This document shows positions 1 to 64,000 of a stretch of DNA of 64,000 bases, one piece after another (the stretch's first letter is position 1; every line of letters begins with the position of its first letter). Under the pieces are notes generated by a model that ran no database searches, was not told where the DNA came from, and saw only the letters and a program-made list of their open reading frames with translations. Position numbers and translations under genes: made by a program. Source of the DNA: Komagataeibacter sp. FNDCF1 (GTDB taxonomy: Bacteria > Pseudomonadota > Alphaproteobacteria > Acetobacterales > Acetobacteraceae); assembly GCF_021295335.1 (NCBI RefSeq), contig NZ_JAIWOT010000001.1, positions 623,001 through 687,000 of the forward strand. The letters run 5' to 3'.

Positions 1-153
1 GAGGGGGGGGAGGGCGCCTATGTCATGGGCCAGATAGCGGCCTGCGCAGTGATTCCCATGCTGATCGTGGCCGGTTTCGGGTGGCGGCGCCATGGCCTGC
101 TGTTCCTGGCCGGTCTTACCGTGCTGGCGGATCTGGCCGGCTGGGTGCGATGA
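1..153 (+). CDS. C-terminal part of a small membrane protein, DUF3649-like
   Basis: The reading frame is open from the window edge and stops at 151-153. About 50 residues are visible, with two hydrophobic stretches separated by a short basic turn (GWRRHG), so this is a small inner-membrane protein. Its stop overlaps the start of the PepSY gene (ATGATG at 150-155). DUF3649, PepSY and DUF3325 proteins often lie together next to TonB-dependent siderophore receptors, and the two genes that follow fit that set. The DUF3649 assignment rests mainly on this order. The fragment is too short to be sure. Confidence 0.55.
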   Translation, partial: EGGEGAYVMGQIAACAVIPMLIVAGFGWRRHGLLFLAGLTVLADLAGWVR

Positions 154-1610
154 TGCGGGACACGCTGCGCCTGCGGATGGGCTGGCTTCATGCCTGGGTC
201 GGGTTCATGGCGGGAATACTCCTGCTGGTGGTCTTCGCGGGCGGGACGCTTGCGGTATTCGATACGGAAATAACCCGCTGGATGCAGCCGGAAAACCTGC
301 GCCTGCCCGGCAATACGCAGCCCACGCCCACAGCGCTGGAAGCCGCGCGCCATGATCTGGAAGCCCTGCGCGCCGGGGGCGAGTTTCCTTTCCTGTCCCT
401 GCCTTCCGCACGTGATCCGATGCTCCGGCTGCTGCATTACGATGGGCATGAATTCATCGGTCCGGCGCTTGACCCGCTGGACGGGCAGGCCGTGGCGGTA
501 AGGCAGACGGTTGGCGGACAGCTGTTCTACAACCTTCATTTCACCTTATGGCTGGGTCACGACTGGGGGCGCCGGGTGGTTGACGGGCTTGGTCTGGCCA
601 TGATCGTGGCCACGCTGTCCGGCGTGATCATCCATCTGCGCGCATTGCTGCCCGACCTTGTAGTGTTCCGGCCATTTGCGTCGCGCGCACGGGCGTGGCT
701 GGACGTGCATGTCGTGATCGGTGTTTTCTTCCTGCCGTTCATCGTGGGCATGGCCTATACAGGGGTTGTCATCCATTCGGCGGCAATCCTGCCTGATGGC
801 GCACCTGCCCATCGGCGCCCTCCCGCCGCGCGGGCCGATGTGAAGGCAGCGGTGGCCCTGCCGCCCCTGGCCCCCATCCTGAACCGTGCGGCGCAGGAAT
901 TCGGAACCGGGCAGACAGGCTTTTTCCTGTTTAACCCCAATTATATCAGTGCTGCCCGTTCCGATGGCGCGGGTTTTCGCCTGACCCGGGACGAGGCGGA
1001 ATTCCGTTATGACGACGGGATGTTCCTGCGCACCCTCCGCCATGATCGCGCTATGGAAATCGTGGCCCAGGGGATCAGGGGATTTCATTATGCCCGATGG
1101 ACCCCGCCGGGATTGCGGTGGCTCTATTTCCTGTCGGGGCTTGGCGGAACTGTGCTCATTGCAAGCGGTCTCGTTCTTTTCCTGATGCGCCATCGCCGCC
1201 GGCATGGGGATACAATCGGCTTCCGCATGGCGGAAGCCGTGGCGACGGCGGTCATCGTCGGCTTTCCGGTTGCAACGCTCGGGCTGTTCTGGGCCAACAG
1301 GCTGCTGCCTGCAACGCTGCCCACCCGACTGGCGTGGGAGGGTGACATCTTCGTGGGCATCTGGCTGGCCTCCATGTTGCATGCCTGTGCCGAAGCCCTT
1401 GCCCGGCGGCCAGTGGGCGCGTGGCGGTGGCAGTTGCGGGGCGTCGTGCTCCTTGGCATGGCCCTGCCGGTCATGGACATCCTGACACGTCCCGGTTGGG
1501 CAGGCGTGTTGGGCAACAATGTTTTTTGCGCCGTGGATGGCTGTGCACTCGGGGTTGGTGCCGCTGCCATGATCATAAGCCGGCGTCTGGCCCCGCGTTG
1601 CCCCGCATGA
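150..1610 (+). CDS. PepSY-associated transmembrane protein (iron-uptake type)
   Basis: 486 residues from the ATG at 150. A start at 153 is equally possible; the open frame further upstream is ignored because it runs through the preceding gene. The N-terminus (RLRMGWLHAWVGFMAGILLL) is the hallmark first helix of PepSY_TM proteins, with a histidine likely to coordinate heme or metal. A large periplasmic loop and several further helices follow, including one at about residues 190-215 and a cluster near the C-terminus. Members of this family sit in the inner membrane and are linked to reduction or release of siderophore iron. The start overlaps the upstream gene by four bases and the stop overlaps the next start (ATGA), so the three genes are translationally coupled. 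Confidence 0.82.
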   Translation: MMRDTLRLRMGWLHAWVGFMAGILLLVVFAGGTLAVFDTEITRWMQPENLRLPGNTQPTPTALEAARHDLEALRAGGEFPFLSLPSARDPMLRLLHYDGHEFIGPALDPLDGQAVAVRQTVGGQLFYNLHFTLWLGHDWGRRVVDGLGLAMIVATLSGVIIHLRALLPDLVVFRPFASRARAWLDVHVVIGVFFLPFIVGMAYTGVVIHSAAILPDGAPAHRRPPAARADVKAAVALPPLAPILNRAAQEFGTGQTGFFLFNPNYISAARSDGAGFRLTRDEAEFRYDDGMFLRTLRHDRAMEIVAQGIRGFHYARWTPPGLRWLYFLSGLGGTVLIASGLVLFLMRHRRRHGDTIGFRMAEAVATAVIVGFPVATLGLFWANRLLPATLPTRLAWEGDIFVGIWLASMLHACAEALARRPVGAWRWQLRGVVLLGMALPVMDILTRPGWAGVLGNNVFCAVDGCALGVGAAAMIISRRLAPRCPA

Positions 1611-1912
1611 GAGGGGTCATGTCCGTCCTTTTCATGGATGCCGCACCATTCTGGGCCTTTGCCTCATGGGTCATGGCGCTGTGTGCTCATGCGCTGCGCC
1701 AGCCCAGGATCCGTCGACTGATCGGGCATGATGACGGGAGCGGTGGCGGGGCTGGCATGATCACGCTGCTCCTGCTGCCTGCACCGCTGGCGGGACTTGC
1801 GCTGTGTGTTGCGGCCGATGCGGCGATCGGTGTGCTGTACTGGTTTGGCACGCTTTCCCTTGCAGGGGTCGTGACGGCGCTGGGGCTGGCCTTCATCCAG
1901 GTACGGCGCTGA
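1607..1912 (+). CDS. DUF3325 family small membrane protein
   Basis: About 101 residues from the ATG at 1607, which overlaps the PepSY stop codon. An in-frame ATG at 1619 is an alternative. Three hydrophobic segments are visible: about residues 8-28, 50-70 and 76-95. The sequence FWAFASWVMALCAHA near the N-terminus and the small size fit DUF3325, a family found directly after PepSY proteins in iron-uptake operons. No enzymatic motif is visible. Function beyond membership of the iron module is unknown. Confidence 0.68.
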   Translation: MRGVMSVLFMDAAPFWAFASWVMALCAHALRQPRIRRLIGHDDGSGGGAGMITLLLLPAPLAGLALCVAADAAIGVLYWFGTLSLAGVVTALGLAFIQVRR

Positions 1913-2120
1913 AGCCTGCCGGCATGCCCACGCGGCGTGCCGGTCACGAGCGCCCGGTGCATTGCATGCAAAGGAATCAGCATCATCCATGGCCTGCCGT
2001 GGCAGTCGCCCGTGGTGCCCGCACGGCCATGCAGGGACCAGCGCGCCGGGCCGGCTTCTGGACATTTCCCGTTGCGGCACGCCATTGTGTGGACCCATCC
2101 AATGCAGAGGAGATCGTATC

Positions 2121-2624
2121 ATGGACGAACAGAACAGGAAAACCGCGCTGCGGATGATCCCGTATGGGCTCTATGTACTGACGGCCGGAACGAAAGATAC
2201 CGCCATTGCTTCCGCCACGATCAACTGGGTGACCCAGACCAGCTTTGCCCCACCGCTTCTGGCCCTTGGCATCAAGACGGATTCCGCCGTTCATGCCGCC
2301 GCGCGGGAAAGCGGTGACCTGGTGCTCAACATCCTGGGGCAGGGGCAGGGCGGTCTGGCCTTCGCCTTCTTCAAGCCAGCCGAATACGCCGATGGCAGGC
2401 TGGGCGGGCAGGACATCCGCTGGGCCGCGAATGGCGCACCCATCCTGACCGGGGTTCCGGCAGCAGTGGAACTGAAGGTGCGCCATGTCGTGGAACTGGG
2501 GGACCATCATACCTTCGTGGCCGAGGTCACGGACGTGCACCTGAACCGGGAAATTACGGGGCGCCCTGATGAAGCGGTCCTGCAGATGAAGGATCTGGGC
2601 GAGAAAGTCTTCTACGGCGGCTGA
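2121..2624 (+). CDS. Flavin reductase-like FMN-binding protein
   Basis: 167 residues from the ATG at 2121, preceded by AGGAGA at 2108-2113. The protein has the layout of the flavin-reductase-like split-barrel domain: an N-terminal RMIPYGLYVLTA strand, an SATINWVTQTSFAPPLLALGI segment typical of the FMN site, and a C-terminal HTFVAEV strand. Such proteins reduce FMN or FAD for a partner oxygenase, or use bound FMN directly. The open frame continues upstream to 1962, but the ribosome-binding site favours 2121. It stands alone, 208 bases after the iron module and 351 bases before the catabolic genes. Its partner cannot be named. Confidence 0.8.
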   Translation: MDEQNRKTALRMIPYGLYVLTAGTKDTAIASATINWVTQTSFAPPLLALGIKTDSAVHAAARESGDLVLNILGQGQGGLAFAFFKPAEYADGRLGGQDIRWAANGAPILTGVPAAVELKVRHVVELGDHHTFVAEVTDVHLNREITGRPDEAVLQMKDLGEKVFYGG

Positions 2625-2975
2625 CCGCCGCACTCCTGTCACGGCCCGGAATACCGCGTGCATGATCCGGCATGCCGGGGGAGCGGCGGGGCGGAATCCC
2701 GACAATGCCCGCCACCGTGGGGCGCTGTTGCATTTCCGGATGCAAAAATGCGTGCCCAACCCGTACAGGGTTGGATAAATTGTCTCGATTACGAAAGGAA
2801 CATGCCGGCGCGGTGATGATGCAGGGGGCTGGCGGCTGGCGGGGCATGGCGGTTTTCAGCCTCCGCACGCACGGCAATGGTGGCGGCCACCAGCGGGTGA
2901 CGTTGCCTGTCGCGGGCCAGGTCCCGAGCACAGGCTGGCATGAACGAGAAACATGGCATTGGACAGGAGCGTTAT
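2625..2975 (+). other. Intergenic region upstream of the hydroxyproline-type cluster
   Basis: No convincing gene. Two small inverted repeats are visible: TTGCAT/ATGCAA at about 2728-2745, and a perfect 7-bp stem CCAACCC/GGGTTGG at 2756-2774. The second is followed by an AT-rich stretch (GGATAAATTGTC). The stem could end the upstream transcript, or it could be part of the promoter region of the downstream operon, which carries its own Lrp-type regulator. There is no run of T typical of an intrinsic terminator. Confidence 0.4.
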
Positions 2976-3878
2976 ATGGCCATTCGGTGGCAGGGTGTAT
3001 TCCCGGCGGTTACGACCAAGCTGAAGCCTGATTTCTCGCTGGATACCGGGGCGATCCATGCCGGGGTTGAACGGCTGATCGACAACGGGGTCAGCGGTGT
3101 CGTGATGATGGGCATGGTGGGGGAAAACGCGCAGCTTTCCCCCGAGGAGAAGCTGACGGTCCTGCGGACGGCGCGCGAAGCGGTGGCCGGCCGCGTGCCG
3201 ATCATTTCCGGTCTGGCCGAGACCAGCACGGCAAAGGCCGTGGAATATGCGCGTGAGGCCGAGCGTATCGGTGTTGACGGGCTGATGGTCTTTCCCGGCC
3301 TGACATACAGGTCCGACGACCGTGAAACGATTGCGTTCTACCGGGCCGTGGCGGATGCGTCGGGGCTGGATATCCTGCTTTACAACAACCCGCGCGGGTA
3401 TGGCGTTGACCTGACGCCGGACGTGGTCGCGCAGCTGCTGGAAGCGCCGACCATCGTGGCGATCAAGGAGGAATCCTATGACACCACGCGGGTGACCGAC
3501 CTCATCTCGCGTTTTGGTGACCGCCTTGACGTGGTCTGCGGCGTGGATGATCTGGTGCTGGAAAGTGCGGCGCTGGGTGTGCGGGCCTGGGTGTCGGGCA
3601 TGGCCAACGCGCTGCCACGTGAATCCGTTGAACTGCTTTCACTGGCCATTGCGGGTGATTTCGAGAAGGCGCGCAGGCTCTACACCGTCCTGACGCCGCT
3701 GTACCATCTCGATACGGTGGTGAAGCTGGTCCAGCACATCAAGCTGGCCGAGCGGATCATCACCGGCTCGGCCGAGACCGTAAAGCCGCCGCGCCTTGAC
3801 CTTGAAGGGGCCGAGCGCGACCGCACCATCGCAATCGTCGAGAAGACGCTGGCTGATCTCAAGGCGCTGGGATACTGA
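2976..3878 (+). CDS. DapA-family deaminase, hydroxyproline-pathway type (LhpC/HypD-like)
   Basis: 300 residues from the ATG at 2976, chosen because ACAGGAGCG lies just upstream; an ATG at 2940 is in frame but lacks this site. It is a TIM-barrel of the dihydrodipicolinate synthase/N-acetylneuraminate lyase family. The Schiff-base lysine is in VAIKEES and the catalytic tyrosine in LLYNNP. The segments YGVDLTPDV, VVCGVDDLVLESAALG and HLDTVVKLVQ resemble, from memory, the branch that deaminates 1-pyrroline-4-hydroxy-2-carboxylate to 2-oxoglutarate semialdehyde in D-hydroxyproline breakdown, rather than lysine-pathway DapA. The next genes encode a DadA-like oxidase, an Ldh2-type reductase and an amino-acid symporter, which supports that role. 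The exact substrate is inferred. Confidence 0.72.
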   Translation: MAIRWQGVFPAVTTKLKPDFSLDTGAIHAGVERLIDNGVSGVVMMGMVGENAQLSPEEKLTVLRTAREAVAGRVPIISGLAETSTAKAVEYAREAERIGVDGLMVFPGLTYRSDDRETIAFYRAVADASGLDILLYNNPRGYGVDLTPDVVAQLLEAPTIVAIKEESYDTTRVTDLISRFGDRLDVVCGVDDLVLESAALGVRAWVSGMANALPRESVELLSLAIAGDFEKARRLYTVLTPLYHLDTVVKLVQHIKLAERIITGSAETVKPPRLDLEGAERDRTIAIVEKTLADLKALGY

Positions 3879-3967
3879 TGAAACCAGTTGCATGATCCGG
3901 CAGGCCCCGTTGCTGCCCGTCGCCAGGGCAGGAACACTGGCAGGCCTGCCGCCAGCCATGGGAAAAT

Positions 3968-4999
3968 ATGATGACAGATGAATCTGGCTGCGTCCGCCTG
4001 CCGGTCGAAGCCGTGCATGACCTGGCGTTCCGGGTGCTGCGGCACGCCGGCATGTCGGAACCCCACGCCCGTGCCATTGCGGATGTTGTAACGGCCGGGC
4101 AACGTGATGACTGCCAGTCCCATGGTCTGTACCGGCTGCTCATCATTACCCACACGCTGCGGCAGGGCACGGTATCGGGCACGGCAACGCCCGTCGTGCA
4201 TGACCGCACGCCTGCGGTGGTGGCGGTGGATGCGTGCTCCGCCTTCTCGCCGCTGGCCTTCGAGGTGGGCAGCAGGCACCTGGCTGAAAAGGCGCGCACG
4301 GTTGGCATCGCGGCACTTGCGATCAATAACTGCTACCATTTTTCCGCCCTGTGGCCCGAAATTGAAACCCTGACCGCGCAGGGCCTGGCCGCCATGGCGA
4401 TGACACCCAGCCACGCCTGGGTCACGCCCTTTGGCGGTGGCACGCGGCCGACATTCGGGACCAACCCCATGGCCTTCGGGTGGCCGCGACCGGACCGGTT
4501 CCCGTATGTGTTCGATTTTGCCACCAGTGCCGCGGCACGTGGCGAGATCGAACTGCACCGCCGCGCGGGCAGACCGATCCCGCCGGGCTGGGGTGTCGAC
4601 CACGCCGGGCATCCGACAACAGACCCGGATGCCGTGATCAATGGCGGATCGATGCTGACGTTTGGCGGACACAAGGGATCGGCACTGTCGACAATGATCG
4701 AACTGCTGGCGGGTCCGCTGATCGGTGACCTGACCAGCCTGGATTCACTTGAACGCGACGGCGGGGCGGGGGGTACTCCGTTCCATGGTGAACTCGTGAT
4801 CGCATTCAGTCCCGCCCTGCTGGGCCTGGGCGATACGCAGGGTGACACCCAGCGTGCCGAACGGCTGTTCGACGCCATTGTCGACCAGGGGGCCAGGCTG
4901 CCCTCGCAGCGGCGGTTCGCGGCGCGCGAACGCAGCCTGAAAGAAGGGGTGCCGATACCGCTCGATCTGTATCACGAGGTCAAGGCGCTTCTCGACTGA
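3968..4999 (+). CDS. Ldh2/malate-lactate dehydrogenase family oxidoreductase (imine reductase type)
   Basis: 343 residues; ATG codons at 3968 and 3971 are both possible. The protein has the features of the NAD(P)-dependent Ldh2 (YlbC/ComC) family: HDLAFRVLRHAGMSEPHA at the N-terminus, the nucleotide-binding GGGTRPTFGTNPMAFGWP, and the HKGSALSTMIELLAG motif near residue 235. The family includes malate/lactate dehydrogenases and delta1-piperideine-2-carboxylate/delta1-pyrroline-2-carboxylate reductases. Between an LhpC-like deaminase and a D-amino-acid oxidase, a cyclic-imine reductase is the more likely function. It follows the DapA-like gene by 89 bases on the same strand, consistent with one operon. 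Confidence 0.75.
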   Translation: MMTDESGCVRLPVEAVHDLAFRVLRHAGMSEPHARAIADVVTAGQRDDCQSHGLYRLLIITHTLRQGTVSGTATPVVHDRTPAVVAVDACSAFSPLAFEVGSRHLAEKARTVGIAALAINNCYHFSALWPEIETLTAQGLAAMAMTPSHAWVTPFGGGTRPTFGTNPMAFGWPRPDRFPYVFDFATSAAARGEIELHRRAGRPIPPGWGVDHAGHPTTDPDAVINGGSMLTFGGHKGSALSTMIELLAGPLIGDLTSLDSLERDGGAGGTPFHGELVIAFSPALLGLGDTQGDTQRAERLFDAIVDQGARLPSQRRFAARERSLKEGVPIPLDLYHEVKALLD

Positions 5000-5036
5000 C
5001 GATGACGGGCGGAACAACAGCGATCTGGAGCAGAAT

Positions 5037-6392
5037 ATGTCACATCTGGTTGTAATTGGTGCTGGCATTGTCGGGTTGAACTGCGCGCTATCCGCCCAGC
5101 GTCGCGGATGGCGTGTCACCCTGATCGATCGTGATTTCGAGGGAGATCGGGCATCCCATGGCAATGCCGGTGGGCTTGCCGTTTCCGAATGTGTTCCGCT
5201 CAGCCTTGCCGGGCTCGGCCTGCGGCCGCTGCGCTGGCTTGTCGACCCGCTTGGGCCGCTGGCCATCCGGCCCGCCCATGCCCCCCGGCTGCTGCCGTGG
5301 TACCGTGCGTTGAGGAAGATCAGCCAGAAGGGTAACTTCGCGCGGATCGGGGATGCGCTGGCCGCGCTAAACCAGCATGCGCTGGACCCGTTCATGGCGA
5401 TGCTGGCCGAACTGGGGCTGTCGGGCGACCTGCACCGCAATGGCGCGCTGAGCGTTTATGAAACCGACGGGGCCTTCCTGCGTGACCAGCCATCGTGGCA
5501 GTTCAGGCGTGAGCGCGGTGTCCGGTGGCGGGAAGTGGGGCGGGAGGAACTGCACGCGCTGGAACCTGGCCTGGCCCCGGTTTTCGCGCGCGCCATCATG
5601 ATTGAGGACTGGGCCCATATCGATGATCCCCGCCGGATCGTCGACCGGTTGCGCCATTATCTGGCCGGACATGGCGCCCGTTTGGTCACAGGCGAGGCCA
5701 CGGCACTGGTCATGGCAGAGGACGGGGGTGCCGGCGCCCGGCTTGCCGATGGTACGGTGGTGCGGGGCGACCGGGTTCTCGTTGCCGCGGGCGCGTGGGC
5801 CGCGCGGCTTGCCCGCACGGTGGGTGATGTGGCGCTGCTTGAAAGTGAACGGGGTTATAACACGACCCTGCCGCACAGTGCGCACCGGCTCAGCCGTGAG
5901 GTCCTGTTTGCGGAGGCAATGTTCGTGGCGACCCCGCTTTCGGTCGGTTTGCGGATTGGTGGCGCTGCGGAATTCGCGGGGCTGCAGGCCCCTGCCAACT
6001 ACAGGCGCAGCGATGCGCTGCTGGCGCTGTCGCGGCGCTATATCACCAGCCTTGACGAGCGCGACAACCACAAATGGATGGGCCACCGCCCCGCGACACC
6101 GGACTCACTGCCGGTCATAGGTCGCTCGCCCCATAGTCCCCGCGTGCTCTATGCCTTCGGGCATGGTCATCTGGGCCTGACACAGTCGGCCATTACCGGT
6201 GAACTGATTGGCGACCTGCTTGATGACAGGCCGACGGCAATCGATCTTTCACCCTATGGCATTGACAGGTTCCGCAGGGGTGGAGCCCATCAGGCCGCAC
6301 GACCCGTTCCTGCCCCCGCAAACCACGGACGGACCCGTGATGCCGCCATCCGCCAGCAAGAACCGGCAGCCCGGACAGGGAGTACACCGTGA
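5037..6392 (+). CDS. FAD-dependent D-amino-acid oxidase/dehydrogenase, DadA-like
   Basis: 451 residues from the ATG at 5037, with CTGGAG just upstream. The N-terminus has a classic dinucleotide-binding fold (VIGAGIVGLNCALSAQRRGW) with an acidic residue at the end of the second strand (LIDRD). The C-terminal segment VIGRSPHSPRVLYAFGHGHLGLTQSAITGE is typical of DadA/glycine-oxidase-like deaminases. Family members oxidise D-amino acids or imino acids and pass electrons to the respiratory chain or oxygen. Here D-hydroxyproline or D-proline is a reasonable substrate, because its product would feed the LhpC-like and Ldh2-like enzymes encoded just upstream. The last roughly 40 residues are proline- and alanine-rich and look like a poorly conserved tail. 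Confidence 0.8.
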   Translation: MSHLVVIGAGIVGLNCALSAQRRGWRVTLIDRDFEGDRASHGNAGGLAVSECVPLSLAGLGLRPLRWLVDPLGPLAIRPAHAPRLLPWYRALRKISQKGNFARIGDALAALNQHALDPFMAMLAELGLSGDLHRNGALSVYETDGAFLRDQPSWQFRRERGVRWREVGREELHALEPGLAPVFARAIMIEDWAHIDDPRRIVDRLRHYLAGHGARLVTGEATALVMAEDGGAGARLADGTVVRGDRVLVAAGAWAARLARTVGDVALLESERGYNTTLPHSAHRLSREVLFAEAMFVATPLSVGLRIGGAAEFAGLQAPANYRRSDALLALSRRYITSLDERDNHKWMGHRPATPDSLPVIGRSPHSPRVLYAFGHGHLGLTQSAITGELIGDLLDDRPTAIDLSPYGIDRFRRGGAHQAARPVPAPANHGRTRDAAIRQQEPAARTGSTP

Positions 6393-7930
6393 TGGAAATG
6401 CTGTCGCGCATCAACGAAATCCTTTGGACTCCGCTCGTATTTTTCGTGCTGGGGTTCGGGCTGTACCTCACCATTAGGACACGGGGCCTGCAGGTGCGCG
6501 GGCTGCCGGACATGCTACGGCTCATCACCAGCCGTGAATCCGGTGATGCGGGTATTTCTTCCTTCCAGGCGCTTGCACTCACGCTATCAAGCCGGGTGGG
6601 CGTGGGAAGCATTGCGGGCGTTGCCACCGCCATTGCGGCGGGTGGTCCCGGCGCGCTGTTCTGGATGGCGACGATGGCGATACTGGGTGGTGCAACCGCC
6701 TATGTGGAATCCACGCTGGCGCAGATCTACAAGGCCAGGGTCAACGGTACCTATTGCGGCGGGATTCCATGGTATATCGAAAGGGGGCTGGGGGTGCGAC
6801 GGCTGGCGCTGTTTGCCGCCTTCATCGCGCTGTGCCTGTATGCGGTTTTCGCGCCCGGCATCCAGTCCAACAATATCGGACTGGCCGTTGCTGCGTCGTT
6901 CGGGATCAATCCCATCTATACCGGCGCGGTTGTCGTATCGCTTCTGGCCTTTATCATATTCGGTCACCGCAGGCGGCTGATCCATTTTGTCGAATACATG
7001 GTGCCCTTCATCGCCGGGGCCTATATCCTCATGGCGCTTGTCATTATCGGCGCGAATGCGGGCAGGCTGCCCGGTGCCATCCACCTTATCCTGTCCAGTG
7101 CGTTCGGGTTGAATGCCGTCTATGGCGGAATCGTGGGGTCGGCAATCATGTGGGGGGTCCGCCGGGCCCTGTTCGCCAATGTTGCAGGGGTGGGGGAAGG
7201 TACGTTCGGTTCGGCCGCCGCCGATGTCGCGCATCCCGCGCAGCAGGGGCTGGTCCAGTGTTTTTCCATTTATATCGACACGCTGTTCGTATGCATGGCG
7301 ACGGGTGTGATGATCATCATCACCGGGCAGTATAATGTTCTTGGCGGCGGTACCCCCATCACGGTCCACCTGCCGGGTGTCGAGGCTGGTCCCGCATTCG
7401 CGCAGGCTGCCGTCAATTCCGTGTTCGGTGGTCTTGGCGCGCCAGCCGTGACCTTCGCGATCTCGGCCTTTGCCTTCATGACGATGATTGCCTTCTATTA
7501 CATTGCCGAGACAAATCTGTCCTATCTGTGCAATGGCCGAAACAGGCTCGCCGTGCAGGTCCTGCGCATCGTGACGTGCCTGAGCGTGCTCAACGGAACC
7601 ATCAGGCCATCCGCGCTGATCTGGGCCATGGGCGATTTTGGCTATGCGTGCCTCGCCTGGACCAACATGCTGTGCCTGGTTTTTCTGGCAAGACCGGCCC
7701 TTCTTGCCCTGAATGATTTCTATACGCAGAAAGCCAGGTCACGCGAGCCTGTCTTTGATCCGGTCAGGCTGGGCATTGCCCATACCCTGTGCTGGCCCCG
7801 GGGCACCGACACCAGGGTTGTCGAGACCCCGACACCGTTTACCGAGGAGCTTGTCGAACCCCTGCATGACGATGCCTTCTCCCTCTTTACCCCGACCATG
7901 CCGGATACGGGACAGGAGAAACGCCCCTGA
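6392..7930 (+). CDS. Sodium:alanine symporter family (AGCS) transporter
   Basis: 512 residues from the ATG at 6392, which overlaps the stop of the DadA-like gene (TGATG). A GTG at 6389 is also in frame. ACAGGGAG at 6375-6382 is the likely ribosome-binding site. The protein opens with the AGCS N-terminal helix (WTPLVFFVLGFGLYLTIRTRGLQVRG), carries the family signature SSRVGVGSIAGVATAIAAGGPGA, and has about ten to eleven further hydrophobic helices. These carriers take up alanine, glycine or similar amino acids with sodium or protons. Tight coupling to the oxidase gene suggests that it imports the substrate of this cluster. It is convergent with the Lrp regulator, and a 6-bp hairpin (7928-7943) spans both stop codons. 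Confidence 0.88.
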   Translation: MEMLSRINEILWTPLVFFVLGFGLYLTIRTRGLQVRGLPDMLRLITSRESGDAGISSFQALALTLSSRVGVGSIAGVATAIAAGGPGALFWMATMAILGGATAYVESTLAQIYKARVNGTYCGGIPWYIERGLGVRRLALFAAFIALCLYAVFAPGIQSNNIGLAVAASFGINPIYTGAVVVSLLAFIIFGHRRRLIHFVEYMVPFIAGAYILMALVIIGANAGRLPGAIHLILSSAFGLNAVYGGIVGSAIMWGVRRALFANVAGVGEGTFGSAAADVAHPAQQGLVQCFSIYIDTLFVCMATGVMIIITGQYNVLGGGTPITVHLPGVEAGPAFAQAAVNSVFGGLGAPAVTFAISAFAFMTMIAFYYIAETNLSYLCNGRNRLAVQVLRIVTCLSVLNGTIRPSALIWAMGDFGYACLAWTNMLCLVFLARPALLALNDFYTQKARSREPVFDPVRLGIAHTLCWPRGTDTRVVETPTPFTEELVEPLHDDAFSLFTPTMPDTGQEKRP

Positions 7931-7940
7931 CCGGCAGCGG

Positions 7941-8432
7941 TCAGTCGAGTTCGGGAATGTCGACCATGGTGCTGGTCTTGACGCTGTCCAGCACCACCAG
8001 GGTGCGATAGGTGTCAACGGTCGCGTTATCGGCAAACAGGGCGCGGGCCAGTTTTTCATAACGTGGCATGTCTTGCACGATCATGATCAGGATGAAACCG
8101 CCATTCCCGGTCACGTAATAGCAGTGCTGGATTTCCGGTATGGTCCTGAACAGTGACTTCGTCGCCTCGACCATGGCGGAGCCATCGCTTTTCAGATGGA
8201 CCTCGACCACGATCTTGATGGAGGGCATGAAGGCATCCGCCGCGACAATCGCGACATTGGCGGCAATGATGCCACTGGCCCCCATCCTGGCGATACGGCG
8301 CTGCACGGCGGCAGCCGAAAGGTGGACCTGCTCGCCGATCGTGCGCTGCAGGGTGCGGTTGTTGACCTGCAGGATGCGCAGTATCGCACGGTCGAATTCA
8401 TCAAGAGAGACGCTGGAAACCGATCTTTTCAT
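7941..8432 (-). CDS. Lrp/AsnC family transcriptional regulator
   Basis: 163 residues starting at 8432. An N-terminal winged helix-turn-helix (FDRAILRILQVNNRTLQRTIGEQVHLSAAAVQRRIARM) is followed by an alpha/beta RAM ligand-binding domain (VEVHLKS, FRTIPEIQHCYYVTGNGGFILIMIV). Lrp/AsnC proteins bind amino acids and usually control adjacent catabolic or transport genes. It lies convergent to the amino-acid symporter and divergent from the SDR gene, so it is the natural regulator of this cluster. It is clearly paralogous to the regulator at 59074-59574: both share SAAAVQRRIA and CYYVTG and have the same length. Confidence 0.88.
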   Translation of the reverse strand: MKRSVSSVSLDEFDRAILRILQVNNRTLQRTIGEQVHLSAAAVQRRIARMGASGIIAANVAIVAADAFMPSIKIVVEVHLKSDGSAMVEATKSLFRTIPEIQHCYYVTGNGGFILIMIVQDMPRYEKLARALFADNATVDTYRTLVVLDSVKTSTMVDIPELD

Positions 8433-8705
8433 AGGCCCTCGACCAGACAGTATCGTATTTCAGTAACAGGAATGATGCCGCCATCCCAGCCCTGCCGCCG
8501 TGGCATCGGCCCGTATCTTCATGCTGCATGACAACGCCGTGCAATAGGGGAGGAGGGGCCGCCCCCGCATGCCCGGTACCGGCGCCATGGTCATCAACCT
8601 GCGGCGTGCATCGGGGGCGGTTCCACGATCCTTCGCCCATGGATGACATCCTGCCCGTGCGGTCTGTAGGATGCCACGGACGGTGGATGAGGGGAGAGGG
8701 GTCAC

Positions 8706-9506
8706 ATGATCAGTCAGCTACAGTCGCGATCCGGTGCGGGCGCCAGCCCGGCATATGATTTTACCGGACAGCGTATCCTGGTAACGGGTGGCGCACGCGG
8801 CATCGGGGCCGCGACGTGCCGGGCGTTCCGTGCCGCCGGCGCACGGGTAGCGGTCGGGGCACGCAGCATGGCATCGTTCACCGCTTTTACGCAAACCTGG
8901 GGAGCGGACGGCTACGTTCCTGCAATCGGGGCGGTTTCCGACCAGGCATCGTGTGCGGCGGTCGTGGCACAGGCGGTGGAGATGCTGGGCGGTCTCGATG
9001 TCCTGGTCAATTCGGCTGGTGTGTATGACGAAATCGCAATTGACGATATCGGACAGGCGCATTGGGACGAGACCATGGCGGTCAATGTCGGCGGGACGTT
9101 TTTCTGCATGCAGGCAGCCTTGCCCGCGCTGGAGGCGCGACAGGGCTGCATTGTCAACCTTGGTTCGGATGCCGGTCTGGTCGGTGCATCGAATGCGGTG
9201 GCCTATGCCGCGTCCAAGGGGGCAGTCGTGAACATGACGCGGGCCATGGCTGTGGCACTTGCGCAGCGTGTGCGCGTAAACTGCGTCTGCCCCGGCTTCA
9301 TCTGGACCGAGATGGTGGAGCGGGCGGCTCGGGCAAGCGGCGATTTCGAAGCGTATGTGGAAGCTGCGCGCGCCCATTCGCCAATGCGCCGGATCGGCAC
9401 GCCGGAGGAGGTGGCCGCGGCCATTCTCTATCTTGCCTCGGACGCGGCGGGTTTCGTGAACGGTGTGGCACTACCGATGGATGGTGGCGGAATTGCCGGA
9501 TACTGA
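8706..9506 (+). CDS. Short-chain dehydrogenase/reductase (SDR), classical type
   Basis: 266 residues from the ATG at 8706, preceded by a strong GAGGGGAGAGGGG site. It has the NAD(P)-binding motif TGGARGIG (about residues 26-33), LVNSAG, the catalytic serine in NLGSDAG, the YAASK catalytic pair, and a FVNGVALPMDGGG C-terminus. It is a complete classical SDR. The substrate cannot be told from sequence. It is transcribed away from the Lrp regulator and converges on an MFS gene, so it could belong to the same amino-acid or hydroxy-compound regulon. Confidence 0.85.
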   Translation: MISQLQSRSGAGASPAYDFTGQRILVTGGARGIGAATCRAFRAAGARVAVGARSMASFTAFTQTWGADGYVPAIGAVSDQASCAAVVAQAVEMLGGLDVLVNSAGVYDEIAIDDIGQAHWDETMAVNVGGTFFCMQAALPALEARQGCIVNLGSDAGLVGASNAVAYAASKGAVVNMTRAMAVALAQRVRVNCVCPGFIWTEMVERAARASGDFEAYVEAARAHSPMRRIGTPEEVAAAILYLASDAAGFVNGVALPMDGGGIAGY

Positions 9507-9523
9507 ACCTTGATGGCACCTGC

Positions 9524-10717
9524 TCATATCGCCGGGGGCGTACTGGCCAGTTTGCGGACCAGTGGGCGAAGGGTGAAGGCCGCAGCCAGACAGATGACCA
9601 TTCCGGCAGGTCCGACCGCGCCATATCCGCCCATTGCCCACGCCATGACCCCGGTAGTGAGCGAACCAAGTGACATCATGAGCAGCCAGACGCCAGAGCA
9701 CAGGACCGCAAGCCGCCCATCCGGTTCAACCGCAAAGGCGGTTCCAAGCATGAGGGGATAGGCGAAGAACCAGCTGACATTGAAGATGACAAGGGCAAGC
9801 GCAAAGGCAATGCCGCTGGACACGGTCGTCAGTGCCGCGCATGACACGGCGCAGATGACCAGCGACAGCAGCACCGGACCGCTCCCCCTGTCATGGCCGG
9901 TCCGTGTCGCGAGTACGATGTTGCCCACGGCACAGCCCAGCGTCGCGATGCTCTGGCAGCAGCCGTAATAGAAGGCGGACAGGCCGATTGCATGGGCGGT
10001 ACGTTCCATGAATGGCCAGATCGCAAGGGAGCCGAAGGTGAAAAGCGCCATGGCGACAAGCATGCGCCATCCTGCCGGTGAGATCCTGCGTGGATACCGT
10101 ATCCGTGTGGCATCGGGTGCCGTGGGTGCCCGGCCACCGGGCAGGCAGGGCGCGGCCGCGCACAGGCAGGCGGAAAGGGCGGCAAGGGCCGCGAACATGC
10201 CCGTAACCCCGAACCGCACGCCAATCAGGGGCAATGTGAGATTGACGAAGGTATAGAGCGCGGTCTGCAGGGCGATACCGGCCGAAAGCGCGCGCGCGGG
10301 ATGGCCGGTGCGGCCGGCGGCAAGGTTGAGCGCGACATTGGCAAGACCGTAACCCAGTCCCGTCACGATTCGCCCCGGAAGAAGGGCCATGAACAGACCG
10401 GTGGTGGCGGACAGGAACTGCGCCGACACAACCAGCAGGCCGGCCACCCCCATCAGGATCCGTGGGCTGAGTGCCGCCGCGCGTGGGGCGGCAACGAACA
10501 TCGCGACAGCATAGGAAAGGGTTTCAGTCATGCTCCACACACCCATCTGCACCGGAGTGAAACCGTATCGGTCGATCAGGCGGCCGATGAGGAAGGTCGT
10601 GAAATTGTTGCCGATATGGGCTGCAGCCGTGGCAGCCCCGATACCAGCCAGGGCCGGCCACGGCAGGGACAGTATTGGCCTGCGTCTCGGCGTGCCTGTC
10701 GTATCCGGTTCTGTCAT
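9524..10717 (-). CDS. MFS transporter
   Basis: 397 residues from the ATG at 10717. The ATG at 10735 is in frame, but CAGGGAAA lies correctly placed only for 10717. Twelve hydrophobic segments are visible, with the inter-helix signature LIGRLIDRYGFTP (about residues 43-55) typical of the major facilitator superfamily. The gene is divergent from the TauD-type dioxygenase and convergent with the SDR. No substrate signature is recognisable. From its neighbours it could import a substrate for the flanking oxidative enzymes. Confidence 0.8.
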   Translation of the reverse strand: MTEPDTTGTPRRRPILSLPWPALAGIGAATAAAHIGNNFTTFLIGRLIDRYGFTPVQMGVWSMTETLSYAVAMFVAAPRAAALSPRILMGVAGLLVVSAQFLSATTGLFMALLPGRIVTGLGYGLANVALNLAAGRTGHPARALSAGIALQTALYTFVNLTLPLIGVRFGVTGMFAALAALSACLCAAAPCLPGGRAPTAPDATRIRYPRRISPAGWRMLVAMALFTFGSLAIWPFMERTAHAIGLSAFYYGCCQSIATLGCAVGNIVLATRTGHDRGSGPVLLSLVICAVSCAALTTVSSGIAFALALVIFNVSWFFAYPLMLGTAFAVEPDGRLAVLCSGVWLLMMSLGSLTTGVMAWAMGGYGAVGPAGMVICLAAAFTLRPLVRKLASTPPAI

Positions 10718-10987
10718 ATGCGTTTCCCTGCGCATGATCGCGGATCGCGATGGGTGTCGATGCTGCTTGACAGGAACACGATCTCCCTTTTCAGTTGCCA
10801 GATACAGCTACATCGACATGCCCTGACCGTGGAGGCAAGAGGCGGGTTCCACGATATCCCGCAGCATCAGGAAGCATCCCGTTTCATTTCGATGTCGTGA
10901 CAGTAAAACAGTGTTCCATTTCCCACGTCATATCGATGCGCCGCGCACGAAAAGCGCGACATCATGACAAACAGGCAGGAGTGAGAC

Positions 10988-12022
10988 ATGGCCGGTTCCA
11001 TACAGGATACATCAGGCGGCATCGACGCGGTTGCCACGCTTTCGATCACCCCGGTCGCGGGGCGGATCGGGGCGGAAGTACAGGGCGTGGCACTTGCCGA
11101 CCTGCCGCGTGACGGAGAACGGGCGCGCGCCATCCTGCCCGCGCTGCATGACGCGCTTGGCCGTCACAAAGTACTGTTCTTTCGGGGCCAGAGCGCATTC
11201 GATGATGCCGCGCACCAGACCTTCGCGCGCCTGTGGGGGATGCCGGTCAACCACCCGACGGCCCCCGCGCAGTCGGGTGAATCGCTGCTGGAACTCGACT
11301 CCCGTCATGGTGGCAAGGCGAATATCTGGCATACGGACATGACTTTTCTGGCCAGTTATCCATCCGCGTCGATCCTGCGTGCGGTCCTGATCCCGCCAGC
11401 GGGAGGCGATACGATGTGGGCGAACACTGTCGAGGCCTATGCCCGGCTCCCGCCGCCGCTCAGGGTGCTGGCCGACACATTGTGGGGCATTCACAGCAAC
11501 GACTACGATTATGCCGCCAACCAGACCGAACCGGATGCCGGTGTGGATGCCTATCATGCCGCATTCGTCTCATCCGTGTATGAGGCGGAACAGCCTTTGG
11601 TCCGCGTCCATCCGGTCACGGGTGAACGCGCGCTTGTCCTTGGCGGATTCTTCAGCCGGTTCTCGGGGCTTGGCTCCACTGAATCACGTCATCTGTTCGA
11701 TATTTTCCAGGCGCATGTAACACGGGCTGAAAACACGGTGCGCTGGCGCTGGCGTGAAGGGGACGTGGCAGTATGGGACAACCGGGCCACGCAGCATTAC
11801 GCCATTGACGATTACGGGAACCAGCCGCGCATCGTGCGGCGGGTGACCATTGCAGGCGATGTGCCTGTTTCGGTCGATGGCCGGTGCGCGCGCCAGATCC
11901 TGCCCATGGCCACACCCGACCTGCGGGTTGCGGGCGACCGGTTCGCGCAGTGTGTCGCGGGCATCGGGGCGGGACTTCCGATACCCACGTCCGGCCCGGC
12001 CCCGCAATCCGGGCCATCGTGA
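10988..12022 (+). CDS. TauD/TfdA family 2-oxoglutarate-dependent dioxygenase
   Basis: 344 residues from the ATG at 10988, preceded by CAGGAGTGAGAC. The Fe(II) facial triad is visible: H115 and D117 in WHTDMTF and H270 in NRATQHYAIDDYG. The 2-oxoglutarate arginine is in QPRIVRRVTIAG. The N-terminal ITPVAGRIGAEVQGVALAD is typical of the taurine/2,4-D/alkylsulfate group. Such enzymes hydroxylate an organic substrate next to a sulfonate, ether or amine group, releasing succinate and CO2. The C-terminal about 40 residues are proline-rich and extend beyond the usual domain. The substrate is unknown; a nitrogenous or sulfonated organic compound is possible given the Rieske and GMC genes nearby. Confidence 0.85.
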   Translation: MAGSIQDTSGGIDAVATLSITPVAGRIGAEVQGVALADLPRDGERARAILPALHDALGRHKVLFFRGQSAFDDAAHQTFARLWGMPVNHPTAPAQSGESLLELDSRHGGKANIWHTDMTFLASYPSASILRAVLIPPAGGDTMWANTVEAYARLPPPLRVLADTLWGIHSNDYDYAANQTEPDAGVDAYHAAFVSSVYEAEQPLVRVHPVTGERALVLGGFFSRFSGLGSTESRHLFDIFQAHVTRAENTVRWRWREGDVAVWDNRATQHYAIDDYGNQPRIVRRVTIAGDVPVSVDGRCARQILPMATPDLRVAGDRFAQCVAGIGAGLPIPTSGPAPQSGPS

Positions 12023-12118
12023 TATACTGCGTCCGGCCGGTTGGTACGGCGCGCGCGACCTGCTGGCATTCCCCGGGCATTTCTTCCGCATTCCGCCAGT
12101 TGGCGGTTATTGCCCCTG

Positions 12119-13075
12119 TCATCCCCGTGCGGGGTATCGGCGCAGGACGGGGGCGTTCACACTCTGCTGCCGGTCATGGCTTGGCGCGCACCCGAATGTT
12201 GCGCGGTAGACCCGGGAAAAATAGGCAGCCGATGAAAACCCGCTTGCGATTGCGGCCGCTGTAACCGAAACACCTGTCTGCTGGAGAAGCTGGTGCGCGC
12301 ATTCCAGCCGTATCAGCAGATAGTCCTGCACCGGTGTGCGCCCGGTATGGCGCAGGAACCGCCGTTCAAGCTGGCGTAGCGACAGGCCAAGCGCCTGCGC
12401 GATTGCAGCGCAAGTGAGAGGATCGTCAAGGTGCGCGCGCATGAGTGCCCGCGCGCCGGTAATGACCGGGTCCCCTGCCGGAGAAGGGGCGGACACCGCC
12501 TGCCTGCGCCCGGGCAGCAGGTGATCGGCAACTTCGCCTGCTATCGTATCGCCAAGATGCCAGCCAAGCCATGCGGTCATCATGTCCAGGATAGCGCCAC
12601 CGCCCGCACAGGTCACGCATGATCCGTCGCGCAGCCACGGGGTATCGACCGGGCTGAGTGCGGGATAGGCCTCACGAAATCCGAAAAGATTGTCCCAGTG
12701 CACGGCGGCCCTGCGTCCGGCCAGCACACCGGCTTCGGCCAGGGCCACGGTACCGTTCTCGATGCCTATCAGTTCGGCGCCAAACCGCGCCCCACGCCGC
12801 AGAACATCAAGAACGCGCCGGTCACATCCCGGACGGTGGGCGTCGAAGCTGGCAAGGACGAAGATGCTGTCGGACCGGTCATGCAGCGGCAGCCCGCTGG
12901 TCACGGCCACCACTGATCCGGAACTTGCCATGGCGGGCTGGCCATAAAGCGAGGCAAGGGTCCATTTCACCACGTCGCGACCGCTCAGCCAGTTTGCGAC
13001 GAACATGGGTTCGGTTACCGCCGCAAGGCCGAGATGGGAAAAGCCGGGCAGCAGGATCACCGATACGTTCCGCAT
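12119..13075 (-). CDS. GlxA/GbdR-like AraC-family regulator with DJ-1/PfpI domain
   Basis: 318 residues from the ATG at 13075, chosen because CGGAAG lies six bases upstream; the in-frame ATG at 13081 abuts that site. Residues 1-180 form a class-I glutamine-amidotransferase-like (DJ-1/PfpI) domain (VSVILLPGFSHLGLAAVTEP, then CVTCAGGGAILDMM). The C-terminus holds two AraC helix-turn-helix motifs (CAAIAQALGLSLRQLERRF and ASGFSSAAYFSRVYRATFG). This architecture is shared with GbdR, CdhR and related regulators of glycine betaine, carnitine and dimethylglycine use. It is divergent from the Rieske oxygenase, 155 bases away, so control of the Rieske/GMC pair is likely. Confidence 0.86.
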   Translation of the reverse strand: MRNVSVILLPGFSHLGLAAVTEPMFVANWLSGRDVVKWTLASLYGQPAMASSGSVVAVTSGLPLHDRSDSIFVLASFDAHRPGCDRRVLDVLRRGARFGAELIGIENGTVALAEAGVLAGRRAAVHWDNLFGFREAYPALSPVDTPWLRDGSCVTCAGGGAILDMMTAWLGWHLGDTIAGEVADHLLPGRRQAVSAPSPAGDPVITGARALMRAHLDDPLTCAAIAQALGLSLRQLERRFLRHTGRTPVQDYLLIRLECAHQLLQQTGVSVTAAAIASGFSSAAYFSRVYRATFGCAPSHDRQQSVNAPVLRRYPARG

Positions 13076-13151
13076 GGGCATCTTCCGTAAGAAAATCTCA
13101 CCGTACCATATTTCGACATCGGAATGACGCAATATTGCACGGATCGGTCAA

Positions 13152-13163
13152 TGACGCACGTCA
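13152..13163. promoter_or_regulatory. Candidate operator between GlxA-like regulator and Rieske gene
   Basis: A short inverted repeat, TGACG-CA-CGTCA, lies in the 154-bp divergent promoter region, about 66 bases before the Rieske start and 77 bases before the regulator start. Its position fits a binding site for the GlxA-type regulator, but AraC-family proteins often use direct repeats, so this is only a candidate. Confidence 0.35.
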
Positions 13164-13229
13164 CTCTCAACATAAGCCGGACACATGACGGGACCGGCAC
13201 ACGATCACGACAGCACGGGAGAAGCAGGC

Positions 13230-14375
13230 ATGGACGGTGCGGATCTGACATGGGATGCCGGGGCGCAGAAGGCGGGGTTTTCCCTGCCGGCACGCTTTTT
13301 TTATGACCGCGACATCTTCGAACGCGAATGTACGGACATCTTCTACAAATCGTGGCAGCTTGTCGCGCATATCAATGAACTGGACGGGCCGGGGGCGTTC
13401 GTCACACTCGACATCATTGACCAGAGCGTGATTGTCGTCCGTGGTGCCGATGGCGTGATCCGGGCGTTCCATAATGTATGCCGCCATCGCGGCAACCGCC
13501 TGACGGAAGAACGACGTGGCGTGAGCAGCGCCTTTGTCTGCGGATATCACGCATGGACATATGGCACCGACGGCGCATTGCGGGGCGCACCCAAGACCGA
13601 TGCGATACCGGGATTCGACCGGTCGTGCTTCGGACTCGTGCCCGTTCGGGTCGAGGTCTTTGCATCCTTCATCTTCGTCAATCTCGACGACGGGGCGAAA
13701 CCGATCACGGAAATGGCGCCCGGAGCGGAAGTGCTGATCCGTTCCCACATGCCGGATCTGGACACGCTGGAACTGATCGAGGAGGTGGATGTTCCCGTCG
13801 CCGCGAACTGGAAGGTGATCCAGGAGAACTCGATCGAAGGCTATCATTTCGAATATTCGGGACCCGAGCACAAGCAGCTGGCGAAGCTGATCGACTTTTC
13901 CGGATATCGGCTGACCCCGCATGGCGAGTGGTGGACCTATATCGGACCGCCGAAGCCAGGCACCACGGAGGCCTATGGCGTACCGCTGGAAGGCGCGACA
14001 TGGCAGACGGACGGGTTCTTCAATTTCGGTCTGTGGCCAAATGCCACGCTCTATGTATTCCCGTATGCGGACATGGTCGGCACGTTCATCATGACACCGA
14101 CCGGCCCCGAGACGTCCACCCTGCGCTTTGGCTATTACGGCCCGAAGGGGCGCGCGCAGTCCGAGGTGACAAAGGCCTGCGTGCGCTGGATGAACGAGGA
14201 TCTGGGGCCAGAGGACATAAGGCTGAACGTCACCACCCAGAAGGGGCTGCGTTCACTGGGCTACCAGCATGGTGTCTACCTTATCGGTGATGGCGTCACG
14301 AACCGCAGCGAACTGCTCGTGCGGCATTTCCACCACCTGTGCCACCGCGCGATCAATGGTTCTTCCGGTGCGTGA
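13230..14375 (+). CDS. Rieske non-heme iron oxygenase alpha subunit (betaine/quaternary-amine demethylase type)
   Basis: 381 residues from the ATG at 13230, preceded by CGGGAGAAG; an upstream ATG at 13185 lacks such a site. The Rieske [2Fe-2S] ligands are C84 and H86 in NVCRHRGN and C104 and H107 in CGYHAW. The C-terminal catalytic domain starts at about residue 190 with NWKVIQENSIEGYH. The usual iron site is D/E-x2-H-x4-H. Here E203-x2-H206 is present, but the next histidine is at 214 (x7), which is unusual. The acidic third ligand is probably in GPEDIRLN. Relatives demethylate glycine betaine, stachydrine or carnitine-like compounds with a separate ferredoxin reductase, and no such reductase gene is visible here. 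It overlaps the GMC gene by 20 bases. Confidence 0.82.
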   Translation: MDGADLTWDAGAQKAGFSLPARFFYDRDIFERECTDIFYKSWQLVAHINELDGPGAFVTLDIIDQSVIVVRGADGVIRAFHNVCRHRGNRLTEERRGVSSAFVCGYHAWTYGTDGALRGAPKTDAIPGFDRSCFGLVPVRVEVFASFIFVNLDDGAKPITEMAPGAEVLIRSHMPDLDTLELIEEVDVPVAANWKVIQENSIEGYHFEYSGPEHKQLAKLIDFSGYRLTPHGEWWTYIGPPKPGTTEAYGVPLEGATWQTDGFFNFGLWPNATLYVFPYADMVGTFIMTPTGPETSTLRFGYYGPKGRAQSEVTKACVRWMNEDLGPEDIRLNVTTQKGLRSLGYQHGVYLIGDGVTNRSELLVRHFHHLCHRAINGSSGA

Positions 14376-16035
14376 GGCCAGCTACGACTATGTCATCATC
14401 GGCGGTGGATCGGCGGGCTGCGTGCTTGCCGCGCGGCTGACCGAGGATGAAGCCTGCACGGTACTGCTGCTTGAGGCAGGCCCTGCGGACCGGAGTTGGC
14501 GCATCCATATGCCGGCAGCGATGGGCAGCCTGCTGTCCTCCGATCGTTTCAACTGGGCGTATGTCTCCGATCCGGAACCCTATCTGGACGGACGCCGCCT
14601 TTCGCATCCGCGGGGGCGGGTGCTGGGTGGTTCCTCGTCCATCAATGGCATGGTCTATATCCGTGGCCATGCCCGTGATTACGACCTGTGGGCGCAGGGT
14701 GGTCTCCGTGGCTGGAGTTATGCGGACGTGCTGCCCTATTTCCGGCGGGCGGAGGGGCATATGCACGGACCGGACCCATGGCATGGGGGGGATGGCCCAC
14801 TGGCCGTACAGGCGCCCGATCCGGCTGCTACCGTGCTGGGTTCGGCCTTTCTTCAGGCAGCGGCAGAGGCCGGCTATCCGCTGAGCAGCGATGTCAACGG
14901 GGAACGGCAGGAAGGCTTTGGCCGGATCGATCGGACCACGCGCCGGGGGCGGCGGTGGAGTGCCGCCCGGGCCTATCTGCATCCCGCCATGGCGCGACCG
15001 AACCTGACGGTGCTGACCGGTGCGCAGGTCAGTCGCGTCAATATCCAGGGCGGTCGTGCCACCGGGGTGTTGTATGTCCGGGGCGGCCAGTCCGTCGTGG
15101 CGCAGGCACGGCACGGCGTGATCGTGTCGGGCGGTGCGATCGGATCGCCCCAGCTCCTCCAGCTTTCGGGCATCGGCGCGCCGGATGACCTCCATCGTGC
15201 AGGGGTGGCGGTACGGCATGAACTGCCGGCTGTAGGCGCGAACCTGAATGACCATCCGGATATCGTGATCCAGCATCGCTGCCTTCGCCCGGTATCGCTT
15301 TATGGCGCCAGTCACGGAATACGAAAGATCGCAACCGGTCTGTGCTGGTTTCTGGGCGGCCAGGGCAATGCCGGATCGAACCATTTCGAGATCGGGGGCT
15401 TCCTGCGTTCGCGCGCCGGGGTGGAATTTCCGGACCTGCAGGTCACGTTCATGCCGATTGCAATCCGTCCGGGCTCGGTTGATGATGTGGGGGAGCACTC
15501 CTATCAGGTCCATATCGACCTGATGCGGCCAAAAAGCCGGGGCCATGTCCGTATTTGCTCAGCGGACCCGGCCATGCCGCCCTCTATCGTGTTCAATTAC
15601 CTTCAGGACCCACGTGACCGGGATGACCTGCGCCAGTCGGTGCGGCTGCTGCGGGAGATTCTGGCCCAGCCTGCGCTTGCCCCCTATCGTGGTGCGGAAC
15701 TTGAGCCCGGACCATCGGTCCAGACCGATGCGGAAATCGATGCCTGGGTCCGTCAGGGCATCGAGACGTGTTATCATCCGGTCGGTACCTGCCGCATGGG
15801 GCCCCGGGCCGATGGATCATCGGTTGTGGACGGATCGTGCCGGGTACATGGCCTTGCGGGTCTGTGGGTGGTCGATGCGTCGGTCATGCCCGAGATTGTC
15901 AGTGGCAATACGAACGCACCAACGATCATGATGGCCGAAAAGGCAAGTGACATGATTCGTGGCCGCGCGCCGCTGCCAGCGTTGACCGATGTGCCGGTCC
16001 ATATCGCCCCCGACTGGGCAACGGCACAGCGCTGA
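14356..16035 (+). CDS. GMC-family FAD oxidoreductase, choline dehydrogenase-like (BetA-like)
   Basis: 559 residues from the ATG at 14356, inside the 3' end of the Rieske gene. Earlier in-frame starts would lie deeper in that gene and give a low-quality N-terminus. The FAD motif YDYVIIGGGSAGCVLAARL begins at about residue 8. The GMC signatures HPRGRVLGGSSSINGMVYIRG and SGGAIGSPQLLQLSGIG are present. The C-terminus YHPVGTCRMG with VDASVMPEIVSGNTNAPTIMMAEK carries the catalytic His/Asn region typical of BetA and related alcohol dehydrogenases. These enzymes oxidise choline or other primary alcohols. Overlap with the Rieske gene implies coupled expression and a shared pathway. The substrate is not proven to be choline. 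Confidence 0.84.
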   Translation: MVLPVREASYDYVIIGGGSAGCVLAARLTEDEACTVLLLEAGPADRSWRIHMPAAMGSLLSSDRFNWAYVSDPEPYLDGRRLSHPRGRVLGGSSSINGMVYIRGHARDYDLWAQGGLRGWSYADVLPYFRRAEGHMHGPDPWHGGDGPLAVQAPDPAATVLGSAFLQAAAEAGYPLSSDVNGERQEGFGRIDRTTRRGRRWSAARAYLHPAMARPNLTVLTGAQVSRVNIQGGRATGVLYVRGGQSVVAQARHGVIVSGGAIGSPQLLQLSGIGAPDDLHRAGVAVRHELPAVGANLNDHPDIVIQHRCLRPVSLYGASHGIRKIATGLCWFLGGQGNAGSNHFEIGGFLRSRAGVEFPDLQVTFMPIAIRPGSVDDVGEHSYQVHIDLMRPKSRGHVRICSADPAMPPSIVFNYLQDPRDRDDLRQSVRLLREILAQPALAPYRGAELEPGPSVQTDAEIDAWVRQGIETCYHPVGTCRMGPRADGSSVVDGSCRVHGLAGLWVVDASVMPEIVSGNTNAPTIMMAEKASDMIRGRAPLPALTDVPVHIAPDWATAQR

Positions 16036-16430
16036 GGGGAATTTAACCCGGCTGCCTTACAGGATACGCGTGCAAAAGGAAAAAGGAGATGGAAGCAAAA
16101 AGCACAAGGCTACCTTCGACCGCATGCACCACACCAGCCGTCTGGCGTCTGCATGCGGCGCATTCCAGCCCAATGGAGCGATACCGCACCGGCTTCATGT
16201 GCCCACTCTGTAATGCCGCCTGTTCCGGTTACTGGAAACATCCCCCGGTACACTGACACGGATGGCATTTCCCGCATCGGCATGTACGTGGGAACGTACA
16301 CTCTAATGCCATGTCAGATGTCGTGGGTTGGGTTTTATAAGGGGATGCGCCGTGGGTACAAGCCAAAAATACTCCACGGATTTTCCACAGATCGGGACAA
16401 ATTTCCGTAGACAGGAATAGACACAAATGG
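16036..16430. other. Intergenic region with nested palindrome, downstream of tRNA-Val
   Basis: No convincing gene. The notable element is a nested inverted repeat at 16262-16312: outer arms ATGGCATT and AATGCCAT enclose a perfect inner repeat, TGTACGT-GGGA-ACGTACA, at 16283-16300. The rest becomes AT-richer towards the tRNA gene and holds TTTTCCACA (about 16381-16389), which resembles a degenerate DnaA box. Confidence 0.4.
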
Positions 16431-16451
16431 ATAACCCCTCCAAGGGATTAT
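16431..16451 (-). terminator. Possible terminator of tRNA-Val
   Basis: An 8-bp stem (ATAATCCC with GGGGTTAT in the transcribed sense, one G-U pair, 5-nt loop) lies about 40 bases beyond the 3' end of the minus-strand tRNA-Val. It is followed by CCATTTGTG, so the U-run is weak. Position supports a termination or processing role; the call is tentative. Confidence 0.4.
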
Positions 16452-16491
16452 CGCGCATACCATCGGTTTTTGGCTGTTTCACGGATGCTGT

Positions 16492-16567
16492 TGGTGGGCG
16501 CAACAGGGATTGAACCTGTGACCCCTACCATGTCAAGGTAGTGCTCTACCGCTGAGCTATGCGCCCA
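16492..16567 (-). tRNA. tRNA-Val (anticodon GAC)
   Basis: Read on the minus strand, the 76-nt sequence starts GGGCGCATAGCTCAGCGG and ends TGCGCCCACCA, giving a perfect 7-bp acceptor stem with an encoded CCA. The D arm (GCTCAGCGGTAGAGC), an anticodon stem CTACC/GGTAG around loop TTGACAT, and the T arm (ACAGGTTCAATCCCTGT) are all intact. Anticodon GAC reads GUC/GUU valine codons. It stands alone, between the GMC gene and the N-formylglutamate amidohydrolase gene. Confidence 0.97.
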
Positions 16568-16756
16568 CCAGCAGCATCGGTGAACAGGCTTTTACTCATC
16601 CCTTCAGGGGCATGCAACCCCCATTTTGAAAAAAATCACATTGACCAAAAAGCAGCCTGCTGTCCCTATGGCAGCCATGTGCCGTCCTGCTTTTTCACCA
16701 TGGTCCTGCCCGTTCCGCATGTGGCTGCCTGTCCGCCAGGGCATGGGGTGGACCGC

Positions 16757-17620
16757 ATGAGCGAATGCGCCATTCCTCCGTTCCATATCGTGGAGCCAGA
16801 CGGGGCCCAGGCACCGCTTATTGTCGCATCGGCACATTCGGGACGGAATTACACCGACGCGTTTCTACGCATGTCCCGGCTTGGCGCCCACGCCCTGCGC
16901 CGGAGCGAGGACTGTTATGTGGAGCAGTTGTTCGAAGGCGCCCCCCGGCAGGGAGCGACCCTGCTGCATGCAACCTTTCCCCGTGCCTATTGCGATGCCA
17001 ACCGCGAAGCATGGGAACTGGATCCCACCATGTTCCGTGATCCGCTGCCCGACTGGTGCAACACCACCAGTCACAAGGTGCGTGCCGGTTTTGGCACCAT
17101 CGCGCGGATTGTCTCGCGTGATGGGCCGATCTATCCCCGCGCGCTCCCCTTCAGTGAAGCCGAGGCCCGTATCCGTACCTGCTGGCAGCCCTATCATGAT
17201 GCGCTGGCGCACCTTGTACATGACAGGCTGGCGCATCATGGCCGCTGTATCGTGCTTGACGCCCATTCCATGCCCGTAGCACCGGGGCGGGGGAGGCAGT
17301 CTGATTTCGTGCTGGGTAATGCATGGGGCACGGCATGCACGCCGCAACTGACCGGTATCGTGGAACACACGTTGACCAGCCACGGTTATGCGGTGGCGCG
17401 CAACGTGCCGTTTGCAGGGGGGTATGTCACCCGTCATTATGGTCGGCCGCGCCGCGGCGTACAGGCGCTGCAGCTTGAAATCAGCCGTGCCCTGTACATG
17501 GACCAGACGACCCTGCAGCCGCATGCCGGCTTCACATCGCTCCAGACCGTGCTGATGGATGTCGTGACCAGCATTGTGCGGCATGGCGGGATGATGGCCA
17601 CGCAGCAGGCGGCGGAATGA
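16757..17620 (+). CDS. N-formylglutamate amidohydrolase family protein
   Basis: 287 residues from the ATG at 16757 (GGGGTGG upstream). The open frame extends back to 16559 through the tRNA gene, so the internal ATG is preferred. Near the N-terminus IVASAHSGRNYTDAFL matches the metal-binding start of FGase proteins. LDAHSMPV and the C-terminal YVTRHYGRPRRGVQALQLEISRALYMD are family hallmarks. FGases hydrolyse N-formylglutamate to formate and glutamate at the end of one histidine-degradation route. No hut genes are visible here, so the role could instead be in another formyl- or amide-hydrolysis step. Confidence 0.82.
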   Translation: MSECAIPPFHIVEPDGAQAPLIVASAHSGRNYTDAFLRMSRLGAHALRRSEDCYVEQLFEGAPRQGATLLHATFPRAYCDANREAWELDPTMFRDPLPDWCNTTSHKVRAGFGTIARIVSRDGPIYPRALPFSEAEARIRTCWQPYHDALAHLVHDRLAHHGRCIVLDAHSMPVAPGRGRQSDFVLGNAWGTACTPQLTGIVEHTLTSHGYAVARNVPFAGGYVTRHYGRPRRGVQALQLEISRALYMDQTTLQPHAGFTSLQTVLMDVVTSIVRHGGMMATQQAAE

Positions 17621-17659
17621 ACGGTGCGGGACCGGCCGGGGCGCGGTCCCGCTGGCTGG

Positions 17660-18019
17660 TCATGCCGTTTTGGGGGGCTCGCCCGCCGGGGTCTGGGTAT
17701 TGACGGCTTCCGGCAGCAGGTGGGCCAGAACCGGCAGGATGGTTGCCGCGGGCAGGCCGGTCTTGTCCACCATGGCCTGCACCTGCTGGTTGCTCAGCAG
17801 GCTGCGCAGTTCATCGGTCGAGATGGGCAGGTTGTGGCCATCACCGATCCATGAGCGGACCTTGTCCCCAAGTCCGGCCTGATCCGCCTGGGTCATCAGG
17901 GAGGTGATGGTCGCCGGGGTCAGCAGTTGCGACAGGTAGGAATGCACCTGCTGCGACAGGCCTGTCGAATCAGCCAGATCGCTCAGCTTGCCCATGACGT
18001 CATTGAAGATACCGCTCAT
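17660..18019 (-). CDS. YidB-like (DUF937) protein
   Basis: 119 residues starting at 18019. It reads as a small soluble helical protein: MSGIFNDVMGKLSDL at the N-terminus, then LTPATITSLMTQADQAGLGDKVRSWIGDGHNLPISTDELRSLL, which closely follows the YidB/DUF937 pattern (AGLGDxVxSWxxxGxNxPIS). The function of this family is not well established. The C-terminus is proline-rich (TQTPAGEPPKTA). A second, more divergent member is at 50427-50819. The gene lies downstream of the small-RNA terminator on the same strand, so it must have its own promoter in 18020-18105. Confidence 0.82.
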   Translation of the reverse strand: MSGIFNDVMGKLSDLADSTGLSQQVHSYLSQLLTPATITSLMTQADQAGLGDKVRSWIGDGHNLPISTDELRSLLSNQQVQAMVDKTGLPAATILPVLAHLLPEAVNTQTPAGEPPKTA

Positions 18020-18105
18020 CGTGCTTTTTTCCCGTCTCTCGTTACAACTAATGAAGGACTATACTACATGATGTACAGTTATGTGAAATCTCTATAAAAA
18101 AAGGA

Positions 18106-18185
18106 TAAAAAAAAGCGGTGCATATGCACCGCTGAGTTTAGGGAGGAAACGTCCAAGAAGCAGGTGTACTAGACAGTCTGCTTCC
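18106..18185 (-). ncRNA. Candidate trans-acting small RNA with anti-Shine-Dalgarno loop
   Basis: On the minus strand the gene has all parts of a stand-alone small RNA. A promoter-like TTGACA (18214-18219) stands 18 bases from CATAAG (18190-18195). A 9-bp hairpin pairs AGGAAGCAG (18186-18178) with CTGCTTCTT (18163-18155). A single-stranded linker carries TTTCCTCCCTAAA, with CCTCCC at 18141-18146. A perfect terminator hairpin and U-run close it at 18107-18133. Exposed CCUCC is complementary to ribosome-binding sites, and alphaproteobacterial sRNAs with such loops are known. Predicted length is about 80 nt. There is no usable reading frame. The start point and targets are inferred; no family name can be given without a search. 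Confidence 0.62.
18107..18133 (-). terminator. Intrinsic terminator of the candidate small RNA
   Basis: A perfect 20-base palindrome (AGCGGTGCAT with ATGCACCGCT, 18114-18133) is followed on the minus strand by seven further T (18113-18107). It would also stop read-through from the NUDIX gene into the YidB-like gene. Confidence 0.85.
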
Positions 18186-18189
18186 TACC

Positions 18190-18219
18190 CTTATGCTATT
18201 CCTCACGGGGTTGTGTCAA
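18190..18219 (-). promoter_or_regulatory. Promoter-like sequence for the candidate small RNA
   Basis: A consensus -35 box TTGACA (18219-18214) is followed after 18 bases by CATAAG (18195-18190), which matches four of six positions of the -10 consensus. It lies directly behind the stop codon of the NUDIX gene. The predicted start is near 18183-18185. Confidence 0.55.
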
Positions 18220-18236
18220 CAAGAAAAAGCGATGAT

Positions 18237-18923
18237 CTATTGTCGCGCATGGTACAGATGCCATGAGAGCAGGGTCTTGGCATCCGTCATGCCGATATGG
18301 GGCAAATGGTCAAGGTCGATCACATGCAGCCGGATGTGCTCATGTTCGCTGGCAAGGCCGGTCTGGCGGTTAGCGAGCCGACGGGCCAGGGGCTCATCAA
18401 TATGCAGTTCAGCGAAATAAAGGCCGATCGCCTCGTCACACCCGCCGGGTGAAAGCCAGACCTGCGTCAGCGCCACAAGATCACGCTCATGCACCCGCAG
18501 GTCGGCGCCAACTTCTTCCGACAGTTCGCGCAGGGCGGTGCTTTCGAACGCACCACCATCAAGCATGCCGGCCGGCAGCGCCAGCAGGTCAGGCCGGGCA
18601 ATGGGAACACGGGCCTCGCAGGTCAGTATGGTGCGGTCAGGGTAACCGGGGCATTTCAGCACCAGCAGGACGGATACGGAATCCCCGCGCAGTAGTGCGA
18701 GACCGGGTACGGGCTGGCCATCATGCAGGGCGTCGGCCTCGACCAGTATGAAGCCCATGCGGGTGGGGCCAAAGGCCACTGCATCGCGCACCATGACATG
18801 GCGCAGCGTGAAGCGGGCGCGCATGCCTTCATGCCAGCGGCGAAAATGGGGGGCGGCCAGCACGCGGGCATGCATGGCCGGGTCCATGCCGGGGGCAAAG
18901 GAAATATCACATGTCGGGTCCAT
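18237..18923 (-). CDS. NUDIX hydrolase, ADP-sugar pyrophosphatase type
   Basis: 228 residues from the ATG at 18923, preceded by CAGGGAGACCCC. The Nudix box region reads LPAGMLDGGAFESTALRELSEEVGADL at about residues 115-141. The REL-EE-G core is intact, but the segment before it is one residue shorter than the textbook box and lacks the first glutamate. Eukaryotic and bacterial ADP-sugar pyrophosphatases with a PAGMLD start are known, so this is probably an ADP-ribose or ADP-glucose hydrolase. It lies 26 bases after the glycosyltransferase frame on the same strand, suggesting a shared transcript and a link to nucleotide-sugar turnover. Confidence 0.8.
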   Translation of the reverse strand: MDPTCDISFAPGMDPAMHARVLAAPHFRRWHEGMRARFTLRHVMVRDAVAFGPTRMGFILVEADALHDGQPVPGLALLRGDSVSVLLVLKCPGYPDRTILTCEARVPIARPDLLALPAGMLDGGAFESTALRELSEEVGADLRVHERDLVALTQVWLSPGGCDEAIGLYFAELHIDEPLARRLANRQTGLASEHEHIRLHVIDLDHLPHIGMTDAKTLLSWHLYHARQ

Positions 18924-18949
18924 GGGGTCTCCCTGCGCGGCCTGTGCCT

Positions 18950-19747
18950 TCAGCCGTGCTGCGTGAACACCGCCTCCATGATTTCGGCCATGCGGGCGCG
19001 ATAGTCCTGCGGTGTGTGTTCCGTGGCAATGCGCCTGAGCGCGTTGTCACGCACCGTATCCCACAGTTCGTGATCCTGATAGAGCCGGACGACCTGTTGT
19101 GCAAAGGCGGCGGGGTCTGTCACGTCAGCGCAGAGCATGTCCTGCCCGTCCTGCCAGCCTGCCTGTCGGCACAGCAGGTGCGAGCCGACCACAGGCAGGC
19201 CATTTGCCGCCGCCTCATGCAGTTTGTAGGCAATACCGGCTGCAAAGCGGGTAGGGGCCACAAATACGCGATGATGGTCGTAAACAGGCGCGGTATCGGC
19301 AACCTGCCCCAGCAGGTTGACGTGGCGATGGCGGCGCAGGGGCCCCAGATCCACGCGCGGGTTTACGTGGCCACACACGCCAAGGCGTATATCCGGTCCA
19401 AGCGATGCCAGCAGCAGGGGCAGTACCTCACCACTGAACCAGGCAAGGGAGTCCAGGTTGGGCGCGGCCCGGTCATGCACGGCACCCAGGAACAGGATAT
19501 CACGCCGCGCGGCCCATCCCGGCCCGGTGGCGCGGGGCACCTGCATGTGCCCGAGCACCGATACATTATCGAACCCGGCCTCATGCAGCAGGTCTGCCTC
19601 GGCCCCGGTCACGGCCACGACCCGGCTGGCCAGGAACAGTGGCCGCAGTTCCGCCTCCAGTCGCTGGGCGAATGGCTGGGCAGGGGTCAGGTTGTGCAGG
19701 CGGGCCTGTTCCTCATCCCGGCAGGCGGCTATGGCTTCGGTATCCAC
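18950..19747 (-). pseudogene. C-terminal half of a GT4-type glycosyltransferase, separated by a frameshift
   Basis: About 265 residues of a GT4 (GT-B fold) domain: DILFLGAVHDRAAPNLDSLAWF, then APTRFAAGIAYKLHEAAANGLPVVGS, which is the donor-binding region of family 4. There is no proper start; the first codon of the open frame is a GTG within an internal strand (IIVDTEAIAACRDEEQARL). The first half of the same domain is fused to the end of the preceding frame (19729-21906), which breaks off at LPDASSWIPKP. Joining the frames near 19748-19760, by restoring one base, gives a continuous LPDA-IIVDTEA. Either this is a real frameshift or a sequencing error. If real, the GT4 domain is inactivated. 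Confidence 0.75.
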
Positions 19748-21906
19748 GATGATGCGTCTGGAAGGAAGGCTGCGGCATTGTTGAGGATGCTGGCCACACG
19801 CGCGGCATTGTGCGTGCGTGCGATCCAGATCGCGTCAAAGCACCCTGCCCGCGCATTCAGGAAATCGGGCAGATCGGGCAGTTCGCGGTCATGGATGATT
19901 TCCACGCCGGGCGGGAACGATGCGGCAAGTGTCGCTGCGTCCTCTATGGGGCGGAAGATCGGATAGACCGTGACCTGATAGCCCAGTTCAGCCAGCGTGG
20001 CGATGATATCGTTAGAGCGGGTGAACCCGGAGCCTAGGTGGCGCAGGGGCAGCCTGTCCTCAATAAACAGGATGTGCCGCTGGCCACCATCGGCATGACG
20101 CGCACGGGCCTGTAGCGCGTCATGGCGCAGCAGCTTGCGCCGCAGGGGGCGGGCATGGGTGCGGGTGAACAGTGCACTGTTGCGGGCGATCAGCCTGGCG
20201 GCACTGGTGGAATCCGACGTGCCGCATTCATAATGCACCAGGCAGACGGCAGGGTCGTACATTATGGTGTAGCCCAGCATGCGTATCCTTACGCACAGGT
20301 CCGTTTCCTCAAAATAGGCGGGGGCATAGCCTTCATCAAAGCCCTCCAGCACCCTGAGCACATCCGTCCGCACCATGAGGAACACGCCGGAACAGAAATC
20401 CACCGCGCGCACGAACCCGGCCTCCGGCACGGCGGGATGGGCATCGCGCATGTAGCCCTGTACGGAGCCGTCGCGCCATATGATGCTGCCCGCTTCCTGC
20501 AGCATGCCATGGGTGCGGACCACCCGCGCACCCACGGCGCCCGTCGTGTCATCCGCCCCGAGACGGGCCAGCGCGTTGGCAATCGCGCCGAACTGCAGGT
20601 CCACGTCATTGTTCAGGTACAGGGTCGCTGGCGCGCGCACCCGTGCCAGCGCCGCGTTGCATCCGCGCAGGAAGCCGATATTGCCCGCAAAGCGCAGGAC
20701 CTCGATCCCTCTTACATGCTGCTCGATGCTGGCCACGCCATCACGTGAACCGGAATCCACCACCAGTACCTGCATGGGGCCGTGATGGTTCGCCCGCAGG
20801 GAGGCAAGGGTGGACATGGTCATGGCGAACTGGTTGTGGGCGATGATGATCACGCTCAGTTCCGGCGGCGCATCGCTGCTGAAGTCGATCCGCCCACCCA
20901 GCAGCAGCGGCAGGCGCACCGCGCACATGTGGCGGAACAGGGCGCGCGCCTGCTCCTCCGTCACCGGGGGGGGCGGGGGCGGACGTAGGTCCGGGCGGGT
21001 GACAAGATAGTGGCCAAACCCGTCGCGTGCCCGTCCGGCTGCTATGTCCGCCTGGACCGCGGGAATGCGCATATATTCCGCCAGATCGAACATGGAGCAT
21101 GGCTTGCGCTGTTCAAACACCCCGTCAGCCAGGAAATGGGCGTAGCCATTGCGCAGTTCACCGCATTCCACCGCAGCCAGCACATCCGGATTGACGGCAC
21201 CGTAGAAGGATTCCGAAAAGAATGGCCCCGGGTCAAACGCAACGGGGGTTGTATTGCACAGATAGTGGTGCAGGGCGCTCTGCCATTCTCCCCGCTCCAT
21301 TTCCGCCTGTACGCCGGGATAGGTCTGGACATACCATTCCGCGTCGAAATACACCGATACCGCCTTGTCCATGACGGTGGGCATGCCACGCAGCATGTAA
21401 TCCACGAATGGGTGGGCCGCGGCATCCCGCCCGCTTCCAGGCACGAGGGCAAGATAGGCTGCCGGATCGAAAAAGCAGGATCCGGTACGCATTTCGCCAT
21501 CACCCGCGCGCAGGTAATGGTCATAGCCGTTGCGGTAGCCCTGGCTGTCCATCATGGCCAGCGTGACATCGGGATAGGTGGCGCGATAGGCCTGTTCATC
21601 AAACAGCCAGTGCGGGCTGTGGGTCCGCAACCCGACCTGCAGGTAATGCGCAAATCCGCTGCGCCATGCGCCCTGCGTTATGCCATCGGCCACTTCGGGA
21701 TAAGTGGCGCAATACCAAATTTCATCAAAGAACGCATTGGGCGAATGGCCCAGCGTCGCGCCATGCGTGTCATAGAACTCATGCGCGGACGCGGCGTCCA
21801 CCCCCATCATGTCCAGCACCGGGGCATAGCGCGCGCAGTACCAGGCGGGGTCGAACACGGCCCATCGGGCAGCCATTTCCGCATTGGTGGAGGAAACAGC
21901 CATCAT
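19729..21906 (-). CDS. Large glycosyltransferase: tandem ~45-residue repeats, GT2 domain and start of a GT4 domain
   Basis: 725 residues starting at 21906. Residues about 18-320 hold seven degenerate repeats built on F-D-x2-W/A-Y-x3-Y-P-D/E-V, a linker, and G-F/Y-x-H-Y-L (for example FFDEIWYCATYPEV, LFDEQAYRATYPDV, YFDAEWYVQTYPGV). A GT2 catalytic domain follows at about 345-590, with LSVIIIAHNQFAMTMSTLASL and the acidic motif LYLNNDVDLQFG. The frame then enters a GT4 N-terminal half (HILFIEDRLPLRHLGSGFTRSNDII) and stops at 19729. Intact, the protein would be about 990 residues with two transferase domains. Such proteins build surface or extracellular polysaccharides. It lies 45 bases after an EamA exporter and before a NUDIX hydrolase. 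Confidence 0.78.
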   Translation of the reverse strand: MMAVSSTNAEMAARWAVFDPAWYCARYAPVLDMMGVDAASAHEFYDTHGATLGHSPNAFFDEIWYCATYPEVADGITQGAWRSGFAHYLQVGLRTHSPHWLFDEQAYRATYPDVTLAMMDSQGYRNGYDHYLRAGDGEMRTGSCFFDPAAYLALVPGSGRDAAAHPFVDYMLRGMPTVMDKAVSVYFDAEWYVQTYPGVQAEMERGEWQSALHHYLCNTTPVAFDPGPFFSESFYGAVNPDVLAAVECGELRNGYAHFLADGVFEQRKPCSMFDLAEYMRIPAVQADIAAGRARDGFGHYLVTRPDLRPPPPPPVTEEQARALFRHMCAVRLPLLLGGRIDFSSDAPPELSVIIIAHNQFAMTMSTLASLRANHHGPMQVLVVDSGSRDGVASIEQHVRGIEVLRFAGNIGFLRGCNAALARVRAPATLYLNNDVDLQFGAIANALARLGADDTTGAVGARVVRTHGMLQEAGSIIWRDGSVQGYMRDAHPAVPEAGFVRAVDFCSGVFLMVRTDVLRVLEGFDEGYAPAYFEETDLCVRIRMLGYTIMYDPAVCLVHYECGTSDSTSAARLIARNSALFTRTHARPLRRKLLRHDALQARARHADGGQRHILFIEDRLPLRHLGSGFTRSNDIIATLAELGYQVTVYPIFRPIEDAATLAASFPPGVEIIHDRELPDLPDFLNARAGCFDAIWIARTHNAARVASILNNAAAFLPDASSWIPKP

Positions 21907-21951
21907 GCATCCCTGTCATCAGTCATGGACAGGGTTTATGTGGCACAGATA

Positions 21952-22857
21952 TTAATTTTTGATTGGTGCCGCCCGCCCGCGTGTGGGGTGCCCCCATGTA
22001 TTCATGACCAGAACCCCCGCCATCACGATCATGCCGCCGCACAGGGTCCGCAGGCTCGGCACCTCGTCCGTCAGCATGAAGGCCAGCACCATGGCAAGCG
22101 GTGGCAGCGTGTACAGCAGCGCCGACCCGCGCGCCGCCCCCATCTGCCCGATCACGAACGTCCATGCCCCGTAGCCAAGGGCCGCGGGAAAGATGGCCAG
22201 TTCGAACACCGCCCCCCTGCACGACCATGACGCATGGGCCATGGCTGCGCATGCCCGTGGCAGCCAGGGCAGCAGCAGCGCCGCACCGATGACAAGGATG
22301 TAGGCCATGCAGGTCAATCCGTCATAACGATGCAGGAGCTGGCGGAGCAGGATGATGTATGTGGCCGAGCACAGTGCCGCAGCCAGCACCAGCATCGCGC
22401 CGGAGCCGAATGCGATACCCCCGGCCTGTCCCGCCGCGATCACGCCCACCCCGGAAAAGCTGAGCAGGGAACCGATCCAGCCCCAGCCGGTCAGCCGCTC
22501 CCCCAGCACCGGCATGGCGATCAGCGCGGTCATGAGCGGGGCGGATGCAATAAGCAGGCTGCACGCCCCGGCCGATACGGTCACCTCGCCCGCATTGAAC
22601 AGGCTGTTGTATAGCGAAATGCCAATACCCGCACATGCCACGAGCCGGGGAACATCCCGCGCTGCGGGAAGGGAGGCACGCCTGTATGCCAGCCAGGCAA
22701 TGGCAATGATTGCCGCCAGGGCATAGCGTATGGACGCCAGCGGTACGGGCGGCATGTCACGCAGCGCGATCCGCACCACGGGATAGGCACTGGCCCAGGA
22801 CAGGATGGCCGTCGTCACGGCAAGAGGCAGGAGACGGGCGGACAGAGTCGTGTTCAT
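21952..22857 (-). CDS. EamA/DMT family transporter
   Basis: 301 residues starting at 22857, with ten hydrophobic segments in two EamA repeats. The first opens ILSWASAYPVVRIALRDMPPVPLASIRY. The second contains LALVLAAALCSATYIILLRQLL-like and GYGAWTFVIGQMGAARGSALLYTLPPLAMVLAF segments. The C-terminal TRGRAAPIKN is basic and cytoplasmic. Drug/metabolite transporters of this type export amino acids, purines or other small metabolites. The specific substrate is not evident. It shares its strand with the YbaK gene upstream and the glycosyltransferase downstream. Confidence 0.87.
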   Translation of the reverse strand: MNTTLSARLLPLAVTTAILSWASAYPVVRIALRDMPPVPLASIRYALAAIIAIAWLAYRRASLPAARDVPRLVACAGIGISLYNSLFNAGEVTVSAGACSLLIASAPLMTALIAMPVLGERLTGWGWIGSLLSFSGVGVIAAGQAGGIAFGSGAMLVLAAALCSATYIILLRQLLHRYDGLTCMAYILVIGAALLLPWLPRACAAMAHASWSCRGAVFELAIFPAALGYGAWTFVIGQMGAARGSALLYTLPPLAMVLAFMLTDEVPSLRTLCGGMIVMAGVLVMNTWGHPTRGRAAPIKN

Positions 22858-22952
22858 GCCCGTCGCATAGCAGCAATCCAGGCGGCGGGATATCGGCTTG
22901 ACGCGACACGGAACGCGCAGGCAGCCAAGTATGCATTCGGGGCCGGAAGTGT

Positions 22953-23450
22953 CTATCCTGCCGCAGGGGCAGGTGGGGCTGAAATGTCGGCTACCTTTGC
23001 GTCCACCACCTTCTGCGCATCGACGGGGGTGATGCGTACCACCAGCCCCCGGTCGCCTGCATTTATATAGACATGGGGCTGGTCCATCGCGATATCGGAC
23101 AGCACGACGGGCAGGGGCGTCGCCTGTCCGAACGGGCTGGTGCCACCGGAGCGGAAGCCGGTCAGCGCAGCGGATTTTTCCGGTGCCATCATGCGTGCGT
23201 TACGACCGCCGAACAGGGCCGCCACTTTCTTGAAATTGACCTTGTGGTCGGCGGGCACCACAAGGCAGACGGGGATGGTGCGGTCCACTTCCACCACCAG
23301 TGTCTTGAGCACACAGGCCGGGTCCACCCCGATGGAGGATGCCGCCTGCATGCCGATCAGCCCGCCGCCAGGTGCATATTCATAGTCATGCACCGAAAAC
23401 GGTACGCCATGGCTGGCAAGAAACCGCGTTGCACTGGTCTGTTCCGTCAT
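22953..23450 (-). CDS. ybaK: YbaK/EbsC aminoacyl-tRNA deacylase (Cys-tRNA(Pro) type)
   Basis: 165 residues from the ATG at 23450; the open frame extends to 23774, but the added N-terminus has no family character. It has the YbaK/ProX fold: ATRFLASHGVPFSVHDYEYAP at the start, then VLKTLVVEVDRTIPVCLVVPADHKVNFKKVAALFGGRNARMM with the catalytic lysine region, and the substrate loop GFRSGGTSPFGQATPLPVV (GG-SPFG). These enzymes hydrolyse misacylated Cys-tRNA(Pro) in trans. The C-terminus is a short alanine/proline tail. Confidence 0.87.
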   Translation of the reverse strand: MTEQTSATRFLASHGVPFSVHDYEYAPGGGLIGMQAASSIGVDPACVLKTLVVEVDRTIPVCLVVPADHKVNFKKVAALFGGRNARMMAPEKSAALTGFRSGGTSPFGQATPLPVVLSDIAMDQPHVYINAGDRGLVVRITPVDAQKVVDAKVADISAPPAPAAG

Positions 23451-24380
23451 GTCGGGTCTCCCGCCGCCTGATTGCGGACCTGCCTGCAAAATGTGCCAGC
23501 CAGGATAAAATAGCACTCCGTGCCATGCAATAGCCGCAACCGGCCCGGCCGCAGGATGGGAGCCCCAGAGGTGCAGGCCAGGGAGATTGCGATCACATAA
23601 CAGCGAAGTGGTGATTTTTTGGATCGGAATTGCAACCACAAGTAGCCAGTAGGAGAAGAACAGTGAATATTTATTATCAGTCTGTTGATTATACGAGACT
23701 ATATTCGTCCTGTTCAAAGCGGGAGCGGTCCGCATTTCATGCTTTAATGGCCGTATGCCTGATTTCAAACACATTCATGAAATATTTCCCAATAAAAGAA
23801 GTGAAGGGAAACAGGTAATTTTCCATCATCGTTAATATAACAGTTACAGAAAACCTTTACGTTAAAATACCCCGGTCGGGTTTGCGAAGGGTTTTTCATC
23901 CAGACCGGATATGTACTGTATTGCTGGACTTATGGTATAGGAAATAATGCCTAAGAAGGGCGTGGAAATAGTCAGGGAATGGCTGAATATCGCCATCCAT
24001 GTCGTATAAAGTTTATGGCCTGTTAAGTCCAAATTAAACAATTCCTTGATTGATCCCGTTCATGACGATCACATGGTGCCTGATGATGAGTGAATTATGT
24101 GTCGGCTTTATTAAATGTTCATAATATGAACAGCAGAACAGACAATTTCCGTACTGCATTTCTTTAACTTTTTACAATCCGGGGTTGTCTTGTCCTGTAT
24201 TCCAAAAAATATTCTTGTCTATACATATGGACATGCTGCCGTGATGATGGCATGTTCCGAAAAAATACATACATAAATTACTTAAGTGATGTTTGACGTT
24301 CATATCTCCGGCAACCGGAGCAGCAGGGGGAAGACAGACGCAGGCCCCCTGCGAGAGGACTGGAGTAACCTGGTTAAGTA
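23451..24380. other. AT-rich intergenic region with no recognisable gene
   Basis: About 930 bases, clearly AT-richer than the flanks from about 23590 on. An open frame at 23630-23818 (62 codons) has no ribosome-binding site, no recognisable domain and unusual residue content, and is not called. There is no strong terminator, tRNA or repeat pair. The region must hold the promoter of the amidohydrolase gene at 24381. Its composition suggests a regulatory island or a remnant of acquired DNA. Confidence 0.5.
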
Positions 24381-25730
24381 ATGATAGATATTCTGATCTG
24401 TGATGCCCATCTATACCTTGACCGTGACTGGGAAATTGCCAACGGCTGGATCGCGATCGAAAAGAACCGCATCCATTCCGTTGGTGGCCCGGAACAGCCA
24501 CGTCCTGATGCCGCGCGGGTCATAAACGCGCGCGGTCGTCTGGTCACGCCGGGACTGGTCAATGCCCATCACCACATGTTCCAGAACCTGACGCGTGCCT
24601 ATGCTCCCGTTACGCGCAGCAAGCTGTTTGCATGGCTGGAAATGCTGTACCCGCTATGGGCCCGACTGGATGAGGAAGCGACGTACCTGTCCACCTACAT
24701 CTCCATGGTGGAACTGCTGCTGGGCGGGTGCACGACGTCCATGGACCATATGTACGTGCATCCGCGTCCACGACTGATCGATGCCCAGTTCCGTGCCGCG
24801 CGCGAGATCGGTTTCCGCTTTTATGCCACGCGGGGCTGCATGACCCGCTCGGAGGAAAACGGAGGCCTGCCCCCCGCAGATCTGGTGCAGGACGAGGATA
24901 CGATCATGGCCGACTGCGAACGGCTGGTCAGTGCGTTCCATGATCCCGCGCCCGGGGCAATGGGGCGGCTGGCGCTTGGTCCGGTCTCGCTTTTTTCCGC
25001 ATCGGAACAGATCATGCGCGACTGCCTGACCATGGCGGAGCGTGATGACCTGCGCCTTCATACTCACCTTGCGGAAGATATGGAGGAGGATGATTACAGC
25101 CTGAGTGTATATGGCTGCACCCCTACCGAACATTTCGAACGGGTGGGCTGGGCTACGCCGCGCGCATGGGTGGCACATTACATCTACCCGTCCTCATCCG
25201 AGGTCACCCGTCTTGCCCGTGCCGGGGTGAGCATGGTGCAGTGCCCCAGTTCAAACATGATGATCGGCAATGGCAGCGCCGATGCGATGCACCTGCGCGA
25301 GCAGGGCATGCAGGTCGGGCTTGGTACGAACGGTTCGGCCACGACGGACCATGCCTCCATGTGGATGGAAGCACGCAATGCGATGCTGCTGGGGCGCATC
25401 CGCAACGGGCCGGCCTCCATGGGTGCGCGTGACGCACTGGACATGGCGACCCGTGGCGGCGCCACCTGCCTGGGATGGGAGGATGAGATCGGTCACCTCC
25501 GGCCGGGTGCCTGTGCGGATCTGGTGATATGGCAGGCGACGGAGGTTGCCATGGCAGGTGCGATGACCGATCCGGTCGAGGCGTGGCTGCGCTGCGGGCC
25601 GGTAGTAGCGGGCACGACCATCGTAAACGGCAAGGTACTGGTGGAAAATGGCCAGCCCCTGCAGGCTGGCCTGGCAGAGACGCTGCGCCAGCATGCCCGG
25701 CAGGCAAGGCGCATACAGAACCTGGACTGA
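24381..25730 (+). CDS. Amidohydrolase, 8-oxoguanine deaminase/AtzB-like, with altered metal ligand
   Basis: 449 residues from the ATG at 24381. The TIM-barrel amidohydrolase begins with a beta-sandwich segment (DILICDAHLYLDRDW). It has the metal motif NAHHHMFQNLTRA (H63, H65), the third histidine with its glutamate in HTHLAED, and AHYIYPSSSEV. These resemble the hydroxydechloroatrazine ethylaminohydrolase/8-oxoguanine deaminase group. The next motif normally reads G-T/V-D-G-S-A, where the aspartate binds the metal and activates water. Here it is GTNGSATTD, so N317 replaces it (codon AAC at 25329-25331). All other parts are intact and full length, so this may be a functional variant with a different reaction, or an inactive paralogue. 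It stands alone. Confidence 0.76.
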   Translation: MIDILICDAHLYLDRDWEIANGWIAIEKNRIHSVGGPEQPRPDAARVINARGRLVTPGLVNAHHHMFQNLTRAYAPVTRSKLFAWLEMLYPLWARLDEEATYLSTYISMVELLLGGCTTSMDHMYVHPRPRLIDAQFRAAREIGFRFYATRGCMTRSEENGGLPPADLVQDEDTIMADCERLVSAFHDPAPGAMGRLALGPVSLFSASEQIMRDCLTMAERDDLRLHTHLAEDMEEDDYSLSVYGCTPTEHFERVGWATPRAWVAHYIYPSSSEVTRLARAGVSMVQCPSSNMMIGNGSADAMHLREQGMQVGLGTNGSATTDHASMWMEARNAMLLGRIRNGPASMGARDALDMATRGGATCLGWEDEIGHLRPGACADLVIWQATEVAMAGAMTDPVEAWLRCGPVVAGTTIVNGKVLVENGQPLQAGLAETLRQHARQARRIQNLD

Positions 25731-26100
25731 CGCGACTGCGACCATCCGCCGGGGGCGGGTTGTGCCGGGGGATGGTCCGCCTGCGGGCGATCCTGCCTCG
25801 ATGATCATGGACCATGGGCCATTCCCGTGCAGTCATATCATGCCGGGTACGTGACCCGGCCAGACTTGGTGGTCATGCCGGTCATGGACCGTTTCCATCA
25901 TGGGCGCATGGTTTGATCCGCAGACTGTCGTCGCGGCATGGCATTGAGGCACCAGACTGCACACTGTCACCATAACCTGTTGAACAGACGGGATAAATCC
26001 GGATCTTCATTTTTTGTCCACAGGGTTATCTTTCTGAATATCCCCGGAATCTGTGGATAAGATATCCGTGCCCATGATTTTGAGAACCCGGATTCCTGCG
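25731..26100. other. Intergenic region between convergent genes with two DnaA-box-like sites
   Basis: No gene. A GC-rich stem (ACCATCC with GGATGGT, about 25740-25773) follows the amidohydrolase and may end its transcript. Further on, an AT-rich patch holds TTGTCCACA (26014-26022, one mismatch to the DnaA consensus TTATCCACA) and a perfect inverted copy, TGTGGATAA (26052-26060), 29 bases apart. Two boxes alone do not make an origin. Confidence 0.45.
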
Positions 26101-26679
26101 TCAATGGTAGCGGCAGGGCTGGTTGGCAATCGGTGCGCTGGCGGACTGGATCACCATGAGCGTAACCGGTCCATCACCGATATTGCCGGCATCGTGGCCC
26201 TTCCGCCCACGATAGGGGCCGGTTGCCATGGGGTGGACATTCTGGTCTTCGCCAAACAGGATATCGCCCGGTCCCATCTCGACACGGGTACCGTCCATGG
26301 CACGGACGTACCACCGCCCCTGCAGGGGTACGATCCATTGCGGCCGGGGGTCCGGGTGCCACATGCCGTTCCAGTGGGCGGGCTGCACGGTTATCATGAC
26401 AGTGGCCACCTGTGGCGCCATGGGGTCCTGCCATTGGGGGCCGGCGGGGGGCGACATGCTTTTCAGGAAGAAATCATGAATCGGGCAGGTCGCGATATGG
26501 CTGATCCCTCTGTCATCCGTCCATAAATGCCGGTACAGCCGCTGGGGTGGCGCCGGCTGGGTGGTATCAGGCAGGGCGGCGGGCCTGGGCTCCGCCGGAG
26601 GTACGGTCGCGTGCGCGGCAGGGGCGGACAACATGGCCATGATGCAGGCCACGGGCAGGATGGACATGCACAGGCGCAT
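26101..26679 (-). CDS. Secreted cupin-domain protein
   Basis: 192 residues from the ATG at 26679, with GAGGAGAATGTC upstream. A signal peptide (MRLCMSILPVACIMAMLSAPAAHA) precedes a proline-rich linker. A single cupin barrel then covers about residues 70-180: HWNGMWHPDPRPQWIVPLQGRWYVRAMDGTRVEMGPGDILFGEDQNVHPMATGPYRGRKGHDAGN. The two cupin motifs are recognisable (WHPDP...WIV.LQG and MGPGDILFGED). It is likely a periplasmic metal-binding protein. It is the last of three minus-strand genes, 52 bases after the sorbosone-type dehydrogenase, so it may protect or modulate that enzyme or process its product. Confidence 0.76.
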   Translation of the reverse strand: MRLCMSILPVACIMAMLSAPAAHATVPPAEPRPAALPDTTQPAPPQRLYRHLWTDDRGISHIATCPIHDFFLKSMSPPAGPQWQDPMAPQVATVMITVQPAHWNGMWHPDPRPQWIVPLQGRWYVRAMDGTRVEMGPGDILFGEDQNVHPMATGPYRGRKGHDAGNIGDGPVTLMVIQSASAPIANQPCRYH

Positions 26680-26731
26680 GACATTCTCCTCAGGCTTGTT
26701 GAAAAGACGACAGGCGGAAGCGGGTCTCGCG

Positions 26732-27844
26732 CTACCGCGCGCCAGAAGGACCGTAGCGCAGGCGATAGACCGCCCCCAACAGATCATCGCTTATCAGCAT
26801 TGACCCGTCGGGCAGGGGCAGGACATCGGCCGGGCGACCCCATGCGGTCTGACCCTGACGAAAACCGCTTACCAGCACCGTAGGTGCCTGGGGTGTGTTG
26901 TCTGGTCCGAAATGCACGCTCACCACCTGATAGCCCGAAAGCTGGCTGCGGTTCCATGATCCGTGTTCGGCGATCATGAGATTGCCGTGATAGGCGGCCG
27001 GAAAGGCACTGCCTTCATAGAACCGCAGGCCAAGTGCAGCCACATGCGCGCCCAGCAGCAGGGCAGGGGGCGTGAATTCGCTACACGCATGCCGACTGCC
27101 GAATTCAGGATCGGGTATGTTACCCTGGTGGCAGTAGGGATAGCCAAAGGACTGACCAGATGTATCCAGCCGGTTCAGTTCGTCAGATGGCACATCATCG
27201 CCCATCATGTCCCGCCCGTTATCGGTAAACCACAGCGTGTCCGTGCCCGGCTGCCACGTGAAACCGACCGTATTGCGGATTCCGAACGCCACGTCACGCC
27301 GGTCCGTACCGTCGGGGGCCATGCTGATCAGGCGGCCATATTCATGTCCCACGTCGCAGATGTTGCACGGTGCGCCTATGGGCACATACAGCCGGTTATC
27401 CGGACCGAAGGCAATGAACTTCCATGAATGGTCACCATCGCGATAGGGCAGGCCGCTGACCACCACCTCCGGTTTCGGTGGCGTGTCAAGATGATCCTCG
27501 ATCGCGCGCAGCACCACGATCCGTTTCGTGTCGGACACGTACAGGTCGCCATCATGGTAAGCGACACCAACCGGCATATCCAGGCCATGGGCAATGGTAC
27601 GTACCCTGACCGGACCACCCCCATCAACACCGGTCAGTGCATACACCACGCCTGCCGCCCTGGTCCCCACGAAAATCGTGCCCCGCGCGCCCCGCGCCAT
27701 TGCACGGGCGTTGGGCACATGGTCGGACACCAGGCTTATGGTAAACCCCGGGGGGACCCGTAGCTGATCCATATGCGGGGCGGCATGGGCCAAGGCAGGC
27801 ATGCACAGGCCCAGCATGGCGCAGGCGACACGCAGAGAGGTCAT
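26732..27844 (-). CDS. Periplasmic PQQ-dependent sugar/sorbosone dehydrogenase
   Basis: 370 residues from the ATG at 27844, preceded by CGGAGAACC. A signal peptide (MTSLRVACAMLGLCMPALAHAA) is followed by a six-bladed propeller of the soluble GDH/L-sorbosone dehydrogenase family: LRVPPGFTISLVSDHVPNARAMARG, VGVAYHDGDLYVSDTKRIVVL, the GDHSWKFIAFGPDNRLYVPIGAPCNICDV segment, and IAEHGSWNRSQLSGYQVV near the end. Such enzymes oxidise aldose or ketose sugars in the periplasm using pyrroloquinoline quinone. Sequence alone does not fix the substrate. The gene begins 38 bases after the phytochrome-like kinase stop on the same strand. Confidence 0.85.
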   Translation of the reverse strand: MTSLRVACAMLGLCMPALAHAAPHMDQLRVPPGFTISLVSDHVPNARAMARGARGTIFVGTRAAGVVYALTGVDGGGPVRVRTIAHGLDMPVGVAYHDGDLYVSDTKRIVVLRAIEDHLDTPPKPEVVVSGLPYRDGDHSWKFIAFGPDNRLYVPIGAPCNICDVGHEYGRLISMAPDGTDRRDVAFGIRNTVGFTWQPGTDTLWFTDNGRDMMGDDVPSDELNRLDTSGQSFGYPYCHQGNIPDPEFGSRHACSEFTPPALLLGAHVAALGLRFYEGSAFPAAYHGNLMIAEHGSWNRSQLSGYQVVSVHFGPDNTPQAPTVLVSGFRQGQTAWGRPADVLPLPDGSMLISDDLLGAVYRLRYGPSGAR

Positions 27845-27881
27845 GAACGGTTCTCCGTTGCGATGATCGGAAACAGGCCGG

Positions 27882-30374
27882 TCAGGATATGATCTGGCGG
27901 ATCCGCTCCGCCAGGGCCATGGCGGAATAGGGCTTGCGCTCCACCGGCACGTCACGCAGTTCAGGCGGGATCATGGTGCGGTCGGCATAGCCGGTGGCGA
28001 ATATGAAGGGTACCCCACGGTCACGCAGCGTCCTTGCGATCTCCACCGAACTTTCACCGCCAAGGTTCACGTCCAGTATCGCCACATCGGGCAGGCGCGC
28101 CCGGATTGCGCTCAGCGCTTCATAGACCGAGGCTACGGTACGGACCTGCCCGATATTCATTTCCTCTATCGCCCCCTCGGCTTCCATCGCGATCAGGAAC
28201 TGATCCTCCACCAGCAGAATGTCGGCATCAAGCACTGTGGTCTCCTTTCTCTGCGGCGCAATGGCGGGAATGGCCGTATCGGGTTCCGGCGGAGTGGCCG
28301 GGGCGGTCCGGACATGGCGGGCGGGCAGGTTTAGCGTGACCGACACGCCACCAGGTCCGTAGTCGACATCCGTCGTGCCCCCCAGTTCATGCGGGAAGCC
28401 GCGTTCGATCAGGACGGAACCGAAGCCGCGCCGCATCCGCGGAACCACCGCCGGGCCGCCGCTTTCACGCCAGTGGATGCACCATGCATCACGGGTCGCA
28501 TCAAATGACCACATGATGTCCACCCGCCCGCGCGCGTGACTGAGTGCACCGTATTTGACGGCATTGGTGGCCATTTCATGCACCACCAGCGCCAGTACGG
28601 ACAGCGCCTGACCGGTCAGCCAGATGCGCGGCCCGCTGCATGTGACGAAGCAACGCTCACGATACGGGGCAAGTTCCGCATCGAGCAGGGCATCAAGCAG
28701 GCCGCCGCCCTCGCTGCGCACCGCCTGATCATGGGCAAGACCCAGCGCGTGTATGCGCCCGCGCAGACGGCCCACATGCTCGGCAGGGGTACTGTCCGGC
28801 TCGATGGGCTGACTGACCAGCGACTGCACGACGGACAGGATATTCTTGACCCGGTGGTTCAGTTCCTCGTTCAGCATGCGCTGGCGCAGGTCGGCGGTGG
28901 CGCGCTCGCGTAGTTGCAGCTGGTGGTATGCGCCCATCACCTCAATCAGTGCGGAACGGACCAGCCCCGCAGCCTCCAGGTCATCACCCGACCATGGCAG
29001 GCATTCCTGCGTGACCTGCTGGGTCCATATCTCGAAACCGTTGCGCGGGCCGAAATACACGTCATCCGCTTCCCTGTGTGGCGGGGCGCCCGGGTCGGCG
29101 CTCCATTTCAGGGTCCGCACCACCTCGTTACGGAAGACCAGCAGATAGTCTCCCGGCTGGGATGAAATGGGGACGATCATCACCCCCGCCGCCTGCGCTG
29201 CGTAACGGGAGGCATCCGGTACCTGCGCGCAGAGCCTGGCCGTATGCCAGATCTGGGTACCCGCGCGGGTCCGGGCCAGTTCCAGCATGGCAGGCATGGC
29301 ATCAACCGGGGGATGCGCGCCATGATAGGTCCATTGCCCGGCCACCCATAGTGCCGCGCCATCGCATTGCGTAAAGGTCAGCATGGCAGGCAGGTGCGCC
29401 ATGAGATAGGCGGGCATGTCCGCCACGGGGGCCGCGCCTTTCAGGAAATTCTCGATCAGTGCATGGGTCTGGCGCGTCATGAGCAGCCGCTTGGTACGCA
29501 GCAGGTTGGTGATCTGGAGCGACAGGAATTCACCAAACATGCGCGCGATGATGCGTTCGCTCATGTTGAGCACGCGCGGGCCGTGATGATGAGCCGCGAT
29601 CATGCCCCACAGCCGCCCGTCCACCATGAGCGATACGGACACGCACGCCCCGACACCCGCACCACGCAGATAGGTGCAGTGGGCCGCCGTGCCGCTGCGC
29701 AGGTGGGTATGCGACAGGTCGGCCGCCTCCATCCCGGCGGGAGAGACAAGGGGAACGGACCGGGCATCAACATCGCCAATCACGCGAATGAGATTGGTGC
29801 TGTACAGCCTGCGCAGGGGGTCGGGCATGCCCCCGGCCGGAAAGTGCTGGCCCAGGAAGCTTTCCAGCGTGGGGACATGGTATTCGGCTTCCACCCGGCC
29901 TGACCCGTCCTCGGCAAAGCGGTAGAGCATGACCCGGTCATAACGTAGCACGCCAGCCACCAGCCGGACCACGGTGCGGAACAGACGGTCGAAATCCGTT
30001 ATCTCGCGGATGCGGTCGATCATGGTCCGAAGGTGTGAAAGATAGTCCCCGTCGCGGTCCATGCCGACGGCGGGTTCCCATTCCAGCATGATCTCGCGGC
30101 CTGCCGTATGGATCGCCACGTCATGGCAGCCCCCGCCCGGCAGCTTCTGGCCAAAGACCAGGGCAGGGCGACGATGGGCCTCCCCATGGGTGGCGAGGGC
30201 ATTGCGGATGTTATGGGTCGCCTCGCGCCCGATAAGGTCGGACAGGCACTGGCCGGACTGCAGGTCCGGGCGACCAAGGTGGCCGGGTGCGTTGGCTGAC
30301 CAGCGCACGACGTGCTCCAGTCGGGCATCACATGCCAGCAGCCAGCCATGTGGCTGGATTCCGCGATCAGGCAT
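27882..30374 (-). CDS. Phytochrome-like HWE histidine kinase fused to a receiver domain, with degenerate chromophore site
   Basis: 830 residues starting at 30374: PAS (1-105), GAF (118-290), PHY (300-480), HWE kinase (495-690, phospho-acceptor H507 in ELNHRVKNIL and the IHWRE motif), and a receiver domain (715-830, LLVEDQ, AILDVNLGG, ERKPY). IQPHG starts at residue 6, and an in-frame TGA at 30387-30389 blocks extension, so the N-terminal cysteine that normally binds biliverdin is absent. The chromophore-binding PASDIP motif reads PAGGMP (aspartate to glycine, 182), and the PHY tongue PRxSF reads PRNGF. H232 and H262 remain. The protein probably senses something other than red light, or has lost sensing. 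It heads a run with two secreted protein genes. Confidence 0.85.
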   Translation of the reverse strand: MPDRGIQPHGWLLACDARLEHVVRWSANAPGHLGRPDLQSGQCLSDLIGREATHNIRNALATHGEAHRRPALVFGQKLPGGGCHDVAIHTAGREIMLEWEPAVGMDRDGDYLSHLRTMIDRIREITDFDRLFRTVVRLVAGVLRYDRVMLYRFAEDGSGRVEAEYHVPTLESFLGQHFPAGGMPDPLRRLYSTNLIRVIGDVDARSVPLVSPAGMEAADLSHTHLRSGTAAHCTYLRGAGVGACVSVSLMVDGRLWGMIAAHHHGPRVLNMSERIIARMFGEFLSLQITNLLRTKRLLMTRQTHALIENFLKGAAPVADMPAYLMAHLPAMLTFTQCDGAALWVAGQWTYHGAHPPVDAMPAMLELARTRAGTQIWHTARLCAQVPDASRYAAQAAGVMIVPISSQPGDYLLVFRNEVVRTLKWSADPGAPPHREADDVYFGPRNGFEIWTQQVTQECLPWSGDDLEAAGLVRSALIEVMGAYHQLQLRERATADLRQRMLNEELNHRVKNILSVVQSLVSQPIEPDSTPAEHVGRLRGRIHALGLAHDQAVRSEGGGLLDALLDAELAPYRERCFVTCSGPRIWLTGQALSVLALVVHEMATNAVKYGALSHARGRVDIMWSFDATRDAWCIHWRESGGPAVVPRMRRGFGSVLIERGFPHELGGTTDVDYGPGGVSVTLNLPARHVRTAPATPPEPDTAIPAIAPQRKETTVLDADILLVEDQFLIAMEAEGAIEEMNIGQVRTVASVYEALSAIRARLPDVAILDVNLGGESSVEIARTLRDRGVPFIFATGYADRTMIPPELRDVPVERKPYSAMALAERIRQIIS

Positions 30375-30807
30375 GCGGCGGCCCCGTCATCGTGCACACG
30401 GTACACCATGTGCGATATGCCCAAACTCGTGCCATGCAGGCTCCCACGCAGGCCGGTGGCGGGACAGGCACGCTACCGGCATTATGCCACCCGCGCATGC
30501 ACGACCGCGCGGCTGGGCAGACCCGCCACCATACTCCGCCCGGGCGCGGGCGCACAGATCACTTTTATGTGCCGCATTCGGCCCGTGGTGGCGGGGCCTG
30601 CGGCCATCCGTTGCGTGGCCGCATACATGCGCATGAGATACATTATTTCCGGCATGCAGCCATACACGCTTTGTTAACGCCCATGGGTGCATGAAACATC
30701 ATGCTGGCTGTCACTCATTACAGTGACCCGGAACACACTTGAATCAGGTGTCACATTTCAGCTTCCTCCCCCCGTTCGCTTTCAGCCAGCAGGAGACCAA
30801 CAGTCAA
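30375..30807. other. Divergent promoter region between the phytochrome-like kinase and the phosphodiesterase
   Basis: No gene is supported. Frames here lack ribosome-binding sites and conserved content. No reading frame joins in phase to extend the phytochrome N-terminus, and no recognisable C-x2-E-x-I-H motif is seen in the other frames. The phosphodiesterase start at 30808 has AGGAG at 30791-30795; an upstream TTG at 30739 is open but less likely. Confidence 0.45.
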
Positions 30808-33363
30808 ATGCCCCGCGACATGATAGACGACATGCAGGTTACGGTCCTGCCCGCGCTGGAACAGACCATTCTTGGCGTTGTCCTGATTGATGAAAACAAC
30901 ACCGTCACCTTTTTCAACAAGGCGGCGGAAGGCCTGTGGCACTGCGTGCGCCAGGATGTGATCGGCCGCAACGTCAACATCCTCGTGCCACGCAACATCC
31001 GTTCCACGCATGATGACCTGATCCGCCACAACCGCGAGACCGGGATCAACAAGATCGTTGGCACCAGCCGCGAAGTGCTGGTCGAACGGTTTGATGGCAC
31101 GACCTTCTGGGCCAATCTTTCGCTCTCGCGCATCGCGGTGGATGGCAAGATCGGCTACATGGCGCTGATCCGTGACATATCGCAGGAAGTGGATGACCGC
31201 GAGAAGATCCGCCTGCTTTCGCTGGTCGTGCGCGAGACGGATCGTGGCGTTGCCATTCTGGACCCGGAATTCCGCATCATCTATGTCAACCGCGCGTTCA
31301 GCGACATGTTCGGCTTCGGCCCGGAGCGGGTGACGGGGCACGGGCTTTCGGTCATCCTGGCAGGCGATACGACGGATATCGGCATTCTCAACCAGTTGCA
31401 TGAAGGTGCGCGCAACGCACGCGGCTTCACGCTGGACATCCGTGCCCGCCATGCCAGCGGGCGTGATATCTGGGTCTCGGCCGCGATGAACCCGGTCTTC
31501 AACAATGAAGGCGACATCGAGAACATCGTGGTCGTGCTGACCGACATTACCGAACAGCACTTCCTTGACAGCCTGCAGCGCGACACGCTGGAGGCAATAT
31601 CAAGCGATCTGGGCCTGCATGAGGTACTGGACTTCATCTGCCGCCGCATCGAGCACTACATTCCCGATGTCATGCCCGCCATCTATCTGGTGGAAAAGGA
31701 TGACCGGCTGAAATGCAAGGGCCGTGCCAGCCTGCCGCTCTCGCTGGTCAAGCTGTACGACACGCTGCCCATCGGGCCGGAGGCCGCGTGTTCAGGCATT
31801 GCCGCCAGCACCGGTACCGTGGCCGAAAGTCCCGATATTGCCCATGACCCGCGCTGGCACCACCTGCGCGAACAGACGCTGCATAACGGCATCCGCGCCG
31901 CCCGCGCCACCCCCATCATACTGCGTGACAACCGGGTGGCGGGCGTGTTTACCTGCTATTCGCGCACTGACCTGCTACCCGACGCCGCCTGCCAGAAGGC
32001 CGTGGCCACCAGCCTGCACCTGTGCACGCTGGCCATAGAACGGCACGAGGCGAAGGAGCACATCAACCGCCTGTCGGATTTCGACCTGCTGACCAGCCTG
32101 CCCAACCGTCGTTGGCTGCGCCAGAACATGGCCCGCATCCTGCGCCGCGCCGTGCGGGGCAACATCATGCTGCTGACCGTGGGCGTGGACAACTTCAAGC
32201 ATATCAATGACGTGTTCGGCCACACGGCGGGCGATGAGCTGATTACCCAGATCGGGGGCAAGCTGCGGGAGGCCATCTCGATCGATGACACGCTGGTGCG
32301 CAGCGGCGGCGACCAGTTCACCATCGTGACCAACGGCGAACAGCAGCATGCCTCCACCCTCAGTGCCGCCATCCTGCGCGGGCTGGCGGTGCCCACTCAT
32401 ATCGGCGATGTGCCGGTAAGCCTTTCGGCCAGTCTGGGCGTTGCCGTTCATCCCGAAAACGGCGAGGACGGCGACACCCTGCTCAAGAACGCCGAGACCG
32501 CCATGTTCCAGCCCAAGGCCAATGGCGGCGGGCACTGCTGCTTCTTCAGCCCACGCATGAACCAGCAGGCCAGTGACCGGCTGATCCTGGCGGCCGCCCT
32601 GCGTGATGCGATCGCCCATGACCGGCTGCGCCTGTTCTACCAGCCGCAGGTGCATGCGTGCAGCGGGCAGCTGTACGGGGTGGAAGCGCTTTCCCGCTGG
32701 ATTGACCCGTCACTGGGCTTTGTCTCGCCCGCGCGCTTCATTGCCGTAGCAGAGGAGACGGGACAGATCGAGGCAATCGGCAAATGGTCGCTGCGGGCGG
32801 CATGCCGGCAGATGGCGCAATGGATACGCGACGGGGTGGAGGTGCCGGTGGTTTCGGTCAACCTTTCGCCGCTGCATTTCCGTGACGAGACCCTGCCCCA
32901 GTTCGTAAGCGAACTGCTGGCTGAAACCGCCATTCCGCCGCACAGCCTGACCATAGAGATTACCGAAAGCACCATGATTGACAATTACGACCGCACCATC
33001 CGCGTGGCCCAGCGCCTGCGTGAAATGGGGGTTGGCATGTCGATGGATGATTTCGGCACCGGCTTCTCCAGCCTGTCCAACCTTGCGGGTCTGCCGGTGA
33101 ACGAGGTGAAGATCGACCGCAGCTTCATGACCGGGCTGGAAAGCATAGAAAAGGTGCGCGCCGTGGTGATGGCGGTGGTGCGCATTGGCCAGAGCCTGGG
33201 CATGACCGTGGTGGCCGAGGGGGTGGAGCACGAGGAACAGCGCCGCCTGCTGGCCGAAATGGATTGCGACGTGCTGCAGGGCTACATGTTCTCCAAGCCG
33301 CTTCCGGCGGAAGAACTGGCCGCCTGGTTCGCGGCATACCAGCCAAGCGGCATGACCGTATAA
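30808..33363 (+). CDS. Heme-PAS GGDEF-EAL cyclic-di-GMP phosphodiesterase (PdeA-like), stand-alone
   Basis: 851 residues from the ATG at 30808. Order: PAS1 (about 14-127), PAS2 (137-250), a GAF-like region (262-415), GGDEF (425-585) and EAL (590-845). PAS1 matches the heme-PAS type of PDEA1, FixL and EcDOS, with a candidate proximal histidine H68 in IRSTHDDLIRHN. The GGDEF motif is degenerate (SGGDQF at 499-504), so cyclase activity is unlikely. The EAL domain is complete: YGVEALSRW, ITES, DDFGTG, KIDRSF and AEGVE. It should hydrolyse c-di-GMP under control of oxygen or another heme ligand. Unlike pdeA genes of cdg operons it has no dgc partner. It is divergent from the phytochrome-like kinase. 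Confidence 0.87.
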   Translation: MPRDMIDDMQVTVLPALEQTILGVVLIDENNTVTFFNKAAEGLWHCVRQDVIGRNVNILVPRNIRSTHDDLIRHNRETGINKIVGTSREVLVERFDGTTFWANLSLSRIAVDGKIGYMALIRDISQEVDDREKIRLLSLVVRETDRGVAILDPEFRIIYVNRAFSDMFGFGPERVTGHGLSVILAGDTTDIGILNQLHEGARNARGFTLDIRARHASGRDIWVSAAMNPVFNNEGDIENIVVVLTDITEQHFLDSLQRDTLEAISSDLGLHEVLDFICRRIEHYIPDVMPAIYLVEKDDRLKCKGRASLPLSLVKLYDTLPIGPEAACSGIAASTGTVAESPDIAHDPRWHHLREQTLHNGIRAARATPIILRDNRVAGVFTCYSRTDLLPDAACQKAVATSLHLCTLAIERHEAKEHINRLSDFDLLTSLPNRRWLRQNMARILRRAVRGNIMLLTVGVDNFKHINDVFGHTAGDELITQIGGKLREAISIDDTLVRSGGDQFTIVTNGEQQHASTLSAAILRGLAVPTHIGDVPVSLSASLGVAVHPENGEDGDTLLKNAETAMFQPKANGGGHCCFFSPRMNQQASDRLILAAALRDAIAHDRLRLFYQPQVHACSGQLYGVEALSRWIDPSLGFVSPARFIAVAEETGQIEAIGKWSLRAACRQMAQWIRDGVEVPVVSVNLSPLHFRDETLPQFVSELLAETAIPPHSLTIEITESTMIDNYDRTIRVAQRLREMGVGMSMDDFGTGFSSLSNLAGLPVNEVKIDRSFMTGLESIEKVRAVVMAVVRIGQSLGMTVVAEGVEHEEQRRLLAEMDCDVLQGYMFSKPLPAEELAAWFAAYQPSGMTV

Positions 33364-33729
33364 CCGGCACGGGCCATCGGAGCATGGTACCGGCGCTGCG
33401 CATATTGCCCGGCCGGACCATGAACCGATGTGGATGATTGCCCGCCAGCAGGGGCCCGCCATCGGGGCAAGGCTGGTAGGGAAGTGCCGGCCGCGTTCAG
33501 GCCGTCTGCCCCGACCACGCACGGCATGCACAGGCGGATAACGGGGAAGAGGAAATCACGTTTACAGGCTGGTCCCTGCAGCATGCGCCCTTGTCATGGT
33601 CGCATGCCGGGCCGCATGGCATCGTGCCAACGCCAGCCTTTCCATTGCATCTACGGTATGGCGTTGCAGGCCATGGTGGTTTAACACGTTGGTCACGCAT
33701 TCACCCGCCAGAACAGGGAACGCCGCTAC
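33364..33729. other. Intergenic region upstream of nagA
   Basis: 366 bases with no supported gene. Frames are short and lack start signals. There is no intrinsic terminator with a U-run after the phosphodiesterase. The stretch ends with CAGGGAACG, the likely ribosome-binding site for the GTG start at 33730. Confidence 0.45.
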
Positions 33730-34833
33730 GTGAACATTGATGGCCACCTCGTACTGCCTGACCGGGTCATGCCCGGCCGCATCATGTTCGACACAGCAAT
33801 TGCCGATGTAAGACCCCTGGTGCACGTACCCGACCGCTACATACTGCCGGGCTTCATTGATGGCCACGTCCATGGCGGTGGCGGGGCGGATACCATGGAC
33901 GGGGTGGACGCAATCCGCCACATGGCCATGTTCCACATGGCGCAGGGCACGACCACGCTCCTGCCCACCACCATGACCGCACCGTGGTCCGATATCATGG
34001 ATGCGCTGCATTGTGTGGCTGATGTCATGCGCACCGGCATCCATGGCGGTCCCTCCATTCCCGGCGCACATCTGGAGGGGCCGTTCATCAACCCTCACAA
34101 GCTGGGGGCCCAGCCACCTTTCACGCAGGTACCCGGTCTTGCGCGTATGACTGCCGTGCTCCGCACGGGGGCTGTCAGGGTGGTTACGCTGGCGCCCGAG
34201 ATCGAACATGCGGAAAGCGCCATCCAGGCCTTTGTTCAGGCAGGAATCCGGGTCAACATCGGCCATACACTGGCCGATCATGAGCAGACGGAACGGGCGA
34301 TATGCCTGATATGCGGCCCTGGAGGCACGGCAGGCGGCACCCATCTGTTCAATGCCATGCCGCCCATTGCCGCACGCGCTCCCGGTCCCGCCACGGCGCT
34401 GATGTGTAACGACGTGACATATGCTGAAATGGTGTTCGATACCCATCATGTCCATCCCGCGCTGTTCCGTCTTGCCCATCGGGTCATGGGCAACCGCCTG
34501 GTGTTCGTGACGGATTCCATGCGTGCCACGGGGGCAGGCGAAGGGCCCAGCTCGCTGGGCGGGCAGGAGGTGATGGTGGCCGATGGCGTGGCGCGACTGG
34601 CCGATGGCACGCTGGCGGGCAGCGTACTGACACTGGACCAGGCACTGCGCAATGCCCTTCAGGCCGGTGCCTCGCTGCCGCAGGCCGCAGCTCTTGTCAG
34701 CACGCATGCCGCCAACTGGCTGGGTCTGCACGACCGCGGCGCGCTGCTGCCCGGGCGCCGGGCGGACATGGTGGTGCTTGGCCCCGACCTGATGGTGCAG
34801 GAGGTCTGGGTTGAAGGCCAGCGCCGCGCCTAG
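33730..34833 (+). CDS. nagA: N-acetylglucosamine-6-phosphate deacetylase
   Basis: 367 residues from a GTG start at 33730; the CAGGGAAC site supports it. It is an amidohydrolase barrel with the NagA signatures in order: GFIDGHVHGGGGADTMDG, GAHLEGPFINPHKLGA (E in HLEGP binds the metal), NIGHTLADHEQT, GTHLFNAMPPI, and FVTDSMRATGAGEG, whose aspartate is the general base. The enzyme removes acetate from GlcNAc-6-phosphate in amino-sugar recycling. No nagB or phosphotransferase gene is adjacent. It converges on an MFS gene. Confidence 0.9.
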   Translation: MNIDGHLVLPDRVMPGRIMFDTAIADVRPLVHVPDRYILPGFIDGHVHGGGGADTMDGVDAIRHMAMFHMAQGTTTLLPTTMTAPWSDIMDALHCVADVMRTGIHGGPSIPGAHLEGPFINPHKLGAQPPFTQVPGLARMTAVLRTGAVRVVTLAPEIEHAESAIQAFVQAGIRVNIGHTLADHEQTERAICLICGPGGTAGGTHLFNAMPPIAARAPGPATALMCNDVTYAEMVFDTHHVHPALFRLAHRVMGNRLVFVTDSMRATGAGEGPSSLGGQEVMVADGVARLADGTLAGSVLTLDQALRNALQAGASLPQAAALVSTHAANWLGLHDRGALLPGRRADMVVLGPDLMVQEVWVEGQRRA

Positions 34834-34896
34834 CGCCGGTCGACGTCCCGCCCGATGATGGCAGTGCAGCCGTGCAACAGGCAGCGGGAAGGGCTC

Positions 34897-36111
34897 CTAT
34901 GCGCGCCGTCGCCTGCGCGCCATCACCACCAGTGCGGCGGCAAAGCCGGATGCGGCCCCCAGCCCCAGCGCCCAGCGCGGGCCGAAATGATTGGCCACCC
35001 AGCCCATGATCGGCGCACCCACCGGCGTGCCACCCATGACAACCGCCAGCCGGATGGCCATGACCCGCCCCCGCATTCCGGGTGCGGCTGCAAGCTGCAT
35101 GAAGCTGTTGGTGCTGGTTGTAAGCGTAAGGCTGGCCATGCCCACCACGGCCAGTGCCGCGCCGAACGGCAGGTAACCCGGCGCGAGGGCTGCCATCAGG
35201 CAGCCTCCCCCGAAAAACAGCGCGCCCGTGCATACGGTACCGAGCGTGACCTTCTCGCGCCCCGCCGCCACCACGGCCCCCGCCATGGTACCCGTGGCCA
35301 TGATGGCGGTCAGCAGCCCGTAACCACCCGCACCAACATGGAACACGCCGACCGCCATGGTGGAAATGAAGATGGGGAAGTTCAGCCCGAACATGCCGAT
35401 CAGCAGCAACACCAGCACGATGGTCCGCAGGTCATGCTGCGTCCATACATAGCGGAACCCGGCCATGATCTCACGCCCGCCGCCCTTCGCCCGCACGGGC
35501 ACCACCCGGTCACGCAGCATGGCCAGAGAGGCCAGCACGGCAATGAATGACAGTCCGTTGAGCACGAATGCCCACCCCGTGCCAATGGCGGCAATGCATG
35601 CCCCCGCCGCCACCGGACCCAGCATGCGCCCGGCGTTGAAAGACACGGAATTGAGTGCCACCGCGTTGGGCAGGTCGGCTTCAGGCACAAGTTCGGATAC
35701 AAAGGTCTGCCGCACCGGCCCGTCAAATGCGGCGACGGAGCCAAAGGTGAAGGCGAACAGGTAGACTTCCCACATCCGCGCGGCCCCACTTATGGTCAGC
35801 GCGCCCAGCCCCAGCGCCAGTACGCCCATCAGGCCCTGTGTGAGCATAAGCAGCGCGCGGCGGTCAAAGCGGTCGGCGGCGTGGCCGGTCCATGGCAGCA
35901 GCACAAGCTGCGGCGCCATCTGGAATGCCATGGTCATGCCCATGGCCGTTGCGTCATGCGCGGTAAGCTGGGTCAGGACCAGCCAGTCCTGCGCGGTGCG
36001 CTGCATCCATGTACCAATATTGGATACAACCGCGCCCGTCGCCCAGATCGCGTAATTGCGCTGGCGCAGCGAGCGGACAACCCGCGCACCATAGGGAAAG
36101 GACAGGGGCAA
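34897..36111 (-). CDS. MFS exporter, EntS/MFS_3 type
   Basis: 404 residues from a TTG at 36111. No in-frame ATG lies near the conserved N-terminus (SLRQRNYAIWATGAVVSNIGTWMQRTAQDWLVLTQLT), and the stop of the upstream gene is only six bases away, so a coupled TTG start is accepted. About twelve hydrophobic helices are visible. The conserved loop GHAADRFDRRALLML and the N-terminal signature place it in the enterobactin-exporter-like (MFS_3) group, which exports siderophores or other compounds. The C-terminus is strongly basic (ARRRRRA). It is coupled to an isochorismatase-like hydrolase, which might make or modify the exported compound. Confidence 0.83.
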   Translation of the reverse strand: MPLSFPYGARVVRSLRQRNYAIWATGAVVSNIGTWMQRTAQDWLVLTQLTAHDATAMGMTMAFQMAPQLVLLPWTGHAADRFDRRALLMLTQGLMGVLALGLGALTISGAARMWEVYLFAFTFGSVAAFDGPVRQTFVSELVPEADLPNAVALNSVSFNAGRMLGPVAAGACIAAIGTGWAFVLNGLSFIAVLASLAMLRDRVVPVRAKGGGREIMAGFRYVWTQHDLRTIVLVLLLIGMFGLNFPIFISTMAVGVFHVGAGGYGLLTAIMATGTMAGAVVAAGREKVTLGTVCTGALFFGGGCLMAALAPGYLPFGAALAVVGMASLTLTTSTNSFMQLAAAPGMRGRVMAIRLAVVMGGTPVGAPIMGWVANHFGPRWALGLGAASGFAAALVVMARRRRRA

Positions 36112-36117
36112 GACCGG

Positions 36118-36678
36118 TCAGCCCCACAGTGGCGGCAGATGGGCCAGAATGCCGGTGCTCGAACCCGTCTGGCCTGTTACGGGGAAAATGCGGGTCATCG
36201 CATTTTTGTGCGATACCGCGTCCATATCGGTCATGGCATTGGTGGCGAAGGTCGTGCCGAAGCCCAGTTCGTAATCCTGCCGGCGTGTGGCCTCCACTCC
36301 CATACTGGTGGAAATGCCTCCCGGGACAAGTTGCGTGCCCTGCCGCGCGCGCAGCTGTCCCTCCAGCGTGGTATCGGTAAATGCATCAGGGGTCCGTTTG
36401 GCAACACGATGGTCACCCGACCGGGGGGCATGGGCGGGATCGGTTTCCGCCCGGTCCGGCGGCAGGTCACGCAGAGGGAAACCTTTCTCCATCCGTCCGG
36501 GCGGCTTTCCCGGCACAACCGGCAGCCCATGGGCACGGAAGGCCGTAACCAGCGGGGCGGCATGGGTCTGCACATCTTCCACCCGCACGGGCTCACGGGC
36601 GCTGCCAAAGGCGGTAATGCCCTTCTGCAGGTCAACAAGGACCAGGGCAGTACGGGATTCGAGGGCAGTGATGGGCAT
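36118..36678 (-). CDS. Isochorismatase-family hydrolase without the usual catalytic cysteine
   Basis: 186 residues from the ATG at 36678, with CCGGAGTCCTC upstream. It has the Rossmann-like isochorismatase fold: ALVLVDLQKGI with the catalytic aspartate, a lysine in RVAKRTPDAF, and the third motif VPGGISTSMGVEATRRQDYELGFGTTFATNAMTDMDA. In nicotinamidase-like members that motif holds a catalytic cysteine. Here the position is glycine (SMGVE), as in isochorismate hydrolases, which work without it. The activity is therefore likely hydrolytic on a vinyl ether or unknown substrate. It is followed directly by the MFS exporter. Confidence 0.77.
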   Translation of the reverse strand: MPITALESRTALVLVDLQKGITAFGSAREPVRVEDVQTHAAPLVTAFRAHGLPVVPGKPPGRMEKGFPLRDLPPDRAETDPAHAPRSGDHRVAKRTPDAFTDTTLEGQLRARQGTQLVPGGISTSMGVEATRRQDYELGFGTTFATNAMTDMDAVSHKNAMTRIFPVTGQTGSSTGILAHLPPLWG

Positions 36679-37113
36679 GAGGACTCCGGTTTCAGTGCGG
36701 GATCGGTTCCAGTTCCGTGCTGGCAGGGGTGTGGCTCCCGCTTTTGGGCGACCACAGGGCGATGACATGAGCCAGACAGCCCACACGCGCCCGTTGCAAC
36801 CACATGGTCATGAAATGCCCAAAGGAAGACCCGCCATCTGTCCGGCGCCTGAACCAACTGGTGGCGCCCACCGGGGAAAAGACGGGCGGGAAGGAGAACT
36901 GCCTGCCATGGACGCAGCCTTTGTGGACCATCGGAGGAACACCTGTAAAGGTTGCCTTGGTATCAGGCCACCCGTCAAGCCTGGCCATGTATTTGTACTG
37001 GCCCGGACGCGCGAGGCAGCCTAAACAGGTTGCCCAACTCTTTGCACGGATCCAAGGAAACCACCTGGCCCCATGGCCCCCGAACCCGTCCATTACCCCT
37101 GTCCGGCTGCCTT
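36679..37113. other. Intergenic region upstream of the helicase gene
   Basis: 435 bases between divergent genes. Open frames in 36692-37093 and 36804-37361 have no recognisable content and are not called. There is no clear promoter consensus or ribosome-binding site before 37114. The frame of the helicase is open back to 36952, so a longer N-terminus cannot be excluded, but the added residues lack conservation-like character. Confidence 0.4.
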
Positions 37114-38442
37114 ATGTCCCGCACGGTCCTGACCCCCTGCCAGGAGCGTGCACTGGCGGAAATACTGGCCGCACGCAGCACCTGCGCAACACATCTGCTG
37201 ACCGGCTATGCGGGCACGGGCAAGACCACGCTCATGCAGCAGGTCGCCCGCGCCTTGCGCAGGCAGGGGGCAGAAGTGGTGTTTACCGCCGCCACCCACA
37301 AGGCCACGGCGGTGCTCAAGGCGCGGGTGGGCAACCTGGCGCCATGCCGCACCATTCATAACGTGCTCTCGCTCCAGCCCTCGGCGCAGGAGGGGCGCGA
37401 GGTGCTCCAGCGTGCCGATCGGCCCGAGCCGATCACGGCGGATGTCATCATCATAGATGAATGCAGCATGGTTGGCGCGGGCCTCATGCGCTGGGTGCGC
37501 GAACTGGTGCCCGACCGTTTCGTACTGTTCGTGGGCGACCCGGCGCAGCTTCCGCCGGTGGGCGAGACGATCAGCCCGTCCTTTGCCATCCGATCCGCCT
37601 CGCATCTGGAAACCGTGGTACGGCAGGCGGCGGGAAACCCGCTTGTCGCGGCGGCGACCAGCATACGCGAAAGCCAGGGTGGCCCGATGGACTGGTCATG
37701 GTGTCGCGCCAGCCATCATGATGGCGCGGGGCTGTTCGTACCGCGCACGCCCGATGCGTGGATGCAGCGTGCCTTCACATCCGATGAATTCCGCGCCAGC
37801 AGCGATGCGTTCCGCTATCTGTGCTGGACCAATGCGCGGGTGGAGGCGGTCAACCGCACCGTGCGGCGCTGGGTGCATGGTGGCGACACGCCCACGCCCT
37901 TCATGCCAGGTGAGCGCGTGATCACCCGCGTCCCGGTACTGGATGTGGAAGGCCGCCGCGTAATGGTGGCCACCAATGAGGAAGCGGAAATAGCCGACAT
38001 CCGTCCATCCGTCCTGCGCCATGCCTTTCCGGCTACATCAAAGGTAGCGGGGTGGACCACGGAACTGCCGGTTTATGACGTTGTGCTGCGTACTCTGGCG
38101 GGTGATGAGACACCCGTGCCCATCCTGCGCCCCGGCGCCGACATGGCTGCCATCGAGCGCCGCCTGAAAAACGAGGCCGCGAGCGAACGTGCGCGCTGGC
38201 AGCACCGCTTCGTGTTTCGTCGCGGCATCGGCCAGCTGCAGGCCGTCTATGCCATGACAGTGCATACCGCGCAGGGCAGCACTTTCGGGCGCGTATTCGT
38301 GGATGTGGGGGACATTGCGCGGCGAGCCGCCAGCAACGTGCTGGAAGCCCAGCAGCTGCTGTACGTGGCTGCAACCCGCCCTGCCACCGCCATGATCCTG
38401 ACCGGCCTCCATACGGACGGGCAGGGCAGGGGACGGGAATAG
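37114..38442 (+). CDS. Small superfamily-1 DNA helicase, Dda/RecD-like
   Basis: 442 residues from the ATG at 37114, where the recognisable domain begins (LTPCQERALAEIL, a Q-motif-like segment). Helicase motifs are visible in order: Walker A LLTGYAGTGKTTLMQQVA, motif Ia FTAATHKATAVL, the DExx motif VIIIDECSM, motif III LFVGDPAQLPPVG, and near the C-terminus AMTVHTAQGSTFGRVFVD (motif V/UvrD_C_2) and LLYVAATRPATAMIL (motif VI). It is shorter than RecD and close to phage T4 Dda in length and layout. It probably unwinds DNA 5' to 3' in repair or replication restart. It stands alone, and no recB, recC or phage genes are near. Confidence 0.85.
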   Translation: MSRTVLTPCQERALAEILAARSTCATHLLTGYAGTGKTTLMQQVARALRRQGAEVVFTAATHKATAVLKARVGNLAPCRTIHNVLSLQPSAQEGREVLQRADRPEPITADVIIIDECSMVGAGLMRWVRELVPDRFVLFVGDPAQLPPVGETISPSFAIRSASHLETVVRQAAGNPLVAAATSIRESQGGPMDWSWCRASHHDGAGLFVPRTPDAWMQRAFTSDEFRASSDAFRYLCWTNARVEAVNRTVRRWVHGGDTPTPFMPGERVITRVPVLDVEGRRVMVATNEEAEIADIRPSVLRHAFPATSKVAGWTTELPVYDVVLRTLAGDETPVPILRPGADMAAIERRLKNEAASERARWQHRFVFRRGIGQLQAVYAMTVHTAQGSTFGRVFVDVGDIARRAASNVLEAQQLLYVAATRPATAMILTGLHTDGQGRGRE

Positions 38443-39320
38443 GAAGCAGCTGCACGCCATGACAGGAAACCTGCTGCGTCGTAGCACCACGGATCGGGCA
38501 TGCAGGAAAGGACTTTCCGGCCCGGGTGGGTCCTATCATACTGAGCATAAAGCCGTATTTACGATTTTGTGTTCTCCCTCAATTCCATGAAGCTTTCATG
38601 AAATCTTAAACTGTTTGTCCGATATTTACGGCTCATGGTCAGTAACTGAAGTCGGTATGAATGCCCCGCTTTCCGTATCGCATGCGACCCCGAAGGCCGG
38701 ATGCACAGCAAATTCGGTCCAGTAACGGAAAGATGGTTTTTCAAATCCGGAAGCCCATTACTGTACAATACTGAACCATGAAGGCCTGTATGCTGACCAC
38801 GCGGGCATACGGCGCCGCCCCTGTCGTGCCACGGGCACACAAACGGGGGCAGACAGGCTGCCCCGGGCCCATGGGTCCGGTGGTAACAGGCGAGGCAACG
38901 CAACGGACACGCAGGCCGGACAGGGCACACACCCATCCGGCGCGGAGGAGACGAAACAGGACGGCCCCGAACCGAACAAGCGCTGCAGACCGCGCGGGCC
39001 GGCCCCGATTTATGTCAATGCGCCGTGCTGCGGAATGTGGAAAATATTCACGCCTGGCCGCCGCGCGGAAATACTTCCGGGAAAACAGCAGTTATTGTTT
39101 CTTTTCCGGAATCACATGCGTCTGACAGACTTCCTGGCTGCCGTGGCCGTAAGGCCGGGTGCCCTGCGTGCCGTTTATAATTAAAAGAAAGAATAAAGTA
39201 TGCGTAAAATATAACAATACGGCGTACTTATGCTGCATATATTTTACAAATTAACTTATGGCAAAAATGTGTCATGAGTAGCAAACGGTCGCAATCCTGT
39301 TGGAAGCCAGAAATAAATTA
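38443..39320. other. Long intergenic region upstream of the cdg1-type operon
   Basis: About 880 bases without a supported gene. The frames at 38559-38936 (minus) and 38778-39125 (plus) are GC-rich, cysteine- or arginine-rich and look like noise. An imperfect hairpin (TTCCGGGAAAA with TTTTCCGGAA, about 39076-39112) precedes an AT-rich stretch (39178-39270) that probably holds the operon promoter. No TTGAT-N4-ATCAA FNR-type site was found by eye. Confidence 0.45.
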
Positions 39321-39947
39321 ATGTCTTTCTCGCAACTTCCCATTCCTACCGATGGACTGAAACGCAGTTTCTCGGAACGTCAGGAATTCATGACGGAAGA
39401 TACACCCGCCAACGTGCATTTTCACGTTGTCAGCGGCGGTGCGCGCCTTTTCAAATCCCTGCCCGACGGGCGGCGGCAGATCATCGGTTTTGCCCATAAG
39501 GGTGATGTGCTGCCTGCCTATCCCTGTAACCGTTACCCCTATAGCGCCGAGGCCATGCGTGGCGTGCAGGTTACCTGCGTGCCCGCCTCGGTGCTGCACC
39601 ATCTGCATGACACGTCGCCCGGTGCCTGCGCTGCATCGCTAAGGAGCGCACGCGACCTGCTGGTCGGCATGCATACCCGCCTGCTCATGCTGGGGCGGCA
39701 GACCGCACGTGAACGCCTGGCCGCTTTCCTGATCGGGCAGGGCACGCGCATGGGCACGACCGAGCTCTGGCCCGTCGATCCCGCCCTTTCACGTGCCGAC
39801 ATAGCCGATTTCCTTGGTCTGACAACCGAAACCGTAAGCCGTCTGCTCAGCACCTTCCACCGCGAGAAGCTCATTTCCCGTGAGCGCCGCGCCATCCACA
39901 TTCTCGACCCGGACCGCCTGCGCGCGATCGTAGCCACCCCGGAATGA
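39321..39947 (+). CDS. cdg1a: CRP/FNR-family regulator (FixK/AadR type), Cdg1a-like
   Basis: 208 residues from the ATG at 39321; an upstream TTG at 39300 is possible. An N-terminal cyclic-nucleotide-binding-like barrel (FHVVSGGARLFKSLPDGRRQIIGFAHKGDVL) lacks the four cysteines of FNR, so it does not bind a 4Fe-4S cluster in that way. The C-terminal helix-turn-helix (LSRADIADFLGLTTETVSRLLSTFHREKLI) has the E-x2-S-R pattern of proteins that read TTGAT half-sites. In A. xylinum, cdg1a encodes an AadR/FixK-like activator directly upstream of pdeA1, which matches here. It overlaps or abuts the next gene. Confidence 0.83.
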   Translation: MSFSQLPIPTDGLKRSFSERQEFMTEDTPANVHFHVVSGGARLFKSLPDGRRQIIGFAHKGDVLPAYPCNRYPYSAEAMRGVQVTCVPASVLHHLHDTSPGACAASLRSARDLLVGMHTRLLMLGRQTARERLAAFLIGQGTRMGTTELWPVDPALSRADIADFLGLTTETVSRLLSTFHREKLISRERRAIHILDPDRLRAIVATPE

Positions 39948-39970
39948 TACCCAGGAAAGACACGACCCAG

Positions 39971-42316
39971 ATGCCCCAGATCACAGCGCTCACGACCGAA
40001 ATCCTGCTGCCTGCCCTTGAGCAGGCGATCGACGCCACCGTCATCATCGGGCAGGATAACGAGATCATATTCTACAATCAGGCCGCCGAGGCCCTGTGGG
40101 GTATTCCGCGCGAGGAAGTGCTGGGACGCAACGTGGACTGCCTGGTGCCGACCCGTCTGCGCCACGAGCATGACCGCTATATCGACCGCAACCGCGAGAG
40201 CGGCCACAACCGAATTGTCGGTACATCGCGTGAAGTGGAGTTCACCCGCGCGGATGGGGAGTACATATGTGGCGTGCTTTCCCTGTCCAAGGTGCAGATC
40301 GGGGAAGGGAGCAAGCGGCAGATCTACTACATGGGCGTGATGAAGAACGTCACGGAGGAAAGCCAGCGCCGCAAGATACTGATCCTGCAGAATGACGTGC
40401 TGCAGGCACTGGCCAGCGACATGCTGATCCAGGATATCGGCGAACTGATCTGCCGCAAGGTCGAAGCCTTCGTGCCCAATGCGGTCGCCGCCCTGCTGGT
40501 GCTGGATGATTCCCAGCCCTGGCGCGTGATCTGCACGCCAGCCCTGCCGCCGCGCATCCGCCATGCGCTGGAAACTACCGTACCCTCCCCATCCGATGTG
40601 GAGAAGCTGCAGGCCAATCCGTCCTATACCGGGCGGCTTGTGTGGGACAATTACCAGTCCATGTGCCGCTCGCTGGGGTTGCAGTCGTGCTATGCGGCGC
40701 CCTTACTGGCGGGTGACGGGCGGGTGACGGGCATTTTTTCCCTGTACCTGCGGGAGAACAACCAGTTGGGCGCCTGGCCCCAGCGGCTTGTCGGTGCGTG
40801 CCTGCCATTCTGCGCGCTGGCGCTGGAGCAGCATGCAACCAAAACCCATATGAGCCAGTTGGCCCGCTTTGATTCGCTTACCGGCCTGCTCAACCGTGGT
40901 GCGCTGCACCGTGTGATGGAAGACATGATTGCCCAGCCCGGCAACCAGACGCTGGCGATCTTCATGCTTGATATCGACCGCTTCCGCGATATCAATGACG
41001 CGCTTGGCCATGTCTATGCCGACCAGTTCCTGGTCGAGATTGCTGCCCGTATCCGCTCGATTGCCAAGGAGGATTATGTTCTCAGCCGCTCGGGTGGTGA
41101 TGAATTCGTGATGGTGGTGCCCGATTGCGAAGGCGCGCGTATCGAGGAAATCGCGCGCAGCCTGCTTGAGACCATCGGCCACCCGCTCCAGATCGGGCAG
41201 AACACGCTTTCAATCTCGTGCAGCATCGGCATCAGCACGTTCCCCGCCAACGGGCCGGACAGTGAATCGCTGCTGAGCTACGCCGACACGGCCATGCGCC
41301 AGGCCAAGGAAGACGGGCGCGGCACATTCCGCTTCGCCAATCTGGAAAAGAACCAGGTGGCGCAGGACCGGCTGGTGCTGGGTTCGGCACTGCGTGATTC
41401 ACTGGCACAGGGCATGCTGCAGTTGCACTACCAGCCGCAGGTCCGCACCTATACGCTGGAACTGAGCGGGGTGGAGGCACTGTCGCGCTGGCACCATCCC
41501 ACGCTGGGCAACATCTATCCCTCGCGCTTCATTGCCGTGGCGGAAGAAACCGGGCAGATCGAGGCCATCGGCCGCTGGTCGCTGCTTGAAGCGTGTCGCC
41601 AGATCGTGAAATGGGATAGCGAGGGGGTATACGTGCCTACCGTGGCCGTCAACCTCTCCGCCGTGCATTTCCGCAACCGCGCGCTGCCCGAGCATATCGC
41701 GGCCCTGCTCAAGGACCACGATCTCAAGCCCGCGCGCCTTACGGTGGAAATCACCGAAAGCGTGATGATGGACAACAGCCGCGATACCGAGGAAGTGCTC
41801 CAGTCCATCCGCAACCTGGGCTGCGGGCTGTCGATGGATGATTTCGGCACCGGCTATTCCTCACTTTCGCGCCTCACGCGGCTGCCACTGACCGAGATCA
41901 AGATCGACCGCAGCTTCATCAACGACTTTGAATACGACACCAATGCCCAGGCCGTGACGATGGCCGTGATCGGCATCGGATCGCGTCTGGGCATGACCGT
42001 GGTGACCGAAGGCGTCGAGACCGAGCAGCAGCGTGACCTGCTGGAAAAACTGAACTGTGACGTGATGCAGGGCTACCTGTTCGCCAAGCCACTGGCGCCC
42101 CATGATCTGGAAGAATGGGTCCGTCGTGGCGGTGCACCCACCGTGATCCGTCAGATCGAGGCCGCACGGGGTGGCAAGGCCGCTCCCACCGCTGCGGCAC
42201 CCAAGGCTGCTCCGGCACCCCAGACTGCCCCGGCGTCCGGGGAACCGGCTGCGGAAACCGGAAAAAAAGATGCGTCGACCGCCGCAGTGGCATCTGCAAC
42301 CCCCAGCAAATCCTGA
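39971..42316 (+). CDS. pdeA1: Heme-PAS GGDEF-EAL phosphodiesterase, PdeA1-like
   Basis: 781 residues from the ATG at 39971 (AGGAAAGA at 39953-39960, and matching the N-terminus of the homologue at 30808). The ATG at 39944, overlapping the upstream stop, is an alternative. Order: heme-PAS (about 10-130, candidate ligand H67 in RHEHDRYIDRN), a GAF-like region (135-290), GGDEF (300-460, motif SGGDEF at 374-379, no RxxD inhibitory site) and EAL (480-725; EALSRWHHP, ITES, DDFGTG, KIDRSF, TEGVE). An alanine/proline-rich tail of about 50 residues follows. Position and architecture match PDEA1 of A. xylinum, an oxygen-responsive heme phosphodiesterase that lowers c-di-GMP and so cellulose synthesis. 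Confidence 0.9.
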   Translation: MPQITALTTEILLPALEQAIDATVIIGQDNEIIFYNQAAEALWGIPREEVLGRNVDCLVPTRLRHEHDRYIDRNRESGHNRIVGTSREVEFTRADGEYICGVLSLSKVQIGEGSKRQIYYMGVMKNVTEESQRRKILILQNDVLQALASDMLIQDIGELICRKVEAFVPNAVAALLVLDDSQPWRVICTPALPPRIRHALETTVPSPSDVEKLQANPSYTGRLVWDNYQSMCRSLGLQSCYAAPLLAGDGRVTGIFSLYLRENNQLGAWPQRLVGACLPFCALALEQHATKTHMSQLARFDSLTGLLNRGALHRVMEDMIAQPGNQTLAIFMLDIDRFRDINDALGHVYADQFLVEIAARIRSIAKEDYVLSRSGGDEFVMVVPDCEGARIEEIARSLLETIGHPLQIGQNTLSISCSIGISTFPANGPDSESLLSYADTAMRQAKEDGRGTFRFANLEKNQVAQDRLVLGSALRDSLAQGMLQLHYQPQVRTYTLELSGVEALSRWHHPTLGNIYPSRFIAVAEETGQIEAIGRWSLLEACRQIVKWDSEGVYVPTVAVNLSAVHFRNRALPEHIAALLKDHDLKPARLTVEITESVMMDNSRDTEEVLQSIRNLGCGLSMDDFGTGYSSLSRLTRLPLTEIKIDRSFINDFEYDTNAQAVTMAVIGIGSRLGMTVVTEGVETEQQRDLLEKLNCDVMQGYLFAKPLAPHDLEEWVRRGGAPTVIRQIEAARGGKAAPTAAAPKAAPAPQTAPASGEPAAETGKKDASTAAVASATPSKS

Positions 42317-42347
42317 CCCTTCAAGGCGACAGAGGGAGCCATAAGCC

Positions 42348-44090
42348 ATGTCACTCAAACACGATGACCGCCTGCGCGCTCTAACCCACAAGGATTCCGA
42401 TTTCTGGGCCGATGTGGTGGATAATGTGCTGATTGTGGCCATTACCGACGTGCGCGGCGTGATCACCTACGTGAACGACCGCTTTTGCGAAATCAGCCGC
42501 TACCCGCGTGAGGAACTGCTGGGGTCCACGCACCGGATCGTTAATTCCGGATATCATGACGCAAGCTTCTTCCGGCAGATGTACCGCACCATCCGCATGG
42601 GTGAGGTCTGGCGCGGCAATATCTGCAATCGCGCCAAGGACGGAACGCTGTACTGGGTTGCGACCACCATCATGCCCAAGCACAATTCGCTTGGCGCCAT
42701 CGAGGGGTATGTGGCAACGCGCTTCGAAATAACGGAGCTCATGAACACCCGCGACCGCCTCAAGTCCCTTGCCGCGACCGATCCGTTGACAGGGCTGTTC
42801 AACCGCGGCGGCTTCAACAACGTGCTGCAGACGGCGGTGGAGCAGAAAGCGCAGAACATCACCCGTGAAATCATGCTGGTGATGTTCGATCTGGATGGAT
42901 TCAAGCAGATCAATGACATCCACGGTCACCATGCGGGGGACGTGGTGCTCAAGGTGATTTCCAGCCGGCTGATGTCGCTTGTCAGCCCCGAAGACGCGGT
43001 ATGCCGTCTGGGTGGAGACGAGTTCGCGCTGATCCTGAACCATACCCTGTCCAAAAAACCGCTACAGACCATACTTGACCAGCTTCTGGCCGAACTCGAG
43101 GCCCCGATCGAGGTCGGGAACACCATGGTCAACGTGTCCGGCAGCATAGGGGTCAGTCCTGTCGCAAGCCAGGAAAGTGCGGAATCACTGCAGAAAAACG
43201 CGGATATCGCGCTTTATGCCGCCAAGCGGGCGGGTGGCCACCAGGCGCGGATGTTTGATATCGCCCTGCACCAGCACGCACTGGAGCGCGCCCAGATCCT
43301 GACCGATGCCCGCACAGGGGTGGAAAAGGATCAGTTTGAACTTTATTACCAGCCGATCCTCAACCTTGCCACGGGCAAATGTGACCAGATCGAAGCGCTG
43401 CTGCGCTGGCATCACCCGCAGCGTGGGTTGCTGGCGGCGGAAAGCTTCCACGATGTGTTTCTTGATGCGGCGCTGGCCCAGGCCATGAGCCCCCGGCTGG
43501 TCAAGGCGTTCCAGAACGACATGCGGCTGTGGAACACCACGCTGGATACGTATCCCAACCTGACCATCAATCTTTCCCGGCTGGACCTGCTCAATATCGG
43601 ATTCCAGAATGATCTGGAAGCGGAGATCCGGCGACAGGGGAGCAAGGCGTCGGATTACGTGCTGGAAGTATCCGAAAGCGTGCTGGCGGGACGCCGGTCG
43701 GACCGCGTGCTGCTACGCCTTCAGGAACTTGCGGCCATGGGTTTTCAGCTTACGCTGGATGATTTCGGTCTGGCGACGCTGCCGATTTCCGCCCTGCGTG
43801 AAATCCGTTTCACACAGGCGAAGATTTCGCGTCGGCTGGTTGGCGCGATCGAGCATGACATGCAGGCACGTAATGTGATTGCCCATCTGTGCGGTCTTGC
43901 CCATGCCTTCGGGCTGAGTGTGACCGTAAGCGGGGTCGAGACCAAGGGGCAGATGGACGTCCTGCGCACGATCGGGGTGGACCGGATTCAGGGCTTTTAT
44001 ATTTCACCGCCCATTTCTGCTGCGAATCTTGTGCTGGCGGAGCATATCTTTGCGCCAGATCATACCGAAATCACGTTACAGGCCTCATGA
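42348..44090 (+). CDS. dgc1: PAS-GGDEF-EAL diguanylate cyclase, Dgc1-like
   Basis: 580 residues from the ATG at 42348 (GAGGGAGC upstream). A single PAS domain (about 20-130; NSGYHDASFFRQMYRTIRMGEVWRGNICNRAKDG) resembles the flavin-binding PAS of AxDGC2. The GGDEF domain (140-305) has an intact motif, LGGDEF, at 221-226; the RxxD product-inhibition site is not present (SPED). The EAL domain is degenerate: ALLRWHHP remains, but TE becomes SE, KID becomes KIS and EGVE becomes SGVE. It is therefore expected to synthesise c-di-GMP, the activator of cellulose synthase, not to degrade it. It lies 31 bases after pdeA1, as in cdg operons. Confidence 0.9.
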   Translation: MSLKHDDRLRALTHKDSDFWADVVDNVLIVAITDVRGVITYVNDRFCEISRYPREELLGSTHRIVNSGYHDASFFRQMYRTIRMGEVWRGNICNRAKDGTLYWVATTIMPKHNSLGAIEGYVATRFEITELMNTRDRLKSLAATDPLTGLFNRGGFNNVLQTAVEQKAQNITREIMLVMFDLDGFKQINDIHGHHAGDVVLKVISSRLMSLVSPEDAVCRLGGDEFALILNHTLSKKPLQTILDQLLAELEAPIEVGNTMVNVSGSIGVSPVASQESAESLQKNADIALYAAKRAGGHQARMFDIALHQHALERAQILTDARTGVEKDQFELYYQPILNLATGKCDQIEALLRWHHPQRGLLAAESFHDVFLDAALAQAMSPRLVKAFQNDMRLWNTTLDTYPNLTINLSRLDLLNIGFQNDLEAEIRRQGSKASDYVLEVSESVLAGRRSDRVLLRLQELAAMGFQLTLDDFGLATLPISALREIRFTQAKISRRLVGAIEHDMQARNVIAHLCGLAHAFGLSVTVSGVETKGQMDVLRTIGVDRIQGFYISPPISAANLVLAEHIFAPDHTEITLQAS

Positions 44091-44096
44091 GGGGCC

Positions 44097-44513
44097 ATGC
44101 GCCTTACACTCTATACCGATTATTCCATTCGCGCCCTGATTTACCTGGGACAGAACCCGGGCCGGCGGGTCGCGATCCAGGAAATTGCGGATACGCATCA
44201 GGTGTCACAAAATCACCTGGTGAAGGTTATCAATCGCCTGTCGGCCAACGGCGTGATTCTGGCGCGTCGTGGCCGTAACGGGGGTGTACAACTGGCTGTT
44301 GCGCCGCAGCAGATCATTATCGGTGATATCGTAAGACTGATGGAGTCAGACCTGTCGGCCATCGCGTCCTGTGTGCCAGGAGGTGGCCAGGCCTGCATAC
44401 TGGCCGATGCCTGCCGGCTGCGGAAACTGTTTTCCAAGTCCATGGGCGCCTTCATGGCGGTGCTGGATCGCGTTACCTTACTTGATATATTGCATGACCA
44501 TAAAAAAACATGA
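44097..44513 (+). CDS. Rrf2-family regulator with Fe-S cysteines (cdg1d position)
   Basis: 138 residues from the ATG at 44097, six bases after dgc1. It is a winged helix-turn-helix protein (IQEIADTHQVSQNHLVKVINRLSANGVILARRGRNGGVQLA) of the Rrf2/NsrR type. Three cysteines, C-x7-C-x5-C, in SCVPGGGQACILADACRL form the cluster-binding loop. NsrR members sense nitric oxide through an Fe-S cluster; iron or redox sensing is also possible. The A. xylinum cdg1 operon ends with a gene named cdg1d, and this gene holds that position, but identity is not verified. A strong terminator follows. Confidence 0.85.
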   Translation: MRLTLYTDYSIRALIYLGQNPGRRVAIQEIADTHQVSQNHLVKVINRLSANGVILARRGRNGGVQLAVAPQQIIIGDIVRLMESDLSAIASCVPGGGQACILADACRLRKLFSKSMGAFMAVLDRVTLLDILHDHKKT

Positions 44514-44537
44514 TCACGCATTCCGGGTAACGTGACA

Positions 44538-44573
44538 GAAAAAGCCGGAATAATAATTCTGGCTTTTTTTTTT
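44538..44573 (+). terminator. Intrinsic terminator of the cdg1-type operon
   Basis: An AAAAGCCGGAA/TTCTGGCTTTT stem with a short AATAATAA-type loop, followed by a run of ten or more T, 25 bases after the Rrf2 stop. The sequence from there to 44837 is AT-rich, without a gene, and must hold the promoter of the second Rrf2 gene. Confidence 0.9.
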
Positions 44574-44837
44574 GTTGATTCCCTATATTCCGATTTTAAA
44601 TGAATAATATGCTCAAAAATTAGGCAATAAATATACTATATGAAATAAATATGTTGCTACAGCGTCTAAATTCCTGTCATACTATCTATAAAATTCCTAT
44701 CTTATGCTTTTTCTGTCTCGAGACCCTAATAGCAGGAACCCGATGCCCTTGATTCAACAGTACAGACCTCTGTTTGCAGCCGTCATGTCGGCGGTTGCAA
44801 TGAATGGACACGGTACGGAGGCTACCAACAAGCCATC

Positions 44838-45251
44838 ATGCGCCTGACCCTTCATACAGATTATGCCATCCGTGTTCTGGTCTATCTGGCGCGTAACCCC
44901 GAAAGAAGGGTGTCCGTACACGAAATTTCGGGTAGCCACGGTATTTCCCACAACCATCTGGTCAAGGTGGTCAATCGCCTGTCCAACAGCGGTGTGATAC
45001 ATGCACGCAGGGGCCGGTCGGGTGGATTGCAGTTACCGCGCCAGCCAAATGAAATCATTATTGGCGATATCGTACGCCTGATGGAAACGGACATGGATTC
45101 CGTTGTGATGTGCCAGCCCGAAAATGGCCAGCACTGCCTGCTGGCTGATATCTGTCGGCTGCGTCACCTGCTGGCACGATCGATGCATGCGTTTTTGCAG
45201 GTGCTGGACGAGACAACATTGCACGACATCCTGCCTGAGCATAAAGTCTAG
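44838..45251 (+). CDS. Second Rrf2-family (NsrR-like) regulator, tandem paralogue
   Basis: 137 residues from the ATG at 44838. It aligns along its whole length with the Rrf2 protein at 44097-44513 (MRLTL-TDY-IR-L-YL, HNHLVKVVNRLSNSGVIHARRGRSGGLQL, IIIGDIVRLMETD) and keeps the same cysteine spacing, C-x7-C-x5-C, in MCQPENGQHCLLADICRL. A separate terminator and AT-rich promoter region lie between the two, so it is a duplicated but separately transcribed regulator. A long perfect hairpin follows 22 bases after its stop. Confidence 0.87.
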   Translation: MRLTLHTDYAIRVLVYLARNPERRVSVHEISGSHGISHNHLVKVVNRLSNSGVIHARRGRSGGLQLPRQPNEIIIGDIVRLMETDMDSVVMCQPENGQHCLLADICRLRHLLARSMHAFLQVLDETTLHDILPEHKV

Positions 45252-45273
45252 CCCTAATGGCGTTGAACGGGGA

Positions 45274-45325
45274 AACCGTACGCCCATGTCTGTATACGCA
45301 CATATACAGACATGGGCGTACGGTT
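45274..45325. repeat. Perfect 23-bp inverted repeat (large hairpin)
   Basis: Arms 45274-45296 (starting AACCGTACGCCCATG) and 45303-45325 are exact reverse complements, separated by the six bases CGCACA. No T-run follows on either strand, so this is not a standard intrinsic terminator. It lies 22 bases after the second Rrf2 gene. It could be a transcript-end hairpin, a mobile palindromic repeat or a protein-binding site. Confidence 0.9.
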
Positions 45326-45833
45326 CAGACCCGCAATGGCCATGCGCTGTAATTCTGGCACAACGGTGACCCACGATGACATAGCATAATGAAATCGGGC
45401 TTCTGCCGGTCCATGCCGGACATCCCGCATCTGCCTGCATGGCAGGGCGATGGAAACAATATTTTCCCCACGCGCGGCCCGGTTTCACTACCAATGCAGG
45501 CGCAATGATTACCATGCCCTATTCTTGGGCAATGCCCGGAATGTCCCGGCTATCCAGCCATGCCGGTCCAAGGTGTCATGTGTGTTCAGCCGCAGTCTTC
45601 CCGGACCTATAGCGTGGACAGACAGGCTGGAGCACCCTTCATCATATTGCATAAACGAAACGGTTTCCACATCATGCATCTGATGTAAAAATTAATGTTT
45701 TAATGTGCATCAATTGCAGATCTGGCGACTGAATGCGGAATGCTTCATGCTATTTTTTGGCGGAATACTGATGACGGCGTAACAATACTCATAAAGTCGT
45801 TACCGATCTCACGGTTTCGTTTTTTCACGTTTA
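45326..45833. other. Intergenic region left of the IS element; likely the original sldBA promoter region
   Basis: No gene. The region turns AT-rich from about 45650. Without the insertion element it would lie directly upstream of sldB, so any native sldBA promoter is probably here, now separated from the genes by 930 bp of inserted DNA. Confidence 0.45.
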
Positions 45834-46763
45834 GAGCCCGATCCGAAAGTTTTTGAACAATACCAGCCTGTTGTGATTCATCCGTCTTTGCAGAGAGATG
45901 GAGTGAATGGTGACATGGACTGGTATTGCCCGGCGCGAGTATAGCCGGGAAAGATTGCGATATCCATCGGACATGACGGACGGGGAGTGGACTTTGATCA
46001 TGCCATTTGTGCCCCCGGCGAAACGGGGCGGTCGTCCGCGCACGACGGATATGCGCGAGGTGGTCAATGCGATGCTCTACATAGCCTCGGCCGGGTGTGC
46101 GTGGCGTCTGCTGCCGAAATGCTTTCCGCCGGTCTCGACCATCAGGCGCTATTTTTACGCCTGGCGTGATGCCGGAGTGTTCGAGGTCATGAATACGGTG
46201 CTGGTCATGAGCCTGCGCGAGATCGAGGGACGTGACGCCTCTCCGAGCGCGGGCGTGATTGACAGCCAGTCGGTGAAAACCACGGAAAGCGGCGGGATTT
46301 CGGGCTATGACGCGGGGAAGAAGGTCAAGGGCCGCAAGCGCCATATCGTGACGGATACCTGCGGCTTCCTGATCTTTCTCCTCGTTCATGCCGCTGATAT
46401 CCAGGACCGTGATGGGGCCGTTGATGTTCTGGCAGCGATACGCAGGCGCTTTCCCTGGCTGCGCCACATCTTCGCTGATGGCGGCTATGCTGGCGACAAA
46501 TTGCGATCCGCGCTCGCCTCCATGGGAAAATGGACCCTCGAAATCATCAGGCGGTCCGATACGGTGAAGGGTTTTCAGATCCTGCCGCGTCGCTGGGTGG
46601 TGGAACGGACATTCGCATGGCTGGGACGATGCAGGCGGCTCGCCAAAGATTGGGAACAATCCATTGCTTCCTCAACCGCATGGACATTGATCGCCTCAAT
46701 CCGAATGCTCACACGACGGACAGCAAGGCATTGTCAGGGTTGAAAAACTTTCGGATCGGGCTC
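45834..46763 (+). mobile_element. IS5-family insertion sequence, IS1031-like, complete
   Basis: Exactly 930 bp between perfect 21-bp terminal inverted repeats that begin GAGCCCGATCCGAAAG (45834-45854 and 46743-46763). TTA flanks both ends (45831-45833 and 46764-46766), the 3-bp target duplication expected for the IS1031 subgroup. It carries one full-length transposase. Size, ends and target site match IS1031, described in A. xylinum. It sits 52 bp before sldB, in the same direction. Confidence 0.93.
45907..46743 (+). CDS. IS5/IS1031-type DDE transposase
   Basis: 278 residues from the ATG at 45907. The N-terminal part (YPSDMTDGEWTLIMPFVPPAKRGGRPRTTDMREVVNAMLYIASAGCAWRLLPKCFPP) is typical of IS5-group transposases. 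The DDE residues are visible as D in VIDSQSVKTT, D in FADGGYAGDKL, and E in the WVVERTFAWLGRCRRLAKDWE signature. The frame is intact, so the element may still move. The long minus-strand frame across it is a shadow. Confidence 0.93.
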   Translation: MVTWTGIARREYSRERLRYPSDMTDGEWTLIMPFVPPAKRGGRPRTTDMREVVNAMLYIASAGCAWRLLPKCFPPVSTIRRYFYAWRDAGVFEVMNTVLVMSLREIEGRDASPSAGVIDSQSVKTTESGGISGYDAGKKVKGRKRHIVTDTCGFLIFLLVHAADIQDRDGAVDVLAAIRRRFPWLRHIFADGGYAGDKLRSALASMGKWTLEIIRRSDTVKGFQILPRRWVVERTFAWLGRCRRLAKDWEQSIASSTAWTLIASIRMLTRRTARHCQG

Positions 46764-46815
46764 TTAGTGGGGGCGGGACTAGCCTCCGCAACATGATACT
46801 GGAGGAACATCCATC

Positions 46816-47202
46816 ATGTCTGCTTTCGTAACGCCACAGACCCCCGCCGGATGGGCGACACTGGGTCTTGCGGTCATTGTCATCCTGCTGGGTCTGCCCC
46901 TGTTGTACATGGGTGCGGAACTCGCTTTTATTGGCGGGTCCTGGTACTACGTCATTGTCGGTCTTGCCGTAACGGCGGCGGGCATTCTCATGGCCATGGG
47001 CCGGGTGGCGGGTGGTCTGCTCTACCTTGCCGCAGTGGCCTTTACCTGGCTGTGGGCACTGTGGGAAGTGGGCTTTGACGGCTGGGGCCTGCTGCCCCGC
47101 GTGTTCGGTCCCACCCTGCTGGCCATTGGCGTGGCGCTGTGCCTGCCCGTTCTCCGGCGCGCGGAAGCCGCGCGTTCAACCCTTGTGCGGAAGGTCGCGT
47201 AA
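46816..47202 (+). CDS. sldB: Membrane subunit of PQQ polyol (glycerol/sorbitol) dehydrogenase
   Basis: 128 residues from the ATG at 46816, with GGAGGAAC upstream. It has four to five hydrophobic segments and the sequence FTWLWALWEVGFDGWGLLPRVFGP, the same kind of membrane domain that is fused to the N-terminus of PQQ glucose dehydrogenase. As a separate 126-128 residue protein just before the catalytic subunit it corresponds to SldB, which anchors SldA and passes electrons to ubiquinone. Its stop overlaps the sldA start (TAATG). The promoter region is disrupted by the IS element. Confidence 0.87.
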   Translation: MSAFVTPQTPAGWATLGLAVIVILLGLPLLYMGAELAFIGGSWYYVIVGLAVTAAGILMAMGRVAGGLLYLAAVAFTWLWALWEVGFDGWGLLPRVFGPTLLAIGVALCLPVLRRAEAARSTLVRKVA

Positions 47203-49403
47203 TGTCCCGGACTCCGATGCTACGCAGCCTGCTGCTGGGTGCAACAATAATCACCAGTCTTTCCTGTGCCGCGGCTTACGCCCAGGTTCCACCTGCCGAC
47301 CAGCCACCCGGGAATGGCAATGCAACCGTGCCACCCAGCCAGCCCACGCCGCCGACTGATGCATTTTCGGCACCGTCCCCCAATGCCCCGCAGGCGCCGG
47401 GTGTCAATGCCGCCAACATCCCTGACGGGCCGCCTGCCGAACCCAGCGAGGCCACGCCCATGGTCGAGCAGGTCGTGACCAACCCCGCCCATGATGACTG
47501 GCCCGGCTATGCGCGTGATGACAGGGCTACGCGCTACTCCCCGCTGGACCAGATCACACCGGCCAATATCAGCCACCTCAAGCGTGCGTTCATCTATCAC
47601 ACCGGCAGCAAGCCGGGGCCGGGGCAGGTGAACAAGTGGGCGGCCGAAACCACGCCCATCAAGGTTGGCGACGGGATGTACATGTGTTCCGCGCTGAATG
47701 ACATGATGCGCATCGACCCCGCCACGGGCAAGGAAATCTGGCACTTCCACGCCAACGAGAAATACGAGAGCATTCCCTATACGGCGGCGTGCAAGGCAGT
47801 TGTGTATTACACGTCCTCCACCGTGCCCGAAGGCGAGCACTGCCACCACCGCATCCTTGAGGCCACGCTTGATGAACGTCTGATCGAGGTGGACAGCGAG
47901 GACGGCAAGGTGTGCGAGGGCTTTGGCTGGCACGGCATGGTCAACCTGATGAAGGGGATGGGTGAGTCCGTGCCCGGTTTCGTGGCCGAGACCGCGCCGC
48001 CGCCAATCGTCAATGGTGCCATCATCACCAACCAGGAAATCCTCGATGGCCAGCGCCGCTGGGCACCGTCGGGCGTGATCCGTGGTTATGATGCCGAAAC
48101 CGGGCGCTTCCTGTGGGCATGGGACGTCAACCGCCCGCATGAACATGGCGAGCCAAAGGAAGGCGAGCATTACAGCCGTGGCACCCCCAATTCCTGGGCC
48201 GCGATGATTGGTGACAATGCACTGGGGCTGGTTTACGTGCCCACCGGCAACTCCGCCGCCGATTATTACAGCGCGATGCGTTCACCGGAAGAAAACAAGG
48301 TCTCCTCCGCCGTTGTCGCCATCGACGTTAAAACGGGCGAGCCGCGCTGGGTGTTCCAGACCGTGCACAAGGATGTGTGGGACTACGACATCGGTTCCCA
48401 GCCCACGCTGATGGACTTCACCAAGCCTGATGGCAGCAGTGTTCCGGCACTGATCATGCCCACCAAGCGTGGCCAGACCTTCGTTCTCGACCGCCGCACG
48501 GGTGAGCCGGTGCTGCCGGTGGAAGAACGGCCCGCGCCCTCGCCGGGCATGGTGCCGGGCGATACACGCTCGCCCACGCAGCCGTGGTCGGTTGGCATGC
48601 CGCGACTGGGTTTTGCCCCGCTCAAGGAATCCGACATGTGGGGTATGTCCCCCATCGATCAGCTGTACTGCCGTCTGAAATACCGTCGCGCACATTACGT
48701 GGGTGAGTTCACGCCGCCGAGCATCGACAAGCCCTGGCTGGAATATCCCGGCTATAACGGCGGGTCCGACTGGGGCAGCGTTGCCTATGATGAAAAGACC
48801 GGCATCCTGATCGCCAACTGGAACAATACGCCGATGTATGACCAGCTGGTCAGCCGCAAGAAGGCCGACACGCTGGGCCTGATGCCGGTGGACGACCCCA
48901 ACTACAAGCCCGGCGGCGGCGGTGCCGAGGGTGCAGGCGCCATGGCCGAGACGCCATATGGCATCGTGGTCTCGCCATTCTGGGATGAATATACGGGCAT
49001 GATGTGCAACCGCCCGCCCTATGGCATGATCACCGCCATCGACATGCATACGCAGAAAGTGCTGTGGCAGCATCCGCTGGGCAGTGCGCGCGCCAACGGT
49101 CCGTTCGGCCTGCCGACACACCTGCCGCTGACCATTGGCACGCCCAACAATGGCGGCCCGGTCATTACGGCCGGTGGTCTGATCTTTGTTGCGGCCACGA
49201 CCGACAACATGATCCATGCCTTCGATATCCATACCGGCAAGGAAGTGTGGAACGACGTGCTGCCCGGTGGCGGCCAGGCCACGCCCATGACGTATGAGTA
49301 CAAGGGCAAGCAGTATGTCGCCATCATGGCCGGTGGCCACCACTTCATGATGACCCCGGTGACGGATGACCTTGTGGTCTATGCGCTGGATAACGTGAAC
49401 TGA
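47202..49403 (+). CDS. sldA: Catalytic subunit of membrane-bound PQQ polyol dehydrogenase
   Basis: 733 residues from the ATG at 47202; the frame is open further upstream inside sldB. A signal peptide (LRSLLLGATIITSLSCAAAYAQ) and a proline-rich linker precede an eight-bladed quinoprotein propeller: DDWPGYARDDRATRYSPLDQITPANISHLKRAF, GRFLWAWDVNRP, DVWDYDIGSQPTLMD, NNGGPVITAGGLIFVAATTDNMIHAFDIHTGKEVW. Coupling to a 128-residue SldB and the length agree with SldA of Gluconobacter (about 740 residues). It oxidises glycerol, sorbitol, arabitol and related polyols in the periplasm with PQQ. A PQQ inositol or glucose dehydrogenase variant is less likely. Confidence 0.87.
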   Translation: MSRTPMLRSLLLGATIITSLSCAAAYAQVPPADQPPGNGNATVPPSQPTPPTDAFSAPSPNAPQAPGVNAANIPDGPPAEPSEATPMVEQVVTNPAHDDWPGYARDDRATRYSPLDQITPANISHLKRAFIYHTGSKPGPGQVNKWAAETTPIKVGDGMYMCSALNDMMRIDPATGKEIWHFHANEKYESIPYTAACKAVVYYTSSTVPEGEHCHHRILEATLDERLIEVDSEDGKVCEGFGWHGMVNLMKGMGESVPGFVAETAPPPIVNGAIITNQEILDGQRRWAPSGVIRGYDAETGRFLWAWDVNRPHEHGEPKEGEHYSRGTPNSWAAMIGDNALGLVYVPTGNSAADYYSAMRSPEENKVSSAVVAIDVKTGEPRWVFQTVHKDVWDYDIGSQPTLMDFTKPDGSSVPALIMPTKRGQTFVLDRRTGEPVLPVEERPAPSPGMVPGDTRSPTQPWSVGMPRLGFAPLKESDMWGMSPIDQLYCRLKYRRAHYVGEFTPPSIDKPWLEYPGYNGGSDWGSVAYDEKTGILIANWNNTPMYDQLVSRKKADTLGLMPVDDPNYKPGGGGAEGAGAMAETPYGIVVSPFWDEYTGMMCNRPPYGMITAIDMHTQKVLWQHPLGSARANGPFGLPTHLPLTIGTPNNGGPVITAGGLIFVAATTDNMIHAFDIHTGKEVWNDVLPGGGQATPMTYEYKGKQYVAIMAGGHHFMMTPVTDDLVVYALDNVN

Positions 49404-49428
49404 TCCGATCCCCCTGCGGGATTAGGGA

Positions 49429-49461
49429 ACCGGGGCCGTATCATGCGGCCCCGGTTTTTTT
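49429..49461 (+). terminator. Intrinsic terminator of sldBA
   Basis: A 10-bp GC-rich stem (ACCGGGGCCG with CGGCCCCGGT) with a short loop, followed by seven T, starts 26 bases after the sldA stop. Confidence 0.93.
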
Positions 49462-49480
49462 GTGCGTATGAAAAACGTAT

Positions 49481-49560
49481 AAAAGTTTTTGGATGCCGCC
49501 TTTTTTCAAAAAGGCGGCGTTCTCTGAAGCTTTTTGGAAAAAGCTTCACCAAAAACTTTT
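49481..49560. repeat. 80-nt three-way-junction palindromic repeat
   Basis: Outer arms AAAAGTTTTTGG (49481-49492) and CCAAAAACTTTT (49549-49560) enclose two perfect hairpins: GCCGCCTTTTT with AAAAAGGCGGC (49495-49518) and GAAGCTTTTT with AAAAAGCTTC (49526-49547). The whole folds into a three-way junction on either strand. From memory, elements of this design recur between genes in acetic acid bacteria, so it is probably a dispersed extragenic repeat. Confidence 0.85.
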
Positions 49561-49584
49561 ATTCTTTTTATTATGGATTATTAC

Positions 49585-50163
49585 ATGGCCATTACTCCCG
49601 CACCTGACCCCACCCGCCCGCGCTGCGCCTGGGCGCAGGCGGATGCGATGATGATGGCCTATCATGATTATGAATGGGGCCAGCCCGTGCATGACAGCCG
49701 ATTACTGTGGGAAATGCTGGTGCTGGAAAGCTTTCAGGCCGGGTTGTCATGGCGCACGGTGCTGCGGCGGCGCGAAGGGCTGCGCGCCGCCTTTGCCGGT
49801 TTTGACCCCGACCGCGTGGCCCGTTTTGATGAAACCGATGAAGCCCGCCTGATGGCCGACCCGCGTATCATCCGTGCCCGCGCCAAGATCCGCGCCACCA
49901 TAGGCAATGCCCGCGCCTATGTGACCATGCGCGACGGGGGCGAGGACTTTGCCACCTTTGCCTGGGACATGGTGCCGGATGCGCCGGTGCGCAACCTGTC
50001 GGGGCGCGTGCTAGCATCTTCGGCCCTGTCCGCTGTCATGGCGGCAGCCCTGCGCGCACGGGGGTTCCGGTTTGTGGGGCCAGTCATTGCCTATGCATGG
50101 ATGCAGGCGGCAGGCATGGTGCATGACCATGAACCGGGCTGTTTCTGCCATCCTTCCAGCTGA
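49585..50163 (+). CDS. tag: DNA-3-methyladenine glycosylase I
   Basis: 192 residues from the ATG at 49585; ATG at 49573 is equally in frame, and the open frame to 49534 runs into the repeat. The protein follows E. coli Tag closely: PRCAWA at the start, AYHDYEWGQPVHDSRLLWEMLVLESFQAGLSWRTVLRRRE, then IIRARAKIRATIGNARAY, and the zinc-binding HDHEPGCFCH at the C-terminus. The cysteine and histidines of the zinc site are kept. It removes 3-methyladenine from alkylated DNA. The gene directly follows the three-way-junction repeat, so its leader is short and structured. Confidence 0.9.
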   Translation: MAITPAPDPTRPRCAWAQADAMMMAYHDYEWGQPVHDSRLLWEMLVLESFQAGLSWRTVLRRREGLRAAFAGFDPDRVARFDETDEARLMADPRIIRARAKIRATIGNARAYVTMRDGGEDFATFAWDMVPDAPVRNLSGRVLASSALSAVMAAALRARGFRFVGPVIAYAWMQAAGMVHDHEPGCFCHPSS

Positions 50164-50322
50164 AGCCGGACCATGCCGCGGTAAGGGAAAGGTCGCATGG
50201 CTTCATATGCATTGAGGCATAAAGGCCTGATCATGATGATCTGAATGAAATTCGAACGGTACGGAAAATATTGTCCTGACCGAAAAAACCATGTGCGCGT
50301 CACTCTGGATGGTAGCCCCACG

Positions 50323-50350
50323 AAAAAAAAGCCCGCCGCCCGACGGGTGG
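50323..50350 (-). terminator. Probable terminator of the second YidB-like gene
   Basis: On the minus strand a GC-rich hairpin (CCCG...CGGG) is followed by eight T, about 77 bases after the stop of the gene at 50427-50819. The stem is short, so the call is moderate. Confidence 0.55.
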
Positions 50351-50426
50351 AACCCCGTGCGGACAGACAGGCCAGGTCTGATCCATGATGACCGTTTACA
50401 TACCCGGGTGGGGCTGGGGTTACGCC

Positions 50427-50819
50427 CTACTGAACCTGTTGCGCGGACCTGCTTGCCTGCGCGGTCACGGCCCGATGCCGTATGGCCATGGGCAGCATTT
50501 CACGCAGGATGTTCATTGCAGCGGGTTCCGACAGTCCGGTCTGGGTGGAAAACCGCTCGATCTCCGCGGGCCTGAACAGCGCATGGATCGTGCTTTCATC
50601 GGTGGGCGGGTTCTGGTCGTGCTCCTGCCACGCGCGTATGACGGGAAGCATGCCGGCATCTTCAGCACGGTTTTCAAGCATGCTAGGATGCTCGGGGGCG
50701 GGCAGGGGGCCAAGTATGTCATTCAGGACCGACAGCGCGCCGGAACGGTCACCCTGTGCACCGGTCAGGAAATCACCGATACGGGTGGTGATGTGGGCTA
50801 TATTACGCGAAATGGCCAT
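50427..50819 (-). CDS. YidB-like (DUF937) protein, divergent paralogue
   Basis: 130 residues from the ATG at 50819, with a perfect AGGAGG site upstream. It is a soluble helical protein: MAISRNIAHITTRIGDFLTGAQGDRSGALSVLNDILG, then IRAWQEHDQNPPTDESTIHALFRPAEIERFSTQTGLSEPAAMNILREMLPMAI. The order WxxxxxNPP-(I/T)-x4-I-x-LF and the C-terminal leucine repeat match the DUF937/YidB pattern seen more clearly at 17660-18019. Function is unknown. The strong ribosome-binding site and own terminator suggest a well-expressed single gene. Confidence 0.7.
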   Translation of the reverse strand: MAISRNIAHITTRIGDFLTGAQGDRSGALSVLNDILGPLPAPEHPSMLENRAEDAGMLPVIRAWQEHDQNPPTDESTIHALFRPAEIERFSTQTGLSEPAAMNILREMLPMAIRHRAVTAQASRSAQQVQ

Positions 50820-51035
50820 GTCGAGCCTCCTGTAACAATAGCGGAATATGTGATGACGACGGAACACGATCCCGGGGCTTTATGACCCGCATGGTGTTCC
50901 GGCATGCGGGCGGGTGGCAGCGGTCCAACGCGGCCTGCTGCCTGCCGGTTTACCACCCTCTGCCGATGTCTGAACACATTGTCGTGACGGTGCGCACAGG
51001 CCCGGTATGCTGTCGATGGCCTGCTTCCGTACGGT

Positions 51036-51284
51036 CTACCGGGGTACGGAGCCCTGTCCCGTGGGGGTGCGGGCAGGGGATGTGGCGCTGGCGGTACGAT
51101 CAGGAGTGTGGTCGGTGCTGGCCGCCGTTTTCTCGGCAGAGCAGGAAATGCAGGCATCTTCCCCGATCTTGCCGCTACATGCGGAAAGGGACAGTGCAAT
51201 ACCTGCGGACAGCGCAAGAACAGCGAGGCGGATATGTACGGGCAGGATGACTGCAGGCTGGCGGGGCATGAACAGGGGCGGCAC
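51036..51284 (-). CDS. Small putative lipoprotein
   Basis: 82 residues from a GTG at 51284, chosen because GGAGGAAG lies five bases upstream; the ATG at 51269 lacks a site. The N-terminus has an arginine, then LAVLALSAGIALSLSAC, a good lipobox, so the mature protein would be a lipid-anchored peptide of about 50 residues. The rest is serine/threonine/alanine-rich with two further cysteines (DACISC) and no known domain. It may be spurious, but signal and ribosome-binding site agree. Confidence 0.45.
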   Translation of the reverse strand: MPPLFMPRQPAVILPVHIRLAVLALSAGIALSLSACSGKIGEDACISCSAEKTAASTDHTPDRTASATSPARTPTGQGSVPR

Positions 51285-51531
51285 GTCTTCCTCCATCTGA
51301 TATGCCCACGAAACGGGCAGCCTGGGGCCGGGTTGCATTTCGCGTCAGACGCAAGATCGCGACATCCCGGCAATCCGCCGCAATCCGGGCTCTCTGGCCT
51401 AGGTGCACCAGTGCACGCCACCATTGTGCATAACAGGCACAGCACGTAAAGGCGCCATGCGGACAGGATGGAACGGCGGTCATACCCGCTATATTCCGGT
51501 TACCTGTCCCGCCAGCATGAACAGGGAGACG

Positions 51532-51780
51532 TCACCGCATTGTACCGACATCCGCATGGTGACGCGGCACGATAAGCCATCCCGCCACATGGCTGCCCGG
51601 TGGCAGGCGGCATGTGCCGACACGGCCATTGTCGCTTACCTGCCACGCCCCGCCGCGTCGGGCGCAATCCTGCCGTGGTGGCAGGTCGCGGGCCATCAGG
51701 GTATCCGTGCAGCCGCCAAGGACTGGCGACATGAGCACAAACACCATCACCCATGGCCTGCAGGTCCGGTCACGGGTCAT
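51532..51780 (-). CDS. Small lipoprotein with DUF333-like domain
   Basis: 82 residues from the ATG at 51780, seven bases after the stop of the next DUF333 gene. The N-terminus gives a lipoprotein signal (VMVFVLMSPVLGGC). The mature part, CARRGGAWQVSDNGRVGTCRLPPGSHVAGWLIVPR, follows the DUF333 pattern C-x3-GG-x8-10-G-x2-C-x-LP-x-G-x4-W. It looks like a tandem duplicate of its neighbour. Function is unknown. Confidence 0.6.
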   Translation of the reverse strand: MTRDRTCRPWVMVFVLMSPVLGGCTDTLMARDLPPRQDCARRGGAWQVSDNGRVGTCRLPPGSHVAGWLIVPRHHADVGTMR

Positions 51781-51786
51781 GGTGCG

Positions 51787-52101
51787 TTACGGGGTGGGCG
51801 CGGAATGGCTGCTGCGGAACAGCGACCATTCCTCCACCACCGTACCGTCAGGCAGGTGGCACCAGCCGGTCACGCCCTGTTCCGTGCGGCGCATCTCTAG
51901 CGTACCGCCGCGCTGCTGGCAGTAAACCGATGCAGGATTGGCCATGCCGATGCGCCGCGTGTCGGACTGCGCCGGACCCGGCTTCGGGCTGGCGGGGGTG
52001 TGCCGCGCAGGTCCGCATGCCCCCAGCATGACGGACAGGGCAAGGCCGATGATCTGCAGGCCATGCTCTGCACGCGGCGTGAAACGGGGAAAAAAGCTCA
52101 T
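51787..52101 (-). CDS. DUF333-domain lipoprotein
   Basis: 104 residues from the ATG at 52101, with AGGTAAGATGAC upstream. A signal with lipobox (LQIIGLALSVMLGAC) precedes a linker and a clear DUF333 domain at about residues 53-98: MANPASVYCQQRGGTLEMRRTEQGVTGWCHLPDGTVVEEWSLFR. Two cysteines in the domain probably form a disulfide. DUF333 proteins are small periplasmic or outer-membrane lipoproteins, sometimes labelled putative hemolysins without proof. It is first in a two-gene minus-strand pair. Confidence 0.77.
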   Translation of the reverse strand: MSFFPRFTPRAEHGLQIIGLALSVMLGACGPARHTPASPKPGPAQSDTRRIGMANPASVYCQQRGGTLEMRRTEQGVTGWCHLPDGTVVEEWSLFRSSHSAPTP

Positions 52102-52249
52102 GTCATCTTACCTGCATTGTCCGTAGCTGCCATGTGCCCGACAGGTAACAGCAATTCACGCCTGCCGCCATAGCGGGCGGGATTGCCGGGGTATATCAGC
52201 AACCGTGATTCCTGTCCTGCCGGCTGGCGGGGCAGACAACACGATGGGG

Positions 52250-52645
52250 TTATCCGGACCCGTGCCGGGGCATGCGGGGAAAGATGCCATCCGGTTCGTG
52301 ATGAGGCATTCCCGATACGGTTGGGGCCGGGATCGCGGGATCATCCAGCGCATTCTGCAGCGCCACATCGTAGCCCAGCCTGTGCAGCATGATGTCGAGG
52401 TTGACGCGGTCCATCACCGCGCTGTGGGTCAGGCGCGGCTGGCCGTTGGCATCGTACCACATGATCCAGAACATGGTGCCCTCCGGTCCGGCTACATATT
52501 CCAGCCATAGCGTATCTCCCGTATCGGGGCGGGTGACCAGGGGCGCTGTCAGTACGCTGCCACGCACATGGCCCGCGCCATGGGGATGGCCCTGTGCTGT
52601 ATCGGTACGATAGCGGGCATTGGCGCAGGTAAAGGGTGTATGCAT
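52250..52645 (-). CDS. Hypothetical protein
   Basis: 131 residues from the ATG at 52645, not recognised. The central part, LVTRPDTGDTLWLEYVAGPEGTMFWIMWYDANGQPRLTHSAVMDRVNLDIMLHRLGYDVALQNALDD, has alternating strands and a helix with normal composition, so it reads as a real small soluble domain. The first 20 residues and the C-terminal tail are low quality. No ribosome-binding site is evident, so the true start may be internal. It is divergent from the lipase-like gene. Confidence 0.5.
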   Translation of the reverse strand: MHTPFTCANARYRTDTAQGHPHGAGHVRGSVLTAPLVTRPDTGDTLWLEYVAGPEGTMFWIMWYDANGQPRLTHSAVMDRVNLDIMLHRLGYDVALQNALDDPAIPAPTVSGMPHHEPDGIFPRMPRHGSG

Positions 52646-52727
52646 GGTTGCATATCATGCCCGGCATTGATGGCCATATGTCAACACCATCTTCCCTATG
52701 ACGCAAACAGATGCTTAACCTGCCAGC

Positions 52728-54686
52728 ATGAAATGGACCGAAACGGGCACACGCCTTGTCATCACTGCCCGCATGGGCCGTGCCGCACGCATCGCCACCC
52801 TTGTGGCGATGGCGGGACTGGCGGGGTGCGCCGGGCCGGTTACGGTAAGGCAGGTCTCGCTGGTGCACAGCTACCGTGTGAGTACGCGCACCGCGCTGCA
52901 GGGGGGCGCCCCCAGCGACAATACGCTGATCGTGCTGCGCCGTCATGCGCTGCTTGGCCAGTGGCGCAGGCAACCGGACCAGGCCATTGCCACCCTGCGC
53001 ATGCAGGCCACAGGCCATGATGACACGGCGGACGTGCTGTTCGCGCTGGCCGAACTCAGCTACAGGCAGGGCCTGCGGCATCATCACAGGCAGGATTTCC
53101 TTGCCGCGGCACTTTATGCCTATGCCTACCTGCAGCCCGGGCAGGGGGGGACCCCAGGCATGTATGACCCGCGTTTTCGCCAGGCCTGCGACCTGTACAA
53201 TCTGGGACTGACCGCTACCTTTGGCGCCCCGGTCACAATTGCGGACCAGACCCTTGCACTGCCCTTTGGTACGATCGACGTGGTTGCCGACCGCGCACAA
53301 CTGCGCTGGCATGACCGCGTACTGGATAACATCCGGCCCACCGCCACGATGGGGGTGGAGGGGATCAACAATATCTATCGCACCCCAGGCCTGGGAGAGG
53401 CGCTGACCGCGCAGGCCAGCCCCGCGCTACCAGCCACTACACCCACACCGGCACGGGACGACCCGGAAGCAACACCTGATGGCAGCTTCAGCGTGGCCCC
53501 AAAACTGCGCCTGCCTGCCAGCCTGCTGTTGGAACTGGACAATCCGCGTATGCAGGTGCTGGGCACGCAGCTGCATGGACGGCTGGTGCTGCGTGTCATG
53601 GACCAGGACACCAGTACCACACCCATCGGCACGGCGCAGGTGCCCACCGCATATGACCAGACCACGGCGCGGGCGCTCAGCCTGGTCGATACCGCACTGG
53701 GGACCAAGGAATATCGTGGATTCTTTGATGGCACGACCTTTGACGGAACACATCCGCGCCTGGTTGCCATGAATCCGCACCGGCGGGGCAGCATGCCGGT
53801 CATATTCGTGCATGGCACGGCGTCCAGCCCATATCGCTGGGCCAACATGGTCAATGACCTGCTGGAAGAACCGGCCATACGCGACCATTTCGACTTCTGG
53901 TTTTTTTCCTACGCCACATCAAATCCCATACCATATTCCGCTTGGCAGCTAAGGCATGCGATCACCCAGGCGGTGGCACGGCTGGGTGGCGTATCGGCCG
54001 ATCCGGCGCTGGGGCACATCACGCTGGTTGGCCACAGTCAGGGCGGCCTGCTGGCGCGCATGCTGGTGATCGACCCGGGTGAGAGGCTGTGGGAAGGCAC
54101 GGCGGGCCGCCCGCTTTCGTCCTTCCATCTCAATGCCGATACGCGCGCACTGGTGGAAAAGACGATGTTTCCCACCGCCATGCCCGAGATCCAGCGCGTG
54201 GTCTTCATATCCACCCCCCAGCATGGCAGCTATCTTGCGGGCCTGTCGGTCGCGCGCCTGATCGGCAGCATGGCCAGCCTGCCGTTCAGCGTGACCGAGA
54301 CGGCACGCGAACTGGTCACCAGCCCGGCTGGGGACAGCACCCACCTGCGCAACCGGATTCCCCGGCTGGGCAGTGTATATGCCATGTCGCCCCGCAGCGC
54401 GTTCATGCGCACGCTGCCCACCATTCCCATCGTGCCGGACGTGCATACCCATTCCATCATACCGGTATGCGGCGACCCGCATGATCTCGCTCATGCCAAT
54501 GACGGCGTGGTTTCATATGAAAGTGCGCACATACCCGGTGTTGAATCCGAACTGGTTGTCCGCAATTCGGAACATTCCACCCAGTCCAACCCTGTAACCA
54601 TAGCCGAGGTGGAACGCATCCTGCTGGAACAGCTTGCTGCCAACCCGGCACCATCCACCACATCCATACGGCCAACGGGACGATGA
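52728..54686 (+). CDS. Lipase-like alpha/beta-hydrolase lipoprotein
   Basis: 652 residues from the ATG at 52728; the ATG at 52773 would give a more standard signal (MGRAARIATLVAMAGLAGC with lipobox). The N-terminal 330 residues have no known domain but include helical repeats (DDTADVLFALAELSYRQGLRHHHRQDFLAAALYAYAYL). The alpha/beta hydrolase domain begins MPVIFVHGTASSPYRWANMVNDL, has the nucleophile elbow GHSQGGL and FISTPQHGSYLAG. The catalytic histidine is probably in VVRNSEHSTQSNP and the acid in HANDGVVSYESA. It is probably anchored in the outer membrane, acting on a lipid or polymer ester. The next gene overlaps it by four bases. Confidence 0.82.
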   Translation: MKWTETGTRLVITARMGRAARIATLVAMAGLAGCAGPVTVRQVSLVHSYRVSTRTALQGGAPSDNTLIVLRRHALLGQWRRQPDQAIATLRMQATGHDDTADVLFALAELSYRQGLRHHHRQDFLAAALYAYAYLQPGQGGTPGMYDPRFRQACDLYNLGLTATFGAPVTIADQTLALPFGTIDVVADRAQLRWHDRVLDNIRPTATMGVEGINNIYRTPGLGEALTAQASPALPATTPTPARDDPEATPDGSFSVAPKLRLPASLLLELDNPRMQVLGTQLHGRLVLRVMDQDTSTTPIGTAQVPTAYDQTTARALSLVDTALGTKEYRGFFDGTTFDGTHPRLVAMNPHRRGSMPVIFVHGTASSPYRWANMVNDLLEEPAIRDHFDFWFFSYATSNPIPYSAWQLRHAITQAVARLGGVSADPALGHITLVGHSQGGLLARMLVIDPGERLWEGTAGRPLSSFHLNADTRALVEKTMFPTAMPEIQRVVFISTPQHGSYLAGLSVARLIGSMASLPFSVTETARELVTSPAGDSTHLRNRIPRLGSVYAMSPRSAFMRTLPTIPIVPDVHTHSIIPVCGDPHDLAHANDGVVSYESAHIPGVESELVVRNSEHSTQSNPVTIAEVERILLEQLAANPAPSTTSIRPTGR

Positions 54687-55702
54687 GGCCGCACCATTCC
54701 GGCCATGCGGGATTATGGGCCGGACGGGTCGTGACCGCCATTGGCACGGCATTGGGCACGGCGGCGCTGTATTATTCTACAATCCTGCCCGACATGCTGC
54801 GCGTGGGGCTGTCCATCGCTTTTCCTGCCTGTATTGCCGCAGCAGGGTGGCTGCGACCCGCATGGGCACGCCATGGCGTGCGTGCTGTAATGACGGCAGC
54901 GGTGGGAGCATGGTACGTAACCGACCCGCCACGCAACGACCGTATCTGGGCGCAGGAATATGCAGTCCCCGCCGATACGTGGCGGGAGGGCAATATGGTC
55001 CACGTCCATGACGTACGCAATTTCCGTTACCGCACGACCAGCGATTACCTGCCTGCGTGGTACGATGCCACCTATGACCTGAACGGGCTGGACAGCGTTG
55101 ATCTTGTTACCTCCTACTGGGCGGGAGAGAACATTGCCCACGTATTCCTGAGCTTCGGCTTCAGCGATGGGCAGCATCTCGCCATTTCCATCGAGACACG
55201 CCGGCAGGCGCGTTTTCCCTATTCCACCATCGCGGGCTTTTTCCATCATTACGAACTGTTCTATGTTACGGCCGATGAACGTGACCTGATTGGCGTGCGT
55301 ACCGATGTCCGTCATGAACGTGTCTACCTGTACCGGCTGGACCTGCAGCCCGACGTACGCACACGACTGTTCCTGAGTTATGTGTCCGCCATTCATGACA
55401 TCACGCGCCATCCGGTCTGGTACAATACCCTGACCGATAACTGCACGACCGGCATCCTGGCCCGCGCCGGGGCCAGACTGCGCTACCGGTTTGACTGGCG
55501 CGTGATTCTGAGCGGCCATACCGCCGACCTGGCCTATGACATGGGCCTGCTCGGCCCGTACGACCCCACCCGCTATCCGACTTATGACGCGCTGCATGCC
55601 GCAAGCCGCATCAACCGCCCGCCCGATGCCGTGATCGGGATGGATTATTCCACCGCCATACGCCTGCATCTGCCTGCGCCAGAGGGGCCGGGTGCGCCGT
55701 GA
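54683..55702 (+). CDS. DUF4105 (Lnb N-terminal periplasmic domain) membrane protein
   Basis: 339 residues from the ATG at 54683, overlapping the lipase-like gene (ATGA), so the two are coupled. Two or three hydrophobic helices at the N-terminus (about residues 12-80) lead into a periplasmic DUF4105 domain: DVRNFRYRTTSDYLPAWYDATYDLNGLDSVDLVTSYWAGENIAHVFLSFGF, then ELFYVTADERDLIGVRTDVRHERVYLYRLDL and the WYNTLTDNCTTGIL motif, with the conserved NC. DUF4105 is related to the N-terminal domain of Lnb lipoprotein N-acyltransferase, a likely thiol-type acyl-transfer or protease fold. Pairing with a lipase-like lipoprotein suggests an envelope-lipid function. Confidence 0.82.
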   Translation: MRPHHSGHAGLWAGRVVTAIGTALGTAALYYSTILPDMLRVGLSIAFPACIAAAGWLRPAWARHGVRAVMTAAVGAWYVTDPPRNDRIWAQEYAVPADTWREGNMVHVHDVRNFRYRTTSDYLPAWYDATYDLNGLDSVDLVTSYWAGENIAHVFLSFGFSDGQHLAISIETRRQARFPYSTIAGFFHHYELFYVTADERDLIGVRTDVRHERVYLYRLDLQPDVRTRLFLSYVSAIHDITRHPVWYNTLTDNCTTGILARAGARLRYRFDWRVILSGHTADLAYDMGLLGPYDPTRYPTYDALHAASRINRPPDAVIGMDYSTAIRLHLPAPEGPGAP

Positions 55703-55990
55703 TGCCTATTGCAATGAGTGTTGTATAAATATCACACAATACCACACATCCCGATCGGAACGGAACTGCCAGTTTGACAACATTCCTTGTTATATAAAAG
55801 AATTTTTAAAGATTAATAACGAATGCATCTTATGGTGCGTCACGACAATTCCGGGTTTGTAAGAAAAAATTACAGTGCGGGAATTTTGGACTGGATTTTC
55901 GACACGATGGAATATATCTCCAGATCGGTAATATAAATAAAAATCATATTTATATACATTCATATTATACCGAATATCGGAGTATTGATT
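55703..55990. other. AT-rich intergenic region upstream of the BamE-like lipoprotein gene
   Basis: About 290 bases, AT-rich from 55720 on, without a gene. A TTGACA at 55774-55779 is followed by TATAAA only 13 bases later, too close for a standard promoter. A small TGTAA/TTACA stem lies near 55860. The region presumably holds the promoter of the gene at 55991. Confidence 0.45.
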
Positions 55991-56371
55991 ATGAACAGAA
56001 TTTCAATTGCAGCCTGCCTTGGTGCGGTACTTCTGGTGTCGGGCTGTGCATCGTCCGGAAATACCTCCATCCGGCACGAGACAAGTGAAAGCATCGACCA
56101 GAAAATTCATGATGACCAGACCACCAAAGAGCAGGTCCGGACCATGTTCGGTGACCCGCTGAACACCAGCTTCACCGATAGTGGCCACGAGATCTGGAAA
56201 TATGATTTTGTGACATCGCACGCCAACGGCACGAATTTCATCCCGTATTATGGCGCGTTCTCCAGCGGGTCGCACGGGCAGCAGAAAAGCCTGACCATCA
56301 TCTTCAACAAGGATGTCGTCTGGCATCACACCCTGTCCTCTTCCGCCGTCAAGAGCCACCAGGGACTTTAA
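55991..56371 (+). CDS. BamE/SmpA-like outer-membrane lipoprotein
   Basis: 126 residues from the ATG at 55991, with CGGAG nine bases upstream. The lipoprotein signal is ISIAACLGAVLLVSGCASS. The mature domain holds KIHDDQTTKEQVRTMFGDPLNTSFTDSGHEIWKYDFVTSHANG, which matches the SmpA/OmlA (BamE-like) pattern T-x-(E/A)-x-V-x3-(F/L)-G-x-P. The second half, SLTIIFNKDVVWHHTLSSS, supplies the closing strands. Family members are small outer-membrane lipoproteins. This one resembles the stand-alone type more than the essential Bam complex subunit. Confidence 0.8.
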   Translation: MNRISIAACLGAVLLVSGCASSGNTSIRHETSESIDQKIHDDQTTKEQVRTMFGDPLNTSFTDSGHEIWKYDFVTSHANGTNFIPYYGAFSSGSHGQQKSLTIIFNKDVVWHHTLSSSAVKSHQGL

Positions 56372-56472
56372 GCTCTCCGGCCGCGCTTCCATGGGCGCCC
56401 TTGGGGCGTGGCTTGCGGCAGGGCTGGAATAGGGTCATCATCTTCGCAATAATATCTGTGGAGAGAACACCC

Positions 56473-57537
56473 ATGCCAACCCTGTTCACCCCGCTCAAGG
56501 TCGGTGCGCTCACGCTGCCAAATCGCGTTATCATGGCGCTGCTGACCCGCCTGCGTTCGGGCAGTACCCACATTCCCAACGACCTGATGGCTACCTATTA
56601 CGCCCAGCGCGCGCTGGCTGGGCTGATCCTATCGGAAGCGACCCCCGTCACGCCGCAGGGCATCGGTTATGAGGACGTGCCCGGCATCTGGACGACCGAA
56701 CAGGCGGAAGGGTGGAAAAAGGTTACATCCGCCGTGCATGACGTCGGCGGACGCATCTTCCTCCAGCTATGGCATGTGGGGCGGATTTCGGATCCGTATT
56801 TCCTGAATGGGGAAGCGCCCGTCGCCCCCAGCGCCATTGCAGCGAAGGGGCATGTCAGCTTACTGCGCCCCAAGCGTGACTATGTCACCCCCCGCGCGCT
56901 GGAAACCGCCGAAATCGCAGGTATCGTGGCAGCCTTCCGCCGTGGAGCCGAACTGGCGAAGGTCGCGAATTTCGATGGTGTCGAAATCCATGGCGCCAAT
57001 GGCTACCTGCTGGACCAGTTCCTGCAGGATTCAACCAACCACCGCACCGATCAGTATGGCGGTACGATCGAAAACCGCGCCCGGCTGATGCTGGAAGTCA
57101 CCGATGCCGCGATTGACGTGTGGGGGGCGGACCGGGTGGGCATGCACCTTTCGCCACGTTGTGACCTGCATGACATGGGGGATTCCAACCCTGCCGCCAC
57201 ATTTGGCTATGTGGCGGGGGAACTGGGCAGACGCGGCATTGCCTTCATCTGTGCGCGTGAGGCCGAGGGACCGGACAGCCTTGGCCCGCAGCTTAAAAAA
57301 CAGTTTGGCGGCGTATATATTGCCAATGAAAAATTCACCCCGGCCGCAGCCGAGAAAGCGGTGGAAGAGGGCAGGGCGGATGCAATAGCGTTCGGCCAGG
57401 CCTTCATAGCCAACCCCGACCTGCCCGAACGCCTGCGCGCGGGTGCTGAACTGACGCCGCCTGATCCCACCACGTTCTATACCCATGGGGCCGAAGGATA
57501 TATCGACTATCCCACGCTGGGTGAAGCGGGAGACTGA
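56473..57537 (+). CDS. Old Yellow Enzyme family NADH:flavin oxidoreductase
   Basis: 354 residues from the ATG at 56473, with GGAGAGAAC upstream. It is an FMN-binding TIM barrel: LFTPLKVGALTLPNRVIMALLTRLRS at the start, IFLQLWHVGRISDP, VEIHGANGYLLDQFLQDSTNHRTDQYGGTIENRARLMLEV (His/Asn pair for substrate binding), and ADAIAFGQAFIANPDLPERL near the C-terminus. It corresponds to NemA/ene-reductase-type enzymes that reduce activated alkenes, maleimides or nitrate esters with NAD(P)H. It stands alone on the plus strand and converges on csaA, with a 13-bp hairpin between them. Confidence 0.9.
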   Translation: MPTLFTPLKVGALTLPNRVIMALLTRLRSGSTHIPNDLMATYYAQRALAGLILSEATPVTPQGIGYEDVPGIWTTEQAEGWKKVTSAVHDVGGRIFLQLWHVGRISDPYFLNGEAPVAPSAIAAKGHVSLLRPKRDYVTPRALETAEIAGIVAAFRRGAELAKVANFDGVEIHGANGYLLDQFLQDSTNHRTDQYGGTIENRARLMLEVTDAAIDVWGADRVGMHLSPRCDLHDMGDSNPAATFGYVAGELGRRGIAFICAREAEGPDSLGPQLKKQFGGVYIANEKFTPAAAEKAVEEGRADAIAFGQAFIANPDLPERLRAGAELTPPDPTTFYTHGAEGYIDYPTLGEAGD

Positions 57538-57550
57538 ACCCGATCCGAAC

Positions 57551-57590
57551 CCCATGGGCTGCCGGGTCCTGCCCTGTGGCAGCCCATGGG
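57551..57590. terminator. Strong 13-bp hairpin between convergent genes
   Basis: Arms CCCATGGGCTGCC (57551-57563) and GGCAGCCCATGGG (57578-57590) are perfect complements around a 14-base loop, 14 bases after the Old Yellow Enzyme stop and 50 bases before the csaA stop. There is no T-run, so it may act as a transcript-end stabiliser or a factor-dependent terminator for both directions. Confidence 0.6.
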
Positions 57591-57640
57591 AGGTCAGGGA
57601 TCGTTCCGGTCGTGATCTTCGCTAGGCAGATATTCCTTAC

Positions 57641-57979
57641 CTAGAATAAGCGGCTTCCGTCGGGAACTCTTCTTTCCGGACTGACCAGCACGACATGCCT
57701 GTGCTCATCGGCAAAGCCAAGGGTCAGTACTTCTGAAATGAAAGGGCCGATCTGGCGCGGCGCAAGATTGACGACACAGGCAACCTGCCGGCCCATCAGC
57801 GTTTCTGCGTCATACAGATCGGTAATCTGGGCGCTGGACCGCTTGCTGCCAATCTGTGGTCCAAGATCAATGGTCAGTTTCCACGCAGGTTTGCGTGCCT
57901 GCGGAAAGGGCTGCACGTCCGTGATCGTACCAACACGGATGTCAACCTTGGTAAAGTCATCAATGGAAATCGTGTCCAT
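57641..57979 (-). CDS. csaA: CsaA-like tRNA-binding-domain protein
   Basis: 112 residues from the ATG at 57979, which lies eight bases after the EamA stop and has GGAG upstream; ATG at 57997 would overlap that gene. The entire protein is a single OB-fold tRNA-binding domain: IDDFTKVDIRVGTITDVQPFPQARKPAWKLTIDLGPQIGSKRSSAQI, then GRQVACVVNLAPRQIGPFISEVLTLGFAD. Length matches CsaA of Bacillus (about 110 residues), a dimeric protein with chaperone or secretion-related activity. It is co-transcribed with the EamA exporter. Confidence 0.9.
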   Translation of the reverse strand: MDTISIDDFTKVDIRVGTITDVQPFPQARKPAWKLTIDLGPQIGSKRSSAQITDLYDAETLMGRQVACVVNLAPRQIGPFISEVLTLGFADEHRHVVLVSPERRVPDGSRLF

Positions 57980-57986
57980 TCTTTTT

Positions 57987-58982
57987 CTATACTCCATTTT
58001 CTGCCAGGGATTCGGAAGTGTTACGGCGTCCGGACACGCGTCTGTGGTGAACGGAAACGCATGTCAGGACACTCAGAACAATCAGGACAAAGGCCGCCAT
58101 CTCAAGCGGGCGTGGCCAGCGATCTTCCCACAGGCACCCATAGATCAGTGCAAACAGGGTCTCGAACAGGATCATCTGCCCTGTCATGGTAAGGGGGACA
58201 AGGCGGCTCATCCGGTTCCAGAAGGCATTGCCAAAAATCGAGGCCGTGATGGCAAGCGTGATTGCAACCAGTGCAAACCATTCCCATTCGCCAGGATCGT
58301 GATGGCTGCCATGGATCAGGAATGCAGCCGGTACCAGAAGAACGGCCTGCGCCCCGGTCATCAGGCCTGTCAGCAGGTTCCAGTCATCAACGGAAATATC
58401 TGACAGGCGCATAAGGCAGCGGCTGTTGCCCACGGTATAGCTCGTCCATGACGCCAGTGCCATAACGGCAAACACAAGGCCAGTGACGGACTGGCCGGTT
58501 GCCCCCGGCGAGGCCACGGCCTGCCACCCGATGCAGATCGCACCGCCCGCGCACAGAAGCAGCGAAGGCGCAAGGGCAGCCAGTGAAACCGCCCCCCTGT
58601 CCCGGCTGCCGACAATGGTTACGACGACGGGCAGAAAACCCATGACAAGTGATGTCAGGGCAATGCCACCGGTTCGCACTGCCATGGACAGCAGGATGTA
58701 GTACAGCGTGTTTCCAAGCAGGGACAGCCAGAACAGGGCAAACCAGTCGTGTCGATCCAGACCGGAAACAAGTCTGCGCCAGCGCGGCGCGGCAAGTACG
58801 GCGGCAATGACGCCGTAAGCCAGGTACCGACCGGTAGAGAGCTGTAGCGGTGTAAACGCCCGGACCAGTTCGGGAGCCAGCATGATCAGGCCCCACAGGG
58901 CGCCTGCGCCAGCGCCCCACATCATCCCCAACGGAATATTATGGACAGAACCGGGCTGGTCTGTTGTTTCCGCCGCTGTCAT
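57987..58982 (-). CDS. EamA/DMT family transporter
   Basis: 331 residues starting at 58982. Ten hydrophobic segments form two EamA repeats (GALWGLIMLAPELVRAFTPLQLSTGRYLAYGVIAAVLA, and later FALVAITLAITASIFGNAFWNRMSRLVPLTMTGQMILFETLFALIYGCLWEDRWP). It is divergent from an Lrp/AsnC regulator, a common arrangement for amino-acid exporters. The C-terminal cytoplasmic tail (VHHRRVSGRRNTSESLAENGV) is basic. The specific substrate is not evident. The gene is followed by csaA with an eight-base gap. Confidence 0.87.
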   Translation of the reverse strand: MTAAETTDQPGSVHNIPLGMMWGAGAGALWGLIMLAPELVRAFTPLQLSTGRYLAYGVIAAVLAAPRWRRLVSGLDRHDWFALFWLSLLGNTLYYILLSMAVRTGGIALTSLVMGFLPVVVTIVGSRDRGAVSLAALAPSLLLCAGGAICIGWQAVASPGATGQSVTGLVFAVMALASWTSYTVGNSRCLMRLSDISVDDWNLLTGLMTGAQAVLLVPAAFLIHGSHHDPGEWEWFALVAITLAITASIFGNAFWNRMSRLVPLTMTGQMILFETLFALIYGCLWEDRWPRPLEMAAFVLIVLSVLTCVSVHHRRVSGRRNTSESLAENGV

Positions 58983-59073
58983 AATGTGATTCTCCCTGCC
59001 TGGAGAAACATATCATCGGAAAAGTGAGTTTTGTGCTCTTGATTCATACTCCAAATGCAACAAAAAATCACTC
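58983..59073. promoter_or_regulatory. Divergent promoter/operator region, EamA exporter and Lrp regulator
   Basis: The 91-bp gap is AT-rich and has an imperfect inverted repeat: AAGTGAGTTTTGTGC (from about 59021) against GCAACAAAAAATCACTC (about 59057-59073). This is the expected place and kind of element for autoregulation and exporter control by the Lrp protein. The exact site is not determined. Confidence 0.45.
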
Positions 59074-59574
59074 ATGAAAAAAAATCCCCCTCCACGCACC
59101 CTGGATACGTTTGACCGCGCCATCCTGCGGATCATCCAGCACGACAATAAAATGCCACAGCGGCAGATTGCCGCGCAGGTAAACCTTTCCGCTGCCGCCG
59201 TACAGCGCCGCATTGCCATGATGGAAAAAGCAGGGATTATCGTCAGTAACAGTGCAGTCGTGGATGTCAATGCGGTCCGGATGAACATTACCGCGATTGT
59301 CGAGGTGCATCTGACGGACGAACGCCTGCAGACGGTTGACAATGCCAAGACCCTGTTTCGGGCCGCGCCGGAAGTACAGCAATGTTATTATGTAACAGGC
59401 GGCATCAGCTTCATGCTGATTATCGTCTCGCAGGACATGACATCATATGAAAAAACGACACGCCGCCTTTTTGCACAAAATGAATCCGTGGAGAGCTACC
59501 GCACCCTTATCGCCCTGGATCGCGTCAAATCCGGTAGTGACATAATCATCCCATCAGGGGATTGCCCGGGGTAA
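59074..59574 (+). CDS. Lrp/AsnC family transcriptional regulator
   Basis: 166 residues from the ATG at 59074. It has a helix-turn-helix (FDRAILRIIQHDNKMPQRQIAAQVNLSAAAVQRRIAMMEKAGII) and a RAM domain (VEVHLTDERLQ, FRAAPEVQQCYYVTGGISFMLIIVSQDM). It is the paralogue of the regulator at 7941-8432. Divergent from an EamA exporter, it probably senses an amino acid and controls its export. Confidence 0.9.
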   Translation: MKKNPPPRTLDTFDRAILRIIQHDNKMPQRQIAAQVNLSAAAVQRRIAMMEKAGIIVSNSAVVDVNAVRMNITAIVEVHLTDERLQTVDNAKTLFRAAPEVQQCYYVTGGISFMLIIVSQDMTSYEKTTRRLFAQNESVESYRTLIALDRVKSGSDIIIPSGDCPG

Positions 59575-59610
59575 CCATCAGGCACGGAATGAAGAGGGGC
59601 CTGCTGCCAT

Positions 59611-60819
59611 TTACGGCCGCCCCGCCATGGTTCCGGCACGGGATGGATAAAGCACGAAGCGCAGCCAGACCCAGCCCCCCAGCGCGGACAGGACAGAGCC
59701 TGCGAATATTCCTGCCTTCGCGGTCATGAGCATTTCCGGTGCGGCGAATGCCTGACCTGCGATGAACAGGCTGATGGTAAAGCCAATGCCGCACAGCATG
59801 CACAGTCCGGACAGCATGCCCATGGGCATGGTAGCCGGCAGGCTGGCAAGCTTCAGCCGGGCGGCAAGCAGGGTTGCGCCAAAGACGCCCACGGGCTTGC
59901 CCACCACCAGTCCGAGCATGATCCCCAATGGCACGGGAGCCAGCAGCAGTCCGGGCCGCGTACCGGCCAGTGAAACCCCGACATTCATGAACCCGAACAG
60001 CGGCAGTACCAGCCATGTAACGAACGGGGCCAGTGCACGTGTCACCCGCTCGGAGGGGGAGCGGTGGCCGGACCGTGCGGTGGCAGGCAGGCAGGCTCCG
60101 GCAATCACGCCCGCAAGCGTCGGCTGCAGGCCCGAACCCAGTAGCGCGCCCCACAGGATGATCCAGCCTGGCACATAAACCCGCAGGACACGTGTTCCCG
60201 CCCGGCTGGCTGCAACCAGCGCCGCCGTGACAAGGATGGCCGCCAGCACGGCGGGCCAGTAAGGCGCGGAACCATAGAACAGGGCAATCACGATAATGCC
60301 AAGCACATCATCAAAAATGGCCAGCGTCATGAGCCATGTTCTCGCCGCCGCGGATACGCGCGCACCAAGGGCAAGAATGATCGGCAGGGTAAAGGCGGCA
60401 TCGGTCGCAACCGGGATGGCCCAGCCCCGCATTGCCGGTCCGTGGCCCCATGTCACGCCCAGATAGATCAGCGCGGGCATGATCATTCCCCCCACGGCAC
60501 CAACAAGTGGCAGGGCCACAAGTCGGGGAGATGACAGGTGTCCGTCCGCCATTTCCTTTCTGATTTCAAGAATGACCAGCAGAAAGAACAGTGCCATCAG
60601 GCCGTCCGATACCCATCCATTCAGGGTTGTGGGCCCGTGTGCCCCCAGCATGGCAAGCCGCATCGGTAATGTTACCATGGCCCGGTAGGTTCCGGCCCAT
60701 GGCCCGTTGGCCATGACAAACCCGGCCAGTGAAGCCAGAAGCAGCGCCAGCGCGCCCCCGGCGGGTGACGAGACAAGAAACCGGATATGCCGGTTCCAGG
60801 CTGTGCGGAGCTGGATCAT
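59611..60819 (-). CDS. nhaA: Na+/H+ antiporter NhaA
   Basis: 402 residues from the ATG at 60819; the frame is open to 60864, but the internal start matches the usual N-terminus. It contains the NhaA signatures: NGWVSDGLMALFFLLVILEIRKEMADGHLSS, ATDAAFTLPIILALGARV, and the ion-binding double aspartate in LMTLAIFDDVLGIIVIALFY. About twelve helices are present. It exchanges sodium for protons across the inner membrane in pH and salt homeostasis, relevant to acid-producing bacteria. Confidence 0.92.
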   Translation of the reverse strand: MIQLRTAWNRHIRFLVSSPAGGALALLLASLAGFVMANGPWAGTYRAMVTLPMRLAMLGAHGPTTLNGWVSDGLMALFFLLVILEIRKEMADGHLSSPRLVALPLVGAVGGMIMPALIYLGVTWGHGPAMRGWAIPVATDAAFTLPIILALGARVSAAARTWLMTLAIFDDVLGIIVIALFYGSAPYWPAVLAAILVTAALVAASRAGTRVLRVYVPGWIILWGALLGSGLQPTLAGVIAGACLPATARSGHRSPSERVTRALAPFVTWLVLPLFGFMNVGVSLAGTRPGLLLAPVPLGIMLGLVVGKPVGVFGATLLAARLKLASLPATMPMGMLSGLCMLCGIGFTISLFIAGQAFAAPEMLMTAKAGIFAGSVLSALGGWVWLRFVLYPSRAGTMAGRP

Positions 60820-60890
60820 GCCCTTACCTTGCAGCCTTCCTCCCGTATGGCAAGAAGCCTGCATGGCAGGAACGGGCGTGCCGCGTTCTT

Positions 60891-61319
60891 TCAGATGATC
60901 GCGGTGTCCTCGGGCTGGGTGTTCACTTCCCCTGCCTGGTCGGGTTCATCCGTATGATCGGGCAGGCGATCGGCCAGCAGGGCGCGGGGACGGCCAATCC
61001 ACAGGCCGTCGCGCAGGTGATCGCGCCGGGGATTGGTGGTGGATGGATGGATGAGAATGCTCAGCCCCGCATGGTTGAGCATGAGCCATGGGACGAGCCG
61101 GGCGAATATATCGCGCCCAAAGGCGATCTGGTACATGGGAGCGACATGTGGCCCGACCGCGGTTTCATGCCACCTTCCCAGCCTTACGGCAAAGCGGGCC
61201 GCAATCTGCTCGCGCAGCTGGGCCGCCATGTCACGCGCCCGCGTGCCATCAAAATAGACATGGGCGTGATAGCTTGCGATTTCGGACAGGGGACGGGGGG
61301 ATGGCAGGCGTTCAATCAT
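60891..61319 (-). CDS. DOPA 4,5-dioxygenase family protein
   Basis: 142 residues starting at 61319. The sequence [30 protein letters not shown], then [54 protein letters not shown], has the three histidine motifs (HAHVYF, GPH-P, H-P-T) of the small bacterial DOPA-dioxygenase family. Bacterial members have no settled role and may act on other catechols. The C-terminal 25 residues are acidic and unrelated to the domain. It follows the YceI gene by 22 bases on the same strand. Confidence 0.85.
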
Positions 61320-61341
61320 GCGGTCGGGCTTCCGGTCTGGA

Positions 61342-61938
61342 TTAGCTGGGGGGATTGGGCAGGGTGATGCGCGTTTCCGTGCGCATGCGTGGCTTTACGG
61401 TATGCAGCATGGTGGACATACCCCACTGGCGGCCATCAAACGTACCTGTACTGTCCAGCAGGGTCAGCGTGTTGGCGGTAAAGACCATCTGGGTCAGCAG
61501 GGTCATGGGATGGGTCTGGCCGCGCATGGTCATATGTCCCGCCATGCGTGACTGAACCTGCCCCCTGACCACGCGGGGGCTGCAGTCACCCACGTAGCGG
61601 GCGGTGGGCCAGCGGTCACTGTCCAGCATGTTGCCGGACTTTGCTGCCTGGCGTTCAACCATGGTGTTCATGTGCACGGTGGTGGCGTCCATGGTCAGGT
61701 CCACATGGCAGGTCTGGCGCGACAGGTCATAGTCCAGCGTGCCGGATACTTTGCCGAACTGCCCGTCCATGGCCCCGACGATACTGTCGGCATGCAGCAG
61801 CACGCTTGTATTGGCGGGGGTCAGGACCAGATGCTGGCTCCCGGCACGGGCGGCGGACGGCAGGGCCACAGGGGCGAGGCTGAGCAGCAGTGCAGCCCAA
61901 AGGCCACCACGATGAAGGATGGGGTCTGTATCACTCAT
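61342..61938 (-). CDS. YceI-family periplasmic lipid-binding protein
   Basis: 198 residues starting at 61938. A signal peptide ends near SAARAGS. The YceI lipocalin-like barrel follows: [71 protein letters not shown], and [20 protein letters not shown] with the conserved TMRG-x-HP segment. YceI proteins bind polyisoprenoid or amide lipids in the periplasm. It is probably co-transcribed with the DOPA-dioxygenase-like gene. Confidence 0.86.
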
Positions 61939-62121
61939 GCTGGGTTAACGCATGGCGCCGCAGGGGGTTGTGCAAGCATGGCGGGTCCGGGCAGATGGAG
62001 ATGACCGACATGCGATCACCCCCTGCCTACGAGCCGAATGCGGCGCCAGTAGGGCGAAAGCCACAGAACAAGAAATATGGATCCGCAGGATCGGTCCTGC
62101 CTGCACGGGGTGGGGAACGCG

Positions 62122-63090
62122 TTACTTCCAGACCCATTTGCCTACGACACGGCCATTGATCACAAGGTCGGACACATCGACTTCATCAGCGGGATAGGTG
62201 GGATTCACGCTTATGATGCGGATGCGTGGCGGGCGGGAATTCGGCACGAGCATGAGCTGCTTTATCACGACACCCATGCCGTTCCACAAGACGTACACGC
62301 CATCGGGTGAAGGGACGCGATGGCCCGTATCAACCAGCACACGGTCACCTGCAAGGAATTCAGGCTCCATGGAATTGCCTGTGACGCGGATGATGGCAAG
62401 CCCCCCGGTATCGGGCAGATAGTTGCGGATGAAGTCACGCGGTATGCGCCATGAATCCAGGGTGGGATGACCCTCGCCCTCGCCACAGGCCGTATGGTCC
62501 ACGATTGCGCCAGCACCCGCCTGTGGCGATATGTCATATTCATGCACCGTAATTGCACCGTCATCACCATGCAGGGGCATGCTGGCGCGCTCGGCACGGC
62601 TTATGCTTTCGTTCAGATCGGTCGCACCGGGCACGATACCGCACAGTGCCCAGACCTCGCTTGCGGCAATGGGGGGGTCACCCCGGTCGGGCAACAGTGC
62701 GACAAGTTTGCGTACAAGATCGACCGGAATGAAGTCCTTCTTCAACTTGTTTTCGTAAAACGCATAACTTGAAAACCTGTCGCCCATGCCAAGATCACGC
62801 GCCAGGCCGCGCACCGTGTAGCCTGCACGCTCACGCAGCGCCTTCAGTCGGTGGGCGGCGGAACTGGGTGTGTTCGCACCGGGCGCGCGCAGTAGGTCAC
62901 TGGCGGTGCAGCCCAGTACGGCCGCCACCTTTTCCAGCCGGTCACCGCCGGGGTTGCGCGATTTGCCGCGCAGGATGTCATGCACATATGTTTCGTTCAG
63001 GCCCGCCAGTTCGGCCAGCCGTTTCTTGTTGAGCCCGAGCAGCGCCATACGGCGCTCGATCTCGGCTGCGGCAGGGGAGCGTGTATCCAT
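62122..63090 (-). CDS. S24 (LexA/CI-like) repressor with two helix-turn-helix motifs
   Basis: 322 residues from the ATG at 63090; the frame is open to 63393, but the extension is low quality. An N-terminal XRE helix-turn-helix (NKKRLAELAGLNETYVHDILRGKSRNPGGDRLEKVAAVLG) is followed by a second XRE-like segment (RLKALRERAGYTVRGLARDLGMGDRFSSYAFYENKLKKDFI). The C-terminal S24 peptidase domain has the catalytic serine in VTGNSMEPEFLAGDRVLVD and a lysine in GVVIKQLMLV. An AGAG segment (SPQAGAGAIVD) before it is a possible self-cleavage site. It may respond to DNA damage like phage CI repressors, but no phage genes are near. Confidence 0.87.
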   Translation of the reverse strand: MDTRSPAAAEIERRMALLGLNKKRLAELAGLNETYVHDILRGKSRNPGGDRLEKVAAVLGCTASDLLRAPGANTPSSAAHRLKALRERAGYTVRGLARDLGMGDRFSSYAFYENKLKKDFIPVDLVRKLVALLPDRGDPPIAASEVWALCGIVPGATDLNESISRAERASMPLHGDDGAITVHEYDISPQAGAGAIVDHTACGEGEGHPTLDSWRIPRDFIRNYLPDTGGLAIIRVTGNSMEPEFLAGDRVLVDTGHRVPSPDGVYVLWNGMGVVIKQLMLVPNSRPPRIRIISVNPTYPADEVDVSDLVINGRVVGKWVWK

Positions 63091-63558
63091 AATGGGAACT
63101 GTCCCATAAATCCGTCCGCCAAGGTAGGGGGAATATCCCATTCCTGCATAAAAAATGCAGGAATTATCGCACAAAGGGCCCGCCTGGCCGCACACCGCCC
63201 CGATGTGACGGATCGTGTTGCACAGGAATTCCTGGCTGGTCGCGTTACTGGCAGGGCCACGCACCACGTCGCGCCAGCGTTGCGGTGTGGGAAGATTTTC
63301 AGATACGCGGCAGACGGTTGACAGTACCGGATCAGGCATGATCGCAGGCAGGCTGAAGGCACCCGATTTCATGTCGGCCCTTGCACGATACACGGAGAAT
63401 CATGGCCATGAAGCGATCATGAACCAGACGACACGGGACCAGCTGATTAGTGCATATCAGGTTTACGGATTGCGCACGGATAAAAGGTACGAAAATCACT
63501 TCCCGAAGCGGCATTATGTGGCTATGGCGCAAACATAATAACGCTTGAGACATCAGCC
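63091..63558. other. Upstream region of the S24 repressor gene
   Basis: 468 bases between the divergent repressor and MFS genes, with no supported gene. The first 75 bases upstream of the repressor hold several palindromes, listed separately. The remainder is GC-rich until 63400, then AT-richer towards the MFS start at 63559. Confidence 0.45.
63093..63164. promoter_or_regulatory. Cluster of palindromes, candidate operators of the S24 repressor
   Basis: Three inverted repeats lie within 75 bases of the repressor start: TGGGA-ACTG-TCCCA (63093-63106), GGGA-ATA-TCCC (63129-63139), and the longer ATTCCTGCAT-AAAAA-ATGCAGGAAT (63140-63164, perfect 10-bp arms). The first two share GGGA/TCCC half-sites. 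Autoregulation through such sites is usual for this repressor class. Confidence 0.5.
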
Positions 63559-64000
63559 ATGTTCTCCACCCTGTCCCGTTCGGCCAAGATCGGCCTCTGC
63601 GTGCTGTGCGCCACCACGTTTACTGCTATTACAAGCGAACTCGCCCCCGTGGGTCTGCTGCTGGAAATGGGCCAGTCCTTTCACATCAATTCCGGGCAGG
63701 TGGGCATGGCGGTCAGTGCCTATGCGCTGATCGTGGCACTGATGGCCGTGCCGCTGACCATCCTGACCGCACGTATCGAGCGCAAGCGCCTGCTGCTGGC
63801 AGCCCTTGCCGGATATGCGGTGTCAAACATGGTCGGGGCGCTCGCGCCTACTTTCTGGCTGCTCTGCGTGGGGCGTGCCATTGGCGGGGCAGCGCACGCG
63901 CTGCTCATGTCCATCATATCGGCCTATGCCGCCCAGCTTGTGCCACGCCGGGTTACGGGGCGGGCGATTTCGTTCGTATTCTGCGGCGCGTCGTTTGGCG
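63559..64000 (+). CDS. MFS transporter, SotB/drug-sugar efflux type (partial, cut by window end)
   Basis: 147 residues are visible from the ATG at 63559, and the frame runs off the window. The start MFSTLSRSAKIGLCVLCATTFTAITSELAPVGLLLEMGQSFHINSGQVGMAVSAYALIVALMAVPLTILTARIERKRLL shows the first helices and the A-R-x-E-R-K loop of the DHA1/SotB group, which exports sugars or drugs. LCVGRAIGGAAHALLMSII is the fourth-helix region. It is divergent from the S24 repressor gene. Confidence 0.85.
   Translation, partial: MFSTLSRSAKIGLCVLCATTFTAITSELAPVGLLLEMGQSFHINSGQVGMAVSAYALIVALMAVPLTILTARIERKRLLLAALAGYAVSNMVGALAPTFWLLCVGRAIGGAAHALLMSIISAYAAQLVPRRVTGRAISFVFCGASFG

Follow-up and report, generated by a model that had tools for sequence, protein, structure and literature searches.

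Behind a NUDIX hydrolase gene, the minus strand of this stretch of Komagataeibacter DNA reads like a complete small transcription unit, which raises the question of whether it encodes a stand-alone small RNA (sRNA) and, if so, of which kind and with which targets. A sequence-only reading had described the unit as a promoter, a 5' hairpin, an unpaired linker carrying CCUCC and a terminator, and had recognised no described family in it. We refer to the whole stretch of 64,000 nt that was analysed as the window; PMC12559287, PMC2873474 and PMC7143759 are cited throughout from excerpts of their text. In the direction of transcription of the sRNA, the locus is laid out as follows.

18240 to 18923, minus strand: NUDIX hydrolase gene that precedes the sRNA and shares its orientation (domain match)
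18214 to 18219, minus strand: -35 hexamer TTGACA, read from the sequence and kept in 19 of 19 genus genomes
18190 to 18195, minus strand: -10 hexamer CATAAG after an 18-nt spacer, CATAAN in 19 of 19 genus genomes
18104 to 18184, minus strand: apparent αR8/MmgR-type small RNA of about 78 to 81 nt (RF00519 match and fold; start inferred from the promoter)
18157 to 18184, minus strand: predicted 5' hairpin of 7 bp, arms 18184-18178 and 18163-18157
18140 to 18149, minus strand: αR8 10-mer TTTCCTCCCT, putative anti-Shine-Dalgarno seed (sequence, and the 10-mer of αR8 in the excerpted PMC12559287)
18107 to 18133, minus strand: intrinsic terminator AGCGGTGC-ATAT-GCACCGCT (18133-18114) and T-run 18113-18107 (terminator scan)
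18058 to 18087, minus strand: promoter-like site TTCACA-N18-TATAGT before yidB, past the sRNA terminator (promoter scan)
17663 to 18019, minus strand: YidB-like gene (PF20159) that follows the sRNA in the same orientation (domain match)
16733 to 17617, plus strand: N-formylglutamate amidohydrolase-type gene (FGase, PF05013), convergent with the sRNA (domain match, 238.5 bits)

Anatomy and family of the small RNA

Read in order from 18219 to 18104, the minus strand places a linker carrying UUUCCUCCCU between the 5' hairpin and the terminator. The promoter proposed from the sequence was borne out, and TTGACA-N18-CATAAN lies ahead of the sRNA in all 19 genus genomes; a consensus promoter scan does not list it because that scan accepts only T as the sixth base of the -10 element. 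The perfect terminator palindrome with its U-run was likewise found as described, with a stem of 8 bp, six of them G-C pairs, followed by the T-run, as expected of a Rho-independent terminator. It is the only terminator that the scan of positions 17600 to 18700 returned, and shuffles average 0.6, so that this lone call is by itself not beyond chance. For the RNA between 18184 and 18104, the predicted folding energy is -26.2 kcal/mol (z -4.91), a value equalled by none of 200 shuffles. Taken with the conservation described below, this is very probably a real sRNA gene, and the sequence-only reading was very probably right on its anatomy and on its likely anti-Shine-Dalgarno action.

The suggestion that the RNA belongs to no described family did not hold. 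A search of Rfam matched RF00519 (suhB, described as mmgR; αR8) to positions 18168 to 18100 with 47.1 bits, above the gathering score of 41 (E 1.5e-6 over the whole 64,000-nt window), and the unknown-family reading was rejected on this ground. Two other candidates were also discarded: SorY (RF02651), which reached 21.2 bits where its gathering score is 111, and an rpsL leader, which scored far under its gathering score. The αR8 family unites MmgR of Sinorhizobium meliloti with SisA-D of Caulobacter crescentus (PMC12559287), and the S. meliloti RNA SmelC689, which is MmgR, is given as an RF00519 match (PMC2873474, PMC7143759). According to the excerpts of PMC12559287, the family is marked by the 10-mer 5'-UUUCCUCCCU-3', which sits in an unpaired segment below a weak hairpin, by a Rho-independent terminator and, for most species, by an adjoining putative N-formylglutamate amidohydrolase gene.

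The window sRNA carries the 10-mer letter for letter at 18149-18140 on the minus strand, in a stretch that is predicted to be single-stranded and lies downstream of a hairpin, although this exposure does not exceed that of a shuffled-flank control. The linkage to an FGase gene, which is typical of αR8 without being obligatory, is present as well, with yidB in between; the FGase protein of the window scores below the NCBIfam cut-off for hutG. Thus, the RNA at 18104-18184 appears, from its sequence, to be a member of the already described αR8 family, which also supports the earlier view of an anti-Shine-Dalgarno sRNA of a kind known in Alphaproteobacteria: a stand-alone gene in the family of MmgR and SisA-D. 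On the far side of the locus, a tRNA gene (RF00005, 71 bits, 16495-16566 minus) adjoins the FGase gene.

Conservation and predicted fold

Within the genus, a single RF00519 copy above the cut-off was found in each of the 19 genomes, always between NUDIX and yidB. The 17 distinct genus sequences agree at every base between the start of the hairpin's 3' arm and the end of the T-run, apart from three positions in the terminator loop, and the bases just upstream of this invariant stretch vary. An exact 32-nt pattern from the sRNA recovered 14 named stretches, all from Komagataeibacter, in a search that may have left out records very near the window. The exact GGNCGTTTCCTCCCT is present in 49 of 49 loci (19 from the genus and 30 from the family), a count restricted to loci that the RF00519 covariance model had retrieved.

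Beyond the genus, RF00519 matched 123 of 150 sampled genomes of the family at E 0.001, with 120 over the cut-off; three of the 123 belong to Komagataeibacter. Among 14 control genomes, two matched at E 0.001 and one exceeded the cut-off. Our own covariance model, R1, built on canonical copies, matched 122 of the 150 genomes at E 0.01, with stricter filters applied to both counts. Since the two counts are nearly equal, genomes without a match look like real absences or cases of strong divergence. Such genomes number 27 of the 150 at E 0.001, and the 20 listed among them are 1.9 to 3.7 Mb in size and at least 93% complete, a pattern that suggests lineage-specific loss or divergence. In one family genome, αR8 occurs three times in tandem, at intervals of about 250 nt (locus L005, minus strand, 1258-1349, 1505-1596 and 1774-1865).

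The 5' hairpin had been read as 9 bp long. A hairpin is indeed present, and its conserved part comprises 7 bp (GRAGCAG/CUGCUUC); a 9-bp hairpin would need transcription to begin no later than 18186, and the two additional positions vary within the genus. Outside the genus, the hairpin changes in sequence, but its two arms change in a compensating way and still pair, as seen in 32 non-genus sequences. When the 5' arms were swapped among these 32, the energy averaged -12.2 kcal/mol and reached -13.4 in the best of 50 swaps, against -16.5 for the native combinations. Thus, the linker is invariant within the genus and hairpin pairing is kept beyond it, so that conservation is not confined to the terminator, which favours an RNA gene. 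Judged by the RF00519 alignment, the 4-bp GCCC/GGGC stem of Rfam would be at most weakly formed in the window sRNA, for which a longer hairpin, shifted upstream of the consensus stem, is predicted.

The linker had further been described as unpaired. The seed is mostly open in the predicted fold, with the 10-mer unpaired to 71% on average, but a weak 3-bp GGA/UCC helix is also predicted, and in 6 of the 19 genus sequences the 10-mer is about 55% unpaired. With nine upstream bases added, the 10-mer of the window sRNA falls to 39% unpaired, compared with 56% for shuffled flanks, and over 49 distinct sequences it is 75% unpaired, compared with 71% for shuffled flanks. Calling the seed "exposed" is therefore true of the predicted fold, yet this is no more than chance gives.

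The gene neighbourhood bears on whether the RNA is separate from the gene that follows it. Because the sRNA is followed by yidB in the same orientation in all 19 genus loci, the unit could also be a yidB leader ending in an attenuating terminator, with the gene about 85 nt further on, instead of an sRNA gene of its own. However, yidB has its own promoter-like site past the terminator, and folds of 81 to 83 nt offer no antiterminator partner. The association also dissolves outside the genus: among 30 family loci (one per genome, the best match, taken from the 30 highest-ranked non-genus genomes), tblastn at E 0.001 finds YidB in the flanks of none, whereas FGase is kept in 16 of the 30, within flanks of up to 1.5 kb and convergent in all 16. 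None of NUDIX, yidB and FGase occurs within the flanks of the other 14. We regard the attenuator as improbable and keep to the stand-alone sRNA gene. Within the genus, FGase lies within the flanks of 16 of the 19 loci, convergent in 12 and co-directional in four (L038, L040, L041 and L043), where a local rearrangement has occurred.

Probable mode of action and candidate targets

We consider it highly likely that this αR8 sRNA is made from its own promoter, pairs with Shine-Dalgarno sites and represses selected mRNAs, probably via Hfq. In such a scheme, transcription would start at the vegetative-type promoter and stop at the sRNA's own terminator, yielding an RNA of about 80 nt, whose linker would pair with the purine-rich Shine-Dalgarno sequences of selected mRNAs. 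Hfq would probably assist this pairing, and translation of the target mRNAs would be repressed, as modelled on SisA of Caulobacter. SisA of C. crescentus suggests, by analogy, that the likely targets are genes with which alternative carbon sources are taken up and used. It is through the 10-mer that SisA represses mRNAs; for one target, this was proven with compensatory mutants in E. coli producing Caulobacter Hfq, and SisA and its sponge CrfA affect each other much less when hfq is missing (excerpts of PMC12559287). The window genome encodes Hfq (profile match, 111.5 bits); the same seed, an hfq gene and the conserved promoter together make the SisA mechanism the most likely one for the window sRNA. 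PHB control, the role of MmgR, is unlikely here and was rejected as a function in the window genome, because PhaC_N (PF07167), the one domain of PHB genes that was searched for, has no match there at E <= 0.001; the Caulobacter control was positive.

To which mRNAs the seed could pair was surveyed genome-wide with full 10-mer complements. Known sRNA targets often use shorter or imperfect sites. Besides the complement of the sRNA itself, the window genome contains four full complements, compared with three for the reversed pattern, and one of the four clearly coincides with a ribosome-binding site, that of a DJ-1/PfpI gene. Its duplex energy of -18.9 falls short of the strongest of 200 shuffles (-20.4), and no other genus genome shares the site. 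Over the 19 genomes there are 113 sites, compared with 46 for the control pattern; 19 of the 113 are the complement of the sRNA itself, and all of the remaining 94 were examined. Of these, 44 lie near a start codon of an ORF of at least 60 aa, in ORF groups of at most five, and many of these ORFs look spurious. When the sites were grouped by surrounding DNA, the commonest occurred in 6 of the 19 genomes, four in four, three in three and six in two, and 51 stood alone. The commonest site (loci L173, L175, L219, L221, L228 and L229) precedes a doubtful ORF with a TTG start.

We do not claim a conserved regulon based on the full 10-mer complement: no site occurs in more than 6 of the 19 genomes, and iolD is the only named, properly Shine-Dalgarno-spaced gene among the sites found in at least four. 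On sequence grounds, this gene of inositol catabolism (TIGR04377, 806 bits) is the best target candidate. Beside its start lies AGGGAGGAAAC, an 11-nt perfect complement of the seed within the ribosome-binding site, in four of the four genus genomes that have the gene (L230-L233, with L230 named by TIGR04377; the complement lies about 16 nt before the match start). The iolD duplex comes to -21.6, and the strongest of 200 shuffles reaches -15.4; the gene is absent from the window's own genome. For nrdB of one relative, the duplex comes to -23.2 against a best shuffle of -20.1, and an invented consensus Shine-Dalgarno control gave -11.4 and did not beat its shuffles (best -20.0). The motif AGGGAGGA-N2-9-ATG occurs 21 times in the window genome and its reversal twice, an excess that is to be expected because Shine-Dalgarno sequences precede ATG. 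Ten of the 21 are copies of one HTH protein of 169 aa, nearly identical to each other and sharing the ribosome-binding site AGGGAGGATCGGGAATG (L068, L075, L077-L079, L081-L084 and L087; transposase-like by reading, with Pfam applied to L068 only).

A seed that is a near-generic anti-Shine-Dalgarno sequence, combined with few full-length complementary sites in the genome, might also suit an RNA that acts mainly as a sponge, or as a titrator of ribosomes or of Hfq, rather than as a regulator of selected mRNAs. Two points make this very improbable: conservation spans the whole linker, beyond CCUCC, and SisA of C. crescentus targets selected mRNAs through the same 10-mer, with reporter proof (excerpts of PMC12559287). 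A reading of the locus as a remnant of αR8 that has decayed or fallen silent is scarcely credible, given that all 19 genus genomes keep promoter, seed and terminator, separated by variable bases.

A putative diverged sibling and comparison with known systems

Besides the canonical copy, the window genome holds a second RF00519 match below the cut-off (G000:C1:459604-459681, minus strand, 31.3 bits, E 2.2e-4), which has the core ACGTCTCCCAATCCCTAAACT and a terminator of its own. Its core occurs in 18 of the 19 genus genomes, exactly in 16 and with one or two mismatches in two; it occurs in only 4 of the 150 family genomes, one of them, with two mismatches, outside the genus. Relative to the canonical core, the sibling has an extra CAA inside the seed, an insertion that breaks CCUCC. 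The two cores align with a score of 15.0, where the highest score among 2000 shuffles was 11.5; the remaining parts of the two RNAs align poorly. Judging by this sequence likeness, the sibling looks like a diverged αR8 paralogue. Counting against its descent from αR8, model R1 at E 0.01 recovers only the canonical copy in the window genome, and RF00519 at E 0.001 also matches one unrelated control, Thermus composti. It is conceivable, though doubtful, that αR8 in Komagataeibacter was freed from PHB and split into a canonical RNA and a sibling (core CGUCUCCCAAUCCCUAAACU, with CCUCC broken) that would serve different targets.

Overall, the sRNA locus is well conserved but ordinary, save for residing in a genome without a detected PHB synthase. 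Komagataeibacter is a cellulose-producing genus, and a known carbon-linked sRNA regulator is now placed in it. Literature searches gave, among the matches listed, no title about such an sRNA in Komagataeibacter and relatives and nothing relevant on expression in acetic acid bacteria. Because PHB synthase was not found in the genome, the locus offers a way to ask about the role of αR8 apart from PHB, and the diverged sibling provides a test case for seed evolution within an sRNA family.

Of the described RNAs, SorY resembles the window sRNA in its hairpin, C-rich linker and terminator; with a score far below gathering, the window sRNA is not a member of that family. MmgR (SmelC689) of S. meliloti shares its Rfam family and a terminator, and the 10-mer is reported for the family as a whole. 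At 77 nt (PMC7143759), MmgR is similar in size to the RNA of about 80 nt predicted here. In the excerpts of PMC7143759, the anti-Shine-Dalgarno motif of MmgR lies in the first loop, whereas the predicted fold of the window sRNA has it in the linker after the hairpin, and the 7-bp 5' hairpin is in another register than the consensus hairpin of RF00519. MmgR limits PHB accumulation (PMC7143759), whereas the window genome is without a PhaC_N match. C. crescentus has four siblings and the CrfA sponge, whereas the window genome has one canonical copy and one diverged sibling, and no CrfA-like sponge was identified in it. With SisA-D, as described in the excerpts of PMC12559287, the window sRNA shares the same 10-mer below a hairpin and a host that encodes Hfq, and the linkage to FGase is common to sisA of C. 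crescentus and the window sRNA.
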